From NCBI RefSeq assembly GCF_003576345.1, contig NZ_QWGB01000007.1:1-64000 (forward strand): DNA of 64,000 nucleotides. Direction: 5' to 3'. Origin of the DNA: Henriciella barbarensis (GTDB taxonomy: Bacteria; Pseudomonadota; Alphaproteobacteria; Caulobacterales; Hyphomonadaceae). Every line of letters starts with the position of its first letter. Position 1 is the first letter of the stretch. This document shows, in pieces, positions 1 to 64,000 of this stretch. The notes under the pieces were generated by a model. It had not been told where the DNA came from. It saw nothing but the letters and a program-made list of their open reading frames with translations, and made no database searches. Made by a program: the position numbers and the translations under genes.

Positions 1-63
1 TGACCCAGCCCCGTAATTTCCGGCCATGAATTTGCAGAGTCCTCGACACGAAGAGGATGACAG

Positions 64-330
64 ATGCGCAAATCACGATTTTCCGAAGAACAGATCATTG
101 GGATGATCCGGGAGCACGAAGCTGGTGTGAAGACGGCCGATATCTGCCGCAAGTACGGCATCTCGGATGCGACCTTCTACAAGTACAAGGCGAAGTTCGG
201 CGGCATGACGGTGTCGGACGCCCGGCGGTTGAAGACGCTGGAGGAGGAGAACTCGAAGCTGAAGCGCCTCCTGGCCGATGCCATGCTGGACAATGCCGCC
301 CTGAAGGACCTGGCGACAAAAAACTTCTGA
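64..330 (+). CDS. IS3-family OrfA (helix-turn-helix DNA-binding protein)
   Basis: An 88-residue OrfA that binds the element's ends and is fused to OrfB by frameshifting. The N-terminal half is a transposase-8-type helix-turn-helix ([17 protein letters not shown], then [10 protein letters not shown]). The C-terminal half is a leucine-zipper-like helix ([14 protein letters not shown]) that would mediate oligomerisation. A GAGGA ribosome-binding site lies about 7 bases before the ATG. The last sense codons form a canonical slippery heptamer, A AAA AAC, at 318-324, six bases before the TGA. OrfA therefore ends normally at 330, or ribosomes slip -1 into the OrfB frame. Confidence 0.9.
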
Positions 331-1244
331 CGCCCGATGCGAAGCGGAAGGCCGTGCACCACGTGATGGAAACGCATGGCCTGTCGGAGCGTCGGGCCTG
401 CCTGCTGGCCGATCTCGATCGGTCCACCTTCCAGTATGAGAAACGCGATGGCGGTGACGAGAAGCTGCGCCAGAGGCTACGGGAGCTGGCTGGTGAACGC
501 CGCCGGTTCGGCTATCGCAGGCTCGGCATCCTGCTGGACCGCGAGGGCCTCAGTGCCAATCACAAGAAGATCTACCGCATCTATGCCGAGGAGGGGTTGG
601 CCGTGAAACGACGACGCGGGCGAAAGCGGGCGACAGGCACGCGTTCGCCCATGCTCCTGCCGGAACAGGCGAATGAGCGATGGAGCCTGGACTTCGTGTC
701 GGATGCCCTCAGCGATGGCCGCCGGTTCCGCACGCTCTGTGTTGTCGACGACTTCTCCCGGGAAGCCCTGGCTGTGGTCGTCGATGTCTCCTTGTCCGGC
801 GTGCGGGTCGCGAGGGAGCTGTCCCGCCTCATCGCCCAGCGGGGCGCTCCGAAGATGATCGTCTCCGACAATGGCACTGAGCTCACCAGTCATGCGATCC
901 TGAAATGGGTCCGCGAGGTCGGCATCGAGTGGCATTACATCGCGCCGGGAAAGCCGACACAGAATGCCTTCGTCGAAAGCTTCAACGGCCGGCTGCGCGA
1001 CGAGTGCCTGAACGAGCATCTCTTCGACAGTCTCGGTGACGCCCGGCGCATCATCGAAGCCTGGCGGATCGATTACAACACGACACGGCCGCACACCGCA
1101 CTCGGCGGACTTGCTCCGTTGACCTATGCCGCTCAGCACCGCAGACACCGGCCCGGCTCGCTTGAGCGTCGCGGTGGCTCCGCTCGCCGGGCCTTGACCT
1201 CAAACCAACCAACAGAAAGAAAGGCGAACAGACTCTCCGAATGA
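64..1244 (+). CDS. IS3-family transposase OrfAB made by -1 programmed frameshift
   Basis: The DDE transposase that cuts and joins the element. It reads orfA to the A_AAA_AAC heptamer at 318-324 and then shifts -1, continuing with [11 protein letters not shown] to the stop at 1244. The rve integrase core shows all three acidic residues: D in [11 protein letters not shown] in [11 protein letters not shown] and E in [14 protein letters not shown]. An HTH_21-like stretch ([16 protein letters not shown]) precedes the core. OrfB could also start alone at the ATG at 366. No internal stop or deletion is visible, so the element looks transposition-competent; activity itself is inference. Confidence 0.88.
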
Positions 1245-1254
1245 ACGGCCCGGA

Positions 1255-2385
1255 TCACGGGGCTGGGTCAGTCTCACCAGCTGATTGAACATACGCGTGC
1301 CATTCTGCTTTACTTCGGAAACTAGAAGGGTCCGGCACTGCGACCGCGTATAGGGCGCGGAAATAGATATAATTCAGCTTGAAGCTCGAGTTGTTAGCCA
1401 ACTCTGTATCAACAATCTTTTGAAGTAATTTCCCGCGAGCGAAATCGTCTTCCGCAGTTTTCGCAAGGCTTGGCTTCTTCGCCGTGTTCTCAGCAATTAT
1501 TTTTTGCCCCAACGAGTGAAATGTATGGACCTGAAGCCCATCAATTCCTTTGAACGCAGAAAGGCGTGACGTAATACGTTCGCGCAGCTCTTCGCGAGCC
1601 GAGTTATTGAACGCGACCACTAAGATCTCTGCAGGCTCGCAGAGTTTATTCATCAAAATGTACCCGATTCTTCCGACTAGCGCGGAGGTCTTTCCGGAAC
1701 CAGCAGGCGCTACAAGTAGGTTGCGGTCCTCCATAGTTACGGCAGCCTGGCGTTGCTCATTGGTGAGCGGACGACTTTCGACCTGTTCGAAAAAAGATTT
1801 GTATCTGAGCAATTCGCCTTCAACGAATTTGCGGTTTCGCGATTTGATGGTCTCAGACTGGTCCGATGCTATCTCGCTTATCGTAGCTAGCTTGTCGCGA
1901 ACGGCTGGATCTACCAAATCCAATTGGAACATGGGGTGCATGAGAAAACGCAACACTCTCCCATAACCCAACGATGCTTCGCTTAAATAGCTCTCGATCC
2001 ATTTCTGGCGGTCTCGGTTTGCGATGTACATTGGTTTAGCGAGGAGAGCTTCGATAGCGGTTGAAAGATGCACAATCGACGTGCCCTCATTCGATAGGGC
2101 TGCCGCAACGCCGTTCTGGACACGTGCAACAAGTTTCTTCTCGAAACTTCGGGCTTCACCGATCGGCAAACGCTTTGCCTCTAAGCTCATATCGTGGGCT
2201 CGAACAGAAATATCCGCCCAGCCGATGAGCTTCGGTACCAGTTGGACATCCACGACGTCTTGATACGCAATAGTTCGAGGCGCCTCACCACGAGTAGCGA
2301 AACGGATGGATCCCAATTCTAGGCTTACTGTTGTCTGCCGGACTCCGCCCAAAAGGCTTCCGATTCTACCACTACTGATTTCCAT
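1255..2385 (-). pseudogene. HelD-like (helicase IV) UvrD-family helicase, truncated by IS3 insertion
   Basis: About 371 native residues of a superfamily 1A helicase. The N-terminal ~190 residues resemble the HelD/helicase IV accessory domain. FFEQVESRPLTNEQRQA (Q-motif region) and Walker A (APAGSGKTSAL) follow, then ILVVAFNNSAREEL and the VHTFHSLG motif. Helicase IV of E. coli is close to 690 residues, so motifs III-VI are missing. The last native codon is cut at 1271. The frame then runs into the IS end, adds TDPAP and stops at a TGA inside the IS inverted repeat. The remaining product could bind ATP but should not be a working translocase. The missing half is beyond the left edge or lost. 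Confidence 0.85.
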
Positions 2386-2981
2386 CTAAACTTAATGCCA
2401 TAATTCTGCGGGCCCGTTCATCTTCTTTCTTAGATGGCGGCAGAAATCAGTCGAGACACCAAGCCTAAACGGCTAATTCGGACATCGTCGGCTGGCGTCT
2501 CTCTAGGATACATGGTCCAGAGATAGAGGAAGTGCCCGAAACATAGATGCCAACCAATGGCGTTATTCGCGGCAGGCTGTGCGAAATATATTTGCCTGGT
2601 CGTGACTGCCGAACTACCTGCTGCCTCTTTGGAGAGTGAGATACGTAAAGGCCAAAGCGCTTCGATTTCTTATTGGATAGCGTTTGGCTTTGTCTCGTTC
2701 ATCCGCACTCATGGTATTTCGACAATAATCACATGAGTTCAAATGAGTGAACTTGTGGGGCTGTTCACTTTTTTCGGGTCGAAATACCCAATCTTCGGTA
2801 CCTACAGTGGGTGTAGAAGCATCTAGTGGCCATGTTGAGCATACCTGTTGGGTAACACTGTATAGGCGGGGCGCCTCAGTAAGCGTGGGGCGCGGCAAGG
2901 CGCTAGGGGTGCGCTAAGTAGTGGGGCATGTGGGGCATTGGGGCACGTTGCTAAGCGCCTGTCCTCTCAGCCCTAGACGTC
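2386..2981. other. Intergenic stretch without a recognised gene
   Basis: About 600 bases between the helicase remnant and the nuclease gene. The only open frame of note (minus strand, 2614-2898) has no family resemblance and was not accepted. The sequence is lower in GC than the core genome to its right. Around 2922-2945 three copies of TGGGGCA occur 9 and 8 bases apart. I see no hairpin with a T-tract, no RNA gene and no attachment-site duplicate of the tRNA-Arg 3' end here. Confidence 0.5.
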
Positions 2982-3473
2982 CTAATCGTAGGACCGATCA
3001 CCCCAAAGGTCGGCCGGGCAAGTTGGCGACCAAACATTTGCGCCCGCCTCACGAGCGCGAGCCTCCTCATCCGCATATCGGCCATCGCTGTAGCGTGGCC
3101 AATCGCGGCCCCACCCCGTCGATACCATGAATTCACCGATATCGACGCCGGCAACGTCACACACCGCAATTGCGCGATCCCAACGGTCCTCACCGCTGAC
3201 ATCGCAGGTGACAGTCCGGCTTCCGATAAAATCAGACAACGCCAGGGCTGCTTGCTGATACACGTTCACATCGCCGCAGCGCGCCCCCCGTTCAGGGGTG
3301 TCATACCCGCTTAGTCGAACTCGCTTCCCATGAATTTCGATCGTGTCGCCATCAATGACCGACGCAACTCCAGCCAACTCTTCAATAGCGGGTTCGGCTG
3401 CTGTCGACCCGACGCTACACCCGGCTATTACGAATCCGAGCATGCCAAACGCCCCTACCCTCTTTATCGTCAT
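2982..3473 (-). CDS. Thermonuclease (staphylococcal nuclease homologue), lipoprotein
   Basis: A 163-residue SNase-fold protein. The N-terminus is a lipoprotein signal (hydrophobic stretch ending GFVIAGC, Cys19), so it is probably exported and lipid-anchored. The nuclease core carries the family landmarks: VIDGDTI near residue 40 (metal-binding Asp), VRLSGYDTPERG around 52-62 (Arg53, Asp58, Glu61) and DRWDRAIAVC near 97-105 (second catalytic Arg). Four further cysteines could form disulfides. SNase proteins hydrolyse DNA or RNA with calcium. It lies 270 bases beyond the end of zorD on the same strand. Its place in a defence island is suggestive, but such lipoproteins are also common housekeeping genes in alphaproteobacteria. 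Confidence 0.85.
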   Translation of the reverse strand: MTIKRVGAFGMLGFVIAGCSVGSTAAEPAIEELAGVASVIDGDTIEIHGKRVRLSGYDTPERGARCGDVNVYQQAALALSDFIGSRTVTCDVSGEDRWDRAIAVCDVAGVDIGEFMVSTGWGRDWPRYSDGRYADEEARAREAGANVWSPTCPADLWGDRSYD

Positions 3474-3743
3474 CTGAAAGCCTTCCTAGTTCAATAAGTA
3501 GGTTCGACCCGCGAACCCACTTGATACGTAGGCTCGCTAAGCCCTTTGCGTAGCACGAACACGCTAACGAGGCGTACCACCGAGGTCTTGCGCGCTGGCG
3601 GAGAACGGGCGGCCGACGCCGCTGCATGCTGGCAAACTCGATCACACTGAAAATTCGACTAAGCCTGACCGATATCTCTTGATCCACTGCAAGCGCAGTA
3701 GTTCGACATCTAACGAGGCATTACCGATGAGCGTATCGGGTAG

Positions 3744-6700
3744 CTAATGAACCCCACTCATCTTTGGTTGAGACTGCTGCGTAGAAGATATCGGCTCATG
3801 AGTGGCGACGACTGTGCAGTCTTTTTCTGCACTCATCACACCCTGAATGCCCCGGCCGAGATCCCAGATGAAACGGTCACCCGTTCGAGCGACTGCCTCC
3901 ACGCTCCGGTCATGAAGATCATCACCAGCACGCTTGGACTTTATTTCGAGCGTTAATGGGACATCCGAGAGCCCCGATCTCCAGCTTCTGGAAAGATGCT
4001 CCACCTGATCATCGTCGCTCTCTCGGTGATCCGAGTTTGTTGATTCGGCATCATACGCAGTCAGTTCAACCTCCGTAATATTTGCAGTCATCCGTCTTAG
4101 TTTTTGTACAAAAGCAACTACCTGCTGGCGTTGCTTTCTGTGGGCGCATGTATAGGGGTCTACGATCTTCAGAGTGCTAATATCTGCACCGTCCAGGTAC
4201 TGCGAGAAAATTCGCCAATCTCGTGCTTCGCCCTGCTTGAAAACAAGGCGCGAAATCAGCGCTGCAGGTGGCTGTTCTTCCCAGCCCGGAATCGCGTCTT
4301 TTGCGGTCAACAGCCGCCGTACTTTAGGAGCTTTTTCCGGTTCTCTTTCTGTCGGCAGTGGCACAAGGGGGTCTTCAGCCTCAAGCGCCAGCTTACCTTC
4401 TTCACCCGTTCGCGCAGTAGCCCAGTCTAATGTTTCTGCGAGAAGATATTCAGCATCGCTATCACTCTCAGGCGGCACAAGCAGGGTCGAGCTCAGCTGG
4501 CGCTTGCGCCGCATCAAGGCGTCGAGCCGCCTGTCAAAGCTATGTTCAGCGACACTTGGATCCGGATGGATTGCCAGAGGGAGGTGCACTGTAACCGGCT
4601 TATCTTGCCCTATCCGATAGACTCGGTCTGTCGCTTGGTCCTCGACTGCCGGGTTCCACCAGCGGGAGAGATGGATGACATGATTTGCCGAAGTAATATT
4701 CAATCCGACCCCTCCCGCCTTGGGGGAAAGGATCAGCAGGTCAAATCCTTTTGGGGCCGCCTGGAAACGGTTGACGATATTTTGGCGTTCGGCGCTTCGT
4801 ATACTGCCATTTATTCGAGGTACCGGGTGCGGTAGGTCGAACCAACGCTGCAAAGCTCCAGACAAGAAGTCTTGCATCGCATGGCTTTCGCAGAAGATCA
4901 GCGCTTTCTCCCCTTCCTCTCGAATCGACTGAAGGATCTCGAACGTCTTTTGGAGCCGGGCTGATTCTTCGATATATGCCCTGTCATCGCTGACTGCATG
5001 CGGGCTGGCCGGATGGAGTGAAGTTCCCCGCATCTGCTGGATGATTTCAAGCATCGAACCACGGCTACCCTCCTGGCGCATGGCCTGCGCCCGCAAAAGA
5101 ACCTTGTCATAAGCAGCTCTCTGCCTGGGCGGCATCGCCGCTTCATGAATGACCATCTTCTTCTCAGGGAGACCTTCGAGAATGTCAGATTTCATTCGTC
5201 GCAGCATGAAGGCCGGTGTATTGTCGGCCTGTTCGGTAATCTTCGAGTGAAGGCTTTCCATAGCCACGCGGTCGTCCGGCGTGTACTTCGTCTCGAAGTC
5301 CTTGCTCGTCCCGAGAAACCCGGGGAAAATAACGTCACTGATCGACCACAAGTCTTGTAGCCTGTTTTCAACGGGTGTGCCTGTCATGCCTATTTGCAAT
5401 TGACCGTTGAGCGTTTTTGCCGCCCGGGTCATCTGGCTGACTGGGTTTTTTAGCTTCTGGATTTCATCGTAGACGACAACCGAAAAGCGGATCTTGGCGA
5501 AGCTCATATGATAGTCGCGCATCGTTTCGAAGGTCGTTAGCACCACCCCCGCGTCCCGCAGTTCCGAAACGTCTAAGCGTGAGCTACCACCTCGGATGTC
5601 AGTACCCTTCGCTGTTCGCAGTCGGTTAAGGTCGCCACCATAAACTCGTTCGAGCCGACCTAGCGCACCCGGGCGAATGTGTAGTTCAATCTCCTGTTCC
5701 CAGTTTTTGAGTAGGCCGCTAGGTGCGACGATCAAAATGGGTGCCAAACTTGGGTTCTGGCCCTTGAGCCACGCAAAGAATGCCAGGGCCTGAAACGTTT
5801 TGCCTAGTCCCATATCGTCGGCCAGCAATAAACCAGGTGTGCCGCGTTGCCAGCCATGAGAAAGCCAGGCGATCCCGATTTTCTGATGGGGCTTCGGGGT
5901 GGATATCACTGACTGTGGCAGGTTTGGCTGCTCGAATGCCGGCCCGCCCTCTCCTGCTGCCAGGGGTGCAAATTTTAGCTCTTCAAGATTGTCATCGACC
6001 TGAAGAAAATAGGTATCTCGAGGAGGTTCAGCTTGGTCCTGATTTCCCGCTGTCTGTGCCTTAGTTGCTTCATCATGAAGAGTTGAAAGGTTTTCAATCG
6101 CGGCAACGAACTCCGGCGTGGCTGGGTAGCGTTCGCCCTCAAACGCGAAATCTTCTTTCTCGTCTTGCAAGGCCTGCGCTGCTGCCGCCTTTAGTTCAGG
6201 CAACCGTTCGGGTACGAGGCTGATCTGCCTGTCATGAGGCGGGTCGCCAATGCGAACCCCAAAAATTTCAGGAAGCCATGAGTTTGGTTTTGATTTTAGC
6301 CACGGGACAACTACCGGCTTCCAGACCTCGATATCGCGAACACGGGTCGAGAACTGCTCTGTTTCGACAAATAGACAAATCTCGCCATCATCGTCTTCCG
6401 CAGACCCTGCAGCCAAATATTCGCGCATAGCAAGCGTAGGGTTTCTGGCGAATTCCCGCTTCTCCTCATTCGATGCTCGTTGTTTCCGATGAACTAGTTC
6501 GAGCCCACGCCTCAGCCCCTCATCGAGGAACACAAACGTTCCATCCGGCATAAGGTACCCATTACGAACAGTACTCGCCTGCCTAAATTTCTGCGCAAAA
6601 GCGCGCGCTCCATTTGGCGGTAACAGCCCCTCTGAGGTCGCATCCGGCAAGCTTCCAAGCTCCTGCGAAGTTTCGTTGGTTCGCTGAGCAAATAGTACCG

Positions 6701-7376
6701 GGTCGAAATCGAACTCACCGTCTGCAAGCTTCAGATCGAGTGAAAACGCGGCGGCATGAGCAATTTTTAAACGGCTGATTTGTCCGTCCGGCTCGATTTG
6801 CCCCCCAATTTGATTGCCGAGTACCTCTTTCAACTTCACCAGCACGGCCTGTCTAGCTGAAAGTTCGCTCTTGCTATTGAGCTCTCGAACTAATTGCCAA
6901 GCCTGGAATAGTCGCCGCGGCAGCCGGAAGCTTTCGCCGCGCGTTCGAATGCGCGCGCCCGCCACGTCACAACGTTCGGCCTGCCCACCTCGACTAAGCC
7001 AGCGCGCCTCCACATTAAATGTCGCCTCGTGAACTAGACCCCTGCCGTTCAGCTGCAGCGTGAGTGGCGTCACTGGCGGCAGCCCCAGCTCCCGGGCGTC
7101 AGCCTCTTCCAGATCCGCGACGAGATGAGCGGGCAGTAACAACCCGTCACCGTCCTCCTTAATCAGCTGAGCCGTGTCATCTTCACCTTGCACCCGAGCT
7201 TTCGCGAGCGCCCTGCCTTGCGAATAAGAAAGCTTGCTAGGCCACTCTGCGATTGGGATGGTGTTCAACTTTGGTTTCATTAGCGGCAGCGATGGGGCGC
7301 GCGTTTCCCGCAGCTCGATGCGTTCTCGCCCGTCAGGTCGCAACATAGCGCAAAATCGGATGTCGACTTTCGTCAT
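3744..7376 (-). CDS. zorD: ZorD, SNF2-family helicase of type I Zorya
   Basis: A 1210-residue effector of the Zorya defence system. The first ~500 residues form an N-terminal region of the kind seen in bacterial SNF2-like proteins. The ATPase follows: Walker A DDMGLGKTF near residue 524, DEIQ Walker B near 637, TGTPVENRL (motif III), SPKAGGVGLN (motif V) and DRVYRIGQD (motif VI) near 920. The last ~150 residues contain LHDRSVEAV and WDLGRGIQG around 1155, resembling the phospholipase-D-like MIT C-terminal domain. The ATG at 7376 was chosen because it overlaps the zorC stop by one base (TAATG); a longer frame to 7451 would sit inside zorC. In studied type I systems ZorD degrades invading DNA after activation. 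The assignment rests on motifs and gene order. Confidence 0.9.
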   Translation of the reverse strand: MTKVDIRFCAMLRPDGRERIELRETRAPSLPLMKPKLNTIPIAEWPSKLSYSQGRALAKARVQGEDDTAQLIKEDGDGLLLPAHLVADLEEADARELGLPPVTPLTLQLNGRGLVHEATFNVEARWLSRGGQAERCDVAGARIRTRGESFRLPRRLFQAWQLVRELNSKSELSARQAVLVKLKEVLGNQIGGQIEPDGQISRLKIAHAAAFSLDLKLADGEFDFDPVLFAQRTNETSQELGSLPDATSEGLLPPNGARAFAQKFRQASTVRNGYLMPDGTFVFLDEGLRRGLELVHRKQRASNEEKREFARNPTLAMREYLAAGSAEDDDGEICLFVETEQFSTRVRDIEVWKPVVVPWLKSKPNSWLPEIFGVRIGDPPHDRQISLVPERLPELKAAAAQALQDEKEDFAFEGERYPATPEFVAAIENLSTLHDEATKAQTAGNQDQAEPPRDTYFLQVDDNLEELKFAPLAAGEGGPAFEQPNLPQSVISTPKPHQKIGIAWLSHGWQRGTPGLLLADDMGLGKTFQALAFFAWLKGQNPSLAPILIVAPSGLLKNWEQEIELHIRPGALGRLERVYGGDLNRLRTAKGTDIRGGSSRLDVSELRDAGVVLTTFETMRDYHMSFAKIRFSVVVYDEIQKLKNPVSQMTRAAKTLNGQLQIGMTGTPVENRLQDLWSISDVIFPGFLGTSKDFETKYTPDDRVAMESLHSKITEQADNTPAFMLRRMKSDILEGLPEKKMVIHEAAMPPRQRAAYDKVLLRAQAMRQEGSRGSMLEIIQQMRGTSLHPASPHAVSDDRAYIEESARLQKTFEILQSIREEGEKALIFCESHAMQDFLSGALQRWFDLPHPVPRINGSIRSAERQNIVNRFQAAPKGFDLLILSPKAGGVGLNITSANHVIHLSRWWNPAVEDQATDRVYRIGQDKPVTVHLPLAIHPDPSVAEHSFDRRLDALMRRKRQLSSTLLVPPESDSDAEYLLAETLDWATARTGEEGKLALEAEDPLVPLPTEREPEKAPKVRRLLTAKDAIPGWEEQPPAALISRLVFKQGEARDWRIFSQYLDGADISTLKIVDPYTCAHRKQRQQVVAFVQKLRRMTANITEVELTAYDAESTNSDHRESDDDQVEHLSRSWRSGLSDVPLTLEIKSKRAGDDLHDRSVEAVARTGDRFIWDLGRGIQGVMSAEKDCTVVATHEPISSTQQSQPKMSGVH

Positions 7377-8764
7377 TAATATCCTCGCCCAAATACCGGA
7401 TGACGGAGATTCGTCGCCCGATAAATCTGCCCAGCGAAACGTGCCTGCCAATTACTCATGTGAGAAATATGGAAAAAACTTCCCCCGTCCGCCATGGCTT
7501 TGAGACGCCGAGTTTCGTAGGTTTTGCCAAAGAACTTCGGCGCTTGGGGATGCTCGCTTCCCCAAAATCGACAAGCACCATTATGGCTCCACTCGGCGAT
7601 CACGAGATCTCCCAGTTTCATCAAAAGTGAAGAATGGCTCGCATCGCTTCCACCGCCTGTATTAAGCGTGGCGAAATCCACCCTTTCACCGGATGCCGCG
7701 ATGATCTTGCGAATATCTTCTTTCGCACGTGGGCCAAGTGCAAACCAGGCGTCCGAAATGTGTCCTGCTTCTAGGTAGCCCAGCCAGAAGCGCTCGCGTT
7801 CGTCCCACTGATCCCTGCGCTCCGTTGTACTCGCAATAGCGCGAAAAAACGTTCGCATTGCCGCGTCGGTTAACCAGCGACGCAAGACAGACACTAGCGA
7901 ATACGCCGCCTCTGGACCTTCCTTGTCAGCAATCACACGCTCTAAATTGGCCCAGCGGGTTACGGCAATACGGGGATCTCCGACACTTTCGACCAGGAAA
8001 TTTGTGACATGTTTGCGGTGATCATCGCCGGGGTTCTGATTTAACCAAGGCCTCAGTAATGCGAATGCTAGAATAGGAGTGCAGACGGCACCCTCCTTGG
8101 CCTGCGCGAACATCTCCAGCAGTCGCCTTTGCCCATCGACAGCCGCTTCATCGCGCATCAATGCTACAGCCCTGCACGCCTCATCGAATGCAACATCGCC
8201 GAATCGGGTCGAAAATATCCGTGATCCAAAGCCTAATTTTTCAAGCAACGTATGCGGCCGCGGACCACCGAATTCTACCAGTGCCTTTCCTACCGTGGAA
8301 GGCCCATCTTCGAGATGCCATAGACGCCAGGTTTCGCCCCGGCCGGCCCAAGGCTCGCCCAAATACGTAGCAGCTTCCTTCGCAGCGTTCGCCAAACTTG
8401 TGCAAACAGGGTGATCAACAGGAAAATGTTGTAAATATCCAGCAATGGTCGAGCGAAAATGGCTTCGTTTCTCTCGGCGGCGGGCTTCTACGAGCGCCTT
8501 AAGCCCCAGCCCATGATAGTCCGGATACTGCCATACTTGGGATAGTAGCAAATTGAGATCCCTGCTCTTGGCTCTTGAAAGGGCCTCTGAGGACATCCGT
8601 TGAAGAAAAGTGATTAGTTCTTCGGTATCCACGAGTTTCCCGACAAGCGGATCAGGTAGATGGACCAGTGCTGCCTCTACAGCGGTGCATTCCGACAGCC
8701 GAACCGGGAAGCCATGTTGGGTGCGGCTCCGAATATCGCCAGCAACGCTCTTCAACCCGTTCAT
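7376..8764 (-). CDS. zorC: ZorC, EH-signature protein of type I Zorya
   Basis: A 462-residue protein occupying the zorC position. It is an all-helical-looking soluble protein without signal peptide or membrane segment. It has the features of the EH-signature family, named for conserved Glu and His: a WDERERFWLGYL segment near residue 320 and IAEWSHNGACRFW near 395, followed by another His-rich C-terminal patch (FFHISHM and NLRHPVFGRG). ZorC is a DNA-binding component that helps ZorD act on phage DNA in the studied E. coli system. The ATG overlaps the zorB stop (ATGA at 8761-8764), indicating translational coupling. Sequence alone would be weak; the order between zorB and zorD makes the call strong. 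Confidence 0.87.
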   Translation of the reverse strand: MNGLKSVAGDIRSRTQHGFPVRLSECTAVEAALVHLPDPLVGKLVDTEELITFLQRMSSEALSRAKSRDLNLLLSQVWQYPDYHGLGLKALVEARRREKRSHFRSTIAGYLQHFPVDHPVCTSLANAAKEAATYLGEPWAGRGETWRLWHLEDGPSTVGKALVEFGGPRPHTLLEKLGFGSRIFSTRFGDVAFDEACRAVALMRDEAAVDGQRRLLEMFAQAKEGAVCTPILAFALLRPWLNQNPGDDHRKHVTNFLVESVGDPRIAVTRWANLERVIADKEGPEAAYSLVSVLRRWLTDAAMRTFFRAIASTTERRDQWDERERFWLGYLEAGHISDAWFALGPRAKEDIRKIIAASGERVDFATLNTGGGSDASHSSLLMKLGDLVIAEWSHNGACRFWGSEHPQAPKFFGKTYETRRLKAMADGGSFFHISHMSNWQARFAGQIYRATNLRHPVFGRGY

Positions 8765-9537
8765 GGCAAGTCTTCAAGTAAGCTGGAAGGGTTCTCCGGA
8801 TTCCCGCCCGGTGTTTGCATCAGAAATCTCAAATCAATCCTTCGGTTGCGGCTTTTCGCGTCCTCAGTGTCGCCGATGTCTATCGGACGATCCGGGCCAT
8901 AACCGCTCACGCCAAGAATTGATTGTGCTTCCGCGTCAGGACCATTGCGAAGCGTCTCAAGCAGCGGTGCCGACACTCTTAACGCCCGAAACGTGTTAAC
9001 AGCTCGCCGCATAGATAAATCATAATTGTCCATTTGTCCCCGCATCGGGTCGCTGTCGGTATGGCCCTCAATGAAAATTGCATCGACTCTGTGCCGTGCA
9101 CGGTTCTGCGGTGCACAGCTGGCCCCATACGTGTAGCAGGGCAGAATTTCCGCCATAGTCGCGGCGACGGTCTCAATCTTCTGAAGGTTTGTCGGCGCGA
9201 GTTCCCAAGCCCCTTTGGCGAAAAGTACTTCTTCCGGCAGCCGCAGCACGCCTGTTTGGGTATCAATCGTTACTTGAACACCGCGTTCTCTAAGGGTCTG
9301 CTCAAGAGCCTGGAGAAGTGCCGTCCGGGTAGATTGTGCGCTGCTTAAGGCAGCGACGGTTTCCTGATACTCAAGCTGAGACTCACTCAGCTCAGCGGTC
9401 ATCTCCTGATAGTCTATCGCAAAATAGACTAGCATAATGATGAAAATAAAAAGTAGGCCGACCATCATGTCCGTCATCGAGACGAAATAGCTTTCGGCTT
9501 CCTCTGACGGCCTTTTGCGTCTACTCGACTCAATCAT
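8761..9537 (-). CDS. zorB: ZorB, MotB/OmpA-like peptidoglycan-anchoring stator subunit
   Basis: A 258-residue inner-membrane protein. A basic, acidic cytoplasmic N-terminus leads into one transmembrane helix (about residues 22-42). That helix contains Asp23 in SMTDMMVGLL, the position of the proton-carrying Asp of MotB-type stators. A coiled linker (44-85) follows, then an OmpA/MotB peptidoglycan-binding domain with FIEGHTDSDP near 155, NYDLSMRRA near 171, GYGPDRPID near 212 and SRNRRIDLRF near 229. Extra Cys residues (134, 141) sit in an insertion of the periplasmic domain. Start and stop overlap zorA and zorC by four bases each (ATGA). It should form a proton-driven complex with ZorA. Confidence 0.92.
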   Translation of the reverse strand: MIESSRRKRPSEEAESYFVSMTDMMVGLLFIFIIMLVYFAIDYQEMTAELSESQLEYQETVAALSSAQSTRTALLQALEQTLRERGVQVTIDTQTGVLRLPEEVLFAKGAWELAPTNLQKIETVAATMAEILPCYTYGASCAPQNRARHRVDAIFIEGHTDSDPMRGQMDNYDLSMRRAVNTFRALRVSAPLLETLRNGPDAEAQSILGVSGYGPDRPIDIGDTEDAKSRNRRIDLRFLMQTPGGNPENPSSLLEDLP

Positions 9538-11045
9538 GTTTCAGTGCTTTTCTCGCGTTGCTGCAGCCGACCGAGAAAGTCTTCGGCCTGATCAGAAAAC
9601 TCTTTCAGAGGTTCGAGCGCAGCGCCGAGCCGTTGGATACCCTCGCCAAGTTTGGCATCGATTTCCCCAACATGCTGGACCACGTGATCTGCATGATCAC
9701 GGGAAGCTTTCGAAAGGCTCGCAAGCGCCGCGGCAAGCGCCTCGTCCACTGCCTCAAACCGACCCTGATAATCCGACCAAGCAGCTTCCGCGGCCGCCCC
9801 TGTGGCCGCGAGCTGCCTAGACAAGTCACGCATGTCCCCCCGAGCCGTTTCAGCAGATGCAGCCTGTTCGGCCACAAAACTTCTCGTAGCCTCAAGAGCC
9901 CCCTCGATCGTCTGCGCAACTTTTTGTAGTGGATCGACGGCCACATGCACATCACTTGCTGCCCGTTCAAAGGCTTCTGCCGCCTTCACAGAATTTGACC
10001 CTGCTGCCTCGAGCATCTGCAGATGGCTGTCCATCGCATCACGTTGGGCTCCCATACTCTGCGACAACGTTGTCAACGTACCACTGAAGGTGGTCATAGC
10101 AGTCGCAAGTTCTGCCATTTCAGCTCCGGCGTGCTCGCGCATCGCCTCTGCAATCCCGCTCGCACCCTCACCGTTAATCTGGGCAATACCGCGGGATATA
10201 TCGTCAAGCGCGCTAACCATCGGTGCAACCTGGCGCTGGAACGACTCATCAATCGTCAGGGCAAGCTTTGTCGCAAGATCCTTCACGGCAGGCGTCTGTT
10301 CCTTCGCCTGGATGAGCTGCTCAATGGCAATACGCTGCGGCGGCAGGTAAGCCATGCCGTGCTCCAAGTAGTCGCATAAATCCGACAGCTGGCGGCTGAG
10401 CTTCTGCTTCGATCGATGATCGACATACCGAAGCAGGATCGAACCGAACAGACCGCCTACCGAAGCCCAAAACTTTGCAGCGGTAATTGCGAGAAGCTGT
10501 TGGAGCCCGGCTCGCATGCCATCAGCGTCGGTTCCTTGCATGCTCGCCGTCGCCGCCGTCAGTGCAGCAATAATGCCCAGAAAAGTAACGAGCAGACCAA
10601 TTGCTATGAAAATATTGGCAAGCCAGCCAAGCGTTTTGGCCTCGTCCACTAAATCCAAAAAAAAATGTTCGGGCCGAGCTGTGTTCTGCAAGCAGTCTTC
10701 CGCCGAAACGTCGACGATCGTCTCGCGGTACTCCTCCCAGCTACGACGCAACATAGGCACTAGGCCCCGCCCAGATTGGATCATTACTGCATCAATGTCC
10801 GAAAACCGTCTCGCAAAATTTGCGCGAACCACATCAAGCGAGTCGGCCGTCTCAATTTCCGCCAACACCTCGTTTCGCATTGCAAGAGCGCGGGAAAGTG
10901 GTGAATGGATGAAAACCCAGTACTTTGTCGAGATAGCCACGGCCCAGGCGATGAGAACTATGGCAGCGACAAGAGCCATCGCGTCGCCGATGCCGGGCAC
11001 GCTTGTAAAAACCCAAATCAAGCCTTTGCCGACCACGTCGATCAT
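9534..11045 (-). CDS. zorA: ZorA, MotA/ExbB-like channel subunit with coiled-coil tail
   Basis: A 503-residue membrane protein. Transmembrane segments are predicted by eye at about 20-45, 140-162 and 184-208; the last two form the MotA/TolQ/ExbB core (FIAIGLLVTFLGII, KFWASVGGLFGSILL). From about 210 to the end runs a long, Ala/Glu-rich, charged helical region ending LGRLQQREKSTET, the intracellular tail typical of ZorA. The frame extends to 11270, but the ATG at 11045 was chosen because the upstream 75 residues look non-coding and the mature start MIDVVGKGLIW suits a first helix. E. coli type I ZorA is around 700 residues, so this tail is short. With ZorB it would sense phage infection at the envelope. 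Confidence 0.9.
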   Translation of the reverse strand: MIDVVGKGLIWVFTSVPGIGDAMALVAAIVLIAWAVAISTKYWVFIHSPLSRALAMRNEVLAEIETADSLDVVRANFARRFSDIDAVMIQSGRGLVPMLRRSWEEYRETIVDVSAEDCLQNTARPEHFFLDLVDEAKTLGWLANIFIAIGLLVTFLGIIAALTAATASMQGTDADGMRAGLQQLLAITAAKFWASVGGLFGSILLRYVDHRSKQKLSRQLSDLCDYLEHGMAYLPPQRIAIEQLIQAKEQTPAVKDLATKLALTIDESFQRQVAPMVSALDDISRGIAQINGEGASGIAEAMREHAGAEMAELATAMTTFSGTLTTLSQSMGAQRDAMDSHLQMLEAAGSNSVKAAEAFERAASDVHVAVDPLQKVAQTIEGALEATRSFVAEQAASAETARGDMRDLSRQLAATGAAAEAAWSDYQGRFEAVDEALAAALASLSKASRDHADHVVQHVGEIDAKLGEGIQRLGAALEPLKEFSDQAEDFLGRLQQREKSTET

Positions 11046-11392
11046 TGTGCTACCCCAGCGCAATCTACCTCTACACCTGAGGTCTACCGCGCACTGACCA
11101 GGGATGGCAAATCCACAATAACAATAAGCGGTGGAGAATCTTTGGAGAGCTTCCATCCTTTTTTCGCTGGATGCGCTGCGCTCCAAATCTGGCTCATGTC
11201 TGCCTGAAGGATTTCGGTAATGTGAAAGTATGCTCAGATGAACCAATCTAACGCGGGCATCATAGTTCATGAACGCGTCAAAACACTTAGGTCAGGCAAA
11301 ATGAGGCCGGGACTGCGGCGAACGAATTCGTAGTACCTCTGCGCGTGCTTCCGGTTATCTATCGGCTGAACCTGATCGAGGCACGCCCAATG
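11046..11392. other. Leader region between the glycosylase-like gene and zorA
   Basis: About 350 bases upstream of zorA on the minus strand. It should hold the Zorya promoter. A TATGAT hexamer is readable on the minus strand in the left third of the distance to the preceding gene, without a convincing -35 element. No terminator hairpin with a T-tract follows the upstream gene, so read-through from it into zorA is possible. I see no other gene here. Confidence 0.3.
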
Positions 11393-12340
11393 TCAGCCAA
11401 TACTCAGTGGTAGGCGCGCGCAATTGCCTTTCGCCGGACAGCGTTGAGCGCAACGCTGATCGCCACGTATTTGGTTGGCATTGCAGACGTTACCTTCGCT
11501 TCCCGCACAGCGTCGCCAAAGTGCGTGCTGAAAGATCCGAGGCACCGCACTCGGCCAGGCGTCATTGGTTCTGGATGCATCTACTCCGTCGAACGCAGTC
11601 AGCAGCAATCCACGACATCCACCATGCTGATAGCAACCCGCACCGAAAGCGTGCGCCGAGCCCGCAGCTTCAACTGCGCCGCACCGAATAAGCAGATTGT
11701 GCACGAGCCTATCGATGACCAGAAGTGATGTTCCTGCTTCGACGTAGAATGCTGAGTTCGACCCCACACCGAGCAAGATGTCGCTGACGAGCATGCTTCC
11801 AACCTTGTTGGACACGCCACAAAGCCTAGAGAAGCTCGTCACGAGCGATTCGGCGAATTCGGCAGGCGAGCCAACAAATTGCACGCGTTGGCTCTCCAGC
11901 CACGCCCAGGGTGTCCTGTGCGGCTTTTCGAGCGACCAGTAAGTTAAACCAATCGCCAACCTCGCGAGTAAGCCATTTCGCGCTGGCACCTTTCCAACCA
12001 CACACTCACTCAAACCCGTTGGGTTCGAACAGGTATTCGCCGTTTTGCGAAATCCGCAATTTTGTAATGCTGACACACCGCGCGACCATTCACATGCAGC
12101 TTGCGGAACGAGTGTTTCCAAGCGCTCGAAATCAGGGCTGCCGTGTTGCCCCATCCACACAGCCGCGGCTTGATCACTGACCCCCTGAAAGTTGCAGACT
12201 GCGAAAATGTGGGCGCAAAAATCAGCCCACGACCAGCGTTCGAAGTTTTGCCAGCCGTCAGATAAACCCGAGAGATAATTCGGGTCGAGGTTGTCATCGA
12301 CGATCGCCCTCAATGCTGCTTTCCACCTACGGCCGGGCAT
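11393..12340 (-). CDS. HhH-GPD / endonuclease III-like DNA glycosylase family protein (putative)
   Basis: A 315-residue protein I do not recognise as a named family. Its C-terminal half has the outline of the HhH-GPD DNA-repair superfamily. A helix-hairpin-helix-like LCGVSNKVGSMLVSDI around 173-188 has Lys179 where endonuclease III has its catalytic Lys. LLVIDRLVHNLLIRCG around 207-221 has Asp210 where that enzyme has its catalytic Asp. Near the C-terminus a cysteine group (278, 286, 297, 301, 307; last pair C-x5-C) resembles the 4Fe-4S loop. The K-to-D spacing is 31, longer than in endonuclease III, so this is inference. It lies upstream of zorA on the same strand and divergent from the recombinase. 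The weakly conserved-looking N-terminus (1-150) has no assignment. Confidence 0.55.
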   Translation of the reverse strand: MPGRRWKAALRAIVDDNLDPNYLSGLSDGWQNFERWSWADFCAHIFAVCNFQGVSDQAAAVWMGQHGSPDFERLETLVPQAACEWSRGVSALQNCGFRKTANTCSNPTGLSECVVGKVPARNGLLARLAIGLTYWSLEKPHRTPWAWLESQRVQFVGSPAEFAESLVTSFSRLCGVSNKVGSMLVSDILLGVGSNSAFYVEAGTSLLVIDRLVHNLLIRCGAVEAAGSAHAFGAGCYQHGGCRGLLLTAFDGVDASRTNDAWPSAVPRIFQHALWRRCAGSEGNVCNANQIRGDQRCAQRCPAKGNCARLPLSIG

Positions 12341-12376
12341 GGTATTGCGTTCTTGTTTTGTTCCTGTTATGCGTAT

Positions 12377-12405
12377 AGCTAACGTAACAAACTGGCAGGT
12401 GTCAA
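12377..12405 (-). promoter_or_regulatory. Possible sigma70-type promoter for the glycosylase-like gene
   Basis: On the minus strand a consensus -35 TTGACA (12400-12405 on the plus strand) is followed after 17 bases by a poor -10, TTAGCT (12377-12382). The gene start is 37 bases further. The -35 lies within five bases of the recombinase ATG on the other strand, so the two divergent starts share this spacer. Confidence 0.4.
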
Positions 12406-12409
12406 ATTA

Positions 12410-12991
12410 ATGGCCGGCAGGCAGGCGAAATTGCTGAGTGACGCAATGTTTGACCGAGCCCTCCGCCTCCTCACCAGCAGCCGATACCCCGAGCGCAATC
12501 GAGTGATGCTCCTGCTAAGTTTTAAAGCGGGCTTACGCGCTAATGAGATGGCCGGTTTGACCTGGGCAATGGTTCAACGAGCAGATGACCAACTGAGTCA
12601 CTGTCTCGAGGTGGAAGACCATATCGCAAAGAATCATCGTGGGCGCCGCATCCCAATGCACCGGGATTTGAGGAAGGCATTGCGCGAGCTGAAAGCTTAT
12701 GATCGCCCTCATACGCACGACACAGTGCTGCGAAGTGAGCGAGGCGCTTCGCTTAATAGCGCTTCGGTCGTGAATTGGTTTGCGGACTTTTACCGCACAC
12801 ATGGGTTCGCTGGCTGCTCCAGCCATTCAGGTCGAAGAACTTTCATTACAAAAGCGGCCCGCGAAATAAGCCGATGCGGAGGCAGCTTGCGCGATGTTCA
12901 GGAGTTGGCTGGTCATGCCTCACTTCGGATGACCGAGCGTTACATCGAGGGCGATCGTCAGACCCAACGACGGCTGGTCGCTCGATTGTAG
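12410..12991 (+). CDS. Compact tyrosine recombinase / integrase
   Basis: A 193-residue site-specific recombinase consisting of the catalytic domain only, without the usual N-terminal SAM-like core-binding domain. Active-site residues are visible: Arg43 in AGLRANEMAG, Lys74 in the beta-hairpin, His139 and Arg142 in HSGRRTF, His169 in LAGHAS and the nucleophile Tyr178 in ERYIEG. The start follows AGGTG at 12396-12400; the spacing is usable. A strong terminator follows at 13020. Its place beside tRNA-Arg at the island edge suggests it integrates or excises the island. Single-domain integrases of this size occur on alphaproteobacterial mobile elements, sometimes needing partners. Confidence 0.9.
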   Translation: MAGRQAKLLSDAMFDRALRLLTSSRYPERNRVMLLLSFKAGLRANEMAGLTWAMVQRADDQLSHCLEVEDHIAKNHRGRRIPMHRDLRKALRELKAYDRPHTHDTVLRSERGASLNSASVVNWFADFYRTHGFAGCSSHSGRRTFITKAAREISRCGGSLRDVQELAGHASLRMTERYIEGDRQTQRRLVARL

Positions 12992-13019
12992 AGCCCGGCA
13001 AACAGAACAGACTTTTTTT

Positions 13020-13052
13020 GAGCCCTGCGTTTCACACGCGCAGGGCTCTTTT
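13020..13052 (+). terminator. Rho-independent terminator after the recombinase gene
   Basis: A perfect 10-bp stem, GAGCCCTGCG (13020-13029) with CGCAGGGCTC (13039-13048), a 9-base loop, then TTTTC. It lies 28 bases after the recombinase stop and just before the ribosome-binding site of the next gene. A T-run precedes the stem on the same strand. Confidence 0.85.
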
Positions 13053-13070
13053 CATGAGAGGAGCTAAATC

Positions 13071-13415
13071 ATGACAGAAGCGTGTGAAAAAAGAACCGAG
13101 AGAACGCGACAGCTAAACGATCGATTTCGAGAAGATCCGAAAGACGGCAAGATTGTCGTGACCGAAGGCGTCGCCGTCATTGCCTACAATATTGGCCTCG
13201 GTGAGATTCTTGAGGCGGTCAAAACATTCGATCGGTTCGATGAGGCCAATGACCCGCACTCAGAGCATGACTTTGGTGCGATCGAGTTTGATGGCGCGAA
13301 AGTCTTTTGGAAAATCGACTATTACGATCGGGCCATTCAGGCCGGTAGTGCCGATCCCTCAGATGCCAAGCAGACAACCCGCGTCATGACAATCATGACT
13401 GCGGAAGAATACTAG
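13071..13415 (+). CDS. DUF3768 family protein
   Basis: A 114-residue acidic protein that matches the DUF3768 pattern: an N-terminal LNDRFR, a central FDEANDPHSEHDFGA, then FWKIDYYDRA and DPSDAKQTTRVMTIMTAEEY at the end. No function is known for the family; it is common on plasmids and mobile elements of alphaproteobacteria. AGGAG lies 7 bases before the ATG. It is followed after 11 bases by another small gene, and the pair is bracketed by two hairpin terminators, forming a separate short unit just inside the island edge. Confidence 0.8.
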   Translation: MTEACEKRTERTRQLNDRFREDPKDGKIVVTEGVAVIAYNIGLGEILEAVKTFDRFDEANDPHSEHDFGAIEFDGAKVFWKIDYYDRAIQAGSADPSDAKQTTRVMTIMTAEEY

Positions 13416-13426
13416 GAGAAATTGGT

Positions 13427-13645
13427 ATGACCACCGCATCAAACTTTCGACCAGCAATCGGCCAAAAGGTACTTCAATATATCGAGGACGACGGAGCCTG
13501 GTACACGTTGGCAGTCAAGTCTGATCTCCTGAGCCCGCTAAACGGTCGAGAAAGAGTCGAGGCCACCTACGTCGATTATCCGGACGATGGGAGCATCACG
13601 GTCTTCGTAGATGAACTTTACAAGATACCTGAACCGCTCAACTGA
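13427..13645 (+). CDS. Small hypothetical protein downstream of DUF3768
   Basis: 72 residues with no family I recognise. It is soluble, with an aromatic beta-rich look (VLQYIEDDGAWYTLAVK, YVDYPDDGSITVFVDELYKI). GGAGA precedes the ATG by 7 bases, and the start is 12 bases after the DUF3768 stop, so the two are co-transcribed. A terminator follows at 13676. Small genes in this position travel with DUF3768 on mobile elements, which is the only contextual hint. Confidence 0.7.
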   Translation: MTTASNFRPAIGQKVLQYIEDDGAWYTLAVKSDLLSPLNGRERVEATYVDYPDDGSITVFVDELYKIPEPLN

Positions 13646-13675
13646 ACGCGGCTCAGCGGCTTCGCGACGAACCAT

Positions 13676-13709
13676 GAAAACCCGCTTCGCTTTAGTGAGG
13701 CGGGTTTTC
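13676..13709 (+). terminator. Rho-independent terminator closing the DUF3768 unit
   Basis: A perfect 10-bp stem, GAAAACCCGC (13676-13685) with GCGGGTTTTC (13700-13709), and a 14-base loop. T-rich on the 3' arm and A-rich on the 5' arm, so it may act in both directions. It marks the last island feature before the tRNA gene. Confidence 0.8.
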
Positions 13710-13822
13710 CACAGCTTTTCGATTCGCCGGCTTTTGAGAGCGAATATCACTGCAGCTTGCTACCGATGTGCTACCGACAGCCTCGCGCGGGCGTGAGCAA
13801 TTCCGCTAAGTCATTGAAAACA

Positions 13823-13899
13823 TGGCGACCCCTACAGGACTTGAACCTGTAACCGTCGGATTAGAAGTCCGGTGCTCTATCCAGTTGAGCTAAGGGGCC
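13823..13899 (-). tRNA. tRNA-Arg (anticodon UCU)
   Basis: A 77-nt cloverleaf on the minus strand with encoded CCA. The acceptor GGCCCCT pairs with AGGGGTC. The anticodon stem-loop reads CCGGA-CTTCTAA-TCCGA, giving anticodon TCT. The T-arm contains GGTTCAAGTCC. The 3' end faces the recombinase-carrying island, the usual arrangement for integration at a tRNA gene. Confidence 0.95.
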
Positions 13900-13915
13900 G
13901 GAAAAGTGCGCTGGA

Positions 13916-14224
13916 CTAATGCGTCCAGGGCTGCTTGCGATCGGCAGCGAAGTTCTGGGAATAGGATTTCACCAGACGCTTTGGCTCACGCGGCTCATCG
14001 ACGGTGAAGGCCAGTTTCTCGCGCTTGGCAAACTCGATCGCTTGCTCACGCGTTTCAAAGTGCATCCGCACCTGGCCCGTTGTGTCGTTGATGCTGGTCC
14101 AGCCCATCAGTGGATCGGCGAATCGGGCGTCGTGATCAGCACGAAACTCAAGAACCCATTCACGCGTCTTTCCCCGGCCAGACTGCATGGCAGTCTTTCT
14201 GGGTCTGTAGATACGCGCGTCCAT
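13916..14224 (-). CDS. NDUFS4-like NADH dehydrogenase (complex I) accessory subunit
   Basis: A 102-residue homologue of the ETC complex I conserved-region family, which includes mitochondrial NDUFS4. Recognisable parts are ARIYRPRKTAMQSGRGKT, WVLEFRADH, the DPLMGWTSINDT segment, then the MHFETREQAIEFAKREKLAF block and the C-terminal YSQNFAADRK. In alphaproteobacteria this small subunit stabilises complex I at the inner membrane. The ATG at 14224 has a strong GGAGG 6 bases upstream; the open frame extends further but runs through a tRNA gene, so that extension was discarded. It sits 21 bases after tRNA-Pro and 16 before tRNA-Arg, same strand. Confidence 0.9.
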   Translation of the reverse strand: MDARIYRPRKTAMQSGRGKTREWVLEFRADHDARFADPLMGWTSINDTTGQVRMHFETREQAIEFAKREKLAFTVDEPREPKRLVKSYSQNFAADRKQPWTH

Positions 14225-14244
14225 GGTCGCCTCCAGAAAATCGA

Positions 14245-14321
<77 letters not shown>

Positions 14322-14365
14322 ACATCGGAGGCCCTTTTATGCAGACAGGCCTTTGCCTGCAAGCC

Positions 14366-14800
14366 CTATTTCAGTGTTCGACGCAGCACGCGGAAAACTG
14401 CGTCAGCCCGCGCGGTCAGAGCGGCGCCCACGAGCATGTCTGTCGTGACGTGGACAACGCCATTATCGGAGGAAATCACGCGTGGGCGCGCCTCCAGCCA
14501 GTCGCCGGGACGGATAGTTCCGTAGAAGCTGGTCGTAAGCTTCAGAGTGACTGACATTTTCCGGGTTTCGTACCAGACGGCCCAGGCAAGCGCGCCGTCC
14601 GCAAAAGAGCTCACCATGCCGCCATGCATGAAGCCCATACTGTTACAGTGACGATCCAGCACCCAGATACCGCTTCGCATGTCGCCTTTTCCCGTCGCAC
14701 GGCAGACAGGGCCATTGCGCATCGTGAACGGGCCGCGAGAAGAAGATACTTCGAAGCCCGCAGGCGGGTCGCGGTGAACTTCGTTATTCTGCGGCATCAT
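14366..14800 (-). CDS. PaaI-type thioesterase (hot-dog fold)
   Basis: A 144-residue hot-dog thioesterase that would hydrolyse acyl-CoA substrates in the cytoplasm. The core motif is HGGMVSSFADGALAWAV near residue 59, with a preceding NSMGFM turn, a pattern typical of the PaaI/YdiI group (HGG plus an acidic Asp in the long helix). The start is one of two adjacent ATGs at 14800/14797, overlapping the end of the DUF192 gene by about 15 bases, so the two are coupled. The frame extends to 14875, but that would overlap DUF192 deeply. The substrate is unknown. Confidence 0.85.
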   Translation of the reverse strand: MMPQNNEVHRDPPAGFEVSSSRGPFTMRNGPVCRATGKGDMRSGIWVLDRHCNSMGFMHGGMVSSFADGALAWAVWYETRKMSVTLKLTTSFYGTIRPGDWLEARPRVISSDNGVVHVTTDMLVGAALTARADAVFRVLRRTLK

Positions 14801-15272
14801 TGCCGAAGATTGCGTGGCGCACAGTGTCACCCGGCTCAATACCGAGCTCGGCTGCCCTGCCGCCATTGATCTCAAGTACGCCTTTCACCGGTGTGCCGGG
14901 CGAGATCGTGCGCAGCGAACCTGGAATAGCATTCCGGGCGATCATCACGACAGAACCGGTCGAGGAGATGAACAGCATGTCGAGAGGGATCAACGTATTC
15001 TTCATGTACATCGCTGGCTCACGCGGATTGCCGAAATCAAATAGCATCCCCGCCTCCGGTGAAAGCGAATCGCGATTCATCAGCCCGTAGGAGATTTCGT
15101 CGCTTTCATCAGCGATCTCGATGTCGAACTGGTGAGTGCCATTTGCCGACTCGATGGTCACAGTCGATTCCTCAAGGGGATCGGACGGCGCCTCAATCTG
15201 CGCAAAAGCGGTGGAGGATGGCAGCAACAGTGTGCTGAAGCTCAGGGCCGCGACGGCAAGAAGTGTTTTCAT
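14784..15272 (-). CDS. DUF192 family exported protein
   Basis: 162 residues with a cleavable signal peptide (MKTLLAVAAL... to about AFAQ) and a DUF192 domain. Conserved parts visible are YGLMNRDSL, GMLFDFG, YMKNTLIPLDMLFI and GSVVMIARNAIPGS, then the NGGRAAELGIEPGD end. The family is periplasmic, of unknown biochemical role, and ubiquitous in alphaproteobacteria, often beside cold-shock genes as here. The ATG at 15272 was chosen over the 15359 start because it leads directly into the signal peptide. It is 61 bases after the cold-shock gene stop, same strand. Confidence 0.88.
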   Translation of the reverse strand: MKTLLAVAALSFSTLLLPSSTAFAQIEAPSDPLEESTVTIESANGTHQFDIEIADESDEISYGLMNRDSLSPEAGMLFDFGNPREPAMYMKNTLIPLDMLFISSTGSVVMIARNAIPGSLRTISPGTPVKGVLEINGGRAAELGIEPGDTVRHAIFGNDAAE

Positions 15273-15333
15273 GGAAGCGGGTTTAGCCCGCACCTTTCGC
15301 ACGCACAACACGTCTTGGGGGCATGCGATGTAT

Positions 15334-15852
15334 CTATTCTGTAAGGACAGCGCTGACATAGGCGCCGCGCGTGCCGTCAGCGATCGTTACAGTGAACTGT
15401 TCGCCAGGTTCGGCGGATGAAATGCCGCCGCGACGCAAGACGGAAATATGGATGAAGACATCACCTTCCTCCTCAACCCGGTTCACAAAGCCAAAGCCCC
15501 GCTCAGAGCTGAACCATTTGACGACGACATCTTCTGGATCAGGCGCGTTGCCCTTTTCCTTAGCGATCACTTCGCGGGGGCGGTCCATCTCGATGATATG
15601 GTCGACCTGCCAGCCACGCTCGCCTGCTACCGCATCGCACACGATCCGCGCCCCCTCATCCGCGTCCGACTCACCATAAGCGCGTAGCGCAGAGATATGG
15701 ATCATCACATCACCAGAGAGCTCGGATGAGGTCACAGAATCAGGAATGACGAAACCATAGCCCTTTGCGGGGTCGAACCATTTGATGGCGCCGATCACCC
15801 TCACTGAGGTTGAGGGCTCTAAATTCTGGATTTCTGGTTTCAACGCGCTCAT
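15334..15852 (-). CDS. Cold-shock protein with two CSD domains
   Basis: A 172-residue protein with two cold-shock domains in tandem. The first starts GAIKWFDPAKGYGFVIPD (about 20-37), the second VKWFSSERGFGFVNR (about 107-121) followed by GDVFIHISVLRR. Both carry the RNP1-like KGYGF/RGFGF and VFIHIS RNA-binding motifs. Double-CSD proteins of this size (CspD-type) occur in alphaproteobacteria and bind single-stranded nucleic acid. The ATG at 15852 is used; one upstream codon is only a TTG. It heads a minus-strand run with the DUF192 and thioesterase genes. Confidence 0.9.
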   Translation of the reverse strand: MSALKPEIQNLEPSTSVRVIGAIKWFDPAKGYGFVIPDSVTSSELSGDVMIHISALRAYGESDADEGARIVCDAVAGERGWQVDHIIEMDRPREVIAKEKGNAPDPEDVVVKWFSSERGFGFVNRVEEEGDVFIHISVLRRGGISSAEPGEQFTVTIADGTRGAYVSAVLTE

Positions 15853-15951
15853 CAACCCACCATTCCCGACAGGAATAGTAGAAAAGCCGAATCAGATTGT
15901 CATCCCCGCAGGGCAAAACAAATCGTGTTTTACGAGAAATTGTCCAAAAAC

Positions 15952-16026
15952 TGGCACTCCCTAGGGGAATCGAACCCCTCTTTCCAGGTTGAAAACCTGG
16001 CGTCCTAACCGATAGACGAAGGGAGC
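15952..16026 (-). tRNA. tRNA-Glu (anticodon UUC)
   Basis: A 75-nt cloverleaf with CCA on the minus strand. The acceptor GCTCCCT pairs with AGGGAGT through one G-T wobble. The anticodon stem-loop CCAGG-TTTTCAA-CCTGG gives anticodon TTC. The T-arm contains GGTTCGATTCC. Confidence 0.95.
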
Positions 16027-16044
16027 GCTCTGTTTGGAACGCGC

Positions 16045-16073
16045 GATATAGCTGCCAGTCGCACAGCTTGCAA
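16045..16073 (-). promoter_or_regulatory. Promoter of tRNA-Glu
   Basis: On the minus strand TTGCAA (-35, 16068-16073) and TATATC (-10, 16045-16050) are separated by exactly 17 bases. The -10 ends 18 bases before the mature tRNA 5' end, a normal distance for a short precursor leader. Confidence 0.7.
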
Positions 16074-16172
16074 GCGGCTCTATGCGGACAAATCAGTTTT
16101 TTGCAGTTGGTCGCTTTTTACCGGGCATATCGACATCGCTGGAGCCCCGGCCATACACGCAATTTCAGGGAT

Positions 16173-17957
16173 TCAGATGTGTGAAGGCGCGGCGTCCACG
16201 AGTTCCAGTTGCGCGCGCCGGCGGCCATTCCACTCATCACATTTCAGCCGGCCGACCAGGTGAAAGCGTCCACGGGCCTGCAAGGCGTCACCAAGCGGCG
16301 TCCCCGCGCTGCGCCAGCTTAGCACTTCTACACGGCCGCTCGTGCTTTCGGCCGTCAGACGAAGATGGTTCACACCGATGGGGCGCGCGTGTGTAATCTC
16401 CATGTCAGTCAGCGCGAAGTATGGCTCAGGTGCGCCCTGGCCGAATGGGCCAAGCTGCGCGATCAGATCAAACGTGTCAGGTGATATAGCGCCTGCATCG
16501 AGCAGTGCGTCGACTTTCAGTTCACGTGCCGCATGACGCTCATCGGAAAACGCGCTGAGGTGAGTGTTAAGCCACTCGGAGAAGTGTTCGATCTGATCGG
16601 GCTCAAGGCTGAGCCCGCCGGCCATCGCGTGCCCACCCCCTGAAAGGATGTGCCCTTCACGCGCTGCCTGGGCGATTGCGTCGCCGATGTTCACGCCGCG
16701 CACAGAGCGTGCGGACCCCTTTGCAACCGGGCCAAGCTCCCTGCCCCAGCCGATGACGATGGTCGGCCGATGAAAGCGGTCCTTGATCCGACCGGCAACA
16801 ATTCCGATGACGCCGGGGTGCCAGTCTTCGCCGGAGACAACGAGGGCATGGCGGTCCGGATCCAGCTCTAGCTGGCGCTCAGCTTGTGCGGTCGCGATTT
16901 CAAGTATGTGGGCCTCTACAGCCTTTCGCTCATCATTCAGGCCGTGAAGACGTTCTGCGAGCTCGATGGCTTCCTGACGGTCATCTGTCGCGAGTAGCTT
17001 TGCCGCGAGCCATGGATCCCCCACCCGACCGCCAGCGTTCAGGCGCGGCCCGAGGACGAAGGTCGCATGGTAGACGCTTTCGATCCGCCCGATACCGGCC
17101 ACATCAGCCAGAGCACGAAGGCCGGGATTGCCATCGCGCGCCATGATTTTCAGCCCTTGGTGCACGAAGGCGCGGTTAGCGTCCTGCAAGGGCGACATAT
17201 CGCAAAGCGTGCCGAGGGCGCAGAGGTCCAGCCAGTCGAGCATGTTGGGCAGGCCGACGGCTGGGGCGATATTCCGCCTGCGGGCTTCGGCGTTCAGGGC
17301 TGCAAGCATCACATAAACGACGCCGGCCGCTGCGAGGTGGCCATAGCCGGATGTGTCATCTGGCCGATTCGGATTGACCAGCGCCGCTACTTCCGGCCAC
17401 TCCTCCCCCATCAGGTGGTGGTCGATGACGATGACGGGAAGGCCAATGCGGCTGGCTTCTTCAAGCGCCTCAGTCGCAGCGGCACCGCAGTCGACAGTAA
17501 TAACGAGATCAGCCCCTTGGTCTTTCAAATAGCGGAAGGCCGCGGGCGAAGGGCCATAGCCTTCAGTCAGACGATCTGGCACGTAGAGCCCAAGTTCGCG
17601 GCCCCATGCGCGAAAATACCGGGCGAGCAGAGCCGACGACGTGCCACCATCGACGTCATAATCAGCAAATACAGTGACGTTCCGGCCATCAGCTATCGCG
17701 TCGAGAATCAGACTGGCTGCCTTATCCATATCCTTGAAGGTCGAAGGATCGGGAAACGTGTCTCGAAGCTTTGGCGCCAGAAAACCCGGCGCTGCACTTG
17801 TTTCCACACCACGCAGGAAGAGCAGCCTTGATATGAAGTCTGGCGTGCCGAGCGACAGACTCAGCTGGCGTACCTTGTTGTCGTCCACCTCTGCGAGCGA
17901 CCAATAACGGTCGCCGAGAGACTGACCAACATTGAAGAGGTAGCCACCGTCCGGCAT
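16173..17957 (-). CDS. recJ: Single-stranded-DNA-specific exonuclease RecJ
   Basis: 594 residues, the usual RecJ length. It is the 5'-3' ssDNA exonuclease of recombination and mismatch repair. DHH-family motifs are in place: FADYDVDGGTSS near residue 96, VTVDCGAAA, VIDHHLMGEEWP near 178 and the DHHA1 motif SGGGHAMAGGL near 440. The C-terminus has the OB-fold region (VGRLKCDEWNGRRRAQLELVD). It starts 3 bases after the glpX stop, so it is the last gene of an aminotransferase-hom-glpX-recJ run. Confidence 0.96.
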   Translation of the reverse strand: MPDGGYLFNVGQSLGDRYWSLAEVDDNKVRQLSLSLGTPDFISRLLFLRGVETSAAPGFLAPKLRDTFPDPSTFKDMDKAASLILDAIADGRNVTVFADYDVDGGTSSALLARYFRAWGRELGLYVPDRLTEGYGPSPAAFRYLKDQGADLVITVDCGAAATEALEEASRIGLPVIVIDHHLMGEEWPEVAALVNPNRPDDTSGYGHLAAAGVVYVMLAALNAEARRRNIAPAVGLPNMLDWLDLCALGTLCDMSPLQDANRAFVHQGLKIMARDGNPGLRALADVAGIGRIESVYHATFVLGPRLNAGGRVGDPWLAAKLLATDDRQEAIELAERLHGLNDERKAVEAHILEIATAQAERQLELDPDRHALVVSGEDWHPGVIGIVAGRIKDRFHRPTIVIGWGRELGPVAKGSARSVRGVNIGDAIAQAAREGHILSGGGHAMAGGLSLEPDQIEHFSEWLNTHLSAFSDERHAARELKVDALLDAGAISPDTFDLIAQLGPFGQGAPEPYFALTDMEITHARPIGVNHLRLTAESTSGRVEVLSWRSAGTPLGDALQARGRFHLVGRLKCDEWNGRRRAQLELVDAAPSHI

Positions 17958-17960
17958 CGC

Positions 17961-18917
17961 CTAAACGGTGCGGTAGCGCGACTGGATCTTGCGCACCATG
18001 CCGTCGGCAGAACTCATCACGAGCGTATCGGTCGTCGTGACATCCGGATGCACGACGACGCCGTCGACAAGGCCGCCCTTGGTGACACCCGTCGCACAAA
18101 AAACCGTTTCGCCGCTCGCCAGCTCATCAAGCTCATACTTGCGATCCAGGTCTGTCACGCCAACACGCTTGGCGCGTGCACGCTCGGAATCATTCCGGAA
18201 GAAAAGCCGCCCCTGCATCTGCCCTCCGACGCATTTGAGCGCGGCAGCCGCCAGAACGCCTTCCGGTGCACCGCCTTGCCCGATGTACAGATCAATGCCC
18301 GTGTCCGGATTGGTCGTATTGATGACGCCAGCGATATCGCCATCGGAAATCAGGCTAATACGTGCACCGACGCTACGAATGCTCTCGATAATTTCTGCAT
18401 GACGAGGACGATCAAGAACGCAAACTGTTATCGATTCGATTGAGCGTCCGGACGCCTTCGCGATGGATTTGATGTTCTCGGCTGGTGTCGCGTCGAGATC
18501 AATCACACCTTTTTCATAGCCCGGCCCGATGGCAATCTTGTCCATATAGGTATCGGGCGCATGGAGCAGGCCGCCGCGCGGCGCAATCGCCACGACAGCA
18601 AGCGCGTTTGCCATAGCCTTGGCGGTGAGTGTCGTGCCTTCAAGCGGATCCAGCGCGATATCGATCTCCGGGCCATTTCCCGTGCCGACTTCTTCGCCGA
18701 TATAGAGCATCGGCGCCTCATCGCGCTCGCCTTCACCGATGACGATACGGCCCTTGAACTCAACCGAGTTGAAGGCTGTGCGCATCGCATCAACAGCGGC
18801 CTGGTCGGCGGCTTTTTCGTCGCCAAGGCCAGCCAGTTTTTGCGCCGCAATCGCCGCGACTTCTGTCACGCGCACCATCGCATCAGCAAGATGCGGGACG
18901 AGAATGCTCTTCGTCAT
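17961..18917 (-). CDS. glpX: Class II fructose-1,6-bisphosphatase GlpX
   Basis: 318 residues. It hydrolyses fructose 1,6-bisphosphate (or sedoheptulose bisphosphate) in gluconeogenesis. Family signatures are IGEGERDEAPMLYIGEEVG near residue 60 (metal-binding acidic residues) and DIALDPLEGTTLTAKA near 85, then YIGQGGAPEGVL. It is 33 bases downstream of hom and 3 bases upstream of recJ. The length and motifs are normal. Confidence 0.95.
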   Translation of the reverse strand: MTKSILVPHLADAMVRVTEVAAIAAQKLAGLGDEKAADQAAVDAMRTAFNSVEFKGRIVIGEGERDEAPMLYIGEEVGTGNGPEIDIALDPLEGTTLTAKAMANALAVVAIAPRGGLLHAPDTYMDKIAIGPGYEKGVIDLDATPAENIKSIAKASGRSIESITVCVLDRPRHAEIIESIRSVGARISLISDGDIAGVINTTNPDTGIDLYIGQGGAPEGVLAAAALKCVGGQMQGRLFFRNDSERARAKRVGVTDLDRKYELDELASGETVFCATGVTKGGLVDGVVVHPDVTTTDTLVMSSADGMVRKIQSRYRTV

Positions 18918-18950
18918 ATCAATCCTCGCAGCCTAACCGGCCGCTCCCCC

Positions 18951-20237
18951 CTACTCTGATGACGCCTCTATCGCCATTATTTGCGGCGTTCCTACATTCG
19001 AGGCCAGTGACTGCAAGCGCTCGCGCGCACTGGATATAGCTGTCCGCGAACAAAGATGCGTCACAATCGCAATTGGTGCGGCACCATCTTCATCAGACGA
19101 ATCCTGCAGCAGTTTGTCGATCGACACGCCCGCTTCAGCGAGCGCCTCAGTAAGTTCTGCCAGCGAACCTGCCTTGTCCATCAGTTTTACGCGGACGAAA
19201 TAGGCAGACGTTTCATCGGCTTCCGCGACAACGAACTTTCGCCTCGCATGATGTTCGGCATGACCGAAGGCGGGCCGCGCAATCGGATTAAACAGCTTAG
19301 CGACGTCGCCCATCACCGCGCTTGCTGTCGGCCCTGGGCCTGCGCCAGGCCCAGTCAGCGTAACGGCACCAAGCGGATCGCCTTCCACTCGCACCGTGTT
19401 CAGGCTGCCATTGATCCGCGCGAGCGGGTGATTCTTTGGAAGGGCAAACGGCTCGACCCGGCAGACCACGCCGTCGCCAGCAATCTTGCCCTCCGCAATC
19501 AGTTTAATTCGCAGACCAAGTCGGTCGGCAAGGTCGAGGTCTAGTAGTTCCACACCATCAACGCCGGAGACTGAGACTTTGGAAAAGTCGAGATCAGCCG
19601 AGAACGCAATCGCGGCAAGAATGGCCGCCTTGTGCGCAGCATCCATGCCGGAGACATCCAGCGTCGGGTCGGCTTCGGCGAAGCCAAGCCGCTGAGCTTC
19701 GGCCAGAACCGTGTCATATGACTTACCAGTGTCGAGCATCTCACTCAGCAGGAAGTTGCAGGTGCCGTTCAGGATGCCGGTGACACGGTTGATTTCGACG
19801 CCAGCGAGCGAATCGCGAAGCACGCGTACGATCGGAACACCGCCGGCGACCGCCGCCTCAAACAGAAGGTCAACGCCATTTTCGCGCGCCAGTTCGGCTA
19901 GCGCCTGGCCATGCATAGCGATCAGTGCCTTGTTAGCCGTGACAACGGACTTGCCCGACTTGATTGCGGTTTCGACGGCAACCTTGGCGGGTCCATCCGA
20001 ACCGCCAATCAGTTCCACAAAGACATCGACCGACTCGTCAGCGGCCAGTTTCGCTGCATCATCGAACCAGCGATAGGAGTCTGTCTCGACAGGTCGGTTC
20101 CGGCTGCGGTTGCGCGCCGTGACGCCCGTGATCTCGACCTGACCTGGGAGGCGCAGGTTTTCCTGGCGCTGCACGAGGTCAACGAGACCACAGCCAACAT
20201 GGCCAAGCCCTGCGATACCGAGCTTCAATGTCTTCAC
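18951..20237 (-). CDS. hom: Homoserine dehydrogenase with C-terminal ACT domain
   Basis: 428 residues. It reduces aspartate semialdehyde to homoserine on the path to threonine and methionine. An NAD(P)-binding GIAGLGHVGCGLV starts at residue 7. The catalytic region has NGTCNFLLSEM near 160 and EADPTLDVSGMDAAHKA near 193. An ACT regulatory domain with YFVRVKLMDKAGSLAELTE begins near 345, implying threonine feedback. The start is GTG, overlapping the upstream aminotransferase stop (GTGA at 20234-20237), so translation is coupled. Confidence 0.96.
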   Translation of the reverse strand: MKTLKLGIAGLGHVGCGLVDLVQRQENLRLPGQVEITGVTARNRSRNRPVETDSYRWFDDAAKLAADESVDVFVELIGGSDGPAKVAVETAIKSGKSVVTANKALIAMHGQALAELARENGVDLLFEAAVAGGVPIVRVLRDSLAGVEINRVTGILNGTCNFLLSEMLDTGKSYDTVLAEAQRLGFAEADPTLDVSGMDAAHKAAILAAIAFSADLDFSKVSVSGVDGVELLDLDLADRLGLRIKLIAEGKIAGDGVVCRVEPFALPKNHPLARINGSLNTVRVEGDPLGAVTLTGPGAGPGPTASAVMGDVAKLFNPIARPAFGHAEHHARRKFVVAEADETSAYFVRVKLMDKAGSLAELTEALAEAGVSIDKLLQDSSDEDGAAPIAIVTHLCSRTAISSARERLQSLASNVGTPQIMAIEASSE

Positions 20238-21463
20238 GACAGCTCCTTTCCTTCTAATACTGGGCCTTCATCGATCGCAGCTGTCTGGCTGCGGGCTTGA
20301 AGGAATTTCTTGATGTTACGTGCGGCCTGCCGGATGCGCTGCTCGTTTTCAACCAGCGCAATGCGAACATAGCCTTCGCCGCGCTCTCCGAACCCGGAAC
20401 CGGGCGCCACAGCCACGCCTGCCTCATTTATGAGCGCGAGCGAGAATTCGAGGCTGCTCATCGATTTGCACTGTTCAGGCACCGGAGCCCAGCAGAACAT
20501 GGAAGCAGATGGTTTCGGCACGTTCCAACCGGCACGGCGGAAGCTATCGACGAGCGTATCGCGGCGGGCGCGATAGATTTCGCGGGCCTCGGTCACGCAA
20601 TCCTGAGGACCATCGAGCGCTGCGCAGGCGGCAACCTGGATCGGCGTGTAGGCGCCATAGTCAAGATAGGACTTCACCCGGCCCAGCGCACCGATCAGGC
20701 GCTCATTCCCTGCGGCAAAGCCAATGCGCCAGCCGGCCATGGAATAGGTTTTCGACAATGTCGTTGTTTCCACAGCAATTTCGCGCGCACCGTCTATCTG
20801 AAGAATCGATGGCGGCGGGTCGTCGAAATAGATCTCATTGTAGGCGAGGTCGGAGAGGATCCAGAGATCATGCTGGCGGGCGATCTTCACCGCTTCGCGG
20901 TAGAAATCGAGGTCGGCCACAGCGCCGGTCGGATTGGACGGATAGCAGAGAACCATCGCAGTTGGTGGCGGCACGCTATAGCGGATCGCATGGTCGAGAT
21001 TAGAGAGATACTGCTCAGGCGTCTGCGCAGGCACGCCGCGGATCGAAGCGCCCGCGATAATAAAGCCGAAGGAATGCAGCGGGTAGGAAGGGTCCGGCGC
21101 AAGGATAACGTCGCCCGGGGCCGAAATCGCCTGCGCGAGGTTCGCGAAGCCTTCCTTGGAGCCCAGCGTGACAATGACTTCGCGGTCCTTGTCCAGCGTC
21201 ACGTCGAAGCGGCGCTTGTAATAATTGACGAGCGAGCGGCGTAGGCCATTGATCCCGCGAGAGGCCGAGTAACCGTTTACGTCCGGCTTCTGCGCTGTCT
21301 CGCAAAGCTTGTCGACGATATGTTTGGGCGTCGGCAGGTCCGGATTACCCATGCCAAGATCAATAATGTCTGCGCCATTCGCTCGAAGTGCCGCCTTCCG
21401 ACGGTTCACCTGTTCGAACACATAGGGCGGCAGACGCCTGATCTTATAAAATTCTCCGGCCAT
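20234..21463 (-). CDS. Class I/II aminotransferase (AlaC / LL-DAP-aminotransferase-like)
   Basis: 409 residues of PLP fold-type I. Landmarks are DLGMGNPDLPTP near residue 36, PSNPTGAV with the binding Asn near 171, the SDLAYNEIYF segment near 200 and the PLP lysine in TTTLSKTYSMAGWRIGF near 237. It ends with an Arg-containing VRIALVENEQRIRQA. Close homologues are called alanine transaminase or LL-diaminopimelate aminotransferase; sequence alone does not decide. Position directly upstream of hom suggests amino acid biosynthesis in the aspartate family. Confidence 0.88.
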   Translation of the reverse strand: MAGEFYKIRRLPPYVFEQVNRRKAALRANGADIIDLGMGNPDLPTPKHIVDKLCETAQKPDVNGYSASRGINGLRRSLVNYYKRRFDVTLDKDREVIVTLGSKEGFANLAQAISAPGDVILAPDPSYPLHSFGFIIAGASIRGVPAQTPEQYLSNLDHAIRYSVPPPTAMVLCYPSNPTGAVADLDFYREAVKIARQHDLWILSDLAYNEIYFDDPPPSILQIDGAREIAVETTTLSKTYSMAGWRIGFAAGNERLIGALGRVKSYLDYGAYTPIQVAACAALDGPQDCVTEAREIYRARRDTLVDSFRRAGWNVPKPSASMFCWAPVPEQCKSMSSLEFSLALINEAGVAVAPGSGFGERGEGYVRIALVENEQRIRQAARNIKKFLQARSQTAAIDEGPVLEGKELS

Positions 21464-21510
21464 GACCGAACTCCGCAGGGCAAATAGGCTTTAGTAATGG
21501 AAGGGAAGTG

Positions 21511-21942
21511 TCAGCGCCGGGCGCGGCGTCTGTCAAACCTTGCCCGCAGGGAAGCGACTTCCTGATCGGTCAGGAAGTCGGCTGGACCTGGCTGGCCTTC
21601 AAGCCTGCTCAGCTGTTCATCACCCCAGGCCGCAATTTCCTGCGGCGTGAGATAGGTCGGAGCGGAGCGCGGATCTTTTATCATGGCCTGCCACAATGCT
21701 GTACGCCGCCGGGCGGCAAGATCCTTGGCGCGCTTCGAGTCCGGATCTACATTTTCGTCCTGAGCAGTTTGCCGCTCTGGCAAAGTCGGCATATCAGCGA
21801 TCCGCGGAAACCCACGCTCCGTCAGCTCCGCCTGCCGCTTTTCGTACCATTCGGGCGGCTGTACAGCACTGCCTGAGGTTGCGGTCGACGCGCAGCCGAC
21901 CAGAGCGAGCATGAAAACGGGGATCAACCAGACTTTCGTCAT
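21511..21942 (-). CDS. Hypothetical lipoprotein
   Basis: 143 residues with a lipobox (LALVGCAS) after a short hydrophobic helix, then a charged helical protein rich in Arg/Glu (WYEKRQAELTERGFP, AARRRTALWQAM). It ends in a basic tail. The ATG at 21942 fits the signal peptide; a GTG four codons earlier is possible. I recognise no domain. It reads away from phaC, sharing its upstream region, and precedes the aminotransferase by 47 bases. Confidence 0.72.
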   Translation of the reverse strand: MTKVWLIPVFMLALVGCASTATSGSAVQPPEWYEKRQAELTERGFPRIADMPTLPERQTAQDENVDPDSKRAKDLAARRRTALWQAMIKDPRSAPTYLTPQEIAAWGDEQLSRLEGQPGPADFLTDQEVASLRARFDRRRARR

Positions 21943-22017
21943 AAACTTCGGCACTCTTCATTCATCCTGAAACATTTATCCCCTACCCCTGTTTGTGTAG
22001 AATAGCGATAGAGGGTG

Positions 22018-24060
22018 ATGAAAAGCACGAGCGATATGAGCGAACCCGAAAACCGCACACTGAATGCCATTCTTGCAGATCAATCACCTGAGCAATTGCA
22101 GGCGATCGGAAAAGCGCTCGCTGAAGCCGCAATTGAATCGCAAGCGCTTCTCAACGAAGTTCTGGCAACGGCAAATCCGGGGGGTGGACTGTCGTCCAAT
22201 CCGGACCCGTTTGGCGTTGGCGGCACCTATGGCCGGCTCGGCCAGTCGCTCGCGAGCAATCCGCACGCCCTGCTCAACGCCAATCTCGAGCTATGGACTG
22301 GCTGGATCAGTCTCTGGAAGGACTTCACGCTCGGCCAGATCAGCGGCGTGCAGGACAAACGGTTTTCCGACCCGGAATGGTCTTCCAACCCGGCATTCGA
22401 GTTCATGCGCAAGGCATATGAGCTGAATTCGTCCTGGATGATGTCTCTTCTCGACGCGGCGCCGGACCTGTCGCCGAGTGAGAAGCGAAAGGCGCAATTC
22501 TATACGCGCCAGACCATTGACGCTCTGTCGCCCACCAATTTCTTCGCGACGAACCCGGCTGCCTTGCGCGCCATGTTGAAAACGGGCGGTCAGAGCCTTG
22601 TCGACGGGCTACGCAACGCGCGCGCGGATATAGCTAAAGGAGGCGGCCGCCTCTCGATCAGCCAATCGGATGAAACGCCGTTCGAGATTGGCGAGAATGT
22701 CGCCACAGCCCCCGGCAAGGTCGTTTTCCGCAACAAGCTGATTGAGCTCCTGCAGTTCGCCCCTTCTACTGAACAAGTGTACGAGCGTCCGCTGCTGATC
22801 TTTCCGCCCTGGATCAACAAGTACTACATTATGGACCTTCGCGAGGAGAACTCGCTGATCCGCTGGCTCGTCGACAAGGGTCTGACGGTATTCGTGGTAT
22901 CGTGGCGGTCGGCCGACGCGGTAACACGCGATTTCACCTGGGACGACTATATCGAGCATGGCGCATTCGCAGCCATGAATGAGGCCCTTGCCCAGACTGG
23001 CGCCGAAAAGCTGAACGCCATCGGCTACTGCATCGGCGGATCACTCCTGACCGGTGCACTGGCTCATATGGCAAAGACCGGTGATAATCGCGTTTCCTCA
23101 GCGACTTTCTTTGCATCGCAATCGGATTTTTCCGATGCAGGCGATCTCATGGTCTTCACCGACCCGGACTCTCTCGACAGCATTGATAGCGTCATTGATG
23201 AGAATGATGGCATCATGCCGGGCGAGATGATGGGCCAGACGTTCAACTGGCTGCGCCCCGTGGACCTGGTCTGGCGCTACGTGGTCGACAATTACATGAT
23301 GGGCAAGAAGCCACGCCCCTTTGACCTTCTCTTCTGGAATGCGGATCAAACGAACATTCCGGGCGAGACGCATCGTACCTATCTAAAAAACCTGTATGGA
23401 AGGAACGAGCTAGCTGAAGGACGTTTCAAAGTCTTTGGTGAACCGGTTTCCATGGGCGACATAAGTATTCCCGTGACAATCCAGGCGAGTCGGGAGGACC
23501 ATATCTGCCCGTGGCACTCCATCTATCGCGGTGCCCAGAATTATGGCGGCGACGTCAATTTTATCCTGGCGGGGTCTGGCCACATCGCAGGCGTAATCAA
23601 TCACCCGAGCGCCGAGAAATACCAGCACTGGACGAATTCCGGTCTAGAGAAAACGCCGGAAGCCTGGTTGTCCGGCGCAGAAGAAACCAAGGGCTCCTGG
23701 TGGCCGACCTGGTGGGACTGGTTAGCGCCGAAATCCGGTGACCTGAAACCTACCGAACCGCTTGAGGACAAAGAGCTAGGCGACGCGCCTGGTACTTATG
23801 TGAAGATGCGCCTCTCGGACATTGCGCAGGGTAAGATGCCTTCGACAGCGTATTCGACGCCTTCCAAACCTGCCCGCTCGACACCCAAGCCGAAACCGGC
23901 GGCCAAGAAGGCGTCGTCGGCAAAGCCCAAGTCCACCGCGATCAAGGCAAAGGGCGGCGCTGCGTCTTCATCAAAGTCGAAGTCGCCCGCAAAAAAGCCG
24001 GCGAAGAAAAATGCGGCTCAGGGGAAGAGCGGCAAAAGTGCGTCGAGCCCCAAGGCCTGA
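22018..24060 (+). CDS. phaC: Class I poly(3-hydroxyalkanoate) synthase PhaC with basic C-terminal tail
   Basis: About 680 residues. It polymerises 3-hydroxyacyl-CoA into storage polyester. The PhaC N-terminal domain covers roughly 100-270. The alpha/beta-hydrolase domain has the lipase-box-like GYCIGGSLL with the catalytic Cys near 338, an Asp region near SREDHICPW and the His in GSGHIAGVIN. Class I enzymes are about 590-600 residues. The extra ~70 residues form a Lys/Ala/Pro/Ser tail full of PAKK/AAKK repeats, like histone H1. ATG at 22018, 22036 and a GTG at 22015 are all possible starts. The 3' end overlaps argC on the opposite strand by 43 bases. Confidence 0.95.
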   Translation: MKSTSDMSEPENRTLNAILADQSPEQLQAIGKALAEAAIESQALLNEVLATANPGGGLSSNPDPFGVGGTYGRLGQSLASNPHALLNANLELWTGWISLWKDFTLGQISGVQDKRFSDPEWSSNPAFEFMRKAYELNSSWMMSLLDAAPDLSPSEKRKAQFYTRQTIDALSPTNFFATNPAALRAMLKTGGQSLVDGLRNARADIAKGGGRLSISQSDETPFEIGENVATAPGKVVFRNKLIELLQFAPSTEQVYERPLLIFPPWINKYYIMDLREENSLIRWLVDKGLTVFVVSWRSADAVTRDFTWDDYIEHGAFAAMNEALAQTGAEKLNAIGYCIGGSLLTGALAHMAKTGDNRVSSATFFASQSDFSDAGDLMVFTDPDSLDSIDSVIDENDGIMPGEMMGQTFNWLRPVDLVWRYVVDNYMMGKKPRPFDLLFWNADQTNIPGETHRTYLKNLYGRNELAEGRFKVFGEPVSMGDISIPVTIQASREDHICPWHSIYRGAQNYGGDVNFILAGSGHIAGVINHPSAEKYQHWTNSGLEKTPEAWLSGAEETKGSWWPTWWDWLAPKSGDLKPTEPLEDKELGDAPGTYVKMRLSDIAQGKMPSTAYSTPSKPARSTPKPKPAAKKASSAKPKSTAIKAKGGAASSSKSKSPAKKPAKKNAAQGKSGKSASSPKA

Positions 24061-25061
24061 TCCCAACCCATCATCAGGTTGAGGTTCTGAATAGCCTGAC
24101 CGCTCGAACCTTTGACGAGGTTGTCGATAACAGCGATCACAATCACACGACCTTTTGCGCGGTCTTTGAAAACGGCAATCCGGCAATCATTCGTCCCGCG
24201 CACGTGTCGAGTATCCGGCGGCGGCGAGCCGAGCGGCAATACGCTGACGAAGGGCTGATCTGCATAGGCGGCCGAAAGAGCCGCATGAATCGAATCGACG
24301 TCTCCACGCAGATGGCAGGTAACGTGCTCGCCCCGTGCCATCGGGATTAAATGAGGTGTGAACGTCACCTCGATATCATTGAGCCCTGCGCGCAGATTAA
24401 GCTCCTGCTCGATTTCAGGCGTATGCCGATGGGTCCCTACACCATAAGCGTGCAGGCCTTCGGTGACCTCGCTGAAGAGATTGCCTTCCTTGAGACCCCG
24501 GCCTGCCCCGGTCGCACCAGATTTCGCGTCGATGATGATCGCATCGCGGTCAATAATCATGGGTTTCATCAGCGGCAGAAGAACCATGAGAATCGCCGTC
24601 GGATAGCAGCCCGGACAGGCGACAAGATTTGAGCCCATCATTTGTTCGCCGTTATGTTCGCTAAGGCCGTATATCGCCTTGGCAGTCCGCTCTGGCGCAA
24701 TATGCTCGCGGCCGTAAGCCTGTGAATAAAGGTCGGCATCGCGGAAACGATAATCCGAAGAGAGGTCGACGACTTTCACATGTGCTGGAAGCGTCTCAAT
24801 GAGATCCTGGCTTGTGCCATGCGGCAGACAGCCAAACACAACATCGACGCCGTTCCAGTCGACATCCTCTGCTTTGATGACATCAAGATCGTGCTTGCCG
24901 CGCAGGTGCGGGAAGATGCCTGACAACTTCTTTCCAGCGAGAGCATTACCCGTCGCGGCTACTGGCGTGACATTCGGATGGTTGCGGAGAATGCGGACTG
25001 TCTCGGCGCCGGTGTAGCCCGACGCACCCAGAATGGCGGCTTTCAACGGTTGATCGGTCAT
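24018..25061 (-). CDS. argC: N-acetyl-gamma-glutamyl-phosphate reductase ArgC
   Basis: 347 residues. The third step of arginine biosynthesis, NADPH-dependent. It has the Rossmann start ILGASGYTGAETVRILRNHP near residue 10 and the catalytic Cys in VACPGCYPTA near 150. DAKSGATGAGRG, the TPHLIPMARGE block and a normal C-terminal NLVKGSSGQAIQNLN complete the family pattern. The final ~14 residues are encoded opposite the basic tail of phaC. It follows the rpsI terminator and is transcribed separately from it. Confidence 0.96.
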   Translation of the reverse strand: MTDQPLKAAILGASGYTGAETVRILRNHPNVTPVAATGNALAGKKLSGIFPHLRGKHDLDVIKAEDVDWNGVDVVFGCLPHGTSQDLIETLPAHVKVVDLSSDYRFRDADLYSQAYGREHIAPERTAKAIYGLSEHNGEQMMGSNLVACPGCYPTAILMVLLPLMKPMIIDRDAIIIDAKSGATGAGRGLKEGNLFSEVTEGLHAYGVGTHRHTPEIEQELNLRAGLNDIEVTFTPHLIPMARGEHVTCHLRGDVDSIHAALSAAYADQPFVSVLPLGSPPPDTRHVRGTNDCRIAVFKDRAKGRVIVIAVIDNLVKGSSGQAIQNLNLMMGWDQALGLDALLPLFP

Positions 25062-25091
25062 GCGGCCTCTTTGTCATGTCAGCAGGCAAAG

Positions 25092-25123
25092 AAAAAGGGC
25101 GCTCCGGTTTCGAAGCGCCCTTT
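25092..25123 (-). terminator. Rho-independent terminator of the rplM-rpsI operon
   Basis: Minus strand: a perfect 10-bp stem, AAAGGGCGCT with AGCGCCCTTT (25094-25103 and 25114-25123), followed by TTTCTTTG. It lies 25 bases after the rpsI stop and 31 bases before the argC start. Confidence 0.85.
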
Positions 25124-25147
25124 CGAGAAAAGATTCTGAATGCGAAC

Positions 25148-25633
25148 CTAGCGCTTCGAGAACTGGAAGCTGCGGCGCGCTTTTGCACGGCCATACTTCT
25201 TACGCTCAACCGTACGCGGGTCGCGGGTCAGGAAGCCGAATGGCTTCAGAACCGGACGAAGACCTGGCTCATAGTTGACGAGCGCGCGGGCGATGCCGTG
25301 ACGGACAGCGCCAGCCTGACCGGACAGGCCAGAGCCTTTTACTGTGCAGATCACGTCGAATTCAGTGCGGCGATCGGTTTCGATCAGCGGCTGTTCGATC
25401 ACCATGCGCAGAACCGGGCGAGCGAAGTACTGCTCCTGGTCCTTGCCGTTGACAGTGATCTTGCCCGTGCCCGGCTTGATCCATACGCGAGCCGTCGCCG
25501 ATTTGCGGCGGCCAGTGCCGTAGGAACGGCCGAACTCGTCGATCTTCGGCTCTGCAGTGACAACCGTCTCTGTCGCGGCTTCGCCGCTCGTTACGGTTTT
25601 CAGGTCTTCAAGAGAATTGGCGGTATCGGACAT
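25148..25633 (-). CDS. rpsI: 30S ribosomal protein S9
   Basis: 161 residues with a ~30-residue N-terminal extension, common in alphaproteobacteria. The S9 core begins [18 protein letters not shown]. It has [19 protein letters not shown], and ends [23 protein letters not shown], the tail that reaches the ribosomal P site. Located 4 bases after the rplM stop in the standard L13-S9 operon. Confidence 0.98.
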
Positions 25634-25637
25634 ATGA

Positions 25638-26102
25638 TCAGTCGTCTCTCTGATTCTTGACGTTCATCGATGCGAAATCGACGGTTTCCGGCTTCTGGGC
25701 CTCATGCGGGTGCTCAGACCCGGCATAGACACGAAGCTTGGAGAATTGCTGGCGGGCGAGCGAGCTTTCGCCCGGCATCATGCGCTTAACAGCAAGCTCA
25801 ATGGCGCGCTCTGGAAAGCGTCCACCAAGGATCTTTTCTGCGGTGGTTTGCTTGATGCCGCCCGGGTATCCTGTGTGACGGTAATAGGTCTTGTCACGCA
25901 GCTTATTGCCGGTGAACCGAGCCTTTTCCGCATTGATCACAACAATATGGTCGCCCGTATCGATGTGTGGTGTGTAGTCAGCGCGGTGCTTGCCGCGCAG
26001 GCGTTTGGCGACATATGAAGCAAGGCGACCGACCACAACATCAGTTGCGTCGATAACGATCCACTTGTTCTCCACGTCAGCTGGTGCGTTATAAGTCTTC
26101 AT
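25638..26102 (-). CDS. rplM: 50S ribosomal protein L13
   Basis: 154 residues from the ATG at 26102, which has GAGGAG 3 bases upstream; the open frame extends 7 codons further but that is not the S/D-supported start. L13 signatures are [16 protein letters not shown] near residue 14, [25 protein letters not shown] and [11 protein letters not shown]. First gene of the L13-S9 operon. Confidence 0.98.
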
Positions 26103-26138
26103 TGCTCCTCGGGAGCCTCTCATTCGGAGTGTTGGAAT

Positions 26139-27161
26139 ATGTTCAAGCGCCCGCGTTTAAGCGCGCAGTCCTTCCCTGTCAACGCAGGGATCGCCGGTTT
26201 CCTGCTATTCTATGCTGCATCGTGTTCTGGGCCGCAAGAGCCAGCGGAACAAGGAGAAGCAGCTGTCCAGGAGCAAGACGCAGTCCCTGAAAGCGCAGAT
26301 GCCGCTAACGTAAATATGTTGCCTGCCGTCTGGTCGACCCGACAGCTCGATTCGCCGGTCGCCAGTATTGGCGTTGCAGGTGGTGCCGGATCGACTTTCG
26401 CGGTCGCCTATGACGATGGAAGCGTGCAGATCTTCGACTTCGATGGCGAGCGCATTACGGAAACGACGGGTGAAGGCACGCGCGCGCTCGCGGAAGGACG
26501 CTATGCGATGCTTGCCGGCACGCCGGTCACGATCTTCCCAGGTATCGATGCCGAAGGCAGCCTGAAAGTCTGGATCTATGGCGGAGGCGTCGCCGCGCCG
26601 ATCCAGTATGATCTCCAGGGAGACCAGACCGGCCCCGCAGCAGGTCTCTGTGCTGCGCCGCCCGCTGACGACGCCGATTCGATCCATCGGATCGCATACT
26701 GGACTGAAACCGAGCCAGCTACACTCTATAATGGCGCGGTCCGTGAAGCAGGCGGTGAGCTCGTCTTCGAGGTTGAGGATGAGCAGTCGGCGGACGGACC
26801 GATCACGGCCTGTATTATAAGTGGTGATGCGGCCACCGCATTCACTGACCCGGTCGATGCCGCAGCAAGCCTCCGCCGCCTTGGACGCGAAACGTTGATC
26901 CTGTCTGAAGGAAATGGTCGCCTCAAACTGGCCGTAGGCGAAAGTGAACCGGCCAGCTTTGACATTCGCGAGGGCATAACCGTCGAAGTGCCGAGCATGT
27001 TCACGTCTTTGGCCGCAACAGGCGATGCGCGCGGCGGCGGTTATCCCGGGGGAGTCATTATCGTCGGTGGCACGGTAAGCGGTGACGATCATCGGGTCGT
27101 CATGATCGATCCAAGCCGTATTACGATGTCGCCGATTGAAGTCCCGACGGCGACCGAGTGA
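26139..27161 (+). CDS. Hypothetical exported lipoprotein
   Basis: 340 residues. The N-terminus is a long signal with a probable lipobox ([10 protein letters not shown]), then an acidic low-complexity linker (about 30-58). The rest looks beta-rich ([50 protein letters not shown]) and could be a propeller-like fold, but I cannot name a family. It is divergent from rplM and its last 41 bases overlap ctaA on the opposite strand. A long opposing open frame over the same bases is a shadow. Confidence 0.75.
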
Positions 27162-28170
27162 TCCAGACAAGGCGCACGGCGGCGATAAAGACAATCACGC
27201 CGAGCGCCTGATGGACGATCGCAAGCTCCAACGGTGCGCCGCTTACAAGAGTGTAGATCCCCCATGCGGCCTGCGCTGTGACCAGGGTCGCCAGCAAAGC
27301 AAACGGTTTGGCGGCAGGCTTGCCCCAGGCGAGCACTGCCCCGCCGAGCGCTGCGGCCCAGAGAACGTAGGCAAGGACACGGTGATTGAACTGGGTCGCA
27401 GCTAGCCCTTCAAAGAGGCTGCGCGCGCCGAGGTCACCCTGTATGTAGGAAGCAGGCAGGAAGGCCCCGTCCATCAAGGGCCAGTCAGTGTAGGTCCTAC
27501 CAGCATCGAGGCCTGCCACGAGGGCGCCGGAGGCCATCTGGACCGATACTAGGGCCAGCAGCGCAATCGACAGGACGGAAAGAAGCCGGGAGGTTTCCAG
27601 CCGGCGTGCGCCGCCAAGGTCCAGCCAAAGCCAGACTGTATAGCCGATAATGATGAGCGCGAGCATGAAGTGCGTCATCAGCCGGTAAGGAGCGACGTCT
27701 AGCCTGTCAGTATCACCTATACCACTGGAAACCATCCACCAGCCAATCGCACCCTGTAGACCGCCAAGCGCGATGAGAATAACGAGCCGTGTCGTGAGCG
27801 CTCGTCCAATCCAGTTACGCGCCAGAAAAAAGACCAGCCCGCCCACGGCGATCAATCCGATCAAACGGCCAAACAGGCGATGGCCCCATTCCCACCAGTA
27901 GATGTACTGGAACTCGGCAAACGTCATATTGTAATTCTGCTGCTGGAATTCCGCCGTCTGCTTGTATTTCGCAAACTCCTCGGCCCAGTGCTGCGCATTC
28001 AAGGGCGGAAGGGTTCCGCTGATGACGTCCCATTCGGTAATGGAAAGGCCAGAGTCAGTGAGGCGGGTCATACCGCCGATCAGGATCATCGCGTATACGA
28101 GCAAAGCGATCAGAACGAGCCAGCGCCGGATCCATTTGTCTGCTAGCGGGGACTTTGCCATCTGTGTCAT
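27121..28170 (-). CDS. ctaA: Heme A synthase (COX15/CtaA family)
   Basis: 349 residues with about eight hydrophobic segments. It oxidises the C8 methyl of heme O to give heme A for cytochrome c oxidase. Signatures are GGMTRLTDSGLSITEWDVISG near residue 29, the EFQYIYWWEWGHRLFGRLIG segment near 90 with heme His, TQFNHRVLAYVLW and IVHQALGVIVF. The start is ATG at 28170. It converges on the preceding lipoprotein gene with overlap. Confidence 0.95.
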   Translation of the reverse strand: MTQMAKSPLADKWIRRWLVLIALLVYAMILIGGMTRLTDSGLSITEWDVISGTLPPLNAQHWAEEFAKYKQTAEFQQQNYNMTFAEFQYIYWWEWGHRLFGRLIGLIAVGGLVFFLARNWIGRALTTRLVILIALGGLQGAIGWWMVSSGIGDTDRLDVAPYRLMTHFMLALIIIGYTVWLWLDLGGARRLETSRLLSVLSIALLALVSVQMASGALVAGLDAGRTYTDWPLMDGAFLPASYIQGDLGARSLFEGLAATQFNHRVLAYVLWAAALGGAVLAWGKPAAKPFALLATLVTAQAAWGIYTLVSGAPLELAIVHQALGVIVFIAAVRLVWITRSPSGLQSATS

Positions 28171-28251
28171 GACGACCTATCTGAGCGTAAACCGCAATTT
28201 CGCAAGCCGTCACGCGGTCGCAGGTAATTCAAAGCAGCATCGGGACACGTC

Positions 28252-28452
28252 ATGCGCAAAGGGCTCGCCGCCATCGCAATCCTTGCCATCATTGCCATCT
28301 GGATCGTGCTGGTCGGTACGGTTGGCAGCCACCTTACCGAATGGCCGTTCTGGGCGCAGCTGCCATTCTACGTAATCGCAGGCGTCGCGTGGATCCTGCC
28401 TGTGCGCCCGGTCCTGCGCTGGATGAACAACGCAGAGCCAAGCCAGGACTAA
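28252..28452 (+). CDS. DUF2842 family small membrane protein
   Basis: 66 residues with two hydrophobic helices (about 6-24 and 34-52), a WPFWAQLPFYVIAGVAWILP centre and PVRPVLRWM end. It matches the DUF2842 family, a small inner-membrane protein restricted mostly to alphaproteobacteria, of unknown function. Divergent from ctaA by 81 bases. Its TAA overlaps the stop of the decarboxylase-like gene on the other strand by four bases (CTAA). Confidence 0.82.
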   Translation: MRKGLAAIAILAIIAIWIVLVGTVGSHLTEWPFWAQLPFYVIAGVAWILPVRPVLRWMNNAEPSQD

Positions 28453-29633
28453 TCCTTCTGATCGTCATCCTCACCGGCAAGCCTGCGAGCTTGCTGGCGA
28501 AGGCGCTCGAACATGGTAGACGGATCTTCCGTTTCAGCACTGCCTTCTGGCGGTAGCTCCGCTTTGGCCTGATCATCATCGCTAACAGGCCCGAAGTCTG
28601 GCGCCTCTGAAACTTCATCTGCGACTTCTGGCGGCAGGGTTTCAGGCGTTGTTTCGTCGGTCCAGTCAGGCTGGCGCTCGGCCACCTCCGCTTCGACTTC
28701 AGCTTCTACGGGGGCCGGAATGACCTCCGGGGTCGCTTGCGTGCGGGCGGCGTAGGCTTCGCCTTCTTCGGGTGTTGCTTCGTCCAGTGGCTCGTCTGAT
28801 TCAACAATCTGTTCAGGCATGACTTCAGGCGCGGCGGCCCCCGTCGCAGCTATGCTGGCGAGGCCAGAAACGTCAGTGTCGGAATAATCGCGAACTGATG
28901 TCTCAGGCGTATAAGCGGATGGCTCATCAGTTGCGGCGCTCGAAAGCGAGAGATCCCAGAGAATGGTTTCGCCGCCGGTGAGCGTTCTGCCGGGTTGAAC
29001 GATACAGCGGCCCGGCGAGCGTGCAGGAATGTACACATCGCACCAACCCCCAAGACGGCGGGTCGCAACGGTCTTGCCCTTTGCGACCCTGTCGCCCGCA
29101 TCGGATTTCGTGACAAGCCGGGGGCCAAGTCCGCCCGAGGCGAAAACAAAGCCTGTCCGGATAGCGTCATTACTGAATACAGCAGAGAGACGAGCGAGGC
29201 CTTCGGCTTCGGCTTTCATCGCGATAACCGCTTTGGGCTCACCCTCGAGGCATTCGATACGGTCGATAGATCCAGAAATGGGCGCGTGCACATTGTTGTT
29301 GGAGACGGGCGAAGACGCGACGCGGATACGCACGGCCGGGCCCGCCATCCGCAAGCCTTCAGGCGCTTCAGTCTCCTCCACCGAAACTACAACGCCGTCA
29401 CAGGGTGACGTCAGGTGGTCAGCTGCCTGGGGCGTTACCCGCTCTGCGGTACGCGTCGCAAACAGAATGATCACGCCGGGAATGAAGCCAAGCCAGAAAA
29501 GCGGCTCCCAAAGCATTGCGAGCAGTATGCCCAGCAACCAGGCGGCGAGAAATCCCACGACGCCCTCAAGATCAAAACCGCTCCTGAACCAGGGGAAGGT
29601 CTTGTGAGAAAGTGACGCGTCACGGTCTGCCAT
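28449..29633 (-). CDS. Phosphatidylserine decarboxylase-like protein lacking the GS cleavage serine
   Basis: 394 residues from the ATG at 29633 (AGGA upstream). Residues ~15-60 hold two membrane helices. The PSD core follows: PCDGVVVSVEE, SSPVSNNNVHAPISGSI and VAKGKTVATRRLGGWCDVYIPA. In working enzymes the last block reads GS and the bond before Ser is cut to make the pyruvoyl group. Here residues 195-196 are Gly-Gly, confirmed in the bases (GGG GGT). The final ~160 residues are an acidic, Pro/Glu-rich extension ending in a short basic helix (RLRQQARRLAG). No phosphatidylserine synthase lies beside it. It may be an inactive paralogue or have another job. Confidence 0.72.
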   Translation of the reverse strand: MADRDASLSHKTFPWFRSGFDLEGVVGFLAAWLLGILLAMLWEPLFWLGFIPGVIILFATRTAERVTPQAADHLTSPCDGVVVSVEETEAPEGLRMAGPAVRIRVASSPVSNNNVHAPISGSIDRIECLEGEPKAVIAMKAEAEGLARLSAVFSNDAIRTGFVFASGGLGPRLVTKSDAGDRVAKGKTVATRRLGGWCDVYIPARSPGRCIVQPGRTLTGGETILWDLSLSSAATDEPSAYTPETSVRDYSDTDVSGLASIAATGAAAPEVMPEQIVESDEPLDEATPEEGEAYAARTQATPEVIPAPVEAEVEAEVAERQPDWTDETTPETLPPEVADEVSEAPDFGPVSDDDQAKAELPPEGSAETEDPSTMFERLRQQARRLAGEDDDQKD

Positions 29634-29644
29634 GTTAATTCCTC

Positions 29645-31486
29645 TTATTCGGCCGCGGTTGCGAGACGGTCTCGTGCAACCTGATGCGCCCACATTTGTG
29701 CATACTTGCCATCAGAGCGCAAAAGTTCGCTGTGCGTTCCTCGCTCCACGATTCGTCCTTGCTCCAGAACGACGATTTCATCTGCTTTCTGCACGGTTGA
29801 TAGACGGTGCGCGACCATGAGCGTGGTCCGCCCGCGCGAGGCCTCATCAAGTGCATCTTGAACGGCAGCCTCGGTCGCACTGTCGAGCGCGGACGTCGCT
29901 TCATCAAGCACCAGTACAGCCGGGTCAGCCAGGATCACGCGGGCGATGCCCACACGTTGCTTCTCGCCACCTGAGAGTTTGAGTCCTCTTTCGCCAACTT
30001 CGGTGTTCCAGCCGTCTGGCAACGCTTCGATGAATGGCAGCAGCTGTGCACGTCTGGCGGCATCTTCAAGCGCCTCAATCGAGGCGTCAGGATGTGCATA
30101 AGCGATATTTGCCGCGATCGTATCGTTGAACAGGACGACGTCCTGCGGAACGAGCCCCAATGCCTGCCGAAGCGAGGTCTGAGTCATGTCGCGCACGTCT
30201 CTCCCGTCGATGTGGACGCTGCCGGACTGAACATCGTAGAATCGAAAGAGGAGTTTCAGCAGGGTCGATTTACCAGCACCAGAGGTGCCGACGAACGCGA
30301 TCTTTCGGCCGGGCGCGACATCGAAGCTGATATCAGCCACACCGACCGTTCGGGCATCATGCGTGAAGCTTACGCCGTCGAACGACACCGCGCCGTCCGG
30401 CTCGTCGAGCTCGACTGCGCCGGGCTTGTCCTGAACCTCAGGCGCCATGGCAAGCAGGCCGTGGAGTTTTTCCAGATCGACAGCGCCCTGTTTGATTTCG
30501 CGCCAGGCCCAACCAAGGATATTCAGCGGCGCATACAGACTAAGCAGAACGAGCATGACGGCGGTGAGATCACCGATCTGCATTGTTCCCTGAGTGTAAT
30601 TGTACGCAGACAGCGCCAGAACCGCGAGAAGCCCGCCATTCATGATTAAGGCTTGCACTCCGTTCAGCAGGTACATGCTGCGCACCGCCTCGACATAGCG
30701 CTTATTGTAGCGACGCATGGCCGTGTCATAGCGGCCGGTCTCTCGCTTCTCGGCGGCGAACGCTTTCACAGTCTCGAAATTGGTAAGTGTATCGATCGAG
30801 ACAGCGCGAAGCTCTGTATCGGCCTTGTTCATGCGCCGACGCTGGCGCACGCGCCATTCAGTAATGATGACCGTGGCGATCACGTAAAGGATGATGGTCG
30901 CGACAGCGATCAGGGCCAGTCGATAATCATACGCGGCACCAAGCGCGATGGAAGCGAGAGCGAGGCGCACAAAGGTCGGGCCAATATTGAAGGCCAGAAA
31001 ACGGATCAGATAATCAATGGCACTCGCACCGCGCTCGATTACGCGATTGAGAGCCCCAGAGCGCCGCGTTTGATGAAAACCGAGAGACAGTGATTGTGCA
31101 TGACCAAACGCGTCGACACAGGCGATACGCTGTGCATCCTGGCTGACAGGGCTGAAGAGCGCATCACGCACTTGCGGCAATGCGGCGGCCAGAAAGCGTA
31201 GCCCGATTGCGAGCGCGATCCAGCCGACGGCAATTGCAAGCGGCGCGGCCTGAACGCCGTCTTCACCTGCCACCCGGTTGATTGCATCGCCAAGAATGAT
31301 GGGTGAAATGACTTCCAGCACCGCTGCGCCAAGCGTAAGTATGATGGCAACCGCCATAATGGGGCGCCATTTCTTCATCTCGGGCCGGGCAAGAAGTTTG
31401 AGAATTTTCACGATCGCGCTGCCAAGGCCGCCATCGGCGCTCTCGATCTGGTCGCGGTCCGGCTGCGAAGAAGTAGGTGCGGTCAT
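29645..31486 (-). CDS. Atm1/HMT1-type ABC exporter (fused permease-ATPase)
   Basis: 613 residues. The N-terminal half has six membrane helices (ABC_membrane domain). The ATPase half has Walker A GTSGAGKSTLLKLL near residue 390, signature LSGGEKQRVGIARVI, Walker B VLVLDEATSALDS and H-loop MVAHRLST. Together with alphaproteobacterial Atm1 homologues, it may export glutathione-derived or sulfur compounds. The similarity to Atm1/ABCB6-7 is by sequence appearance; the substrate is inference. Eleven bases separate it from the decarboxylase-like gene, so the two are probably one transcript. Confidence 0.88.
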   Translation of the reverse strand: MTAPTSSQPDRDQIESADGGLGSAIVKILKLLARPEMKKWRPIMAVAIILTLGAAVLEVISPIILGDAINRVAGEDGVQAAPLAIAVGWIALAIGLRFLAAALPQVRDALFSPVSQDAQRIACVDAFGHAQSLSLGFHQTRRSGALNRVIERGASAIDYLIRFLAFNIGPTFVRLALASIALGAAYDYRLALIAVATIILYVIATVIITEWRVRQRRRMNKADTELRAVSIDTLTNFETVKAFAAEKRETGRYDTAMRRYNKRYVEAVRSMYLLNGVQALIMNGGLLAVLALSAYNYTQGTMQIGDLTAVMLVLLSLYAPLNILGWAWREIKQGAVDLEKLHGLLAMAPEVQDKPGAVELDEPDGAVSFDGVSFTHDARTVGVADISFDVAPGRKIAFVGTSGAGKSTLLKLLFRFYDVQSGSVHIDGRDVRDMTQTSLRQALGLVPQDVVLFNDTIAANIAYAHPDASIEALEDAARRAQLLPFIEALPDGWNTEVGERGLKLSGGEKQRVGIARVILADPAVLVLDEATSALDSATEAAVQDALDEASRGRTTLMVAHRLSTVQKADEIVVLEQGRIVERGTHSELLRSDGKYAQMWAHQVARDRLATAAE

Positions 31487-31584
31487 CGCCGCTATATGGG
31501 ACGAAATGTGTGCGGCGAACAGGGCGAGGCTGGAACGAATCCACGCAGTAGCCTAAACGCGCTTTGAAAACGAATGAGACGGAA

Positions 31585-32145
31585 ATGCCAAAGCTGAAAT
31601 CAATTTGTGTCTATTGCGGGTCATCTGATGATGTACGTCCAGGCTACCTGACCCTTGCGCGCAATCTGGGTCGCGCCCTCGCCGATCAGGATCTGAAACT
31701 GATCTATGGTGGTGGTGGCGTTGGCCTGATGGGCGCGTGCGCACGCGCTGCGCACGAAGCGGGCGGCGAAGTATTAGGCGTCATGCCGAAATTCCTGCTC
31801 CAGAAAGAGCGCGTTTTCGAAGAGGTGGAGCACCGCATTGTCGATGACATGCACACCCGCAAGCAGATGATGTTCGACGAGTCGGACGCCTTTATTGTCC
31901 TGCCAGGCGGTATAGGAACGCTTGAAGAAGCAGTCGAAATGCTGAGCTGGGCACGCCTTGGACTGCATGCCAAGCCGATGGCATTTCTGGATGAAGACGG
32001 CTTCTGGGCTCCTTTCTTCGAGCTGATGAACCACATCATCGATGGCAAGTTCACACCCGAAAGCTTTCGCAGTGCGCTGGTGCATGCGAGCACGCCGGAG
32101 CTTGCGATATCCGCACTGCGCGACCGGGTTGTTGCAATTTCCTGA
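31585..32145 (+). CDS. LOG family protein (cytokinin riboside 5'-monophosphate phosphoribohydrolase-like)
   Basis: 186 residues of TIGR00730 type. It has SICVYCGSSDDVRPGY at the start, LIYGGGGVGLMGA near 45, the conserved RKQMMFDESDAFIVLPGGIGTLEE near 97 (PGGxGTxxE) and the LGLHAKPMAFLD block. The family cleaves nucleoside 5'-monophosphates to base and ribose phosphate. The ATG at 31585 is preferred over a TTG seven codons upstream. Divergent from the ABC exporter. Confidence 0.92.
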   Translation: MPKLKSICVYCGSSDDVRPGYLTLARNLGRALADQDLKLIYGGGGVGLMGACARAAHEAGGEVLGVMPKFLLQKERVFEEVEHRIVDDMHTRKQMMFDESDAFIVLPGGIGTLEEAVEMLSWARLGLHAKPMAFLDEDGFWAPFFELMNHIIDGKFTPESFRSALVHASTPELAISALRDRVVAIS

Positions 32146-32157
32146 TCAGGGCTTGCC

Positions 32158-33501
32158 TCAGGCGCGAGACAGCCGGCGTTCGGCAGCTTCGCGCCCGATC
32201 AGAGGGAAGATCACGGACATATCGGGGCCGTGCTCCTGACCTGTCAGGGCCTTGCGAAGCGGCATAAAGAGCCCCTTCCCCTTGCGGCCCGTGGCTTCTT
32301 TCAGTTCAGTCGTCCAGGCCTTCCAGCTTTCGCTGGTCAGTTCGCCTTCCGGAAGACGCTTGCGCGCCTCAGCAATGAAGTCAGCGTCATCGTCGTCGAT
32401 GACGGATGAAATGGTGCCATAGGCGATGTCCGCAAACGGTTTCGCGTCGTGGACGGTCTCACAATTTTCCCGGACGGCCAGCCAGAAGGCCTCATTCGCC
32501 GCATCTGGCGCGATGTGCTCAAGGTCTTCGCGCACAACTTCGAATGGCAGGTCGTGAACGAGGACAGCATTGAGGCTGAGAAGGTCCTTGTCATCGAACT
32601 TTGCCGGAGCACGGCCAATTTTCGAGAACTCAAACTCATCAGAGAGCGTCGCCAGATCGCCGCGCACTTCGATATTGTCGCTGGTACCGAGCTTGGCGAG
32701 TAATGACAGGATCGCCATTGGAAGGATGCCGCGCCGTTCCAGTGTATCCATGCTGAGGGAGCCGAGACGTTTGGAGAAGGCACCGCCTTCAGCATCCACC
32801 AAAAGCGGCGTGTGCGCCATGTCCGGCGCCTGGCCACCCAGAGCCTTGAAGATTTCGATCTGCGCGCCGGAGTTTGTGACGTGATCCTCACCGCGCACCA
32901 CGTGGGTGATATTTGCTTCGATGTCGTCGACCACAGACGGTAGAGTATAAAGATACGAACCGTCTTCGCGGATCAGGACCGGGTCCGACACACTTGAGGT
33001 GTCGATGCTTTGTGGCCCGCGAACAAGGTCATTCCATTCAACGCGGTTACCAGAAAGTTTGAAGCGCCAGTGCGGCTTGCGGCCTTCGGCTTCAAGCTTT
33101 GCCTTGTCCTCATCAGTGAGGTTCAGCGCTGATCTGTCATACACGGGCGGGCGGCCGCGCGAGAGCGCGATCTTGCGCTTGCGGTCGAGCTCATCAGCGG
33201 TCTCGTAACAGGCATAGAGCAGACCCATACCGCGCAGCTTGTCAGCTGCAGCGTCATACTGGTCGAACCGCTTCGACTGATTGAAAGTATCGTCCCAGAC
33301 AAGGCCAAGCCAGGTCAGGTCAGCCTTCAGGCCGTCTTCATAAGCCTGCGTAGAGCGCTCGGTATCGGTATCATCAATCCGCAGGAGAAATTTACCGCCC
33401 TGCCCTTTCGCATACAGCCAGTTAATGAGGGCTGTACGGACATTGCCGACATGAAGCTTGCCAGTTGGGGAAGGCGCGAAACGGACGACAGGTGAGGTCA
33501 T
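32158..33501 (-). CDS. gltX: Glutamyl-tRNA synthetase
   Basis: 447 residues of class I. The HIGH-type motif is PSPTGKLHVGNVRTALINW near residue 9, the catalytic KMSKS equivalent FSKRLGSLSM near 235. Alphaproteobacteria usually carry two GltX proteins, one charging tRNA-Gln with glutamate for later amidation; which this is cannot be told by eye. The ATG at 33501 shares one base with the nadE stop (TGATG). It converges with the LOG gene (12-base gap). Confidence 0.95.
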   Translation of the reverse strand: MTSPVVRFAPSPTGKLHVGNVRTALINWLYAKGQGGKFLLRIDDTDTERSTQAYEDGLKADLTWLGLVWDDTFNQSKRFDQYDAAADKLRGMGLLYACYETADELDRKRKIALSRGRPPVYDRSALNLTDEDKAKLEAEGRKPHWRFKLSGNRVEWNDLVRGPQSIDTSSVSDPVLIREDGSYLYTLPSVVDDIEANITHVVRGEDHVTNSGAQIEIFKALGGQAPDMAHTPLLVDAEGGAFSKRLGSLSMDTLERRGILPMAILSLLAKLGTSDNIEVRGDLATLSDEFEFSKIGRAPAKFDDKDLLSLNAVLVHDLPFEVVREDLEHIAPDAANEAFWLAVRENCETVHDAKPFADIAYGTISSVIDDDDADFIAEARKRLPEGELTSESWKAWTTELKEATGRKGKGLFMPLRKALTGQEHGPDMSVIFPLIGREAAERRLSRA

Positions 33502-35159
33502 CAATCATCCCTGAAACGGTTGGTAATCGGATAGCGACGGTCGCGGCCGAAATTTTTGCCGCCAACTTTTACGCCGGGCGGCGCTTGCCTACGCTTGTAC
33601 TCGGCAATGTACAAGAGATGCTCGATACGTCTTACAGTTGCCTCATCATGCCCTCGGGCGAGGATGTCATCGATATCCGCCTCTTCGTCTACGAGGCCGC
33701 GCAGGATGTCGTCGAGGTCATCATAGGATGGAAGCGAATCCTCATCCTTCTGGTCCTCGCGCAGCTCTGCCGATGGCGGCTTGGTGATGATTCGTTCGGG
33801 AATCACCTGGCCTGAGGGGCCGAGCGCACCCCTGGGGTGGTTGGCATTGCGCCAGCGCGAAAGCTCAAACACCTCGGTCTTGTAGAAGTCCTTGAGCGCA
33901 TTGTAGCCACCGCACATGTCGCCATAAAGTGTGGCGTAACCAACGGCCATTTCGGACTTGTTTCCAGTCGTTACCACCATGTGACCGAACTTGTTGGAAA
34001 GCGCCATCAAAGTGACACCCCGAAGCCTGGACTGAATATTTTCTTCGGTCGTGTCGCTTTCCCGCCCCGCGAAGATATCCCCCAGCATCTCATCCATTGC
34101 GCCAACGCCGGGTGCGATATTGATAATATCATAGCGAACGCCAAGTAGCTCGGCACATTTCTTCGCGTCTTCGAGGCTCTCTGACGAGGTGTATTTCGAC
34201 GGCATCATCACGCACCAGACGCGGTCGGGCCCGAGCGCATCAACCGCGATGGCGGCCGTCAGCGCGCTGTCGATACCGCCAGACATCCCGAGAACCACGC
34301 CGGGAAAGCGATTCTTGTTGACGTAGTCGCCAAGCGCAAGCGTGGCTGCGCGGTACTCCATATGCCAGCCGTCTGGGTCGAGCTCGCATCCTGCATCGGG
34401 AAGTATCAGCTTGCGCGTTTCAAGGTCGAACTCGACCATCTCCATTCCAGTGTCGAACTGGCCGACCAGACCGCAGCGCTCTGAATGCGTTGAGTTTGTC
34501 GCATAAGACGCGCCGTCAAACACAAGTTCGTCCTGCCCGCCAACCTGATTGACGAACATGTATGGCAGGCCAAGTCGGCTCCAGTGATCAAACGCTTCAG
34601 CGCGTTCGCGATGAATGCTGCGGCGCCAAGGTGACCCGTTAGGAATGACGAGCAGTTCAGCCCCGGCCGCCTTCGCAGCATTCGGGACGCGGTCGAACCA
34701 GACATCTTCGCAGATAGCGAGCCCAATTTTGACGCCCTTCACCTCAATGATGCAGGCAGGCGACTTGCCCCTTGTGAAGAGGCGCTGCTCGTCGAAAACA
34801 CCGTAATTGGGCAGCTCCTGCTTGTCATAGCGCGCCTCAATAGCGCCATCGCGGCAGAACAATTCTGAATTATAGAGCTCGCCCTCTTCGGCCCAGGGCG
34901 AACCGATGATGAAAGGCGGCAGGCCAGCAGACTCTTTTGAAAGGTCGCCGACCGCTTTCATACTCAGTTCGACCGCACTCGGCTTCAGGACGAGATCTTC
35001 CGGCGGGTAGCCGAGAATGAACATCTCACTGAAGACAACGAGATCAGCCCCCTCGCTTGCGCCAGCCTCGAGAGCCTCACGCGCGAGCTTTGCATTGCCG
35101 TTGATGTCACCAACAACCGGATTGAACTGGACCGCCAGTATTTTGAGCACGTCTGTCAT
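33501..35159 (-). CDS. nadE: Glutamine-dependent NAD+ synthetase
   Basis: 552 residues. The N-terminal nitrilase-type glutaminase domain (about 1-260) has the Glu in DLVVFSEMFILGYP, the Lys in ARYDKQELPNYGVFDE and the Cys in IGLAICEDVWF. The C-terminal synthetase has the P-loop VLGMSGGIDSALTAAI near 292, then TTGNKSEMAVGYATLYGDM. It makes NAD+ from nicotinate adenine dinucleotide. The ATG at 35159 is three codons inside the open frame. It overlaps gltX by one base. Confidence 0.96.
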   Translation of the reverse strand: MTDVLKILAVQFNPVVGDINGNAKLAREALEAGASEGADLVVFSEMFILGYPPEDLVLKPSAVELSMKAVGDLSKESAGLPPFIIGSPWAEEGELYNSELFCRDGAIEARYDKQELPNYGVFDEQRLFTRGKSPACIIEVKGVKIGLAICEDVWFDRVPNAAKAAGAELLVIPNGSPWRRSIHRERAEAFDHWSRLGLPYMFVNQVGGQDELVFDGASYATNSTHSERCGLVGQFDTGMEMVEFDLETRKLILPDAGCELDPDGWHMEYRAATLALGDYVNKNRFPGVVLGMSGGIDSALTAAIAVDALGPDRVWCVMMPSKYTSSESLEDAKKCAELLGVRYDIINIAPGVGAMDEMLGDIFAGRESDTTEENIQSRLRGVTLMALSNKFGHMVVTTGNKSEMAVGYATLYGDMCGGYNALKDFYKTEVFELSRWRNANHPRGALGPSGQVIPERIITKPPSAELREDQKDEDSLPSYDDLDDILRGLVDEEADIDDILARGHDEATVRRIEHLLYIAEYKRRQAPPGVKVGGKNFGRDRRYPITNRFRDD

Positions 35160-35181
35160 GGCGCCCACTTAAGAGAAACTG

Positions 35182-36339
35182 TCAGCCCTGCAAAGCACCA
35201 AGAAGTGCGTCACAAACCCGATGCACCTGATCTTCAGACAGATACGGGTGCATTGGCAGGCTCAGCACCTCTTTCGAGGCACGTTCACATTCAGGCAGAC
35301 CGCCCGGAGGTGTGAGCTGCTCGAAAGCAGGCATCTGGTGGATCGGCGTATCGTAATAGATCGCGGTCGGCACGCCCTTTTCCTGCAGGGCAGCCCGGAT
35401 GGCGTCACGATCTGGCACGCGTACGGTGTAGAGACCGTAGGCGGACTCATCGCCTGCGCCGCCCGTCTGTCCCCCAACCTTGCCTGTAAGGCGCTCATCG
35501 TAGATTCTCGCGGATGCGATGCGGCGCTGGCGCTCGGCCTCGAAGATCCCGAGCTTTTCCGAGACAACGGCACATTGGATCGAGTCGCAACGGCCATTGA
35601 TGCCGACACGAATTGACTCCTTGCGGTTATCGCCGGTGCCATGCCAGCGAATGGAGCGAAGGAGGTCGCCGACTTCCTTGTCACGCACGAGAATAGCGCC
35701 GCCATCGCCGTAGCCGCCGAGTGTCTTGGTTGGATAGAAGCTGGTGGCCGTAATTTCGGCCAGCGTGCCGATCCATTTGCCTGCCTGACGACCGCCGAAA
35801 GCCTGCGCGCCGTCGGCCACGATGCGAAGATTATGCGTGTCCGCGACAGCCTGAATGGCTGCGTAGTCAGCTGGCAGGCCATACAGGTCGACAGGCATGA
35901 TGGCGCGGGCACGAAGATTCCGGTTGGCCTTCACCCGCTCAATTTTCCGCTCAAGGTCGGCGGCATCCATATTAAACGTTGCCGGATCAATATCGACGAG
36001 GACGGGTGTCGCGCCGGCAAGGAGGACCGCGTTCGCCGTCGCGTTGTAGGTAAAACCCGGAATGAAGACGGCGTCGCCATGTCCATAGCCGAGCGCGATG
36101 AGCGGCATGACCAGCGCCTGTGTCCCCGACCCGACCACGACGGCATCAGCAGCGCCGGTGAACTCGCAGAGTTTGTGCTCACACTCATCAACTTCCGGAC
36201 CGCCAATATAGCGACCGTGGTCTAGAATGGTGGTCCATCGATCTTCCAGTGCACTACGGATCGAGGCCTGCTGGGCCTTGAGGTCGAAGAACTGGATCGG
36301 CGCGTCGCCAGATGGGGTGAGTTTTTCGGCTGCGGCCAT
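35182..36339 (-). CDS. DegT/DnrJ/EryC1 sugar aminotransferase (possible GnnB-like)
   Basis: 385 residues. A PLP sugar transaminase using a nucleotide keto-sugar and glutamate. Family marks are VVGSGTQALVMPLIALG near residue 71, PGFTYNATANAV, PVDLYGLPADY near 150, ADGAQAFGG and the PLP Lys in SFYPTKTLGGYGDGGAI near 205. It lies 3 bases after a Gfo/Idh/MocA dehydrogenase on the same strand. That pairing, without neighbouring polysaccharide genes, fits GnnA/GnnB, which put a 3-amino group on UDP-GlcNAc for amide-linked lipid A. Other amino-sugar pathways remain possible. Confidence 0.9.
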   Translation of the reverse strand: MAAAEKLTPSGDAPIQFFDLKAQQASIRSALEDRWTTILDHGRYIGGPEVDECEHKLCEFTGAADAVVVGSGTQALVMPLIALGYGHGDAVFIPGFTYNATANAVLLAGATPVLVDIDPATFNMDAADLERKIERVKANRNLRARAIMPVDLYGLPADYAAIQAVADTHNLRIVADGAQAFGGRQAGKWIGTLAEITATSFYPTKTLGGYGDGGAILVRDKEVGDLLRSIRWHGTGDNRKESIRVGINGRCDSIQCAVVSEKLGIFEAERQRRIASARIYDERLTGKVGGQTGGAGDESAYGLYTVRVPDRDAIRAALQEKGVPTAIYYDTPIHQMPAFEQLTPPGGLPECERASKEVLSLPMHPYLSEDQVHRVCDALLGALQG

Positions 36340-36342
36340 GGG

Positions 36343-37260
36343 TCAGGCTCCAGTGTTTGTTTTTATCGTTGTTTCGAGAACTTCAGCCACGCGCACAGCT
36401 TCAACTGCTTCGCGCCCGGGCACAAGGACAGGGCCCTTGCCAAGGCAGGCCGCAAAGAAGGCGTGGTCGGCGGCGCCGAGCGGGTCTGGCAGGGATCGCG
36501 AGACGTCGGCGCGCACCTCGAACGGCGTCGTGTTGCGAACGTCACGAGTCAGAAAATCGATCTCAATCTCACCACTCTTGAAGGCAAGACGCATCCCGCG
36601 GCGGCGGTTTTCAGCAGCACGGCTGGACGTTACTATGGCCCGTGAACCTTCGCCGAACCCAAGGGTTGCAGTCGCCGTATCAATATGGCCGGAGTGAATG
36701 ACCGCCCCCTGCCCTTCTACGCTGCTGGCGCGGCCCATCAGGCACGCGACCATATCCAGATCATGGATCATGAGATCGAATATCACTGACACATCACCGG
36801 CTCGGCCAGTTGGCGCAGGAGGGCTTTCACGCCAGGCTTCGATTTTAACTGGTGTCTCTGGTAGGTCGAACAGCCCCATCGCCTTGAGCACCAGGCGTTC
36901 CTGATGCCCGACCTGTAAAACAAGCTCCGCCGCATCTGCCTGCGCCGCCAGCGTTTTCGCCGCTTCACCCGAAAGGGCGAGCGGCTTTTCTACCAGCACA
37001 TGACAATTGGCACCGAGCGCCGCCTCGACAGTGTCAGCGTGATAGGTTGCTGGGCACACGATGATCACAGCGTCCGCTGAATCGAAGAGATCAGCCTGCG
37101 AAGCGAACGACTTCACACCATGCTTGTTTGCCAGTTCGCTTGAACGTGCAGCGTCCGGATCAAAAACGCCGATAAATTCCGCTGTCTGGGATTCTGCAAT
37201 CTTGCCCGCATGATAGCCGCCGAAGACGCCTGCACCGATCAAGCCTGTTTTGAGAGACAT
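36343..37260 (-). CDS. Gfo/Idh/MocA family sugar oxidoreductase (possible GnnA-like)
   Basis: 305 residues. The Rossmann NAD(P) motif GLIGAGVFGGYHAGKI begins at residue 6. VEKPLALSGE near 95 carries the catalytic-region Lys of the family, and DLMIHDLDMVACL near 170 the Asp/His pair. The product would be a 3-keto nucleotide sugar for the following aminotransferase, three bases downstream. In other bacteria, an alternative lipid A route uses such a GnnA step before GnnB. Starts at ATG 37260. Confidence 0.88.
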   Translation of the reverse strand: MSLKTGLIGAGVFGGYHAGKIAESQTAEFIGVFDPDAARSSELANKHGVKSFASQADLFDSADAVIIVCPATYHADTVEAALGANCHVLVEKPLALSGEAAKTLAAQADAAELVLQVGHQERLVLKAMGLFDLPETPVKIEAWRESPPAPTGRAGDVSVIFDLMIHDLDMVACLMGRASSVEGQGAVIHSGHIDTATATLGFGEGSRAIVTSSRAAENRRRGMRLAFKSGEIEIDFLTRDVRNTTPFEVRADVSRSLPDPLGAADHAFFAACLGKGPVLVPGREAVEAVRVAEVLETTIKTNTGA

Positions 37261-37435
37261 GTAACTTACTCCAGATTAGCTGCCCCATCGCACTCCACCG
37301 CGCTGACACGCAAGCAGGCGGCACAGAACACAAGGTCAAAGACTCTTGCGAATTCTTTCGTCACTGGCTTCACAGAGGCGCCATGTTGACCCATGTTGCC
37401 GCTCGAAACCTATCAAATATGTGAGGAAGCGCGAT

Positions 37436-38458
37436 ATGTCAGACATGAATGGAACGGGCTGGGCCCTGGCGAAACGTCCGGTGGGGATGCCCGAGATGGA
37501 CGACTTCAAGACAGTCAATGTGTCCGCCCCTGCCCCGAAAGAGGGTGAAATTCAGGTTCGCAATAGCTGGATGTCTGTCGACCCATACATGCGCGGCCGC
37601 ATGTATGACCGCGAAAGCTATGTACCTCCTTTCCAGATCGGCGAGTTGCTCACGGGCGGCGCCGTCGGACACGTACAGGCATCGGCTCACCCCGATTATT
37701 CAGAAGGCGACCTCATCGTGTCGATGGCAGGCTGGCGTGACGTGTGGACCGGCAAACCGCAGGAAAACATGGTCAACAAGGTCCCACAGACTGGCCTGCC
37801 TGAATCGGCTTTGCTCGGTATCGCAGGTATGCCGGGACTGACCGCTTATGCGGGTATTCTGCGGGTCGCAGATCTCAAGGAAGGTGACACCGTATTCGTA
37901 TCCGGTGCAGCAGGCGCAGTTGGCTCTACTGTTGTGCAGATCGCGAAGATCAAGAACTGCACGGTTATTGGCTCTGCTGGCGGCAGCGAAAAGTGCAATC
38001 TCGTCAAGGAACTCGGGGCGGATCATGTGATCGATTACAAGGCGCACGATAGCTACGAAGCCCTGCTGGGCGCCCTGAAGAAGGCCGCTCCGAAAGGGAT
38101 CGACGTCTATTTTGACAATGTTGGCGGCGACCATCTGCAAGCCGCTATCGAATGCGCGCGTCCGATGGGACGTTTTGCGATCTGCGGCATGATCAGCCAG
38201 TACAATGCAACCGACGTTCAGCCGGGCCCGAACAACATTATTCAGGTCGTCGGCAAACAGCTGACACTCAAGGGCTTTATCGTATCGACTTACGCAGATA
38301 TGCAGCCGCAATTCCTCAAGGACATGGCCACCTGGATCCAGAATGGCGACATGAAATTCGAGGAGACTGTAATGGAAGGTATCGAGATGGCGCCAGAAGC
38401 GTTCCTCGGCCTGTTCCAGGGTCGCAACAAAGGGAAGATGCTCGTCAAACTCGCCTGA
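37436..38458 (+). CDS. NADPH-dependent medium-chain oxidoreductase (CurA/LTB4DH-like)
   Basis: 340 residues. A zinc-free MDR enzyme that reduces alkenal/enone double bonds with NADPH. The pattern is GWALAKRPVGMPEMDDF at the start, MSVDPYMRGRMYD near 45, the dinucleotide-binding VSGAAGAVGSTVVQIAK near 150, then YFDNVGGDHLQAAIEC and LFQGRNKGKMLVKL at the end. The ATG at 37436 is chosen, as the 30 residues before it look non-coding. Divergent from the oxidoreductase gene by 175 bases. Confidence 0.92.
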   Translation: MSDMNGTGWALAKRPVGMPEMDDFKTVNVSAPAPKEGEIQVRNSWMSVDPYMRGRMYDRESYVPPFQIGELLTGGAVGHVQASAHPDYSEGDLIVSMAGWRDVWTGKPQENMVNKVPQTGLPESALLGIAGMPGLTAYAGILRVADLKEGDTVFVSGAAGAVGSTVVQIAKIKNCTVIGSAGGSEKCNLVKELGADHVIDYKAHDSYEALLGALKKAAPKGIDVYFDNVGGDHLQAAIECARPMGRFAICGMISQYNATDVQPGPNNIIQVVGKQLTLKGFIVSTYADMQPQFLKDMATWIQNGDMKFEETVMEGIEMAPEAFLGLFQGRNKGKMLVKLA

Positions 38459-38482
38459 GCATACCCCGCATGGAGGTAAGTC

Positions 38483-39391
38483 ATGGCGCGTCTCTTCGAC
38501 GCTTACATCATCGTGGACTGGAGCGCGGCAAGCAAACCCGCGCTCGGCGCCAACTCGGTCTGGGTTGGCGCCCTCGCCCGCGACGCACGTCTGAAATTTC
38601 AGTTTCAGGCCGCTAATCCGTCGACCCGCAAAAAGGCTCGGGAGCTTATCCAGGGGCTCGTCGAACGGTTTGTGAAGCGCGGCGACAAGGTTCTCGTCGG
38701 CTTTGATTTCAGTTTGGGTTATCCGAGCGGAACGGCCGCACTCGCGGGAGTGTCGAAAGACAAGCCTGCTTGGCAAGCCATGCACGAATATCTCGCCTCG
38801 AAGATCAAGGAGACGGACGACAACAGCAATACGCGTTTCGCGGTCGCTGCGAGCCTCAACTATGCCATGAGCAAGGGCCCGCTCCCTTTCTGGGGCGCGC
38901 CAGCGCGCGACCGGTTGACGACCCTTGCGTCAACCAAAGGCAATTTCGACGATATCCGCCTCGAAGAATACCGCCGCGTGGAACGCTGGGTACGTGAGCA
39001 TTACAAGGCAAAGCCGAAATCAAGCTGGCAGCTTTATGGCGCAGGCTCGGTTGGCAGCCAATCGGTCCTGGGTATCCCCACCGTTCAGGCGCTTCGCCAT
39101 TCCCTGCCGAACGGCAAGATCTGGCCTTTCGAAACGGGTCTGGCACCCATGGATGCCGAAACGCTCGAAGGAACCGATGTGGTCTTCGCAGAAGTGTATC
39201 CCTCCATCGTTGACGCAAAGCCACGCCCTGGTGAGGTGATGGACCAAGCGCAGGTGGAAGCACTTGCCCGTCACTATTACAGGCTCGACGAGGCGGGGCG
39301 CCTCGGTGCCCTTTTCGGCCCACCTGAAGCCCTCACAAGCGAAGAAATTACACAGATTGAGGGTGAAGAAGGGTGGATTCTGCTGAAATAG
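38483..39391 (+). CDS. Uncharacterised protein, possibly DUF429/RNase H-like fold
   Basis: 302 residues, soluble, no signal. The start YIIVDWSAASKPALG with the strand motif VLVGFDFSLGYPSG near 70 and VFAEVYPSIVDAKP near 230 is suggestive of the RNase H-like DUF429 proteins (acidic residues at strand ends). I cannot confirm a family. GGAGG lies 8 bases before the ATG. It begins 24 bases after the MDR gene, so the two are likely co-transcribed. Confidence 0.7.
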   Translation: MARLFDAYIIVDWSAASKPALGANSVWVGALARDARLKFQFQAANPSTRKKARELIQGLVERFVKRGDKVLVGFDFSLGYPSGTAALAGVSKDKPAWQAMHEYLASKIKETDDNSNTRFAVAASLNYAMSKGPLPFWGAPARDRLTTLASTKGNFDDIRLEEYRRVERWVREHYKAKPKSSWQLYGAGSVGSQSVLGIPTVQALRHSLPNGKIWPFETGLAPMDAETLEGTDVVFAEVYPSIVDAKPRPGEVMDQAQVEALARHYYRLDEAGRLGALFGPPEALTSEEITQIEGEEGWILLK

Positions 39392-39486
39392 CCCGTGGTT
39401 ATTGGGTTTTCAGCATATCTACCCAACTCGAATCGTGTAGAAAACTCATACGGCACAGAATCGCCGTTAACAAAGAGGAGTGCCCA

Positions 39487-39753
39487 ATGAATAAGGGTGA
39501 ACTTACAAAAGCCGTCGCAGAATCTGCTGGCATGTCACAAGCAGACGCCGGCAAAGCGGTGGACGCAGTCTTCGATACCATTTCAGGCGCAGTGAAAGAC
39601 CGTAAGCAGGTCGCTATTGCCGGCTTTGGTACTTTCCACGCAAAGACCCGTGGCGCACGCGAAGGCCGTAACCCGGCAACCGGCGAAACGATCCAGATCG
39701 CTGAGAAGACCTCCGGTGCTTTCAAGCCAGCTTCGGCTCTGAAAGACATCTAG
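39487..39753 (+). CDS. hup: HU-family nucleoid DNA-binding protein
   Basis: 88 residues, the standard HU length. MNKGELTKAVAESAGMS at the start, GFGTFHAKTRGAREGRNPATGE with the DNA-contacting Pro in RNPATGE, then FKPASALKD. Preceded by GAGGAG, 6 bases before the ATG at 39487; the open frame upstream of it is not coding. Its TAG overlaps the stop of the convergent MATE gene (CTAG). Its terminator lies inside that gene's 3' end. Confidence 0.97.
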   Translation: MNKGELTKAVAESAGMSQADAGKAVDAVFDTISGAVKDRKQVAIAGFGTFHAKTRGAREGRNPATGETIQIAEKTSGAFKPASALKDI

Positions 39754-41150
39754 GTCCGATCAGGAACCTTTTCAGGGCGGCGCGCCGGCTTTAGCTGGCG
39801 CGCCGCTTTTGATTCCAGCAGAGCTGTCTGTGCAATGCCTGCGACAAGCGAAGCTATGAGAACCGCCTGCATCATGCCCATGGCACCGCCACCGCGCTCC
39901 ATACCAAAATACCAGGTCAATGGCAGCATGAGCAGGAAGTAGGAACCGAGATGAATGAAAGTCGGTGGCCAGATGACATTTTGCGCGCGCATCGCCATCG
40001 AGGCGACGTTCTGAAGTCCGTCGAAGACGATCACTAGCGATGTGAAGCCGATAATCGGCACGAGGGCAGCATGGATCGCAACGCCCGCGACCTCAGCATC
40101 TGATCGGATCAGGATCGAAGCTAGTTGCTTGCTGAATACCCAAACAAGCAAGCCAAGTAGTACGCCGATGAGCAGGGTCGCGATAATCCCAAGCCGGGAC
40201 GCTTCACGTACCTGGTCGGCATTCTTGCGCCCATAGGCTTCGGCGACACGGACGCTTGTCGCGGTTCCCAGGCCCAGGAACGCCATAAAGCAGAAGCCGA
40301 TGACGTGGATCGCCATGCCGTAGATCGTATTCACGGCGGTGCTGATCAGCGTCGCAATGATGAAGGTCGAATTGAACCCACCCCATTCGGCGACATTCGA
40401 AACGGCTGTCCCATACCCGACAGAGAACATGCGGCGCCCTTCATCTGCTGGCGCTTCACCGGAGGGGTTGAAGGCAGGTGTCATCTTCCAGACGGCGACG
40501 AGAAACAGCACAACCAGAAACCAGCGCGTGCCCGTTGTCGCTATTGCAACACCGTCCGCACCGAGCTTGGGCATTCCCCACCACCCGGCAACGACGGCAA
40601 GATCAATAACCAGATTGACCAGTACGCCAGCATACATGATCGCCGTTACGATCAGAGGCCGCCTGAGCGCCTCAAGATAGGACCCTGCGACATGGGTCAG
40701 CATATGGCCGATGAGGCCGAGAGCAAGGATACGCGTGACCGACGCGGTGCCGGAGGCGACGCTTTCATCAAACCCGAAGAGCCGAAACATCGGCCCCGCC
40801 GTCAGGAAAATTACGACGGTCAGAATAACGCCGAACCAGAGCGAGAACCGAATGCCCCGCCTGAAGATACGTCCGGTATCCTTACCCTGCCCTATGCCAG
40901 CCAGCTCGGCCGTTAGGACGGAAACGCCCATCAATAGGCCCATGGTCAGACCAAGCGACACACCGATTGGCAGCCAGGAATTGAGTACAAAGGGAACTTC
41001 TTCCGGCGCATTCTGACCGAGAACGATGACGTCGGTCAGGCCCATCAGCATCATCGCAGCGCGCGAGACGGCAATCGGCCCTGAAAGCCGCAAAAGGTCT
41101 GCAATGTCAGATGGCCGCGCCCAAGCGGGCCAAACCCGCCTACGGCGCAT
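39750..41150 (-). CDS. MATE-family multidrug efflux transporter
   Basis: 466 residues with twelve hydrophobic segments, the MATE pattern. Typical stretches are LRLSGPIAVSRAAMMLMGLTDV near residue 22, GMPKLGADGVAIATTGTRWF near 195 and the paired second half (LGTATSVRVAEAYGRKNADQV). It exports cationic drugs or metabolites by Na+ or H+ antiport. The C-terminal tail (LESKAARQLKPARRPEKVPDRT) contains the hup terminator in the opposite sense. Alone on its strand; the next gene, DAHP synthase, is 17 bases upstream and may share its transcript. Confidence 0.92.
   Translation of the reverse strand: MRRRRVWPAWARPSDIADLLRLSGPIAVSRAAMMLMGLTDVIVLGQNAPEEVPFVLNSWLPIGVSLGLTMGLLMGVSVLTAELAGIGQGKDTGRIFRRGIRFSLWFGVILTVVIFLTAGPMFRLFGFDESVASGTASVTRILALGLIGHMLTHVAGSYLEALRRPLIVTAIMYAGVLVNLVIDLAVVAGWWGMPKLGADGVAIATTGTRWFLVVLFLVAVWKMTPAFNPSGEAPADEGRRMFSVGYGTAVSNVAEWGGFNSTFIIATLISTAVNTIYGMAIHVIGFCFMAFLGLGTATSVRVAEAYGRKNADQVREASRLGIIATLLIGVLLGLLVWVFSKQLASILIRSDAEVAGVAIHAALVPIIGFTSLVIVFDGLQNVASMAMRAQNVIWPPTFIHLGSYFLLMLPLTWYFGMERGGGAMGMMQAVLIASLVAGIAQTALLESKAARQLKPARRPEKVPDRT
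39777..39810 (+). terminator. Rho-independent terminator of hup, inside the MATE coding region
   Basis: A 13-bp stem of GC-rich bases (39777-39789 with 39794-39806, one G-T wobble), loop TTTA, then TTTTG. It begins 24 bases after the hup stop and lies wholly inside the last codons of the convergent MATE gene, which encodes it as protein on the other strand. Confidence 0.85.
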
Positions 41151-41166
41151 GGCGCTGTCTCCCCAG

Positions 41167-42546
41167 TCAGCTCGCCTGGCGAGCTTCGGCGTTCACCGCC
41201 TCTTTCATCAGCTGGAGCTTCTCTGCGATCAGGAAGGCAAGTTCAAGCGCCTGTTCGCCATTCAGGCGAGGATCACAATGAGTGTGGTATCGCGATGACA
41301 GGTCTGCTTCGGAGATCGCCTGTGCACCACCAATGCACTCGGTGACGTCTTGACCGGTCATCTCAAAGTGCACACCGCCCGGGTAACAGCCTTCGCTGGA
41401 GACGATGTCGATGAACTGGCTGACTTCCGACAGGATGCGGTCAACCGGGCGCGTTTTAAAGCCGCTATCGGTCTTCAGCGTGTTCCCATGCATTGGGTCA
41501 CAGGACCAGACGACGTTGCGCCCGCTCTTCTTGATGGCGCGAACAAGCGGTGGAAGACCTTCCTTCACGCCCTCCGAGCCGAAGCGTGAGATAAGCGTGA
41601 TGCGGCCTGCCTCGTCCTTCGGGTTCAGCGTTTCGATCAGGCGAAGTAGCTCATCGGTTTCCATGCCCGGGCCACACTTGATGCCAAGCGGATTATGGAT
41701 GCCTTTGCAGAACTCCACATGCGCGTGATCGACCTGACGCGTGCGGTGACCGATCCACAGCATGTGCGCAGATGTGTCGTACCAGTCGCCGGACGTTGAA
41801 TCGACGCGGGTCATTGCCTCTTCAAAGCCGAGCAGAAGCGCTTCGTGAGAGGTGTAGACGTCAACCTGGGCCATTTGCGGCACGGTCTTGGAGCTGACGC
41901 CACACGCTTCCATGAAGGAAAGCGCGTCAGTGATACGCTCTGCGAGTGCCTTGTAGCGCTCAGCCTGAGGCGAGCGGTCTACGAAGCCGAGCATCCAGCG
42001 GTGAACGTTTGCGAGATCTGCATAACCGCCCTGCGAGAAGGCGCGAACGAGGTTCAGCGTCGAGGCCGATTGCGAATAGCTCTGAATAAGGCGTTCCGGA
42101 TCCGGCATCCGCGACTCCGGCGTGAAGTCCATGCCGTTGATATTGTCGCCTCGATAGGATGGCAGCGTAACGCCATCAATTGTTTCGATCGGCGCTGAGC
42201 GTGGCTTGCCGAACTGGCCCGCAAGGCGGCCGACTTTCACGACCGGTTTGGACGCAGCGAACGTCAGAACAACTGCCATCTGCAGCATCACGCGCAGCGT
42301 ATCGCGGATATTGTCGGCGCTGAATTCCTTGAAGCTTTCAGCGCAATCGCCACCCTGAAGCAGGAAGGCCTCGCCCCTGGACACCGTCGCAAGCTGTTGC
42401 TTCAGCCTGCGGACTTCGCCGGCAAAGACGAGCGGTGGAAACGCCTTCAGGCGCCCTTCTACATTCGCAAGAGCATCTACGTCCGGATAGTCATCCGGGA
42501 TGTGATTGGCGGGCCGTGCCCTCCAGCTGTTTGGCGTCCAGGTCAT
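41167..42546 (-). CDS. aroG: Class II 3-deoxy-7-phosphoheptulonate (DAHP) synthase
   Basis: 459 residues of the plant/Mycobacterium-type class II family, which condenses phosphoenolpyruvate and erythrose 4-phosphate to enter the shikimate pathway. It has [16 protein letters not shown] near the start, [12 protein letters not shown] near 63 with the metal-binding Cys, [13 protein letters not shown] near 108, and [11 protein letters not shown] near 350 (metal-binding His). The ATG at 42546 has GGAG 8 bases upstream; the ATG at 42552 is too close to it. Confidence 0.95.
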
Positions 42547-42686
42547 ATTCATATCTCCAGAGCGGGGCGTATTAGCGGCCTCCGTTCGAATGGGCAAGTT
42601 TTACCACAAATGAGGCTGTTGTATCGCGACCAATGCAGTTTGCGAGCGGTCCGGGCACCACATCCGCAAGATTTAACCGCGTTGTA

Positions 42687-44087
42687 TTAAGCTGGCTCGG
42701 TTTCCGGCACCCATTTCTGGCGCAAGGTGACGATCTCTTCCGCAATGGTCGGGTGGACAGCACAGGTCGCATCGAACTGAGATTTCGTGGCGCCCATCTT
42801 TACTGCAACGCCGATCATCTGGATCATCTCGCCAGCGTCGGGGCTGACGATGTGTACGCCGACCACCTGATCGGTCTCGCCATTCACCACGAGTTTGATC
42901 ATGACACGCTCGGGGTCATCCAGAAGCATTGTCTTCATTGGCCGAAACTTCGTCTTGTAGATGTCGACCTTGTCGAGCGTCTTGCGGGCTTCGGCCTCAG
43001 TCATGCCGACCGTGCCCACTTCTGGCTGGGTAAAGACAGCCGAGGCGACATTGTCATGCTCGAAGTGCCATTCCTTGTCGCCGAAGATCGTATCAGCAAA
43101 GGCATGACCCTCACGAATGGCGACCGGCGTTAGCTGGATGCGATCCGTCACGTCGCCTACGGCAAATATATTCGGGACGCTGGTGCGTGAGCTATCGTCA
43201 ACGATGACGGCGCCCGTGTCAGAAAGTTTGACGCCTGCCGCGTCGCAGCCGAGTCCATCCGTCGCCGCCCGGCGGCCGACTGCCATCACTATTCTATCGG
43301 CGTTTATCTCCATGCCGTTGCTCAGCTTTATGCAGTAAGGACATTCTTCTCCTTCGACTTCGCGGATTTCCTCGAAGACGGCAGAGGTGACGACCCGGAC
43401 GCCAGCTTCCTTTAGTCCTTCGTGAACGGCCGTGCGGACGTCCCAGTCAAAACCTTTCAGAACGGTGTCGCCGCGGTAGACGAGGCATGTATCAACGCCG
43501 AGGCCAGCGAAGATATGGGCAAACTCACAGGCGATGTATCCACCGCCGGCAATGACGACCCGTTTCGGGAGTTCGTCGAGGAGAAAAACCTCGTTTGAGG
43601 TCATCGTGTACTCAACACCAGGCAGTTCTTCCGCCGACGGCCGCCATGGTGTGCCGCCTGTCGCGATCAGCACCCGGTCGACCGTAAATGTCTTGCCGCT
43701 CTCCTTGAGGACGACGGTGTGAGCGTCCTTCAACTCTGCACGTTCTTCGAACACGTCGACGCCGGCGTTGGCCAGATTGCGCAGATAAATGCCGGATAGC
43801 CGATCGACCTCCGCGTGCATGGCCGACATGAAAGCGGGGAAATCAAACCCCTTCTCTTCTACCTGCCAGCCATACTGACGGGCTTCCTTGATCTTGCGGC
43901 CATAGTCGCTCGCATAAACCATGAACTTCTTGGGGACGCAGCCGCGGATAACGCAGGTGCCGCCAATACGGTACTCTTCCGCAATGGCCACACGCGCGCC
44001 ATTTTGAGCGGCGATCCGCGCGGCACGTACGCCGCCGGAGCCCGCGCCGATGACGAACAGATCGAAGTCGTATTGAGCTTCAGCCAT
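42687..44087 (-). CDS. gor: Glutathione-disulfide reductase
   Basis: 466 residues. It uses NADPH to reduce glutathione disulfide. The FAD motif GAGSGGVRAARIAA is near residue 15, the redox pair in GGTCVIRGCVPKK near 45, the second dinucleotide site VIAGGGYIACEFAHIFAGLG near 170, and the dimer-interface His in ATCAVHPTIAEE near the end (HPT). The Lys after CVIRGC and the Arg-rich NADP pocket suit a Gor rather than a mercuric or lipoamide enzyme. It ends 55 bases after the rpiA gene on the same strand. Confidence 0.95.
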   Translation of the reverse strand: MAEAQYDFDLFVIGAGSGGVRAARIAAQNGARVAIAEEYRIGGTCVIRGCVPKKFMVYASDYGRKIKEARQYGWQVEEKGFDFPAFMSAMHAEVDRLSGIYLRNLANAGVDVFEERAELKDAHTVVLKESGKTFTVDRVLIATGGTPWRPSAEELPGVEYTMTSNEVFLLDELPKRVVIAGGGYIACEFAHIFAGLGVDTCLVYRGDTVLKGFDWDVRTAVHEGLKEAGVRVVTSAVFEEIREVEGEECPYCIKLSNGMEINADRIVMAVGRRAATDGLGCDAAGVKLSDTGAVIVDDSSRTSVPNIFAVGDVTDRIQLTPVAIREGHAFADTIFGDKEWHFEHDNVASAVFTQPEVGTVGMTEAEARKTLDKVDIYKTKFRPMKTMLLDDPERVMIKLVVNGETDQVVGVHIVSPDAGEMIQMIGVAVKMGATKSQFDATCAVHPTIAEEIVTLRQKWVPETEPA

Positions 44088-44141
44088 CGAGAAATTCCTT
44101 CCGGTACTTTTAACCTGCCAGCTTAGGTGGCGGCACTGGCT

Positions 44142-44840
44142 TCAATATTCAAATATTGAAGCCCCATCATCGCTGCCAATAATTACTGTGCGGGCAAGAC
44201 CGATGAACAGACCGTGCTCCACCACGCCGGGGATGACTGACAGGAGTTCGGCCGCATAGGCCGGATCTGGAATAACTGAACAGGCGCAATCGAGAATATA
44301 ATTGCCGCCATCGGTTACCAGCGGTTTGTCACCACTTCCCCGGCGCACGTCGATACGTGGCCGTGACACGCCTGACGTCTTGAGCGCGTCGTAGACCTTC
44401 TTGGCAGTGATGGTGAAACCGAAGGGCGTGACCTCCACGGGAAGTGGGAAAGAGCCGAGCACTTCCACCTGCTTTGAGGGGTCCGCGATCACGATCATGA
44501 GGTCGCTGGCATTCGCGATGATTTTTTCTCGTAGAAGTGCCGCGCCGCCGCCTTTTATGAGTTGAGCCTGATCATCAACCTCATCGGCACCGTCCACGGT
44601 GAGATGAATGCGATCAACTTGTTCAACAGGTACTAACGGCACCCCGAGCGATTCAGCCAGACGGCGCGTTTCCTCGCTGGTCGGCACGCCGCGCACAACA
44701 AGACCATCCGCAATTTCGTCTGCCAGCGCCTCGACGAAGAATTTCGCGGTGGAGCCGGTGCCAAGACCAAGTGTCATCCCGTCTTCGACAAACTCGATAG
44801 CGGCCGTCGCCGCGTTTTCCTTTTCGCGTTCAAACGCCAA
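44142..44840 (-). CDS. rpiA: Ribose-5-phosphate isomerase A (TTG start)
   Basis: 232 residues. It interconverts ribose 5-phosphate and ribulose 5-phosphate. RpiA marks are GLGTGSTAKFFVEAL near 27, LTVDGADEVDDQAQLIKGGGAALLREKI near 80 (catalytic Asp/Glu/Lys) and TDGGNYILDCA near 182. The frame runs to 44960, but that would overlap glmU; the TTG at 44840, preceded by AGGAG 7 bases upstream, gives the normal length. It starts 10 bases after the glmU stop. Confidence 0.95.
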   Translation of the reverse strand: MAFEREKENAATAAIEFVEDGMTLGLGTGSTAKFFVEALADEIADGLVVRGVPTSEETRRLAESLGVPLVPVEQVDRIHLTVDGADEVDDQAQLIKGGGAALLREKIIANASDLMIVIADPSKQVEVLGSFPLPVEVTPFGFTITAKKVYDALKTSGVSRPRIDVRRGSGDKPLVTDGGNYILDCACSVIPDPAYAAELLSVIPGVVEHGLFIGLARTVIIGSDDGASIFEY

Positions 44841-44850
44841 TTCTTGTCTC

Positions 44851-46203
44851 CTAACGCTTTGAGGATTTCTCGCGCTGCTTCTGCTCTCTGAAGCCTTTGC
44901 TCCAGCCCGGCTTTTCGACCTGTTTTCCGCGGCCGAGAGCAAGCGCGTCATCCGACACATTCTGGGTAATTACAGAGCCTGAGCCGACTATGGCCCGTTC
45001 GCCGATCGATACGGGCGCCACAAGCGCGCTGTTTGAACCGATGAAAGCCTCTGCACCAATCTCAGTTCGATATTTCAGGAAGCCGTCATAGTTACAGAAA
45101 ATTGTTCCGGCACCGATATTTGCCCCCGCTCCGACCGAGCCGTCGCCAAGGTAAGCTAGGTGATTGGCTTTGGCGCCTTTGCCGACGGTCGTGTTCTTAA
45201 CCTCGACAAAGTTACCGATTCTGGCCTTCTCACCAATCTCAGCACCCGGCCTGAGACGGGCATAAGGCCCGACTTCCGCGCCTGTGTGCACGACAGCTCC
45301 CTCCAGGTGCGAGAAAGCGCGGATACGGGCACCAGACTCAACTTTGACACCCGTTCCAAAAACGACGTTTGGCTCGATTTCGACATCGTTTCCGATCATC
45401 GTGTCATGAGATAAGAAGACCGTTTCCGGCGCAGTCATCGTGACGCCGTCACGCAGAAAGGTGTCGCGGCGCTTTGCCTGGAAAACCGCTTCTGCCTGCG
45501 CCAGCTCCACACGTGAGTTCACGCCCAGGACGTCTTGTTCAGCGCAGGTGACGGCACGGCAAAAACGTCCCGCCTCATTCGCAAGCCCGACGACATCAGT
45601 GAGGTAGTATTCCCCTTTTGCATTGTCGTTCGTGACCTTCGACAGAAGGTCGAACATCAATTCTCTCGCCCCGGCCATGACACCCGAATTGCAAAGCCTG
45701 ATCGCAAGCTGTTCAGCGTTTGCTTCCTTGGCTTCGACAATGCCCTCCAGCCGGCCATCAGCAGTCTGGATCAGACGCCCGTAAGCACCTGGATCTTCCG
45801 CTTCGAAACCAAGAACGCCGAGATCGGCGCCGTTTGCGAGCTCGCCGAAAAGATCGTTCACTGCGGTTTCTGGAATGAGTGGGCAATCGCCATAGAGTAC
45901 GATCAGATCGCCGTCGAAGTCCTGAAGACCCTGTTCTGCTGCCTGAACCGCGTGCCCCGTTCCCATTGGCGGGTCCTGAATGACGAAGGATCCTTCACCC
46001 AGTTCCCTAGTCACGTGATCCTGAAGCGCCTGGGAGCCGGCACTCACGACAACGATGATCCGGCGACAGCCAGACTTGCGCGCTAGGTCTATCGACCAAT
46101 CCAGCATTGCGCGGCCGCCAACCTTATGGAGCACTTTCGGAATTTCCGACTTCATTCGTGTGCCCTGGCCTGCCGCCAGGATGAGCGCCGCCCGGTCTTG
46201 CAT
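44851..46203 (-). CDS. glmU: Bifunctional GlmU (GlcNAc-1-P uridyltransferase / GlcN-1-P acetyltransferase)
   Basis: 450 residues. The two last steps of UDP-GlcNAc synthesis, feeding peptidoglycan and lipid A. The pyrophosphorylase half starts ILAAGQGTRMKSEIPKVLH at residue 8. The left-handed beta-helix of hexapeptide repeats fills about 250-430 (GNFVEVKNTTVGKGAKANHLAYLGD, IGAGTIFCNYDG with catalytic region Asn/Tyr). Divergent from gph by 78 bases; upstream of rpiA and co-transcribed. Confidence 0.97.
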   Translation of the reverse strand: MQDRAALILAAGQGTRMKSEIPKVLHKVGGRAMLDWSIDLARKSGCRRIIVVVSAGSQALQDHVTRELGEGSFVIQDPPMGTGHAVQAAEQGLQDFDGDLIVLYGDCPLIPETAVNDLFGELANGADLGVLGFEAEDPGAYGRLIQTADGRLEGIVEAKEANAEQLAIRLCNSGVMAGARELMFDLLSKVTNDNAKGEYYLTDVVGLANEAGRFCRAVTCAEQDVLGVNSRVELAQAEAVFQAKRRDTFLRDGVTMTAPETVFLSHDTMIGNDVEIEPNVVFGTGVKVESGARIRAFSHLEGAVVHTGAEVGPYARLRPGAEIGEKARIGNFVEVKNTTVGKGAKANHLAYLGDGSVGAGANIGAGTIFCNYDGFLKYRTEIGAEAFIGSNSALVAPVSIGERAIVGSGSVITQNVSDDALALGRGKQVEKPGWSKGFREQKQREKSSKR

Positions 46204-46281
46204 GATTAAAAGTCTCGTTCTGCTTTGCCTTGTCGCCTAAACCATCAAACGACTCGATGCGAGAGGATAGAACAAGCAAGC

Positions 46282-46968
46282 ATGACTTCCGACACACTTT
46301 CAGGCTGGACAATCGTCTTTGATCTTGATGGCACGCTGGTCGATACCGCGCCGGATCTTCATATCGCGCTGAACCACTGCCTGTCCGAAGCTGGATTTGA
46401 GTCGGTGCCCTTTGAGAGCATTCGCCACATGATCGGCCAAGGGGCGAAAGCGATGATCGAGAAAGGCTTGGCCTTTCAGGGTGTCAGCCAGGCTACGACC
46501 GAGGTCGAGCCGCTTTGGCAATCATTTCTCGACTATTATGAAGCAAACATCTGCTCCAAAAGCAGACCCTTCAAGGACGCAACAAGGTCACTTGAAGCGC
46601 TGACAGAGATGGGCGCGACGCTGGCGATCTGCACAAACAAGACACAGCATCTGGCGGAAACGCTGATTGGGAAGCTTGGCCTGACGAGTCATTTCGCGAG
46701 CATTTGTGGCGCTGATAGCGTTCCTCAGAAAAAACCTTCAGGGGAACATATTCTGTATACTGTCGATCGCGCTAATGGCTCGCCCGCCAAGGCAATTATG
46801 ATTGGCGACAGCCAGACAGACGAAAGGGCAGCCCGGAATGCCGGACTGCCCTTCGTGTACGTTACTTTTGGATATGGTCCGGCACCGGAACAATGGGATG
46901 ACACACGATGTCGTGCGTCTTCCTACGTTGAAGTAATGGACGCTATCCAGTCGGTCGCGAGCCCTTAG
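46282..46968 (+). CDS. gph: Phosphoglycolate phosphatase (HAD superfamily)
   Basis: 228 residues. It dephosphorylates 2-phosphoglycolate. HAD motifs: FDLDGTLVDTAPDL near residue 12 (nucleophile Asp), ICTNKTQHLAE near 115 (Thr), a Lys in QKKPSGEH and GDSQTDERAARNAG near 175. The ATG at 46282 has GAGAGG upstream. Its stop overlaps that of the convergent small gene by four bases (TTAG at 46965-46968). Confidence 0.92.
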   Translation: MTSDTLSGWTIVFDLDGTLVDTAPDLHIALNHCLSEAGFESVPFESIRHMIGQGAKAMIEKGLAFQGVSQATTEVEPLWQSFLDYYEANICSKSRPFKDATRSLEALTEMGATLAICTNKTQHLAETLIGKLGLTSHFASICGADSVPQKKPSGEHILYTVDRANGSPAKAIMIGDSQTDERAARNAGLPFVYVTFGYGPAPEQWDDTRCRASSYVEVMDAIQSVASP

Positions 46969-47213
46969 GCTGCTTCGACGACAACGTCGTTCGGACGATA
47001 GCTCGTGCGAACTTCTTCCTGTGTTTTCGCAATGCGACGGCGTGGCATGCCGTTCACCATATTGCTGCGCAGGTCAGTACGTGCGCTGCGCATAGCAGGA
47101 ACAAAGCCAGCATCGACGAGGTCCACGTCAACCTCATAGCCACGCTCAGCCCAATACTCGCGAATTTTCTCACGAAGACGTTTTGCACCTTCGTTGTTGC
47201 ACCAATCTTTCAT
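46965..47213 (-). CDS. Small conserved-looking hypothetical protein
   Basis: 82 residues, highly charged: MKDWCNNEGAKRLREKIREYW, then VDLVDAGFVPAMRSARTDLRSNM. A GAGATTG ribosome-binding site sits in front. I recognise no domain; the N-terminal helix with a lone Cys and the basic PRRRIAKTQ segment could bind nucleic acid, but that is guesswork. A 500-base upstream gap suggests it is separately regulated. Confidence 0.7.
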   Translation of the reverse strand: MKDWCNNEGAKRLREKIREYWAERGYEVDVDLVDAGFVPAMRSARTDLRSNMVNGMPRRRIAKTQEEVRTSYRPNDVVVEAA

Positions 47214-47416
47214 TTCAATCTCTCCAGACTAATTATTGAGGCTCGGAGGCTTAGCTCCAGCCCGTCTGTCCTTCTTTGTTGCTCGTTTTATCCAACGAGG
47301 GACATCGTTATGTCAGACCCCGTTCGTGTCGGTTAAATGACAACTTCGCCCGCGATTCACAACCCTTTCCGACTATGAAATTAGGTTTAGGTTCGAAAAT
47401 GAACGGCCATTCATAC

Positions 47417-47430
47417 TGAACAGCTGTTCA
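47417..47430. promoter_or_regulatory. Perfect 14-bp palindrome, operator-like
   Basis: TGAACAGCTGTTCA, fully symmetric, standing in AT-rich non-coding DNA 204 bases upstream of the 82-residue gene. The GAAC-N4-GTTC core matches the spacing of Gram-positive LexA boxes, not the usual alphaproteobacterial GTTC-N7-GTTC, so the binding protein is unknown. Confidence 0.4.
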
Positions 47431-47670
47431 TCTTCGATGCGAGCTCGCAATTTTGCGCCCCTTGAACCTTTTCAAATGCAACTAAATTGCTTCCAGTCGG
47501 CGATATTAGAGCGCGGGCGGGCATATTTGACCTTCGTCAATCGCGAATCTGATCATATCACAATGTGTCGCACCTCGGCGCGAAGCGGCTAGCTGATTGC
47601 AGTTCTGCATGCCTGATTTGCGAAATTATTCTGAGAAACGTGCTTCTTTGGGCGTTGATGTCTTATCGCG

Positions 47671-47697
47671 TTGACCCACAACACCCCTCGATATAAG
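47671..47697 (+). promoter_or_regulatory. Putative promoter of tRNA-Val
   Basis: TTGACC (47671-47676) and TATAAG (47692-47697) with a 15-base spacer, shorter than the ideal 17. The -10 lies 18 bases before the mature tRNA, a usual distance. Confidence 0.5.
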
Positions 47698-47715
47698 ACC
47701 GCGCTTCCTGTTTTC

Positions 47716-47790
47716 GGGCGATTAGCTCAGTGGTAGAGCACTGCCTTCACACGGCAGGGGTCACTGGTTCGAACCCAGTATCGCCCACCA
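47716..47790 (+). tRNA. tRNA-Val (anticodon CAC)
   Basis: A 75-nt cloverleaf with encoded CCA. The acceptor GGGCGAT pairs with ATCGCCC. The anticodon stem-loop CTGCC-TTCACAC-GGCAG gives anticodon CAC. The T-arm has GGTTCGAACCC. Confidence 0.95.
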
Positions 47791-47830
47791 TTCCAATTCC
47801 AGGCGGCAGGAACGGGAGACAACCTCTCAG

Positions 47831-48535
47831 ATGAAGTCTTTCCTGCGTTCGCCGTTCGTATCCGCCACTCTTGGGTATCTCATTTGGGCCTACATGGTCC
47901 TGTGCGCCCGAACTATCCGTTGGACGATCGAAGGAGATGATGCCTTCAAAAAGGCTTGGGCGGCGGAGAATGGACTGTTGGTAGCAGGATGGCATTCGAG
48001 GGTGCTGCTATTGCCCGTCATCTGGAGCAAGATCGCGCGAAAGCTGCCCGCCAAGGAATATCCGACTTCCATGCTCATCTCGCTGTCCAAGGACGGCGAA
48101 GCAGTCGCCAAGGCAATCGAACATCTTGGGCTGGAGGCCGTTCGCGGCTCGTCCTCTCACAAGAGAAAGAAAAAGGATAAGGGCGGCGCAGCAGCTGTTG
48201 CAGAAACGAGCAGACGCCTACGGTCCGGAAGCGTCGTCTGTCTCACGCCTGATGGTCCCCGCGGCCCGGCCGAAGCTGTGCAGCCTGGCACACTTATCAT
48301 GGCGCAGCGCACCGATGCCCTCATCATTCCTTATGCACTTGACTGCCGACCCGTCTTTAGGCTGGACACCTGGGACAGATTCATGATTCCTCTCCCCTTC
48401 ACAAAAGGGGCCATGATCCTTGGATCGCCCCTCAGCGTGAACAGGAGCGTCGGCAAGGAAGAAAGACTGCGCCAGATAGAAGAGGCGATGAACGCAGCTC
48501 ACGAGCGAGCCGCAGCCATCGTTGCAAAGCGCTAG
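47831..48535 (+). CDS. DUF374 acyltransferase-like lipid A modification protein
   Basis: 234 residues of the lysophospholipid-acyltransferase-like DUF374 family. One N-terminal hydrophobic segment (LGYLIWAYMVLCA), then GWHSRVLLLPVIW near 50, SLSKDGEAVAKAIEHLGLEAVRGSSS near 83 and LTPDGPRGPAEAVQPG near 139, the pattern of the family. It is the first gene of a four-gene run with waaA, lpxK and the lpxL-type gene, so a role in lipid A acylation or Kdo-lipid handling is likely. Confidence 0.85.
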   Translation: MKSFLRSPFVSATLGYLIWAYMVLCARTIRWTIEGDDAFKKAWAAENGLLVAGWHSRVLLLPVIWSKIARKLPAKEYPTSMLISLSKDGEAVAKAIEHLGLEAVRGSSSHKRKKKDKGGAAAVAETSRRLRSGSVVCLTPDGPRGPAEAVQPGTLIMAQRTDALIIPYALDCRPVFRLDTWDRFMIPLPFTKGAMILGSPLSVNRSVGKEERLRQIEEAMNAAHERAAAIVAKR

Positions 48536-48581
48536 CAGTTTAGCGTCTGGCGAAGCCTGTAGAGCAGATTATCTTCACCAG

Positions 48582-49853
48582 ATGAGCATGGGCCGTTTCC
48601 TTTATAAAACCACGATGCGCGCAGCGCGGCCTTTTCTCGGGTCACTGCTGCGCCGCAGGGCGAAGCGCGGCAAGGAAAATGCTGAACGGATAGCAGAGCG
48701 GTTCGCCCACCCGGATATGGACCTTACGCCTGCCCATCTTGTCTGGATGCATGGTGCGAGCATTGGTGAAACGAGACTGTTGCTCGAAGTCGCTGAACGG
48801 CTTGGCGCGAAAGACGTAAACCTTCACTTCCTGTTCACAAGCCAAACCCAGACGGCTGCCGAGCTCATCAATCGCCACATAACCAGCTCAGAAACTCTAC
48901 GTGAGCGAAGCCGCTATCAGGTTGCGCCGCTGGATACGCCGGACATCGCCGCCCGTTTCCTTGATAACTGGCAGCCCATCCTCTGTATCTTTGCCGAAGG
49001 TGAGATATGGCCGAACCTCATACTGGAGGCCAGTAGTCGGAAAATTCCTCTCGCGCTCATCAATGCGCGCATGACCGCCAAATCCATGAAGGGCTGGACT
49101 TCGTGGAGGGGGTTTGCCCGCGAAGTTTTTTCGAGCTTCGATACGATCGTCGCTGCGGACCAGCAGACAGCCGAAGGACTTGGAAAATTGGCTTGTGCAC
49201 ACGTGCCCTGCCCCGGCAGTCTCAAACTTTCGATCTCAGTTCGTGAAATCAACGAAACCGAGGCGCAGGCCATTCGCAACGCCTTCGTTGGCGGGCGTCG
49301 CTGCCTCGTCGCGGTCTCTACCCATGAAGGTGAGGAGGGATGGATACTCGATGCCGTCGCTGGGATTGAGCCGCGACCTGCCCTGATCATTATTCCGCGC
49401 CATCCAGAACGCCGCGATGCAATTGAGAGCCTACTCAAGGACCGCGGACTGACCTTCTCTGTACGGTCTCGCGGCGAAACTCCGACGACAGCAGACGACG
49501 TGCTCTTGTGTGACACACTAGGAGAAGTGGCCCTCTTGGCCAGCGTTGCCGACAGCGTCTATCTTGGCGGTGGCCATGCACACGGCGTTGGTGGGCACAA
49601 CCCGGTCGAGATCCTGCGCATCGGCAAGCCGGTCTTCACCGGGCCTCGCATACACAATTTTGCCGACCTTGCTACCAGGCTGGAAGGCGATACCAGTTTC
49701 CAGATCGTTCGCGATCAGGAAGCACTACGACAAGCTTTCCCCCTACCCCCGCCTTCACATGCGCTTAAAGCGTCTCTGGAGGCGCAGGCCGAGACGCCCA
49801 TGCGCGTGACGCTCGAAGCGCTGGACAGATTGTTGGGACAAACCACTACATGA
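48582..49853 (+). CDS. waaA: 3-deoxy-D-manno-octulosonic acid (Kdo) transferase WaaA
   Basis: 423 residues from the ATG at 48582. It transfers Kdo from CMP-Kdo to lipid IVA on the inner membrane. Glycosyltransferase N-domain: VWMHGASIGETRLLLEVAERL near 54 with the catalytic Glu, FLFTSQTQTAAELI, ALINARMTAKSM near 165. C-domain VYLGGGHAHGVGGHNPVEILRIGKPVFTGP near 325. The frame from a TTG at 48522 is rejected. Its TGA overlaps the lpxK ATG. Confidence 0.95.
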   Translation: MSMGRFLYKTTMRAARPFLGSLLRRRAKRGKENAERIAERFAHPDMDLTPAHLVWMHGASIGETRLLLEVAERLGAKDVNLHFLFTSQTQTAAELINRHITSSETLRERSRYQVAPLDTPDIAARFLDNWQPILCIFAEGEIWPNLILEASSRKIPLALINARMTAKSMKGWTSWRGFAREVFSSFDTIVAADQQTAEGLGKLACAHVPCPGSLKLSISVREINETEAQAIRNAFVGGRRCLVAVSTHEGEEGWILDAVAGIEPRPALIIIPRHPERRDAIESLLKDRGLTFSVRSRGETPTTADDVLLCDTLGEVALLASVADSVYLGGGHAHGVGGHNPVEILRIGKPVFTGPRIHNFADLATRLEGDTSFQIVRDQEALRQAFPLPPPSHALKASLEAQAETPMRVTLEALDRLLGQTTT

Positions 49854-50857
49854 TGCGCGCGCCGCGCTTCTGGGACCGTGACGTCGACCCGAAGTCACGC
49901 GAGGGGGCACCGCTGACCCGGCTCCTGATGACACCGCTTGCTGCGGTCTATGCCGAGGTCACTGCGCGGCGCATCCGCCACGCCGACCCTCTTGAGATCG
50001 CCATTCCGGTGATCTGTGTCGGCAATCTGACGGCGGGCGGCAGTGGGAAAAGTCCAGTCGTTGCTGCGATCAGGCAACATCTCACAGGGCTGCGTGGAAG
50101 CATTCGTGCTGCCAGCCTGTCGCGCGGATATGGCGGCAAGTTGCAAGGTCCGCTGCAGGTTGATCCTGAAACACACAACACCTCGCAAGTTGGCGACGAA
50201 GCGCTCATGCTAAGCCAGTCCGGCGAAGCGTGGATCGGCGCTAACCGCGCTGCCGCCGGTCAGGCGATGGAATCTGATGGGGTGGATGTCATCATCATGG
50301 ATGATGGGTTCCAGAACCCCGGCCTTGCGAAAACGCTTTCCATTATCGTCGTTGATGCCGCCGCAGGCTTCGGAAACGGCCATGTCATACCGAAAGGCCC
50401 GCTACGCGAACCCGTAAAGGCGGGGCTCGCCCGGGCCGATGCCGTAATTCTGATGGGAGCAGGTGAACCGCCCGACGAGTTGTGCGACTTCAATGGCCCG
50501 GTTTTGCGCGCCAGTATTGAGCCTGTTTCGCCTCCCACCCCCGGCGCCTATGTGGCTTTCGCGGGCATCGGGAGGCCAGAGAAATTTTTTGACACGTTGA
50601 AGGCCTGCGGAACGCCGCCGCTGGACGCGGTACCTTTCGGCGACCATCACACTTATAGTGACCGTGACCTCAGATATCTTCGAACGCTCGCGGCCGACTA
50701 CAACGCACAGCTGATCACAACCGAGAAGGACTTTGTTCGGCTGTCCCCCGCACAGCGCAAGGATATCGTCACACTCCCCGTTGCTGCCCAGCTCCAACAG
50801 TCGTCCGATCTGGTAGAACTTCTCAAGCCTGTTACAGACAGGCTTAGTGATGAGTGA
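49850..50857 (+). CDS. lpxK: Tetraacyldisaccharide 4'-kinase LpxK
   Basis: 335 residues. It phosphorylates the 4' position of the lipid A precursor. A P-loop-like VGNLTAGGSGKSPVVAAI near residue 55, then LSRGYGGKLQGPLQVD near 85, the catalytic region VIIMDDGFQNPGLAKT near 145 and a final ITTEKDFVRL. It overlaps waaA (ATGA) and the downstream acyltransferase gene by eight bases. Confidence 0.95.
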   Translation: MMRAPRFWDRDVDPKSREGAPLTRLLMTPLAAVYAEVTARRIRHADPLEIAIPVICVGNLTAGGSGKSPVVAAIRQHLTGLRGSIRAASLSRGYGGKLQGPLQVDPETHNTSQVGDEALMLSQSGEAWIGANRAAAGQAMESDGVDVIIMDDGFQNPGLAKTLSIIVVDAAAGFGNGHVIPKGPLREPVKAGLARADAVILMGAGEPPDELCDFNGPVLRASIEPVSPPTPGAYVAFAGIGRPEKFFDTLKACGTPPLDAVPFGDHHTYSDRDLRYLRTLAADYNAQLITTEKDFVRLSPAQRKDIVTLPVAAQLQQSSDLVELLKPVTDRLSDE

Positions 50858-51806
50858 CAGCAAGACCCAATACGTCCGGCCGAAAGACATTGATAGCCGG
50901 TCGACCTGGCGCCAGCGGCTAGCCTGGCGGCTGGAGGCGATTGCGTGGGATGTCGTGTACTGGTGGCCCATGAAGGCGCTTGGTCCTGACCTTGCTTCTG
51001 ATTTTGCGGGCTGGTTGGTAAAGCGGATTGCCCCGCTGCTTAGCCAGGACAAAACGGTCAAGCGTAATCTCCGCATGGCCTTTCCAGACTGGAGTGAGGC
51101 GAAAGTCGAAAAGGTTGCGAAGGCAAGCTGGGAGAGCGTCGGCCGGACGGCAGGTGAACTGCCACACCTACCGAAAATACATCCGTATGAGGGGGACAGG
51201 GTCGAAGTTGTTCATCCCGAGCGGCTTGATGCCGTTGAGAACAGCGAAACAGGTGCGGTCTTTGTATCTGGCCATTTCGCAAACTGGGAAGTCATGGCTG
51301 CTGTCATCTGCCGCCGCCCAGTCGATTGTCTCGTGACCTACAGGGCCCTCAATAACCCTCATATTGACCGGCGCATCAACAAGGTTCGCCATGACTACGG
51401 TATTGGTGTCCTTACACCAAAGGGGCTAGGCACGCGCGAGCTGATGCGGGCGTTGTCAGCGGGGCGCTCAGTTGCTTTGATGAACGACCAGAAATTCAAC
51501 AAGGGACTTGGCGTGCCCTTCTTCGGCCATGAAGCGATGACCGCGCCGGGCCCTTCGCGACTTGCGCTGAAATATGACGTACCGATCATCCCTGTATCAA
51601 CGGTGCGCACCGGGCCTGCACGTTTTCAGATCACAATCCATGAGCCAATTCGGCCCCGCATTGGTTTGAAAGGTGACGACGCTGTACGTGACTGCGTTGA
51701 ACAGATTACCAGCTTCATCGAGGCGCAGGTACGCGCTCATCCTGAACAATGGTTCTGGCAGCACAGGCGCTGGCCAAAGTCGGCCTGGAAAAATGCCGGC
51801 GTCTAG
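50850..51806 (+). CDS. lpxL: Lipid A biosynthesis acyltransferase (LpxL/HtrB family)
   Basis: 318 residues from the ATG at 50850. A membrane-bound acyltransferase that adds a secondary fatty acyl chain to Kdo-lipid A. Near the N-terminus is a membrane segment (LAWRLEAIAWDVVYWWPMKAL). Motifs are GAVFVSGHFANWEVMAA near 138 (HX4D/E-type catalytic His), an ALMNDQKFNKGLGVPFFGHEAMTAPGPSRLAL block near 208 and the terminal HPEQWFWQHRRWP. It is the last gene of the lipid A run. Confidence 0.93.
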   Translation: MSDSKTQYVRPKDIDSRSTWRQRLAWRLEAIAWDVVYWWPMKALGPDLASDFAGWLVKRIAPLLSQDKTVKRNLRMAFPDWSEAKVEKVAKASWESVGRTAGELPHLPKIHPYEGDRVEVVHPERLDAVENSETGAVFVSGHFANWEVMAAVICRRPVDCLVTYRALNNPHIDRRINKVRHDYGIGVLTPKGLGTRELMRALSAGRSVALMNDQKFNKGLGVPFFGHEAMTAPGPSRLALKYDVPIIPVSTVRTGPARFQITIHEPIRPRIGLKGDDAVRDCVEQITSFIEAQVRAHPEQWFWQHRRWPKSAWKNAGV

Positions 51807-51860
51807 CTAGTTCACGCCTTTAAATCTTTCACTTCGCTTTCAGGGCGCCAAGGAAATCAC

Positions 51861-52265
51861 ATGTCACCATTCGTTCTGCTGTCATCAGCCGCACTTGTTT
51901 TCTGCGCCCTTATCGGACTTGGCGCGCTGTTCGCTCCGAAATGGGCACAGGGCGTTGTAAGGCTGGTTCCAGACCCCGACCCGGCGCGCCCGGGGGGATT
52001 CTCAGAGTTCCGCGCAACCTATGGCGGCTTGCTCTTCATGCTTCATATTACAGCGCTGGTCATACTTCTGCGTTTGAATAACCCGCTCGCCTTGCTCGCG
52101 ATCATGCCCGTTGCGGCGGGCTGGTTCGGCGCCGGTCTCGGCCGACTGATATCCCATCTTGCAGATTCAAAGGAGAACCGGGCACCTGGCTTGATCCCTG
52201 TATGGATTGCTGTGGAGTTCGCACTGGCTCTTGCAATTGCTTCTCCGGTTCTTCACCTAGGCTGA
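51861..52265 (+). CDS. DUF4345-like four-helix membrane protein
   Basis: 134 residues, about four hydrophobic helices. The pattern of a proline after the first helix, then GGFSEFRATYGGLLFML near 50, resembles DUF4345 proteins of unknown function. It starts 54 bases after the acyltransferase gene and ends 22 before rluB. Function cannot be told. Confidence 0.72.
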   Translation: MSPFVLLSSAALVFCALIGLGALFAPKWAQGVVRLVPDPDPARPGGFSEFRATYGGLLFMLHITALVILLRLNNPLALLAIMPVAAGWFGAGLGRLISHLADSKENRAPGLIPVWIAVEFALALAIASPVLHLG

Positions 52266-52287
52266 TGCCTTTCTAGAGGAACAGCAC

Positions 52288-53166
52288 ATGACGGATCGTC
52301 GAGAGACGCCCCGGCCCGGCAGACGGACCAAACCCAACCAGACTTCATCGCATGTCGACCCCGGCTGGTCAGGCGGCGAGCGTATCGCAAAATGGCTCGC
52401 GCGCGCAGGCGTGGCTTCGCGGCGCGAGAGCGAGACGCTGATCGAAGAAGGCAAGGTAACGGTCAATGGCCGCAAGCTGACCTCCCCCGCCTTCAAGGTC
52501 ACAGGCAAGGAATCTATCAAGGTCAATGGCAAACCGGTTAAGGCACCCGAGAGCACGCGGCTTTGGCGTTATCACAAACCCTCAGGCCTAATAACGACCA
52601 CGCATGATCCTGCCGGTCGGCGTACGATTTTTGAAGAACTGCCCAAGCATCTTCCGCGCACCGTGACCGTCGGCCGGCTCGACCTCACGACGGAGGGGCT
52701 GCTCCTTCTTACGAATGACGGCGAACTTGCCCGCACGCTCGAACTGCCACGCAATGCGTTCCGCAGACGCTATCGCGCAAGGGCGCATGGGCGCGTTACT
52801 CCCGACAAGATCGAAGCGCTGAAGGACGGCGTCACTGTCGACGGAGTGACCTACGCGCCTATTGTTGCAGAGCTGGAACGTGAAACCGGGACGAACAACT
52901 GGATCAAGGTAGAGCTGACCGAGGGTAAGAAGCGGGAGGTTCGCCGTGCGCTTGAGTCGGTCGGCCTGGAAGTGAACCGGCTTATCCGAACAGAGTATGG
53001 ACCGTTCGATCTGGGTGATCTTGCACCTGGCGCCGTCGAAGAAGTACCTTACCAGATGCTGACGGAGGCTCTTGGCCCGATGCTTCCGGAACAGCCTGCT
53101 CGTCGCAAGCCTGACCAAAAGAAGCAGAAGGCTGACGCTAAGAAAGGCCTTAACAGGCGCCGCTAG
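52288..53166 (+). CDS. rluB: Ribosomal large subunit pseudouridine synthase (RluB/RsuA family)
   Basis: 292 residues. It modifies uridine in rRNA. An S4 RNA-binding domain (GERIAKWLARAGVASRRESETLI) starts near residue 30, followed by the RsuA-type catalytic domain with VGRLDLTTEGLLLLTNDG near 127 (catalytic Asp in GRLD) and the EGKKREVRRALESVGLEVNRLIRTEYGPF block. The C-terminus is Lys-rich. RluB, RluE and RluF are not separable by eye; RluB is favoured by genomic frequency. Confidence 0.9.
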   Translation: MTDRRETPRPGRRTKPNQTSSHVDPGWSGGERIAKWLARAGVASRRESETLIEEGKVTVNGRKLTSPAFKVTGKESIKVNGKPVKAPESTRLWRYHKPSGLITTTHDPAGRRTIFEELPKHLPRTVTVGRLDLTTEGLLLLTNDGELARTLELPRNAFRRRYRARAHGRVTPDKIEALKDGVTVDGVTYAPIVAELERETGTNNWIKVELTEGKKREVRRALESVGLEVNRLIRTEYGPFDLGDLAPGAVEEVPYQMLTEALGPMLPEQPARRKPDQKKQKADAKKGLNRRR

Positions 53167-53212
53167 TCAGATATTGCTGGGATGGTTGATACAAGACCAT
53201 CGGGAGGCCCTC

Positions 53213-54547
53213 ATGTCAGACACAGCCGTTGCCCAGCCGCCGAAGACCAAGAAAGATCCGTCTCGCCGGATGAGCGATGCGGCTCGCGCCACGAGCGACC
53301 TCATCGTGAGCCCTGATGTCTATGCCCATATGGACCAGCTCGATGCTGCGTTCTTGAAGCTTCGCGCCGAGGACCCGGTAGCATGGTGCGAACCGGAAGC
53401 CTTCCGGCCATTCTGGGCTGTGACCAAGCATGCCGACATCATGGAGATCAGCCGCCAGAACAAGCTATTCACCAATGGCGAGCGCGAAATGCTAAGCTAT
53501 GAAAGCGCTGAAGAGCGCGTCTATGCCCAGACAGGCGGGCCACACCTTCTGAAGACACTCGTCCAGCTTGACGACCCGATGCATTACAAGCTGCGTCACC
53601 TGACGCAAGACTGGTTCATGCCGCACAAGGTGAAGACGCGCGAAGAAGCGATACGCACGATCGCGAAGGAATTCGTCGACCGTATGGAAGATATGGGCGG
53701 CGAATGCGACTTCCAGCAAGAAATCGCCCTTCATTATCCGCTACGCGTGATCATGCAGATCCTCGGCGTGCCGGTCGAAGACGAGCCCATGATGCTGAAG
53801 CTCACCCAGGAAATCTTTGGCGCGCAGGACCCCGACCTCATGCGCGACAAAAGTCTTTCCGAAGGCGGCGACGCAGATAAGGGACTTTCCTCGATTCAGG
53901 AAACCCTCGCCCAGTTCTTCATGTACTTCACGAACATCACACAGGACCGCCGCGCCAATCCCAAGGACGATGTCTCTACGGTCATCGCCAACGGCGCCGT
54001 CGATGGCGAACCGATCGGTCAGCTCGAAGCGATGAGCTATTACATCATTGTTGCTGCGGCAGGTCATGACACGACCAGCGCCTCGACCGGCGGCGGCGTG
54101 CTCGGCATGCTGAACAATCCCGCCCAACTAAAGAAGATGATGGACGATCCCAAGGGCATGTCCCGGACGGCCGTCGATGAAGCCATTCGCTGGACGACAC
54201 CGGTGAAACACTTCATGCGCACCGCGCAGGACGACTACGAACTTCGCGGTCGCAATATCCTCAAAGGCGAGAGCCTTCTGCTCTGCTATCCGTCCGGCAA
54301 CCGCGACGAAGAGGTATTCGACGATCCGTTCGAATTCCGCGTCGATCGCAGTCCGAACAAGATCATCTCATTCGGTCATGGCGGGCATATGTGCCTAGGC
54401 ATGCACCTCGCCCGCCTTGAGATGCAGGCCATCTATGAAGAGCTCTTTTCCCGCGTAAAATCGATAGAACTCGCAGGTGAGCCGAGCTTTATTCGCGCGA
54501 ACTTCGTCGGCGGGCCGAAGTCCATTCCCGTGCGCTACAAGTTCTAG
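53213..54547 (+). CDS. Cytochrome P450
   Basis: 444 residues, soluble bacterial type. I-helix AAAGHDTTSASTGGG near residue 275, K-helix DEAIRWTT (ExxR), and the heme loop FGHGGHMCLGMHLARLE near 385, with the thiolate Cys in place. The N-terminus VSPDVYAHMDQL resembles alphaproteobacterial P450s of the CYP108/CYP125-like kind, that oxidise terpenes, steroids or alkyl chains; the substrate is not knowable here. Electron donors are not adjacent. It follows GGGAGG at the ATG and shares its stop with the convergent OmpA-type gene (CTAG). Confidence 0.93.
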   Translation: MSDTAVAQPPKTKKDPSRRMSDAARATSDLIVSPDVYAHMDQLDAAFLKLRAEDPVAWCEPEAFRPFWAVTKHADIMEISRQNKLFTNGEREMLSYESAEERVYAQTGGPHLLKTLVQLDDPMHYKLRHLTQDWFMPHKVKTREEAIRTIAKEFVDRMEDMGGECDFQQEIALHYPLRVIMQILGVPVEDEPMMLKLTQEIFGAQDPDLMRDKSLSEGGDADKGLSSIQETLAQFFMYFTNITQDRRANPKDDVSTVIANGAVDGEPIGQLEAMSYYIIVAAAGHDTTSASTGGGVLGMLNNPAQLKKMMDDPKGMSRTAVDEAIRWTTPVKHFMRTAQDDYELRGRNILKGESLLLCYPSGNRDEEVFDDPFEFRVDRSPNKIISFGHGGHMCLGMHLARLEMQAIYEELFSRVKSIELAGEPSFIRANFVGGPKSIPVRYKF

Positions 54548-55431
54548 TCTACTGGTTCGCTTGCAACGGGTTCGGCGTCACTGACGCTGAACTCAATGCG
54601 ACGGTTACGCGCGTATGCAGCGGTGGTCTGCGAGGTGTCTATGGGTTGGCTCTCGCCATAACCAACAGCGGTGAGCGAAGCCGACGCGACGCCAGCCTTA
54701 ATCAGGTAGTCGCGGATGGTATTTGCGCGCGTCTGTGACAGGCGTTGATTGAATGACTCCGCGCCGCGCGCGTCAGTATGGGCGCCGATTTCAATCTGAT
54801 AGCGATCGCAGAGAATAGCTGTCGCACCAAGTGCGGCTGCGACCGGCATCGTTTCGTCGGAAATCGAGGTATTGCTGGCCGAGAACTCCACCGTGTGGCC
54901 ATCAAGCACACCCGCAAACGCCGCGGTGCAGGCTGAAACTGAAGGCGACGTCGGCAGGCTTGCGACTGGCATGCCCACGGGGTCGGGTCCACCTTCGATC
55001 TCGACCATATCGACGATGATGCGTGCACCGTCGTTTGCGATGGCGTCGTTCCTGATCGCTGTTGACGCAGCTTCCAGCGCAGAAAGCTTCTCCTCCTCAT
55101 CTGTTATGGTGCCTTCAATAAGCGCAATACCGCTACGCTCGCGGATCGAAAGCCAATCATACCCTTCCTGTCGCAATTGATCCTGCAGTCGGCCTGCCCA
55201 CTGTAACGGCGAGGCTTCAGATCCTTGCTTCGTACTCGCTTCGATTGGAATACCTGACGCCGGAATGAAAAGCCCGTCGGCAAATTGGTAAGACCCTTCC
55301 GCCAGTTCCACGCAAACGCTCGGCGCGGCAATCTGCGTGCCCGCCTCGCCCACACTGGCAGCGTCACAAGCGGCCAAGCCCGTCCCCAAACCAACGAAAG
55401 CCATGCTCGCTCGTGTTCTCGGTCTTCGCAT
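54544..55431 (-). CDS. OmpA-family outer-membrane-associated lipoprotein
   Basis: 295 residues from the ATG at 55431 (GGGAGAG in front). The short signal ends with a lipobox-like GLAAC. The middle has a BON-like ASPLQWAGRLQDQLRQEG segment near 95 with EGTITDEEEKL. The C-terminus is an OmpA/MotB peptidoglycan-binding domain (IEIGAHTDARGAESFNQRLSQ near 225; GYGESQPIDT; YARNRRIEFSV). It would tether the outer membrane to peptidoglycan. The open frame upstream of 55431 is not coding. Confidence 0.88.
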   Translation of the reverse strand: MRRPRTRASMAFVGLGTGLAACDAASVGEAGTQIAAPSVCVELAEGSYQFADGLFIPASGIPIEASTKQGSEASPLQWAGRLQDQLRQEGYDWLSIRERSGIALIEGTITDEEEKLSALEAASTAIRNDAIANDGARIIVDMVEIEGGPDPVGMPVASLPTSPSVSACTAAFAGVLDGHTVEFSASNTSISDETMPVAAALGATAILCDRYQIEIGAHTDARGAESFNQRLSQTRANTIRDYLIKAGVASASLTAVGYGESQPIDTSQTTAAYARNRRIEFSVSDAEPVASEPVD

Positions 55432-55500
55432 CTGTTCAACTCTCCCGGCCGAGGGCACATCGCATGTAGGAAGATGCTGACCGCCATGGCTTTTTAATCG

Positions 55501-55794
55501 GTGCAATCTCGTGGTTTGCGCGGTGCAGTGTCTACGAGCTTGCTGTCCAACGCACAAAGTAAAGTGAAAGCTCCAACATTTCGCGAAAATGATGCGGTGA
55601 TCGACATGCTGGTCGATGCTTCCGTCGAAATGGAGGGAGTTGGCTCTTTCTCCGGACGCGAAACTATCCGCTACTCGCACATAAAGCAGTTTATCAAATC
55701 ATGGGCTGAACCGGCGAAGAATGTATACAAGCACAGCACAATGTTCGGCCCAGAGACCGATTTCTTCGTTCCAGACTATACAGCTTGTGAGTAG
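55501..55794 (+). CDS. Possible small hypothetical gene (97 codons)
   Basis: A 97-residue frame with a GTG start, between two minus-strand genes. The sequence from about residue 30 onward (IDMLVDASVEMEGVGSF, RYSHIKQFIKSWAEPAKNVYKHST) has a protein-like composition and coding-like third positions. No ribosome-binding site, no family. Could equally be non-coding leader DNA upstream of the OmpA-type gene. Confidence 0.35.
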   Translation: MQSRGLRGAVSTSLLSNAQSKVKAPTFRENDAVIDMLVDASVEMEGVGSFSGRETIRYSHIKQFIKSWAEPAKNVYKHSTMFGPETDFFVPDYTACE

Positions 55795-55801
55795 GTTCTG
55801 T

Positions 55802-56704
55802 TCAGGCCAATAGATCCTTTGGGTAGTCAGGGTAGCTTGCTTTCATGATACCATGATTGAGCAGCATCTGCGCTTTCAGGACTGATCCGTCCTCATCGTA
55901 AAAGCTTGTGAGCACCCAGTAGTTCTCGACGCGCCGACTTTGCGAGAGGGCAACCACTTCGCGCTTGAGTCGGTAGGTTTCTCCGACGAAGAGCGGCCCT
56001 TCAATCATCTTTATCTCAAGGTCTGCGAACAGGCCGATGGAGGGCCGCTTTACCGGCCAACTCACCATGCCGCCCGTGTAATTGCCCAGCACGGATACCA
56101 TCTCGGTCGGCACGATTGCCCTGCCCCAAGGCGAAGCATTCGCATAGTGATACCAGTCCATGGGCTCCGTTATCTTCTGCAGCTTTTCATTCAACGAGAA
56201 TGGATAGAGATCGCCCATATGCTGGTCCGGATCCATGCGGACCAGTTCGTCCTCCGGGCCTGTCATACCCGTTTTCATGTCTGCCAGAATAACAAGGTTA
56301 CCGGCCGGGCGTAGCTTCGCCATCCGTGCTGCCAGAAGCGTTTCGTCATTGTCCGGACCGAGGGTGGCACTCGCTTCAAGTACTGGCGTACCGTCAGCCT
56401 TTTCCGCGCGGCAATAGGCATAGGTGTCCGTCTTAGGCTCTATGAAAACGCGAACTTCCTCTCCCTCAACAACTATATTCTGGAAGTGGGTTGAGAAGCA
56501 GCCGCGTTCAAACCAGTCTTTGCCAAACAGGTCGACCAAAAATGGCGAGAACTGGCTGAAATGCGTTGGTCCCTCAATAGGCCCGGCTCTGATGCCGAGT
56601 TTCTCGGCTTCAGCATCGTCGTGGATGGAGCTGTGCCCATCATAGGACTGCTCTGCAAGCATCTGGGCAGGGTTGCGAAGCGGCCCTTCAATCACCTTCG
56701 ACAT
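55802..56704 (-). CDS. Hot-dog/MaoC-like protein of unknown substrate
   Basis: 300 residues with two halves that look like paired hot-dog folds. A GIRAGPIEGPTHFSQFSPFLVDLFG segment near residue 37 and FVGETYRLKREVVAL near 240 recall MaoC-like acyl-CoA hydratases/dehydratases; the full catalytic Asp-His signature is not clear. It lies six bases after a phosphotransferase gene on the same strand, so the two are likely co-expressed. Role in lipid or xenobiotic acyl metabolism is inference. Confidence 0.7.
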   Translation of the reverse strand: MSKVIEGPLRNPAQMLAEQSYDGHSSIHDDAEAEKLGIRAGPIEGPTHFSQFSPFLVDLFGKDWFERGCFSTHFQNIVVEGEEVRVFIEPKTDTYAYCRAEKADGTPVLEASATLGPDNDETLLAARMAKLRPAGNLVILADMKTGMTGPEDELVRMDPDQHMGDLYPFSLNEKLQKITEPMDWYHYANASPWGRAIVPTEMVSVLGNYTGGMVSWPVKRPSIGLFADLEIKMIEGPLFVGETYRLKREVVALSQSRRVENYWVLTSFYDEDGSVLKAQMLLNHGIMKASYPDYPKDLLA

Positions 56705-56710
56705 CGAAGA

Positions 56711-57799
56711 CTAGCCCTCCATCCCTGCCATGCGCGCGCGCTCTGCCGCGAACTTTGCAAGCGGCACAACACGCTCGGCATTTGCTGCAGCATTGGCATT
56801 TGATGCGGTGCCATCGCGCACGCGGCCAACGATTCCCTGGAGAATGCCAGCAAGACGGAAAGCATTGTACGAGAAGTAGTAATTGAGGTCCGGCATGCCG
56901 TCCCGGCCCGTATGCTGGCAATACAAGTCGACATATTCTTCCAGCGTTGGAATGCCCCAAGCCTTCAGGTCCTTAATGTTCGCGATCGACCCACGCGATT
57001 CGTCATTGCCGGGCATCACCCAATTCATGAGGTGATAGGAGAAATCAGCCAGCGGGTCGCCAAGCGTCGAGAGCTCCCAATCGAGAACCGCAGTCACCTT
57101 TGGATCCGTCGGGTGAAGGACCATATTGTCTAGTCGATAGTCGCCGTGGACGATGGTTACGTCTTCGTTCTTTGGAAGGTTTTTCGGCAACCAGTCGATC
57201 AGCTGCTCCATCTCCGGAATGTGCATCGTCTCAGATGCTTTGTACTGCTTGGTCCAGCGATGGATCTGGCGGGCGCAATAGTCGCCTTCCTTGCCGAAAT
57301 CCTGCAGGCCGACCTTTTTGTAATCGGTGTTGTGCAGGTCGGCGAAGGTCTTCACCTTCGCCTCGTAGATCGCCCGGCGCTGGGCTGGCTCATAGTCTGG
57401 AAGCGTCTGGTCCCACAGAATGCGGCCATCTACATTATCCATGACGTAGAAGATCGTGCCGATAACGTCTTCATCCATGCAGAGGCCATAAGGACGTGCG
57501 ACCGGGAAGCCGGTTGGATAGAGCGCATTGATCACCTTGAATTCACGGTCCACTGCGTGCGCTGATGGCAGCAGTTTGCCCGGTGGCTTGCGCCGCATCA
57601 CATAGACCTTGTTAGGCGTGAAAAGCTTATAGGTCGGGTTCGACTGGCCACCCTTGAATTGCTTGACGGTCAGTGGACCTTCATAGCCTTCTACGTTCGC
57701 TTCCATCCAGGCTGCGAGGTTAGCTTCGTTAAACCTGTGAGATTCGGCCACATCCTTCGTGCCGCTGAACATTTCCTGCGCATTGTCGGCTTCTGACAT
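56711..57799 (-). CDS. Phosphotransferase family protein (APH/ACAD10-N-like)
   Basis: 362 residues of the aminoglycoside-phosphotransferase-like fold. The catalytic loop is VTIVHGDYRLDNMVLHP near residue 217 with the Asp, and the DFG-like motif is TAVLDWELSTLGDPLADFSYHL near 242. The N-lobe has a FKGGQSNPTYKL nucleotide loop. The family includes proteins that act on hydroxyacyl substrates, beside fatty-acyl oxidation genes. It is followed by the hot-dog protein, consistent with acyl degradation. Confidence 0.88.
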   Translation of the reverse strand: MSEADNAQEMFSGTKDVAESHRFNEANLAAWMEANVEGYEGPLTVKQFKGGQSNPTYKLFTPNKVYVMRRKPPGKLLPSAHAVDREFKVINALYPTGFPVARPYGLCMDEDVIGTIFYVMDNVDGRILWDQTLPDYEPAQRRAIYEAKVKTFADLHNTDYKKVGLQDFGKEGDYCARQIHRWTKQYKASETMHIPEMEQLIDWLPKNLPKNEDVTIVHGDYRLDNMVLHPTDPKVTAVLDWELSTLGDPLADFSYHLMNWVMPGNDESRGSIANIKDLKAWGIPTLEEYVDLYCQHTGRDGMPDLNYYFSYNAFRLAGILQGIVGRVRDGTASNANAAANAERVVPLAKFAAERARMAGMEG

Positions 57800-57903
57800 G
57801 GCTCTGCTCCCTGATCATCTTGTCTGGCGGCAACCTACCGAAACACGGGCGCCGGACAAGCGTCTCGCAAGGTAATCTCAACGGCAGTTTTACCTTTGAA
57901 CGC

Positions 57904-57928
57904 AAAAGGGCCGGCTCAAGGCCGACCC
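57904..57928 (-). terminator. Rho-independent terminator after the DUF2383 gene
   Basis: Minus strand: an 8-bp stem, GGGTCGGC with GCCGGCCC (one T-G pair), loop CTTGA, followed by TTTTG. It is 34 bases beyond the DUF2383 stop and 105 bases before the start of the phosphotransferase gene. Confidence 0.75.
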
Positions 57929-57961
57929 CTTCGTCATTCTGATAACGCATTACTGCTTCGC

Positions 57962-58393
57962 TCAGGTGAGCGCGTCAGCGAATTTTTCGCCTTGGCGCGC
58001 AGAGTTCTTTGCCCGCTTCAGAAGCTCAGTGGTTTCAGGGTCGAGGCCAGAGCTCTCCAGCTTCGAATCAATCCGGTCGGCAAGATAGTCCTCGCCATCG
58101 TCCACCGCTTCGAGAGCTGCCTTCTCATCGCTGAGGAAGAGCGACGTAAAGTCCGCCCAGCCCCGATGCAGGGCACCTGCTGCACCGCCGTCGGTTTCCG
58201 GCTCACCGCCGAGGTCACGGACACGGGCCTGAAAAGCTGTAACAAGTTCACTCCGCTCATAGGCGAGCGTCTTGAACTTGTTTCGAAGACCGTGATTCTC
58301 GTCGGCGACTTCACAAACCTTCTCATAGCCCTTCTGGCTATCGATCAGGGTCTTGGTAACGTCATTCAACACTTCGATATTCGGGTTCGACAT
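57962..58393 (-). CDS. PA2169/DUF2383 four-helix-bundle protein
   Basis: 143 residues, all-helical by appearance. It begins NIEVLNDVTKTLIDSQKGYEKVCEV with the typical DUF2383 opening, then RNKFKTLAYERSELVTAFQARVRDLGGEPE and the GGAAGALHRGWADF hinge. The fold resembles ferritin-like bundles and is associated with stress responses; the function is unknown. A terminator follows and it stands alone. Confidence 0.88.
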   Translation of the reverse strand: MSNPNIEVLNDVTKTLIDSQKGYEKVCEVADENHGLRNKFKTLAYERSELVTAFQARVRDLGGEPETDGGAAGALHRGWADFTSLFLSDEKAALEAVDDGEDYLADRIDSKLESSGLDPETTELLKRAKNSARQGEKFADALT

Positions 58394-58470
58394 TCTGTCA
58401 TCTCCTTATTGCGAACATGAAGATAACGACAAAACCAACTTGCGGTTGCTGAGCGCTTGCAGAAAATCCG

Positions 58471-59760
58471 CTATTTCAAAGCGCGGTGCCCGATATCATT
58501 CCGGAAAAAGCCGCCGGGCCAATCAATAGCGCCTACACCTTCATACGCCTTGTCGATGGCGGCCTTGAGGCTATCGCCGGTTGCCGTCACACCGAGCACA
58601 CGCCCGCCAGCGGCAACCATCTCATTCTTGTCATTGATATCGGTACCAGCGTGAAAGACAGTCACACCCTCAATCCTATCCGCACCATCGACCCCTTTAA
58701 TAATGGTGCCTTTGACGGGCTTGTCCGGGTATCCTTCAGCCGCGATCACCACAGTGGCGCTTGGCCTGAAGTCGGACAGTCCCATCATTTCACAGAGCGA
58801 AGCGTGGCTGCTGACGAGTCCTCCCGTTGAACACACCAGAAGTGCGGGCACGATGTCACCGGGAAGGCCGGCCATGAGTGCCTGACATTCCGGATCGCCG
58901 AAACGCGCATTGAACTCGACCACTTTCGGTCCACTCTCGGTCACCATGATTCCGACATAAAGCACGCCTTGGTAGGGCATGCCATCATCAGCCATTCCCG
59001 ACAGCATCGGTTCGACGATCAGCGTCTGGACCAGTTCCATGATCCGCGCATCAACGATGGGTGCCGGTGCATACGCGCCCATACCGCCTGTGTTCGGGCC
59101 GACATCGCCGTCACCCACACGCTTGTGGTCTTGCGCGGCAGGCAGATAGATAGCGCCTTCTCCATCGGTCATCACAAAGATGGATGCTTCCTCACCGGTC
59201 ATGAATTCTTCGATGACAATCTCGGCGGAGGCATCGCCAAACTTGCCCGTCATGAATTCTTCGACCGTATTCTCGGCTTCGTCCTGCGACTCGACGATGA
59301 CAACACCTTTGCCGGATGCCAGCCCATCTGCCTTGATGACATATGGACCCTCGATGGTCTCAAGATAATCAAGCGCCTCTGTCAGGTCGCTGAAGCGTCC
59401 ATACTCTGCAGTCGGCACGCCGTATTTCTTCATCAGGTCTTTGGCGAAACCCTTGGAGCTCTCGAGCTGAGCAGCTTGCTGGCTTGGGCCGAACACATCA
59501 AATCCGCGCGCCCGCAGCGCGTCAGAGGCCCCTGCCGCGAGGGGGGCTTCCGGGCCGATAATAATCAGGTCAGGCGTAATCTGCAGCGCCAGTTCCTGCA
59601 CGGCCGTCAGATCCGTTGGATCGAGATCGAAACACGGGCCAACTTTGTCCATGCCGGGATTGCCAGGCGCCGAGAATACCTCGTCCACCAGGGGTGATTG
59701 CGCGATTTTCCAAACCAACGCGTGCTCACGTCCGCCAGAACCAAGAATAAGAACTTTCAT
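58471..59760 (-). CDS. purD: Phosphoribosylamine-glycine ligase PurD
   Basis: 429 residues. ATP-grasp enzyme of purine synthesis step two. MKVLILGSGGREHALVWKI starts it, with GPEAPLAAGASDALRARG near 77. The ATP-binding GPYVIKADGLASGKGVVIV is near 136. It has QDHKRVGDGDVGPNTGGMGAYAP near 213, and NARFGDPECQALM near 285. The ATG at 59760 is chosen over a longer frame. Confidence 0.97.
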   Translation of the reverse strand: MKVLILGSGGREHALVWKIAQSPLVDEVFSAPGNPGMDKVGPCFDLDPTDLTAVQELALQITPDLIIIGPEAPLAAGASDALRARGFDVFGPSQQAAQLESSKGFAKDLMKKYGVPTAEYGRFSDLTEALDYLETIEGPYVIKADGLASGKGVVIVESQDEAENTVEEFMTGKFGDASAEIVIEEFMTGEEASIFVMTDGEGAIYLPAAQDHKRVGDGDVGPNTGGMGAYAPAPIVDARIMELVQTLIVEPMLSGMADDGMPYQGVLYVGIMVTESGPKVVEFNARFGDPECQALMAGLPGDIVPALLVCSTGGLVSSHASLCEMMGLSDFRPSATVVIAAEGYPDKPVKGTIIKGVDGADRIEGVTVFHAGTDINDKNEMVAAGGRVLGVTATGDSLKAAIDKAYEGVGAIDWPGGFFRNDIGHRALK

Positions 59761-59915
59761 GTCAGGGGTGATGAACGCGATTTTCCTATCGATCAAGGCT
59801 TCTTGCCTGCTGTGCTGAGAGCGGTGACCGGGCTATCTGCTGCGGCAATTAATTGTGGGCTGACTGGAGATCAGCCCTTGATGACCGCGCCTGTCGCAAT
59901 GCAAGTTCTCAACAG

Positions 59916-60368
59916 ATGACCAAACCCTATTCCGCCCGCACGCCTAGCCATGATCTCAGCGGCCTCTGGACAGGCTTTTATGCCTATGACCTGAATGATG
60001 ATGCAGTGCCGTTCACAGCATGGATTTCAGAGGATGATGGCACCATCACAGGGTCTGTTCTCGAGGACGACATCACCAGCCCCGAGCCGGACGGCGAATG
60101 TACTTCCGAGATCATAGGCGAACGCCGCGGGCTGGATGTCCGCTTCACCAAGATTGAAACGGCAGGCCCCGACGGCAGCCTGGAATTGCTTCGCTACCAA
60201 GGCGATACCGATCCCGAATGCTGCGTCATCAGCGGCGTCTGGTTCTTCGACGATCCGGCAGAAAGCTCGGGTACATTCATGATGACCCGTATTTCCGGCG
60301 CCCTGAAGGCCGTAATACAGCCAGCCGCTGCGAATGAAAGCCAGTTCGGCCGAACTACCGAGGACTGA
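59916..60368 (+). CDS. Hypothetical protein upstream of xseA
   Basis: 150 residues, acidic, no signal or membrane segment. A beta-rich pattern (LSGLWTGFYAYDLNDDAVPF, TAWISEDDGTITGSVLED, SGVWFFDDPAESSGTFMMTRI) suggests a small barrel. I recognise no family. The start 59916 is preferred to an upstream frame at 59853. It precedes xseA by six bases, so the two are likely co-transcribed. Confidence 0.72.
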   Translation: MTKPYSARTPSHDLSGLWTGFYAYDLNDDAVPFTAWISEDDGTITGSVLEDDITSPEPDGECTSEIIGERRGLDVRFTKIETAGPDGSLELLRYQGDTDPECCVISGVWFFDDPAESSGTFMMTRISGALKAVIQPAAANESQFGRTTED

Positions 60369-60374
60369 ACCCGC

Positions 60375-61817
60375 GTGAGCGAACCACCCCCATCAAACGT
60401 CGTTGAGCTATCTGTCTCTGAACTTGCTGGAGCGCTCAAACGCACAATTGAGACGACTTACGACCACGTTCGCGTCAGAGGCGAACTCGGACGCGTCACG
60501 ATTGCCCGGTCTGGTCACATGTACGCTGATATTAAGGATGACAAAGCCGTCCTCAATTCGGTGATGTGGAAAGGCTCGGTCCAGCGCCTTCCATTTAAAC
60601 CGGAAGAAGGCCTTGAAGTCGTCGCAGAGGGACGGCTGTCGATCTATGCGGGCCGGTCCAACTACCAGCTCATAGCCGATTTCATGCGACCAGCAGGTGC
60701 TGGTGCACTCATGGCATTACTGGAAGAGCGCAAGAAGAAGCTCGCGGCAGCAGGCCTGTTCGACGACCGGCACAAGAAGCCCCTGCCCTTCCTGCCGAGA
60801 ACAGTTGGCGTGGTAACCAGCCCGACTGGCGCCGTTATTCGCGACATTCTTCACCGCATCCGCGAACGCTTTCCCGTCCGCGTCATTTTGTGGCCAGCTC
60901 TGGTGCAGGGCGACCGTGCCGCAGCTCAGATTGAAGCAGGCATTCGCGGCTTTAATGCGATGCCCGAGAGCGACCGCCCAGATGTACTCATCGTCGGGCG
61001 CGGCGGTGGATCTATCGAGGATCTTTGGCCTTTCAATGAAGAAAATGTCGTGCGTTCAGCTTTCGAAAGCGCGATACCGCTCATCTCGGCTGTGGGTCAC
61101 GAGACTGACACCACGCTGATCGATTTCGTGTCGGATGCGCGCGCACCGACACCTACTGGCGCGGCCGAGATCGCCGTGCCCGTTCGCGCCGATTTGATGA
61201 TGGCGATTGATGAGAGAGCGCAAAGCCTGACACGCGCGCTTTCACGTCGGGTACGCCACGACGCCGACCGGCTTCGTGCGTCGCGCCTTCCCAGGCTCGA
61301 AACCCTCATCGCTCAGAAACGCCAGAGCCTGGACTATCTCGACGCTGGCCTGCGCGGGGGGCTCTCCGGTGCGATCAAGTCGAAGCATATCGAGCTCGCT
61401 CGGACGGGTAGCCGTCTTCGCACCGATCCGCTCAGCAAGGATGCCCGTGATGCGCGTCGCCGCCTTCTGGACACAGCCAAACGCGCGCGGCCAGCGCTTG
61501 AACGTCTGATCGATACGCGCAAGCAACGGCTCTCGGCTGGGGCGAATTTGCTGGAAGCACTCTCTTATCAAGCAACGCTTGCGAGAGGCTTCGCCGTTGT
61601 TCGAGACGCCAAAGACACAATCTTGCGATCCTCAAAAGCGATATCGGCAGGCGACCACCTTAGCATTACGCTGCATGACGGCACTGTTGGCGCCAACGTG
61701 GCTGAAAGCGATGCCGGGCCGGCCAGAAGGACCGAGGTCGCCGCACCAAAACCGAAAGCGCCGTCTACCGCACCTGCGAAGCCCGCTAAGGAGCCACCGC
61801 AAGGCGATCTTTTTTAG
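60375..61817 (+). CDS. xseA: Exodeoxyribonuclease VII large subunit
   Basis: 480 residues. It degrades single-stranded DNA with XseB. The N-terminal OB-fold starts VSELAGALKRTIE near residue 12, and the catalytic domain has VGVVTSPTGAVIRDILHR near 155 and VGRGGGSIEDLWPFNEENVVRSAFES near 206, with GHETDTTLIDFVSDARAPTPTGAAE near 240. Long coiled arms follow. The C-terminal tail is Ala/Pro/Lys-rich before GDLF. GTG start. xseB is not in view. Confidence 0.95.
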   Translation: MSEPPPSNVVELSVSELAGALKRTIETTYDHVRVRGELGRVTIARSGHMYADIKDDKAVLNSVMWKGSVQRLPFKPEEGLEVVAEGRLSIYAGRSNYQLIADFMRPAGAGALMALLEERKKKLAAAGLFDDRHKKPLPFLPRTVGVVTSPTGAVIRDILHRIRERFPVRVILWPALVQGDRAAAQIEAGIRGFNAMPESDRPDVLIVGRGGGSIEDLWPFNEENVVRSAFESAIPLISAVGHETDTTLIDFVSDARAPTPTGAAEIAVPVRADLMMAIDERAQSLTRALSRRVRHDADRLRASRLPRLETLIAQKRQSLDYLDAGLRGGLSGAIKSKHIELARTGSRLRTDPLSKDARDARRRLLDTAKRARPALERLIDTRKQRLSAGANLLEALSYQATLARGFAVVRDAKDTILRSSKAISAGDHLSITLHDGTVGANVAESDAGPARRTEVAAPKPKAPSTAPAKPAKEPPQGDLF

Positions 61818-61820
61818 TGC

Positions 61821-62300
61821 CTAGGAACTGGCAGGCGTCACTTTAAGCCCGTTGCCTTCTGTACCATCGACGACGACGGATGCGCCCGTTTCAGGATTGC
61901 TACCGTCAGTCGTTTCGGCGGGCCATTCGGTGTCGCCGAGGCGCACCCTGCCCTGACCATTTGCGAAGGTTGAAATCACGGCGGCGCGCTGACCAATCGT
62001 ACGGCTCATGAGCCGGTTCAACGTTGGATGCTCTGCAATCTTTGAGCGCATGTCCGCGAAAACGGTCCTGCCGAGAACGACTAGCCCATTAGCGGCGACC
62101 GCAAAGAACAGAAACTGCCCCTGCCAGCTATGGCTGCCAATGATGGCGAATGCCGAAAATAAAGCCGTCGCGCCGGCAGCTATGGAAACCCACAGAAGAT
62201 CGAACGTGCCGAGCATCGTCTCGATGGCGAGCAGAACAAGCGCGAGGGTTAGCCAGTGCCATGCGGTAAGCGGCCAGAGAAGGTCGATGAGTGAGGCCAC
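61821..62300 (-). CDS. NfeD-family membrane protein (partner of QmcA)
   Basis: 159 residues. Three membrane helices (about 13-33, 38-58, 62-82) then a C-terminal OB-fold (IGQRAAVISTFANGQGRVRLGDTEWPAETTD), the NfeD/YbbK pattern. It starts two bases after the qmcA stop, forming a unit with it. NfeD proteins work with SPFH proteins in membrane microdomains or quality control. Confidence 0.88.
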   Translation of the reverse strand: MASLIDLLWPLTAWHWLTLALVLLAIETMLGTFDLLWVSIAAGATALFSAFAIIGSHSWQGQFLFFAVAANGLVVLGRTVFADMRSKIAEHPTLNRLMSRTIGQRAAVISTFANGQGRVRLGDTEWPAETTDGSNPETGASVVVDGTEGNGLKVTPASS

Positions 62301-62302
62301 GA

Positions 62303-63268
62303 CTACTCCTCCCGCCGGCGCGTAGTGGGCACGGCACCGCCCGAATTCGACGCGATCGACTTTCCTGCGCTTTCGGTGAGGCCGCGTATGCCTTCAATCG
62401 TACCCAGTATGGAGCTGAACTCTGCGGGGATGATGACGGTCTTATTGCTCTGTGACGTAGCAAGCTTCTCAAACGCCATGACATATTGCTGGCCAAGGAA
62501 GTAGTTGATTGCGTTCACATCGCCCTTGGCAATCGCTTCCGATACCATGGCAGTTGCTTTCGCCTCCGCTTCAGCTTCACGTTCGCGCGCCTCAGCATCG
62601 CGGAACGCAGCCTCGCGGCGGCCCTCAGCTTCCAGAATCTGGGACTGTTTCGCACCTTCGGCCTTCAGAATAGCCGACTGCTTGTCGCCCTCAGCCGTAA
62701 GAATTTCCGCGCGCTTCAGACGCTCCGCCTTCATCTGGCGGGCCATGGCCTCAGTAATATCAGCCGGCGGCGTCAGGTCAGCGATCTCAATTCGCGTCAC
62801 CTTGACCCCCCAGGGATTAGTCGCAGCATCGACCACGGAAAGAAGGCGCGCATTGATCTCGTCGCGGTTCGACAGGACCTGATCGAGATCCATGGAGCCA
62901 ACCACGGTGCGAATGTTTGTCAGCGACAGATTCTGAATGGCGTTCTGCAGGTTGTTCACTTCATAAGCCGCAGATACCGGATTGATCACCTGAATGAATA
63001 CGACGGCGTCGCAGGACACCATCGCATTGTCCTTGGTAATCACTTCCTGCGTTGGAATGTCGAGCACGCTCTCCATCATATTCATCTTGCGGCCGACGCG
63101 TTGATAGAATGGCACGATGAAGTGAAGCCCCGGCGACAAGGTGGTCGTATACCGCCCGAAATTCTCCACTGTGTAATTGTAGCCCTGCGGCACGACCTTG
63201 ATGGCCGAAACCAGCACAATGAGTGCAACGGCGGCAATAACGATGACAACGATGACAGATGGTTCCAT
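62303..63268 (-). CDS. qmcA: SPFH/band-7 membrane protease-associated protein QmcA
   Basis: 321 residues. One N-terminal membrane helix (about 3-22), then the SPFH domain (VPQGYNYTVENFGRYTTTLSPGLHFIVPF near 27), and a long Ala/Glu/Arg helix (AEREAEAEAKATAM) near 220. The family oligomerises in the membrane and associates with FtsH-type proteases. Upstream of nfeD. The opposite neighbour, a peroxiredoxin, is separated by a strong terminator. Confidence 0.93.
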   Translation of the reverse strand: MEPSVIVVIVIAAVALIVLVSAIKVVPQGYNYTVENFGRYTTTLSPGLHFIVPFYQRVGRKMNMMESVLDIPTQEVITKDNAMVSCDAVVFIQVINPVSAAYEVNNLQNAIQNLSLTNIRTVVGSMDLDQVLSNRDEINARLLSVVDAATNPWGVKVTRIEIADLTPPADITEAMARQMKAERLKRAEILTAEGDKQSAILKAEGAKQSQILEAEGRREAAFRDAEAREREAEAEAKATAMVSEAIAKGDVNAINYFLGQQYVMAFEKLATSQSNKTVIIPAEFSSILGTIEGIRGLTESAGKSIASNSGGAVPTTRRREE

Positions 63269-63332
63269 CCAGGTTCTCCTCCTTAACCTAGGACTAATAT
63301 CGGGGAGAATTCATCGTTTTTCAATAATACTC

Positions 63333-63372
63333 AATTGAAAAACGGCGCACACCGCCCGGGCATGCGCCGTTT
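63333..63372 (-). terminator. Rho-independent terminator of the peroxiredoxin gene
   Basis: A perfect 10-bp stem, AAACGGCGCA (63340-63349) with TGCGCCGTTT (63363-63372), followed on the minus strand by TTTTTC. It lies 40 bases after the peroxiredoxin stop and blocks read-through toward qmcA. The A-rich arm means it may act both ways. Confidence 0.85.
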
Positions 63373-63411
63373 ATAGGTCGAGTCAGCAAACTTGCTGACC
63401 GAAAAGTCTGC

Positions 63412-63894
63412 CTAGAGCTGGCCGAGAAGGTAGTCCGCCGACGATACCTTGAACTCGCCGCCATCTTCGACATTAAGCTGCTCAACGACACCATCCTTGA
63501 CCAGCATGGAATAGCGCTTCGACCGCTCACCCATGCCGAAGCCGCTGGCGTCCATCTCGAGGCCCATGGCTTTCGCGAAGGCACCGTTGCCGTCAGCCAG
63601 CATACGGACTTTAGCACCTGCTTTCGCTGAGTCGCCCCAAGCATTCATCACGAAGACGTCGTTGACTGACGTGCAGACAATATCATCGACGCCTTTGCCG
63701 TGGAGTTCTTCGGACTTTTCAACAAAGCCCGGTAGATGTTTGGCGGAGCAGGTTGGCGTGAAAGCACCTGGTACTGCGAAGAGTGCGACGGTCTTTCCCT
63801 TGAAGATGTCATCAGTCTTGCGGGGTTCTGGACCATTGCCCGTCATTTCCATGAGGACCGCGTCCGGAAGTTTGTCGCCTTGCTTGATCGTCAT
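63412..63894 (-). CDS. Peroxiredoxin (Prx5/AhpC-TSA family)
   Basis: 160 residues of the glutaredoxin-dependent or 1-Cys-like Prx5 group. The active site is AVPGAFTPTCSAKHLPGFVE with the peroxidatic Cys49 (PxxxTxxC). The nearby NDVFVMNAWGDS segment near 78 and RSKRYSMLVKDGVVEQLNVE near 124 are typical. It reduces hydrogen peroxide and organic peroxides in the cytoplasm. Only one further Cys (74) is present, so it may need an outside thiol. It stands alone with a terminator behind it. Confidence 0.93.
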   Translation of the reverse strand: MTIKQGDKLPDAVLMEMTGNGPEPRKTDDIFKGKTVALFAVPGAFTPTCSAKHLPGFVEKSEELHGKGVDDIVCTSVNDVFVMNAWGDSAKAGAKVRMLADGNGAFAKAMGLEMDASGFGMGERSKRYSMLVKDGVVEQLNVEDGGEFKVSSADYLLGQL

Positions 63895-64000
63895 TGAATT
63901 TCTCCTTGCGAAACTGCCCGCTTCTTACGCAGGTGCGGGCAAGCTTTCAATCGAGCCTTGATAAATCATCAGCCTTGCGCCAGCTTTCTTACAAGAAAAG

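Follow-up and report, generated by a model that had tools for sequence, protein, structure and literature searches.

The closest described relatives of the locus reported here are the type I Zorya systems of Shewanella ANA-3, Serratia and E. coli. They consist of four genes, zorA-zorB-zorC-zorD, which encode a motor with a motor Asp and a peptidoglycan-type domain (ZorA and ZorB), an EH_Signature protein (ZorC) and an SNF2 ATPase (ZorD). E. coli ZorA has about 729 residues. To our knowledge, the way in which the signal of the ZorAB motor reaches the effectors is not settled. According to PMC11890865, removal of the whole tail of a type I ZorA abolished defence in the system studied, and an Mrr-like nuclease is described on type I ZorD, as it is in the PADLOC description.

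The window, i.e. the 64,000 nucleotides from Henriciella barbarensis analysed here, carries the same gene set in the same order, with the motor Asp, the peptidoglycan-type domain, an EH_Signature ZorC and an SNF2 ZorD. Two natural changes bear on the handover of the ZorAB signal: an effector domain is swapped on the SNF2 chassis of ZorD, and the ZorA tail is shortened by 138 residues. Our overall reading, to which we give a probability of about 0.75, is that an intact type I Zorya system resides on a tRNA-Arg island and that a PLD-fold domain has replaced the nuclease of ZorD and serves as a DNA-engaging effector or clamp.

The operon and its assignment

The four genes lie on the minus strand and form an uninterrupted, overlapping operon from 11045 to 3744: zorA (9534..11045; MotA-like motor subunit with a cytoplasmic tail, 503 aa), zorB (8761..9537; MotB-like subunit with an OmpA/peptidoglycan-type domain, 258 aa), zorC (7376..8764; EH_Signature protein, 462 aa) and zorD (3744..7376; SNF2-type ATPase, 1210 aa). 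The PADLOC type I profiles were the best profiles for each protein, with 508 bits for ZorA (PDLC00604), 281 for ZorB (PDLC00610), 415 for ZorC (PDLC00620) and 1435 for ZorD (PDLC00634). The operon is thus almost certainly type I Zorya. A sequence-only reading of this DNA had proposed a complete and intact type I operon and had named failure of the ZorC or ZorD profiles as its refutation. Both profiles matched, and intactness holds at the level of the sequence, where all four frames and their motifs are preserved.

In NCBIfam, ZorA passed the subfamily model ZorA_1 (NF033914; 211.6 bits, cut-off 190), ZorB and ZorD reached 26.1 and 352.9 bits with the ZorB1 and ZorD equivalogs (cut-offs 400 and 1500), and no NCBIfam model matched ZorC. 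Scores so far under the type I equivalog cut-offs, together with the missing ZorC match, indicate a remote subfamily, and the two equivalogs appear to describe a narrower subfamily.

The same reading overstated the novelty of a case outside the enterobacteria. Homologues annotated as 'anti-phage ZorAB system protein ZorA' are already known from, among others, Erythrobacter, Citromicrobium and Parvibaculum, and Zorya I in Vibrio and Pseudomonas is listed by Mariano et al. (PMC11890865). Three features had escaped that reading: the PLD-fold/MIT_C end of ZorD in place of Mrr, the ZorA tail shorter by 138 residues and the exact attachment site at tRNA-Arg.

ZorA, ZorB and ZorC

The ZorA tail begins at about residue 237. 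Alignment with relatives of 639 and 641 aa shows that a single block of 138 residues is absent; the remaining tail can be aligned along its whole length and both ends are kept, so that the shortening is clean. The full length of 503 aa compares with 696 residues in Shewanella (PMC11890865). A homologue with 69% identity also has 503 aa and lacks the same block. Among 55 complete ZorA ORFs, three including that of the window are shorter than 560 aa, and one of these, of 304 aa in L044, looks broken. The dominant helical periods are 3.63-3.66 for the N-terminal part and the middle of the tail and 3.56-3.57 for its C-terminal part; as the periods differ by part, 138 residues are near-integral only at about 3.63. 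In a rough test that lends weak support, the hydrophobic phase across the join was similar to that of long-tailed ZorA kin. The shorter tail in this lineage could serve as a natural deletion experiment on how tail length affects the coupling of motor to effector.

ZorB was expected to keep Asp23 in its membrane helix and an OmpA-type domain, and both were found, the latter just above the Pfam cut-off (27.6 vs 27.2 bits). ZorB also matches chain 8vvn_B with an E value of 5e-22; Table 1 of PMC11890865 gives 8vvn as the Shewanella ZorB structure. ZorC matches EH_Signature (PF15611) with 139.5 bits against a cut-off of 27.5 and is 49% identical to its nearest other homologue.

The C-terminal domain of ZorD

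ZorD matches SNF2-rel_dom (PF00176) with 177 bits, and its residues 335-968 align with the solved chain 8qy7_A (E 4e-78; entry name DEAD/DEAH box helicase), which we take to be ZorD. The alignment covers 1064 of the 1080 residues of 8qy7, which leaves no room for a domain behind the helicase. In contrast, the ZorD of the window continues past the aligned end with an extra C-terminal domain (3747..4262, minus strand; residues 1039-1210, Pfam stretch about 1055-1178) with the motifs HDR at 1155 and LGRG at 1173. Mrr_cat was found by Pfam neither in the whole protein nor in this domain.

The isolated C-terminus matches MIT_C (PF16565) with 28.9 bits (cut-off 25), whereas a Pfam search with the whole ZorD gave no MIT_C match at E<=0.001. 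MIT_C matched 10 of 18 members of the domain at E<=1; two other members, L041 and L109, had no Pfam match, and a genome-wide search found MIT_C neither in the window's own genome nor in G041. Structure prediction suggests an MITD1-type PLD fold that is Tdp1-like, with MITD1 as the nearest match, followed by DNA enzymes. Foldseek alone gave Tdp1 with no better than E 2.5e-4, and MITD1 was absent from its best 50 matches; nor did a profile search of PDB sequences with the C-terminal alignment find MITD1.

The PLD-type His and Arg are present in all 27 ZorD domains compared. The Asp at +7 occurs in none of them (one has Glu), and the HxK(x)4D or HxR(x)4D motif of PLD-superfamily (HKD) nucleases is accordingly complete in 0 of 27.

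The same Pfam domain, MIT_C or 'HKD-endoDNase', ends an ATPase of another anti-phage system, BrxL of BREX. That ATPase is AAA+, whereas that of ZorD is SNF2, and the +7 Asp is present in all three BrxL domains examined. Genome-wide, PF16565 matched in eight genomes; the three full-domain matches are BrxL and the other five are partial or below the cut-off. According to PMC12839542, the C-terminal module is exchanged in BrxL too, and a Lys-to-Arg variant of the HKD motif is proposed to be still active. The C-terminal domain of MITD1, a eukaryotic ESCRT-III partner, stands in a different protein context and presumably has a different ligand. Among the matches listed in our literature search, no paper named both Zorya and MITD1, and in the two listed papers with ZorD, Zorya and phospholipase the last term refers to CBASS or its relatives.

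Distribution of ZorD C-termini

ZorC as the sole query of a contig search was not useful: 22 stretches fitted a pattern and none encoded a relative. With the ZorA alignment as the query, 27 loci were obtained from named alphaproteobacterial records. All 24 full-length relatives from the window's PADLOC type I subfamily, mostly Sphingomonadales, carry MIT_C on ZorD; L039, with a ZorD ORF of 182 aa, and L023 and L034, at contig ends, lie outside this count.

A wider survey took one locus per genome from the 37 genomes of the phylum in which EH_Signature matched. It comprised the window, G041 and 23 further loci; 12 of the genomes, in which the match was mostly weak or partial, and the second EH_Signature matches in six surveyed genomes were left aside. 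In most of the other ZorDs surveyed, an Mrr-type nuclease stands where the ZorD of the window has the PLD-fold domain; the Mrr label is based on Pfam in 8 rows, on a motif pattern in 13 and on inspection by eye in one (L093, unlabelled in the tree). Eight of 33 ZorDs have no C-terminal domain, i.e. fewer than 100 residues past the last helicase motif; three further loci of the 36 fall outside this count (L046 and L105 at contig ends, L048 without zorD). Because of these eight and of 8qy7, Mrr is not taken as defining ZorD. In a careful tree, which omits seven rows (mostly long branches) and nine near-copies, the MIT_C-bearing ZorDs form a clade, which is alphaproteobacterial.

Proposed mechanism and alternatives

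The generic Zorya mechanism very probably applies to this operon by analogy with the studied relatives. ZorA5B2 would sit in the inner membrane, with ZorB anchoring the complex to peptidoglycan. Upon phage infection ions would pass the ZorB Asp and the ZorA tail would turn or rearrange. The moved tail would then bring in ZorC and ZorD, and ZorD would work on the incoming DNA. The operon is thus probably a working phage-defence motor with an uncertain effector chemistry. The PLD-fold domain may have taken the place of the nuclease once, in the alphaproteobacterial clade, and could act in ZorD as a DNA-engaging effector or clamp; that it acts on DNA has about an even chance. We only tentatively consider a further-reaching version, a distinct Zorya branch in which Mrr was exchanged for an MITD1/BrxL-type PLD fold with a reduced HxR motif, as an effector portable between Zorya and BREX.

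The domain may neither cut nor touch DNA, since the motif Asp is absent and the PLD fold of MITD1 binds membranes (PMC6015221). It could then be a tether that binds phospholipid and keeps ZorD near ZorAB, with DNA handled solely by the SNF2 part; such a tether would place ZorD at the motor by its own means. We regard this as rather unlikely, as the domain occupies the position of the nuclease in other ZorDs, the fold matches after MITD1 are DNA enzymes, and the same domain is found on BrxL, which has been described as an ATP-dependent DNA-binding protein (PMC10164562, where BrxL has a Lon-like C-terminus). Equally doubtful is an active PLD-superfamily nuclease that uses His and Arg as a catalytic replacement of Mrr. 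The invariance of both residues, the proposed activity of the Arg variant in BrxL and the Tdp1-like fold speak for it. Tdp1 works without the motif Asp. However, this Asp is kept in BrxL and lost in ZorD, and we know of no enzymatic activity of MITD1, the nearest fold. If the domain is active, one and the same module would be at work in both Zorya and BREX, which are otherwise unrelated as anti-phage systems.

For the operon as a whole, loss of defence in spite of intact genes is improbable. The effect of whole-tail removal in the studied system would fit such a loss, as would the helicase remnant and IS element nearby, which point to decaying island passengers; on the other hand, a homologue shares the same shortened ZorA, the remaining tail aligns throughout, frames and motifs are kept, and the phase across the join resembles that of long-tailed kin. 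MotB-family models of NCBIfam also match ZorB, weakly. Yet it is next to impossible that the genes encode a MotAB-like motor that has nothing to do with phage defence, with an EH_Signature ZorC and an SNF2 ZorD in the same overlapping operon and type I Zorya profiles matching all four proteins with hundreds of bits.

The island

The operon is carried by an island that has integrated at the 3' end of a tRNA-Arg (TCT) gene (13823..13899, minus strand; ARAGORN). The attachment site, the 3' part of the tRNA (13822..13867, minus strand), has a 46-bp copy, identical at 46 of 46 positions, at the other island end on contig C9 of the same genome (173608-173653). Recombinase genes lie near both island ends, among them a short tyrosine recombinase of 193 aa with the catalytic part only (12410..12991, plus strand; PF00589, 66.4 vs 27.1 bits). 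In 12 of 14 relatives tested the flanks abut in an empty site. The mobile island of the sequence-only reading is thereby borne out, and the helicase remnant, nuclease and glycosylase-like gene it had placed beside the operon are all on it.

The contig starts exactly at the end of an IS3-family element (1..1270, plus strand; NF033516, 235.9 vs 160 bits) with terminal inverted repeats at 1-17 and 1254-1270. The element occurs at ten places in the genome, each flanked on one side only, which we read as five insertions split between contig ends. A shared 4-bp flank pairs four of the five; the leftover pair is the right end of C9 and the start of C13. Since these two have no common flank, and since no ORF on C9 between a PolB-like gene and the IS is able to accommodate the missing part of the helicase, it is likely that a deletion occurred next to the IS or that a segment is absent. 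The PolB-like ORF, which belongs to the island, had no match in PHROGs, Pfam, PADLOC, NCBIfam or PDB sequences.

A conserved fifth Zorya gene was not found: by tblastn the HhH-like, SNase, helicase, recombinase and DUF3768 genes were absent from 39 other loci (L002-L040), a partial test, since L002-L013 span only 3-4 kb, L012 and L013 have no zor match, and contig ends truncate several among the 27 longer loci. These neighbours are hence taken as passengers. They include a remnant of a helicase IV-like gene, its N-terminal half, which ends at the IS (1255..2385, minus strand; NF008276, 142 bits, model positions 1-313 of 684), and an SNase-like nuclease of 163 aa (2982..3473, minus strand; PF00565, 27.8 vs 21 bits). 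A cysteine-rich ORF of 315 aa (11393..12340, minus strand) had no significant match with Foldseek alone and a significant match to the HhH-glycosylase fold with VIA-align. The DUF3768 ORF (13071..13415, plus strand) matches PF12599 with 117 bits against a cut-off of 25.

The operon and its products

The four zor genes lie on the minus strand and all overlap: zorA (11045-9534, 503 aa), zorB (9537-8761, 258 aa), zorC (8764-7376, 462 aa) and zorD (7376-3744, 1210 aa). These coordinates bear out the order zorABCD with junctions ATGA, ATGA and TAATG reported in the sequence-only reading. The assignment to type I Zorya made there also held: all four translations match the PADLOC type I profiles (ZorA 508, ZorB 281, ZorC 415, ZorD 1435 bits). 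Alternative in-frame starts exist upstream of zorA (11270) and zorD (7451); from the ATGs used here, the best PADLOC matches start at residues 4 and 7, corresponding to profile positions 6 and 5, respectively. In Pfam, ZorB matches OmpA, ZorC EH_Signature, and ZorD SNF2 and Helicase_C. Among PDB sequences, ZorB matches the solved Shewanella ZorB 8vvn (E 5e-22) and ZorD matches chain 8qy7 (E 4e-78), which is labelled only 'DEAD/DEAH box helicase' and which we take to be ZorD; ZorA and ZorC had no significant match there. The window proteins stayed below the cut-offs of the NCBIfam equivalogs ZorB1 and ZorD, which places the operon, as judged by its sequence, in a remote subfamily within type I. 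Type I Zorya as such is already annotated in alphaproteobacteria.

In relatives, ZorA5B2 is described as an ion-driven motor in which ZorB binds peptidoglycan and the Asp of ZorB is required (PMC11890865). Strand breaks were reported on overexpression of ZorCD, and in the literature ZorCD is thought to be recruited by ZorAB. According to a review, the tail relays the signal to ZorC and ZorD, and these two degrade phage DNA (PMC12409362). By its sequence, the window operon retains the parts that this mechanism would need.

A short ZorA tail

A search for ZorA homologues, in which 8000 candidates were scored and whose list is incomplete, found 143 proteins. Among the best 120 of these 143, the window's own included, 82 have exactly 641 aa and 15 have 639 aa; a length of 503 aa was seen, among the matches listed, only in the window protein and in the homologue P0002 (69% identical). 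When 23 ZorAs were aligned, the two short proteins lacked one block, with both ends of the tail aligned; among the 21 other proteins, 20 have a block of 138 residues and the homologue P0107 one of 167. Complete ZorA ORFs in the loci (n=55) have a median of 656 aa, and three are below 560 aa, the window being counted as 503. In the systems studied, the ZorA tail is required for defence and was modelled as a five-helix rod; component sizes are, per the authors, well conserved within each Zorya type (PMC11890865). We argue that the short tail is likely to be functional, because it has been kept in two diverged proteins.

A predicted PLD-fold domain at the C-terminus of ZorD

The survey of zor loci was anchored on ZorC (EH_Signature), with 13 of 385 genomes positive in a class draw and 37 of 398 in a phylum draw; the window and G041 were common to both. 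From these, 36 loci were taken, one per genome, and 12 phylum positives were left out. ZorD ends in an Mrr-type nuclease in 22 loci, in no domain in 8 and in MIT_C (PF16565) in 3, namely the window, G041 and G712; the other 3 loci were left unclassified. Mrr_cat was above the Pfam cut-off in all eight ZorDs tested. In a tree built from 57 helicase cores, a single change (support 99) accounts for MIT_C (27 rows); Mrr (21 rows) and the absence of a domain (8 rows) require five each. A careful tree of 41 rows, which omits 7 rows, most of them long, as well as 9 near-copies, again gave one change for MIT_C (18 rows, 100/98), with Mrr rows on either side of the drawn root and moderate support (82/89) for the fork uniting MIT_C with the nearest Mrr and no-domain groups. 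The simplest history suggested by these trees, whose root is not fixed, is that MIT_C took the place of the nuclease once.

In class genomes PF16565 matched in 8 of 347, in four of them above the cut-off. The three proteins with the full domain are BrxL, the AAA+ ATPase of BREX (PADLOC 836-1085 bits); the two scanned by Pfam scored 176 and 170 bits for MIT_C, which we infer to be the C-terminal 'HKD-endoDNase' domain described for BrxL in the literature. A profile comparison of the ZorD domain with the three BrxL domains gave E 3.7e-6 (probability 87). All 27 ZorDs retain the motif's His and Arg. However, the Asp at +7, present in all three BrxL domains, is found in none of the 27, so that by its motif the ZorD domain does not qualify as a standard HKD enzyme. 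Candidate roles are a DNA-engaging effector, an active nuclease and a membrane tether; the PLD-like fold of the eukaryotic protein MITD1 is membrane-binding (PMC6015221). We lean towards a putative DNA-acting role because of the position that the domain has taken.

No paper naming both Zorya and MITD1 was found in the literature searched, which did not extend to Hu et al. 2025, and broader searches gave no link of Zorya to MITD1 or phospholipase among the matches listed. Two papers name phospholipase along with ZorD and Zorya, and in the passages covered the word refers to CBASS or cGAMP-activated enzymes. A Zorya II paper (PMC13192584) has the word phospholipase once and does not name ZorD.

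Two loci depart from the usual gene content. L048:2621-6236 (genome G095) carries zorABC with a short ZorA of 507 aa; zorD was not found adjoining, and the downstream ORFs had no identifying search match. In L039 (Sphingobium subterraneum) zorABC is intact and zorD, a 182-aa ORF only, is apparently broken.

The island and its attachment site

The window opens contig C13 of a 3.33 Mb genome in 14 contigs. Beside the 3' end of tRNA-Arg (13823-13899), homology to relatives of the genus starts exactly at 13822 in 13 of 28; the remaining 15 show greater divergence, and their matches start elsewhere. The tRNA-Arg end is duplicated on a second contig (C9:173608-173653, 46/46 identical). Of 14 relatives tested, 12 have the empty site: there, the chromosome flanks of C9 and C13 meet at a single tRNA-Arg and overlap by 46 bp. 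For the remaining two, the C9 flank is unmatched. A tyrosine integrase (397 aa) adjoins the C9 att copy and a recombinase (193 aa) lies near that of C13. The att duplicate, the recombinase genes near both copies and the empty site substantiate the earlier proposal of a mobile island. Its G+C content (1271-13821) is 0.542 versus 0.579 for 13822-64000, and ZorC had no match in any of the 28 same-genus genomes.

C9 and C13 both terminate in the same 1270-bp IS3-family element, which is seen at ten places in the genome; its sequence is identical throughout, and it always lies at the end of a contig and is flanked on a single side. Eight of these ends can be matched into four pairs by a common 4-bp flank, which leaves over the C9 right end and the C13 start; by elimination this supports their being neighbours, although the two share no target duplication. 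Probably there were five insertions of the element, which explain several assembly breaks. If the two contigs adjoin and no segment is missing, the island would measure about 18.3 kb (4,465 bases of C9 before the IS and 13,821 on C13).

Between the recombinase and tRNA-Arg lie a DUF3768 ORF and a small ORF (13071-13655). The C9 part of the island (locus L147) contains an ORF pair adjoining the integrase, 7229-8197 (322 aa) and 8194-9951 (585 aa). The 585-aa ORF had no match in any library searched; by eye it has family B DNA polymerase-like motifs (DINAMYSS, YANIDS). Full-length homologues with 48-50% identity occur on a Sphingobium yanoikuyae plasmid and a Sinorhizobium megaplasmid, each next to an upstream ORF of similar size.
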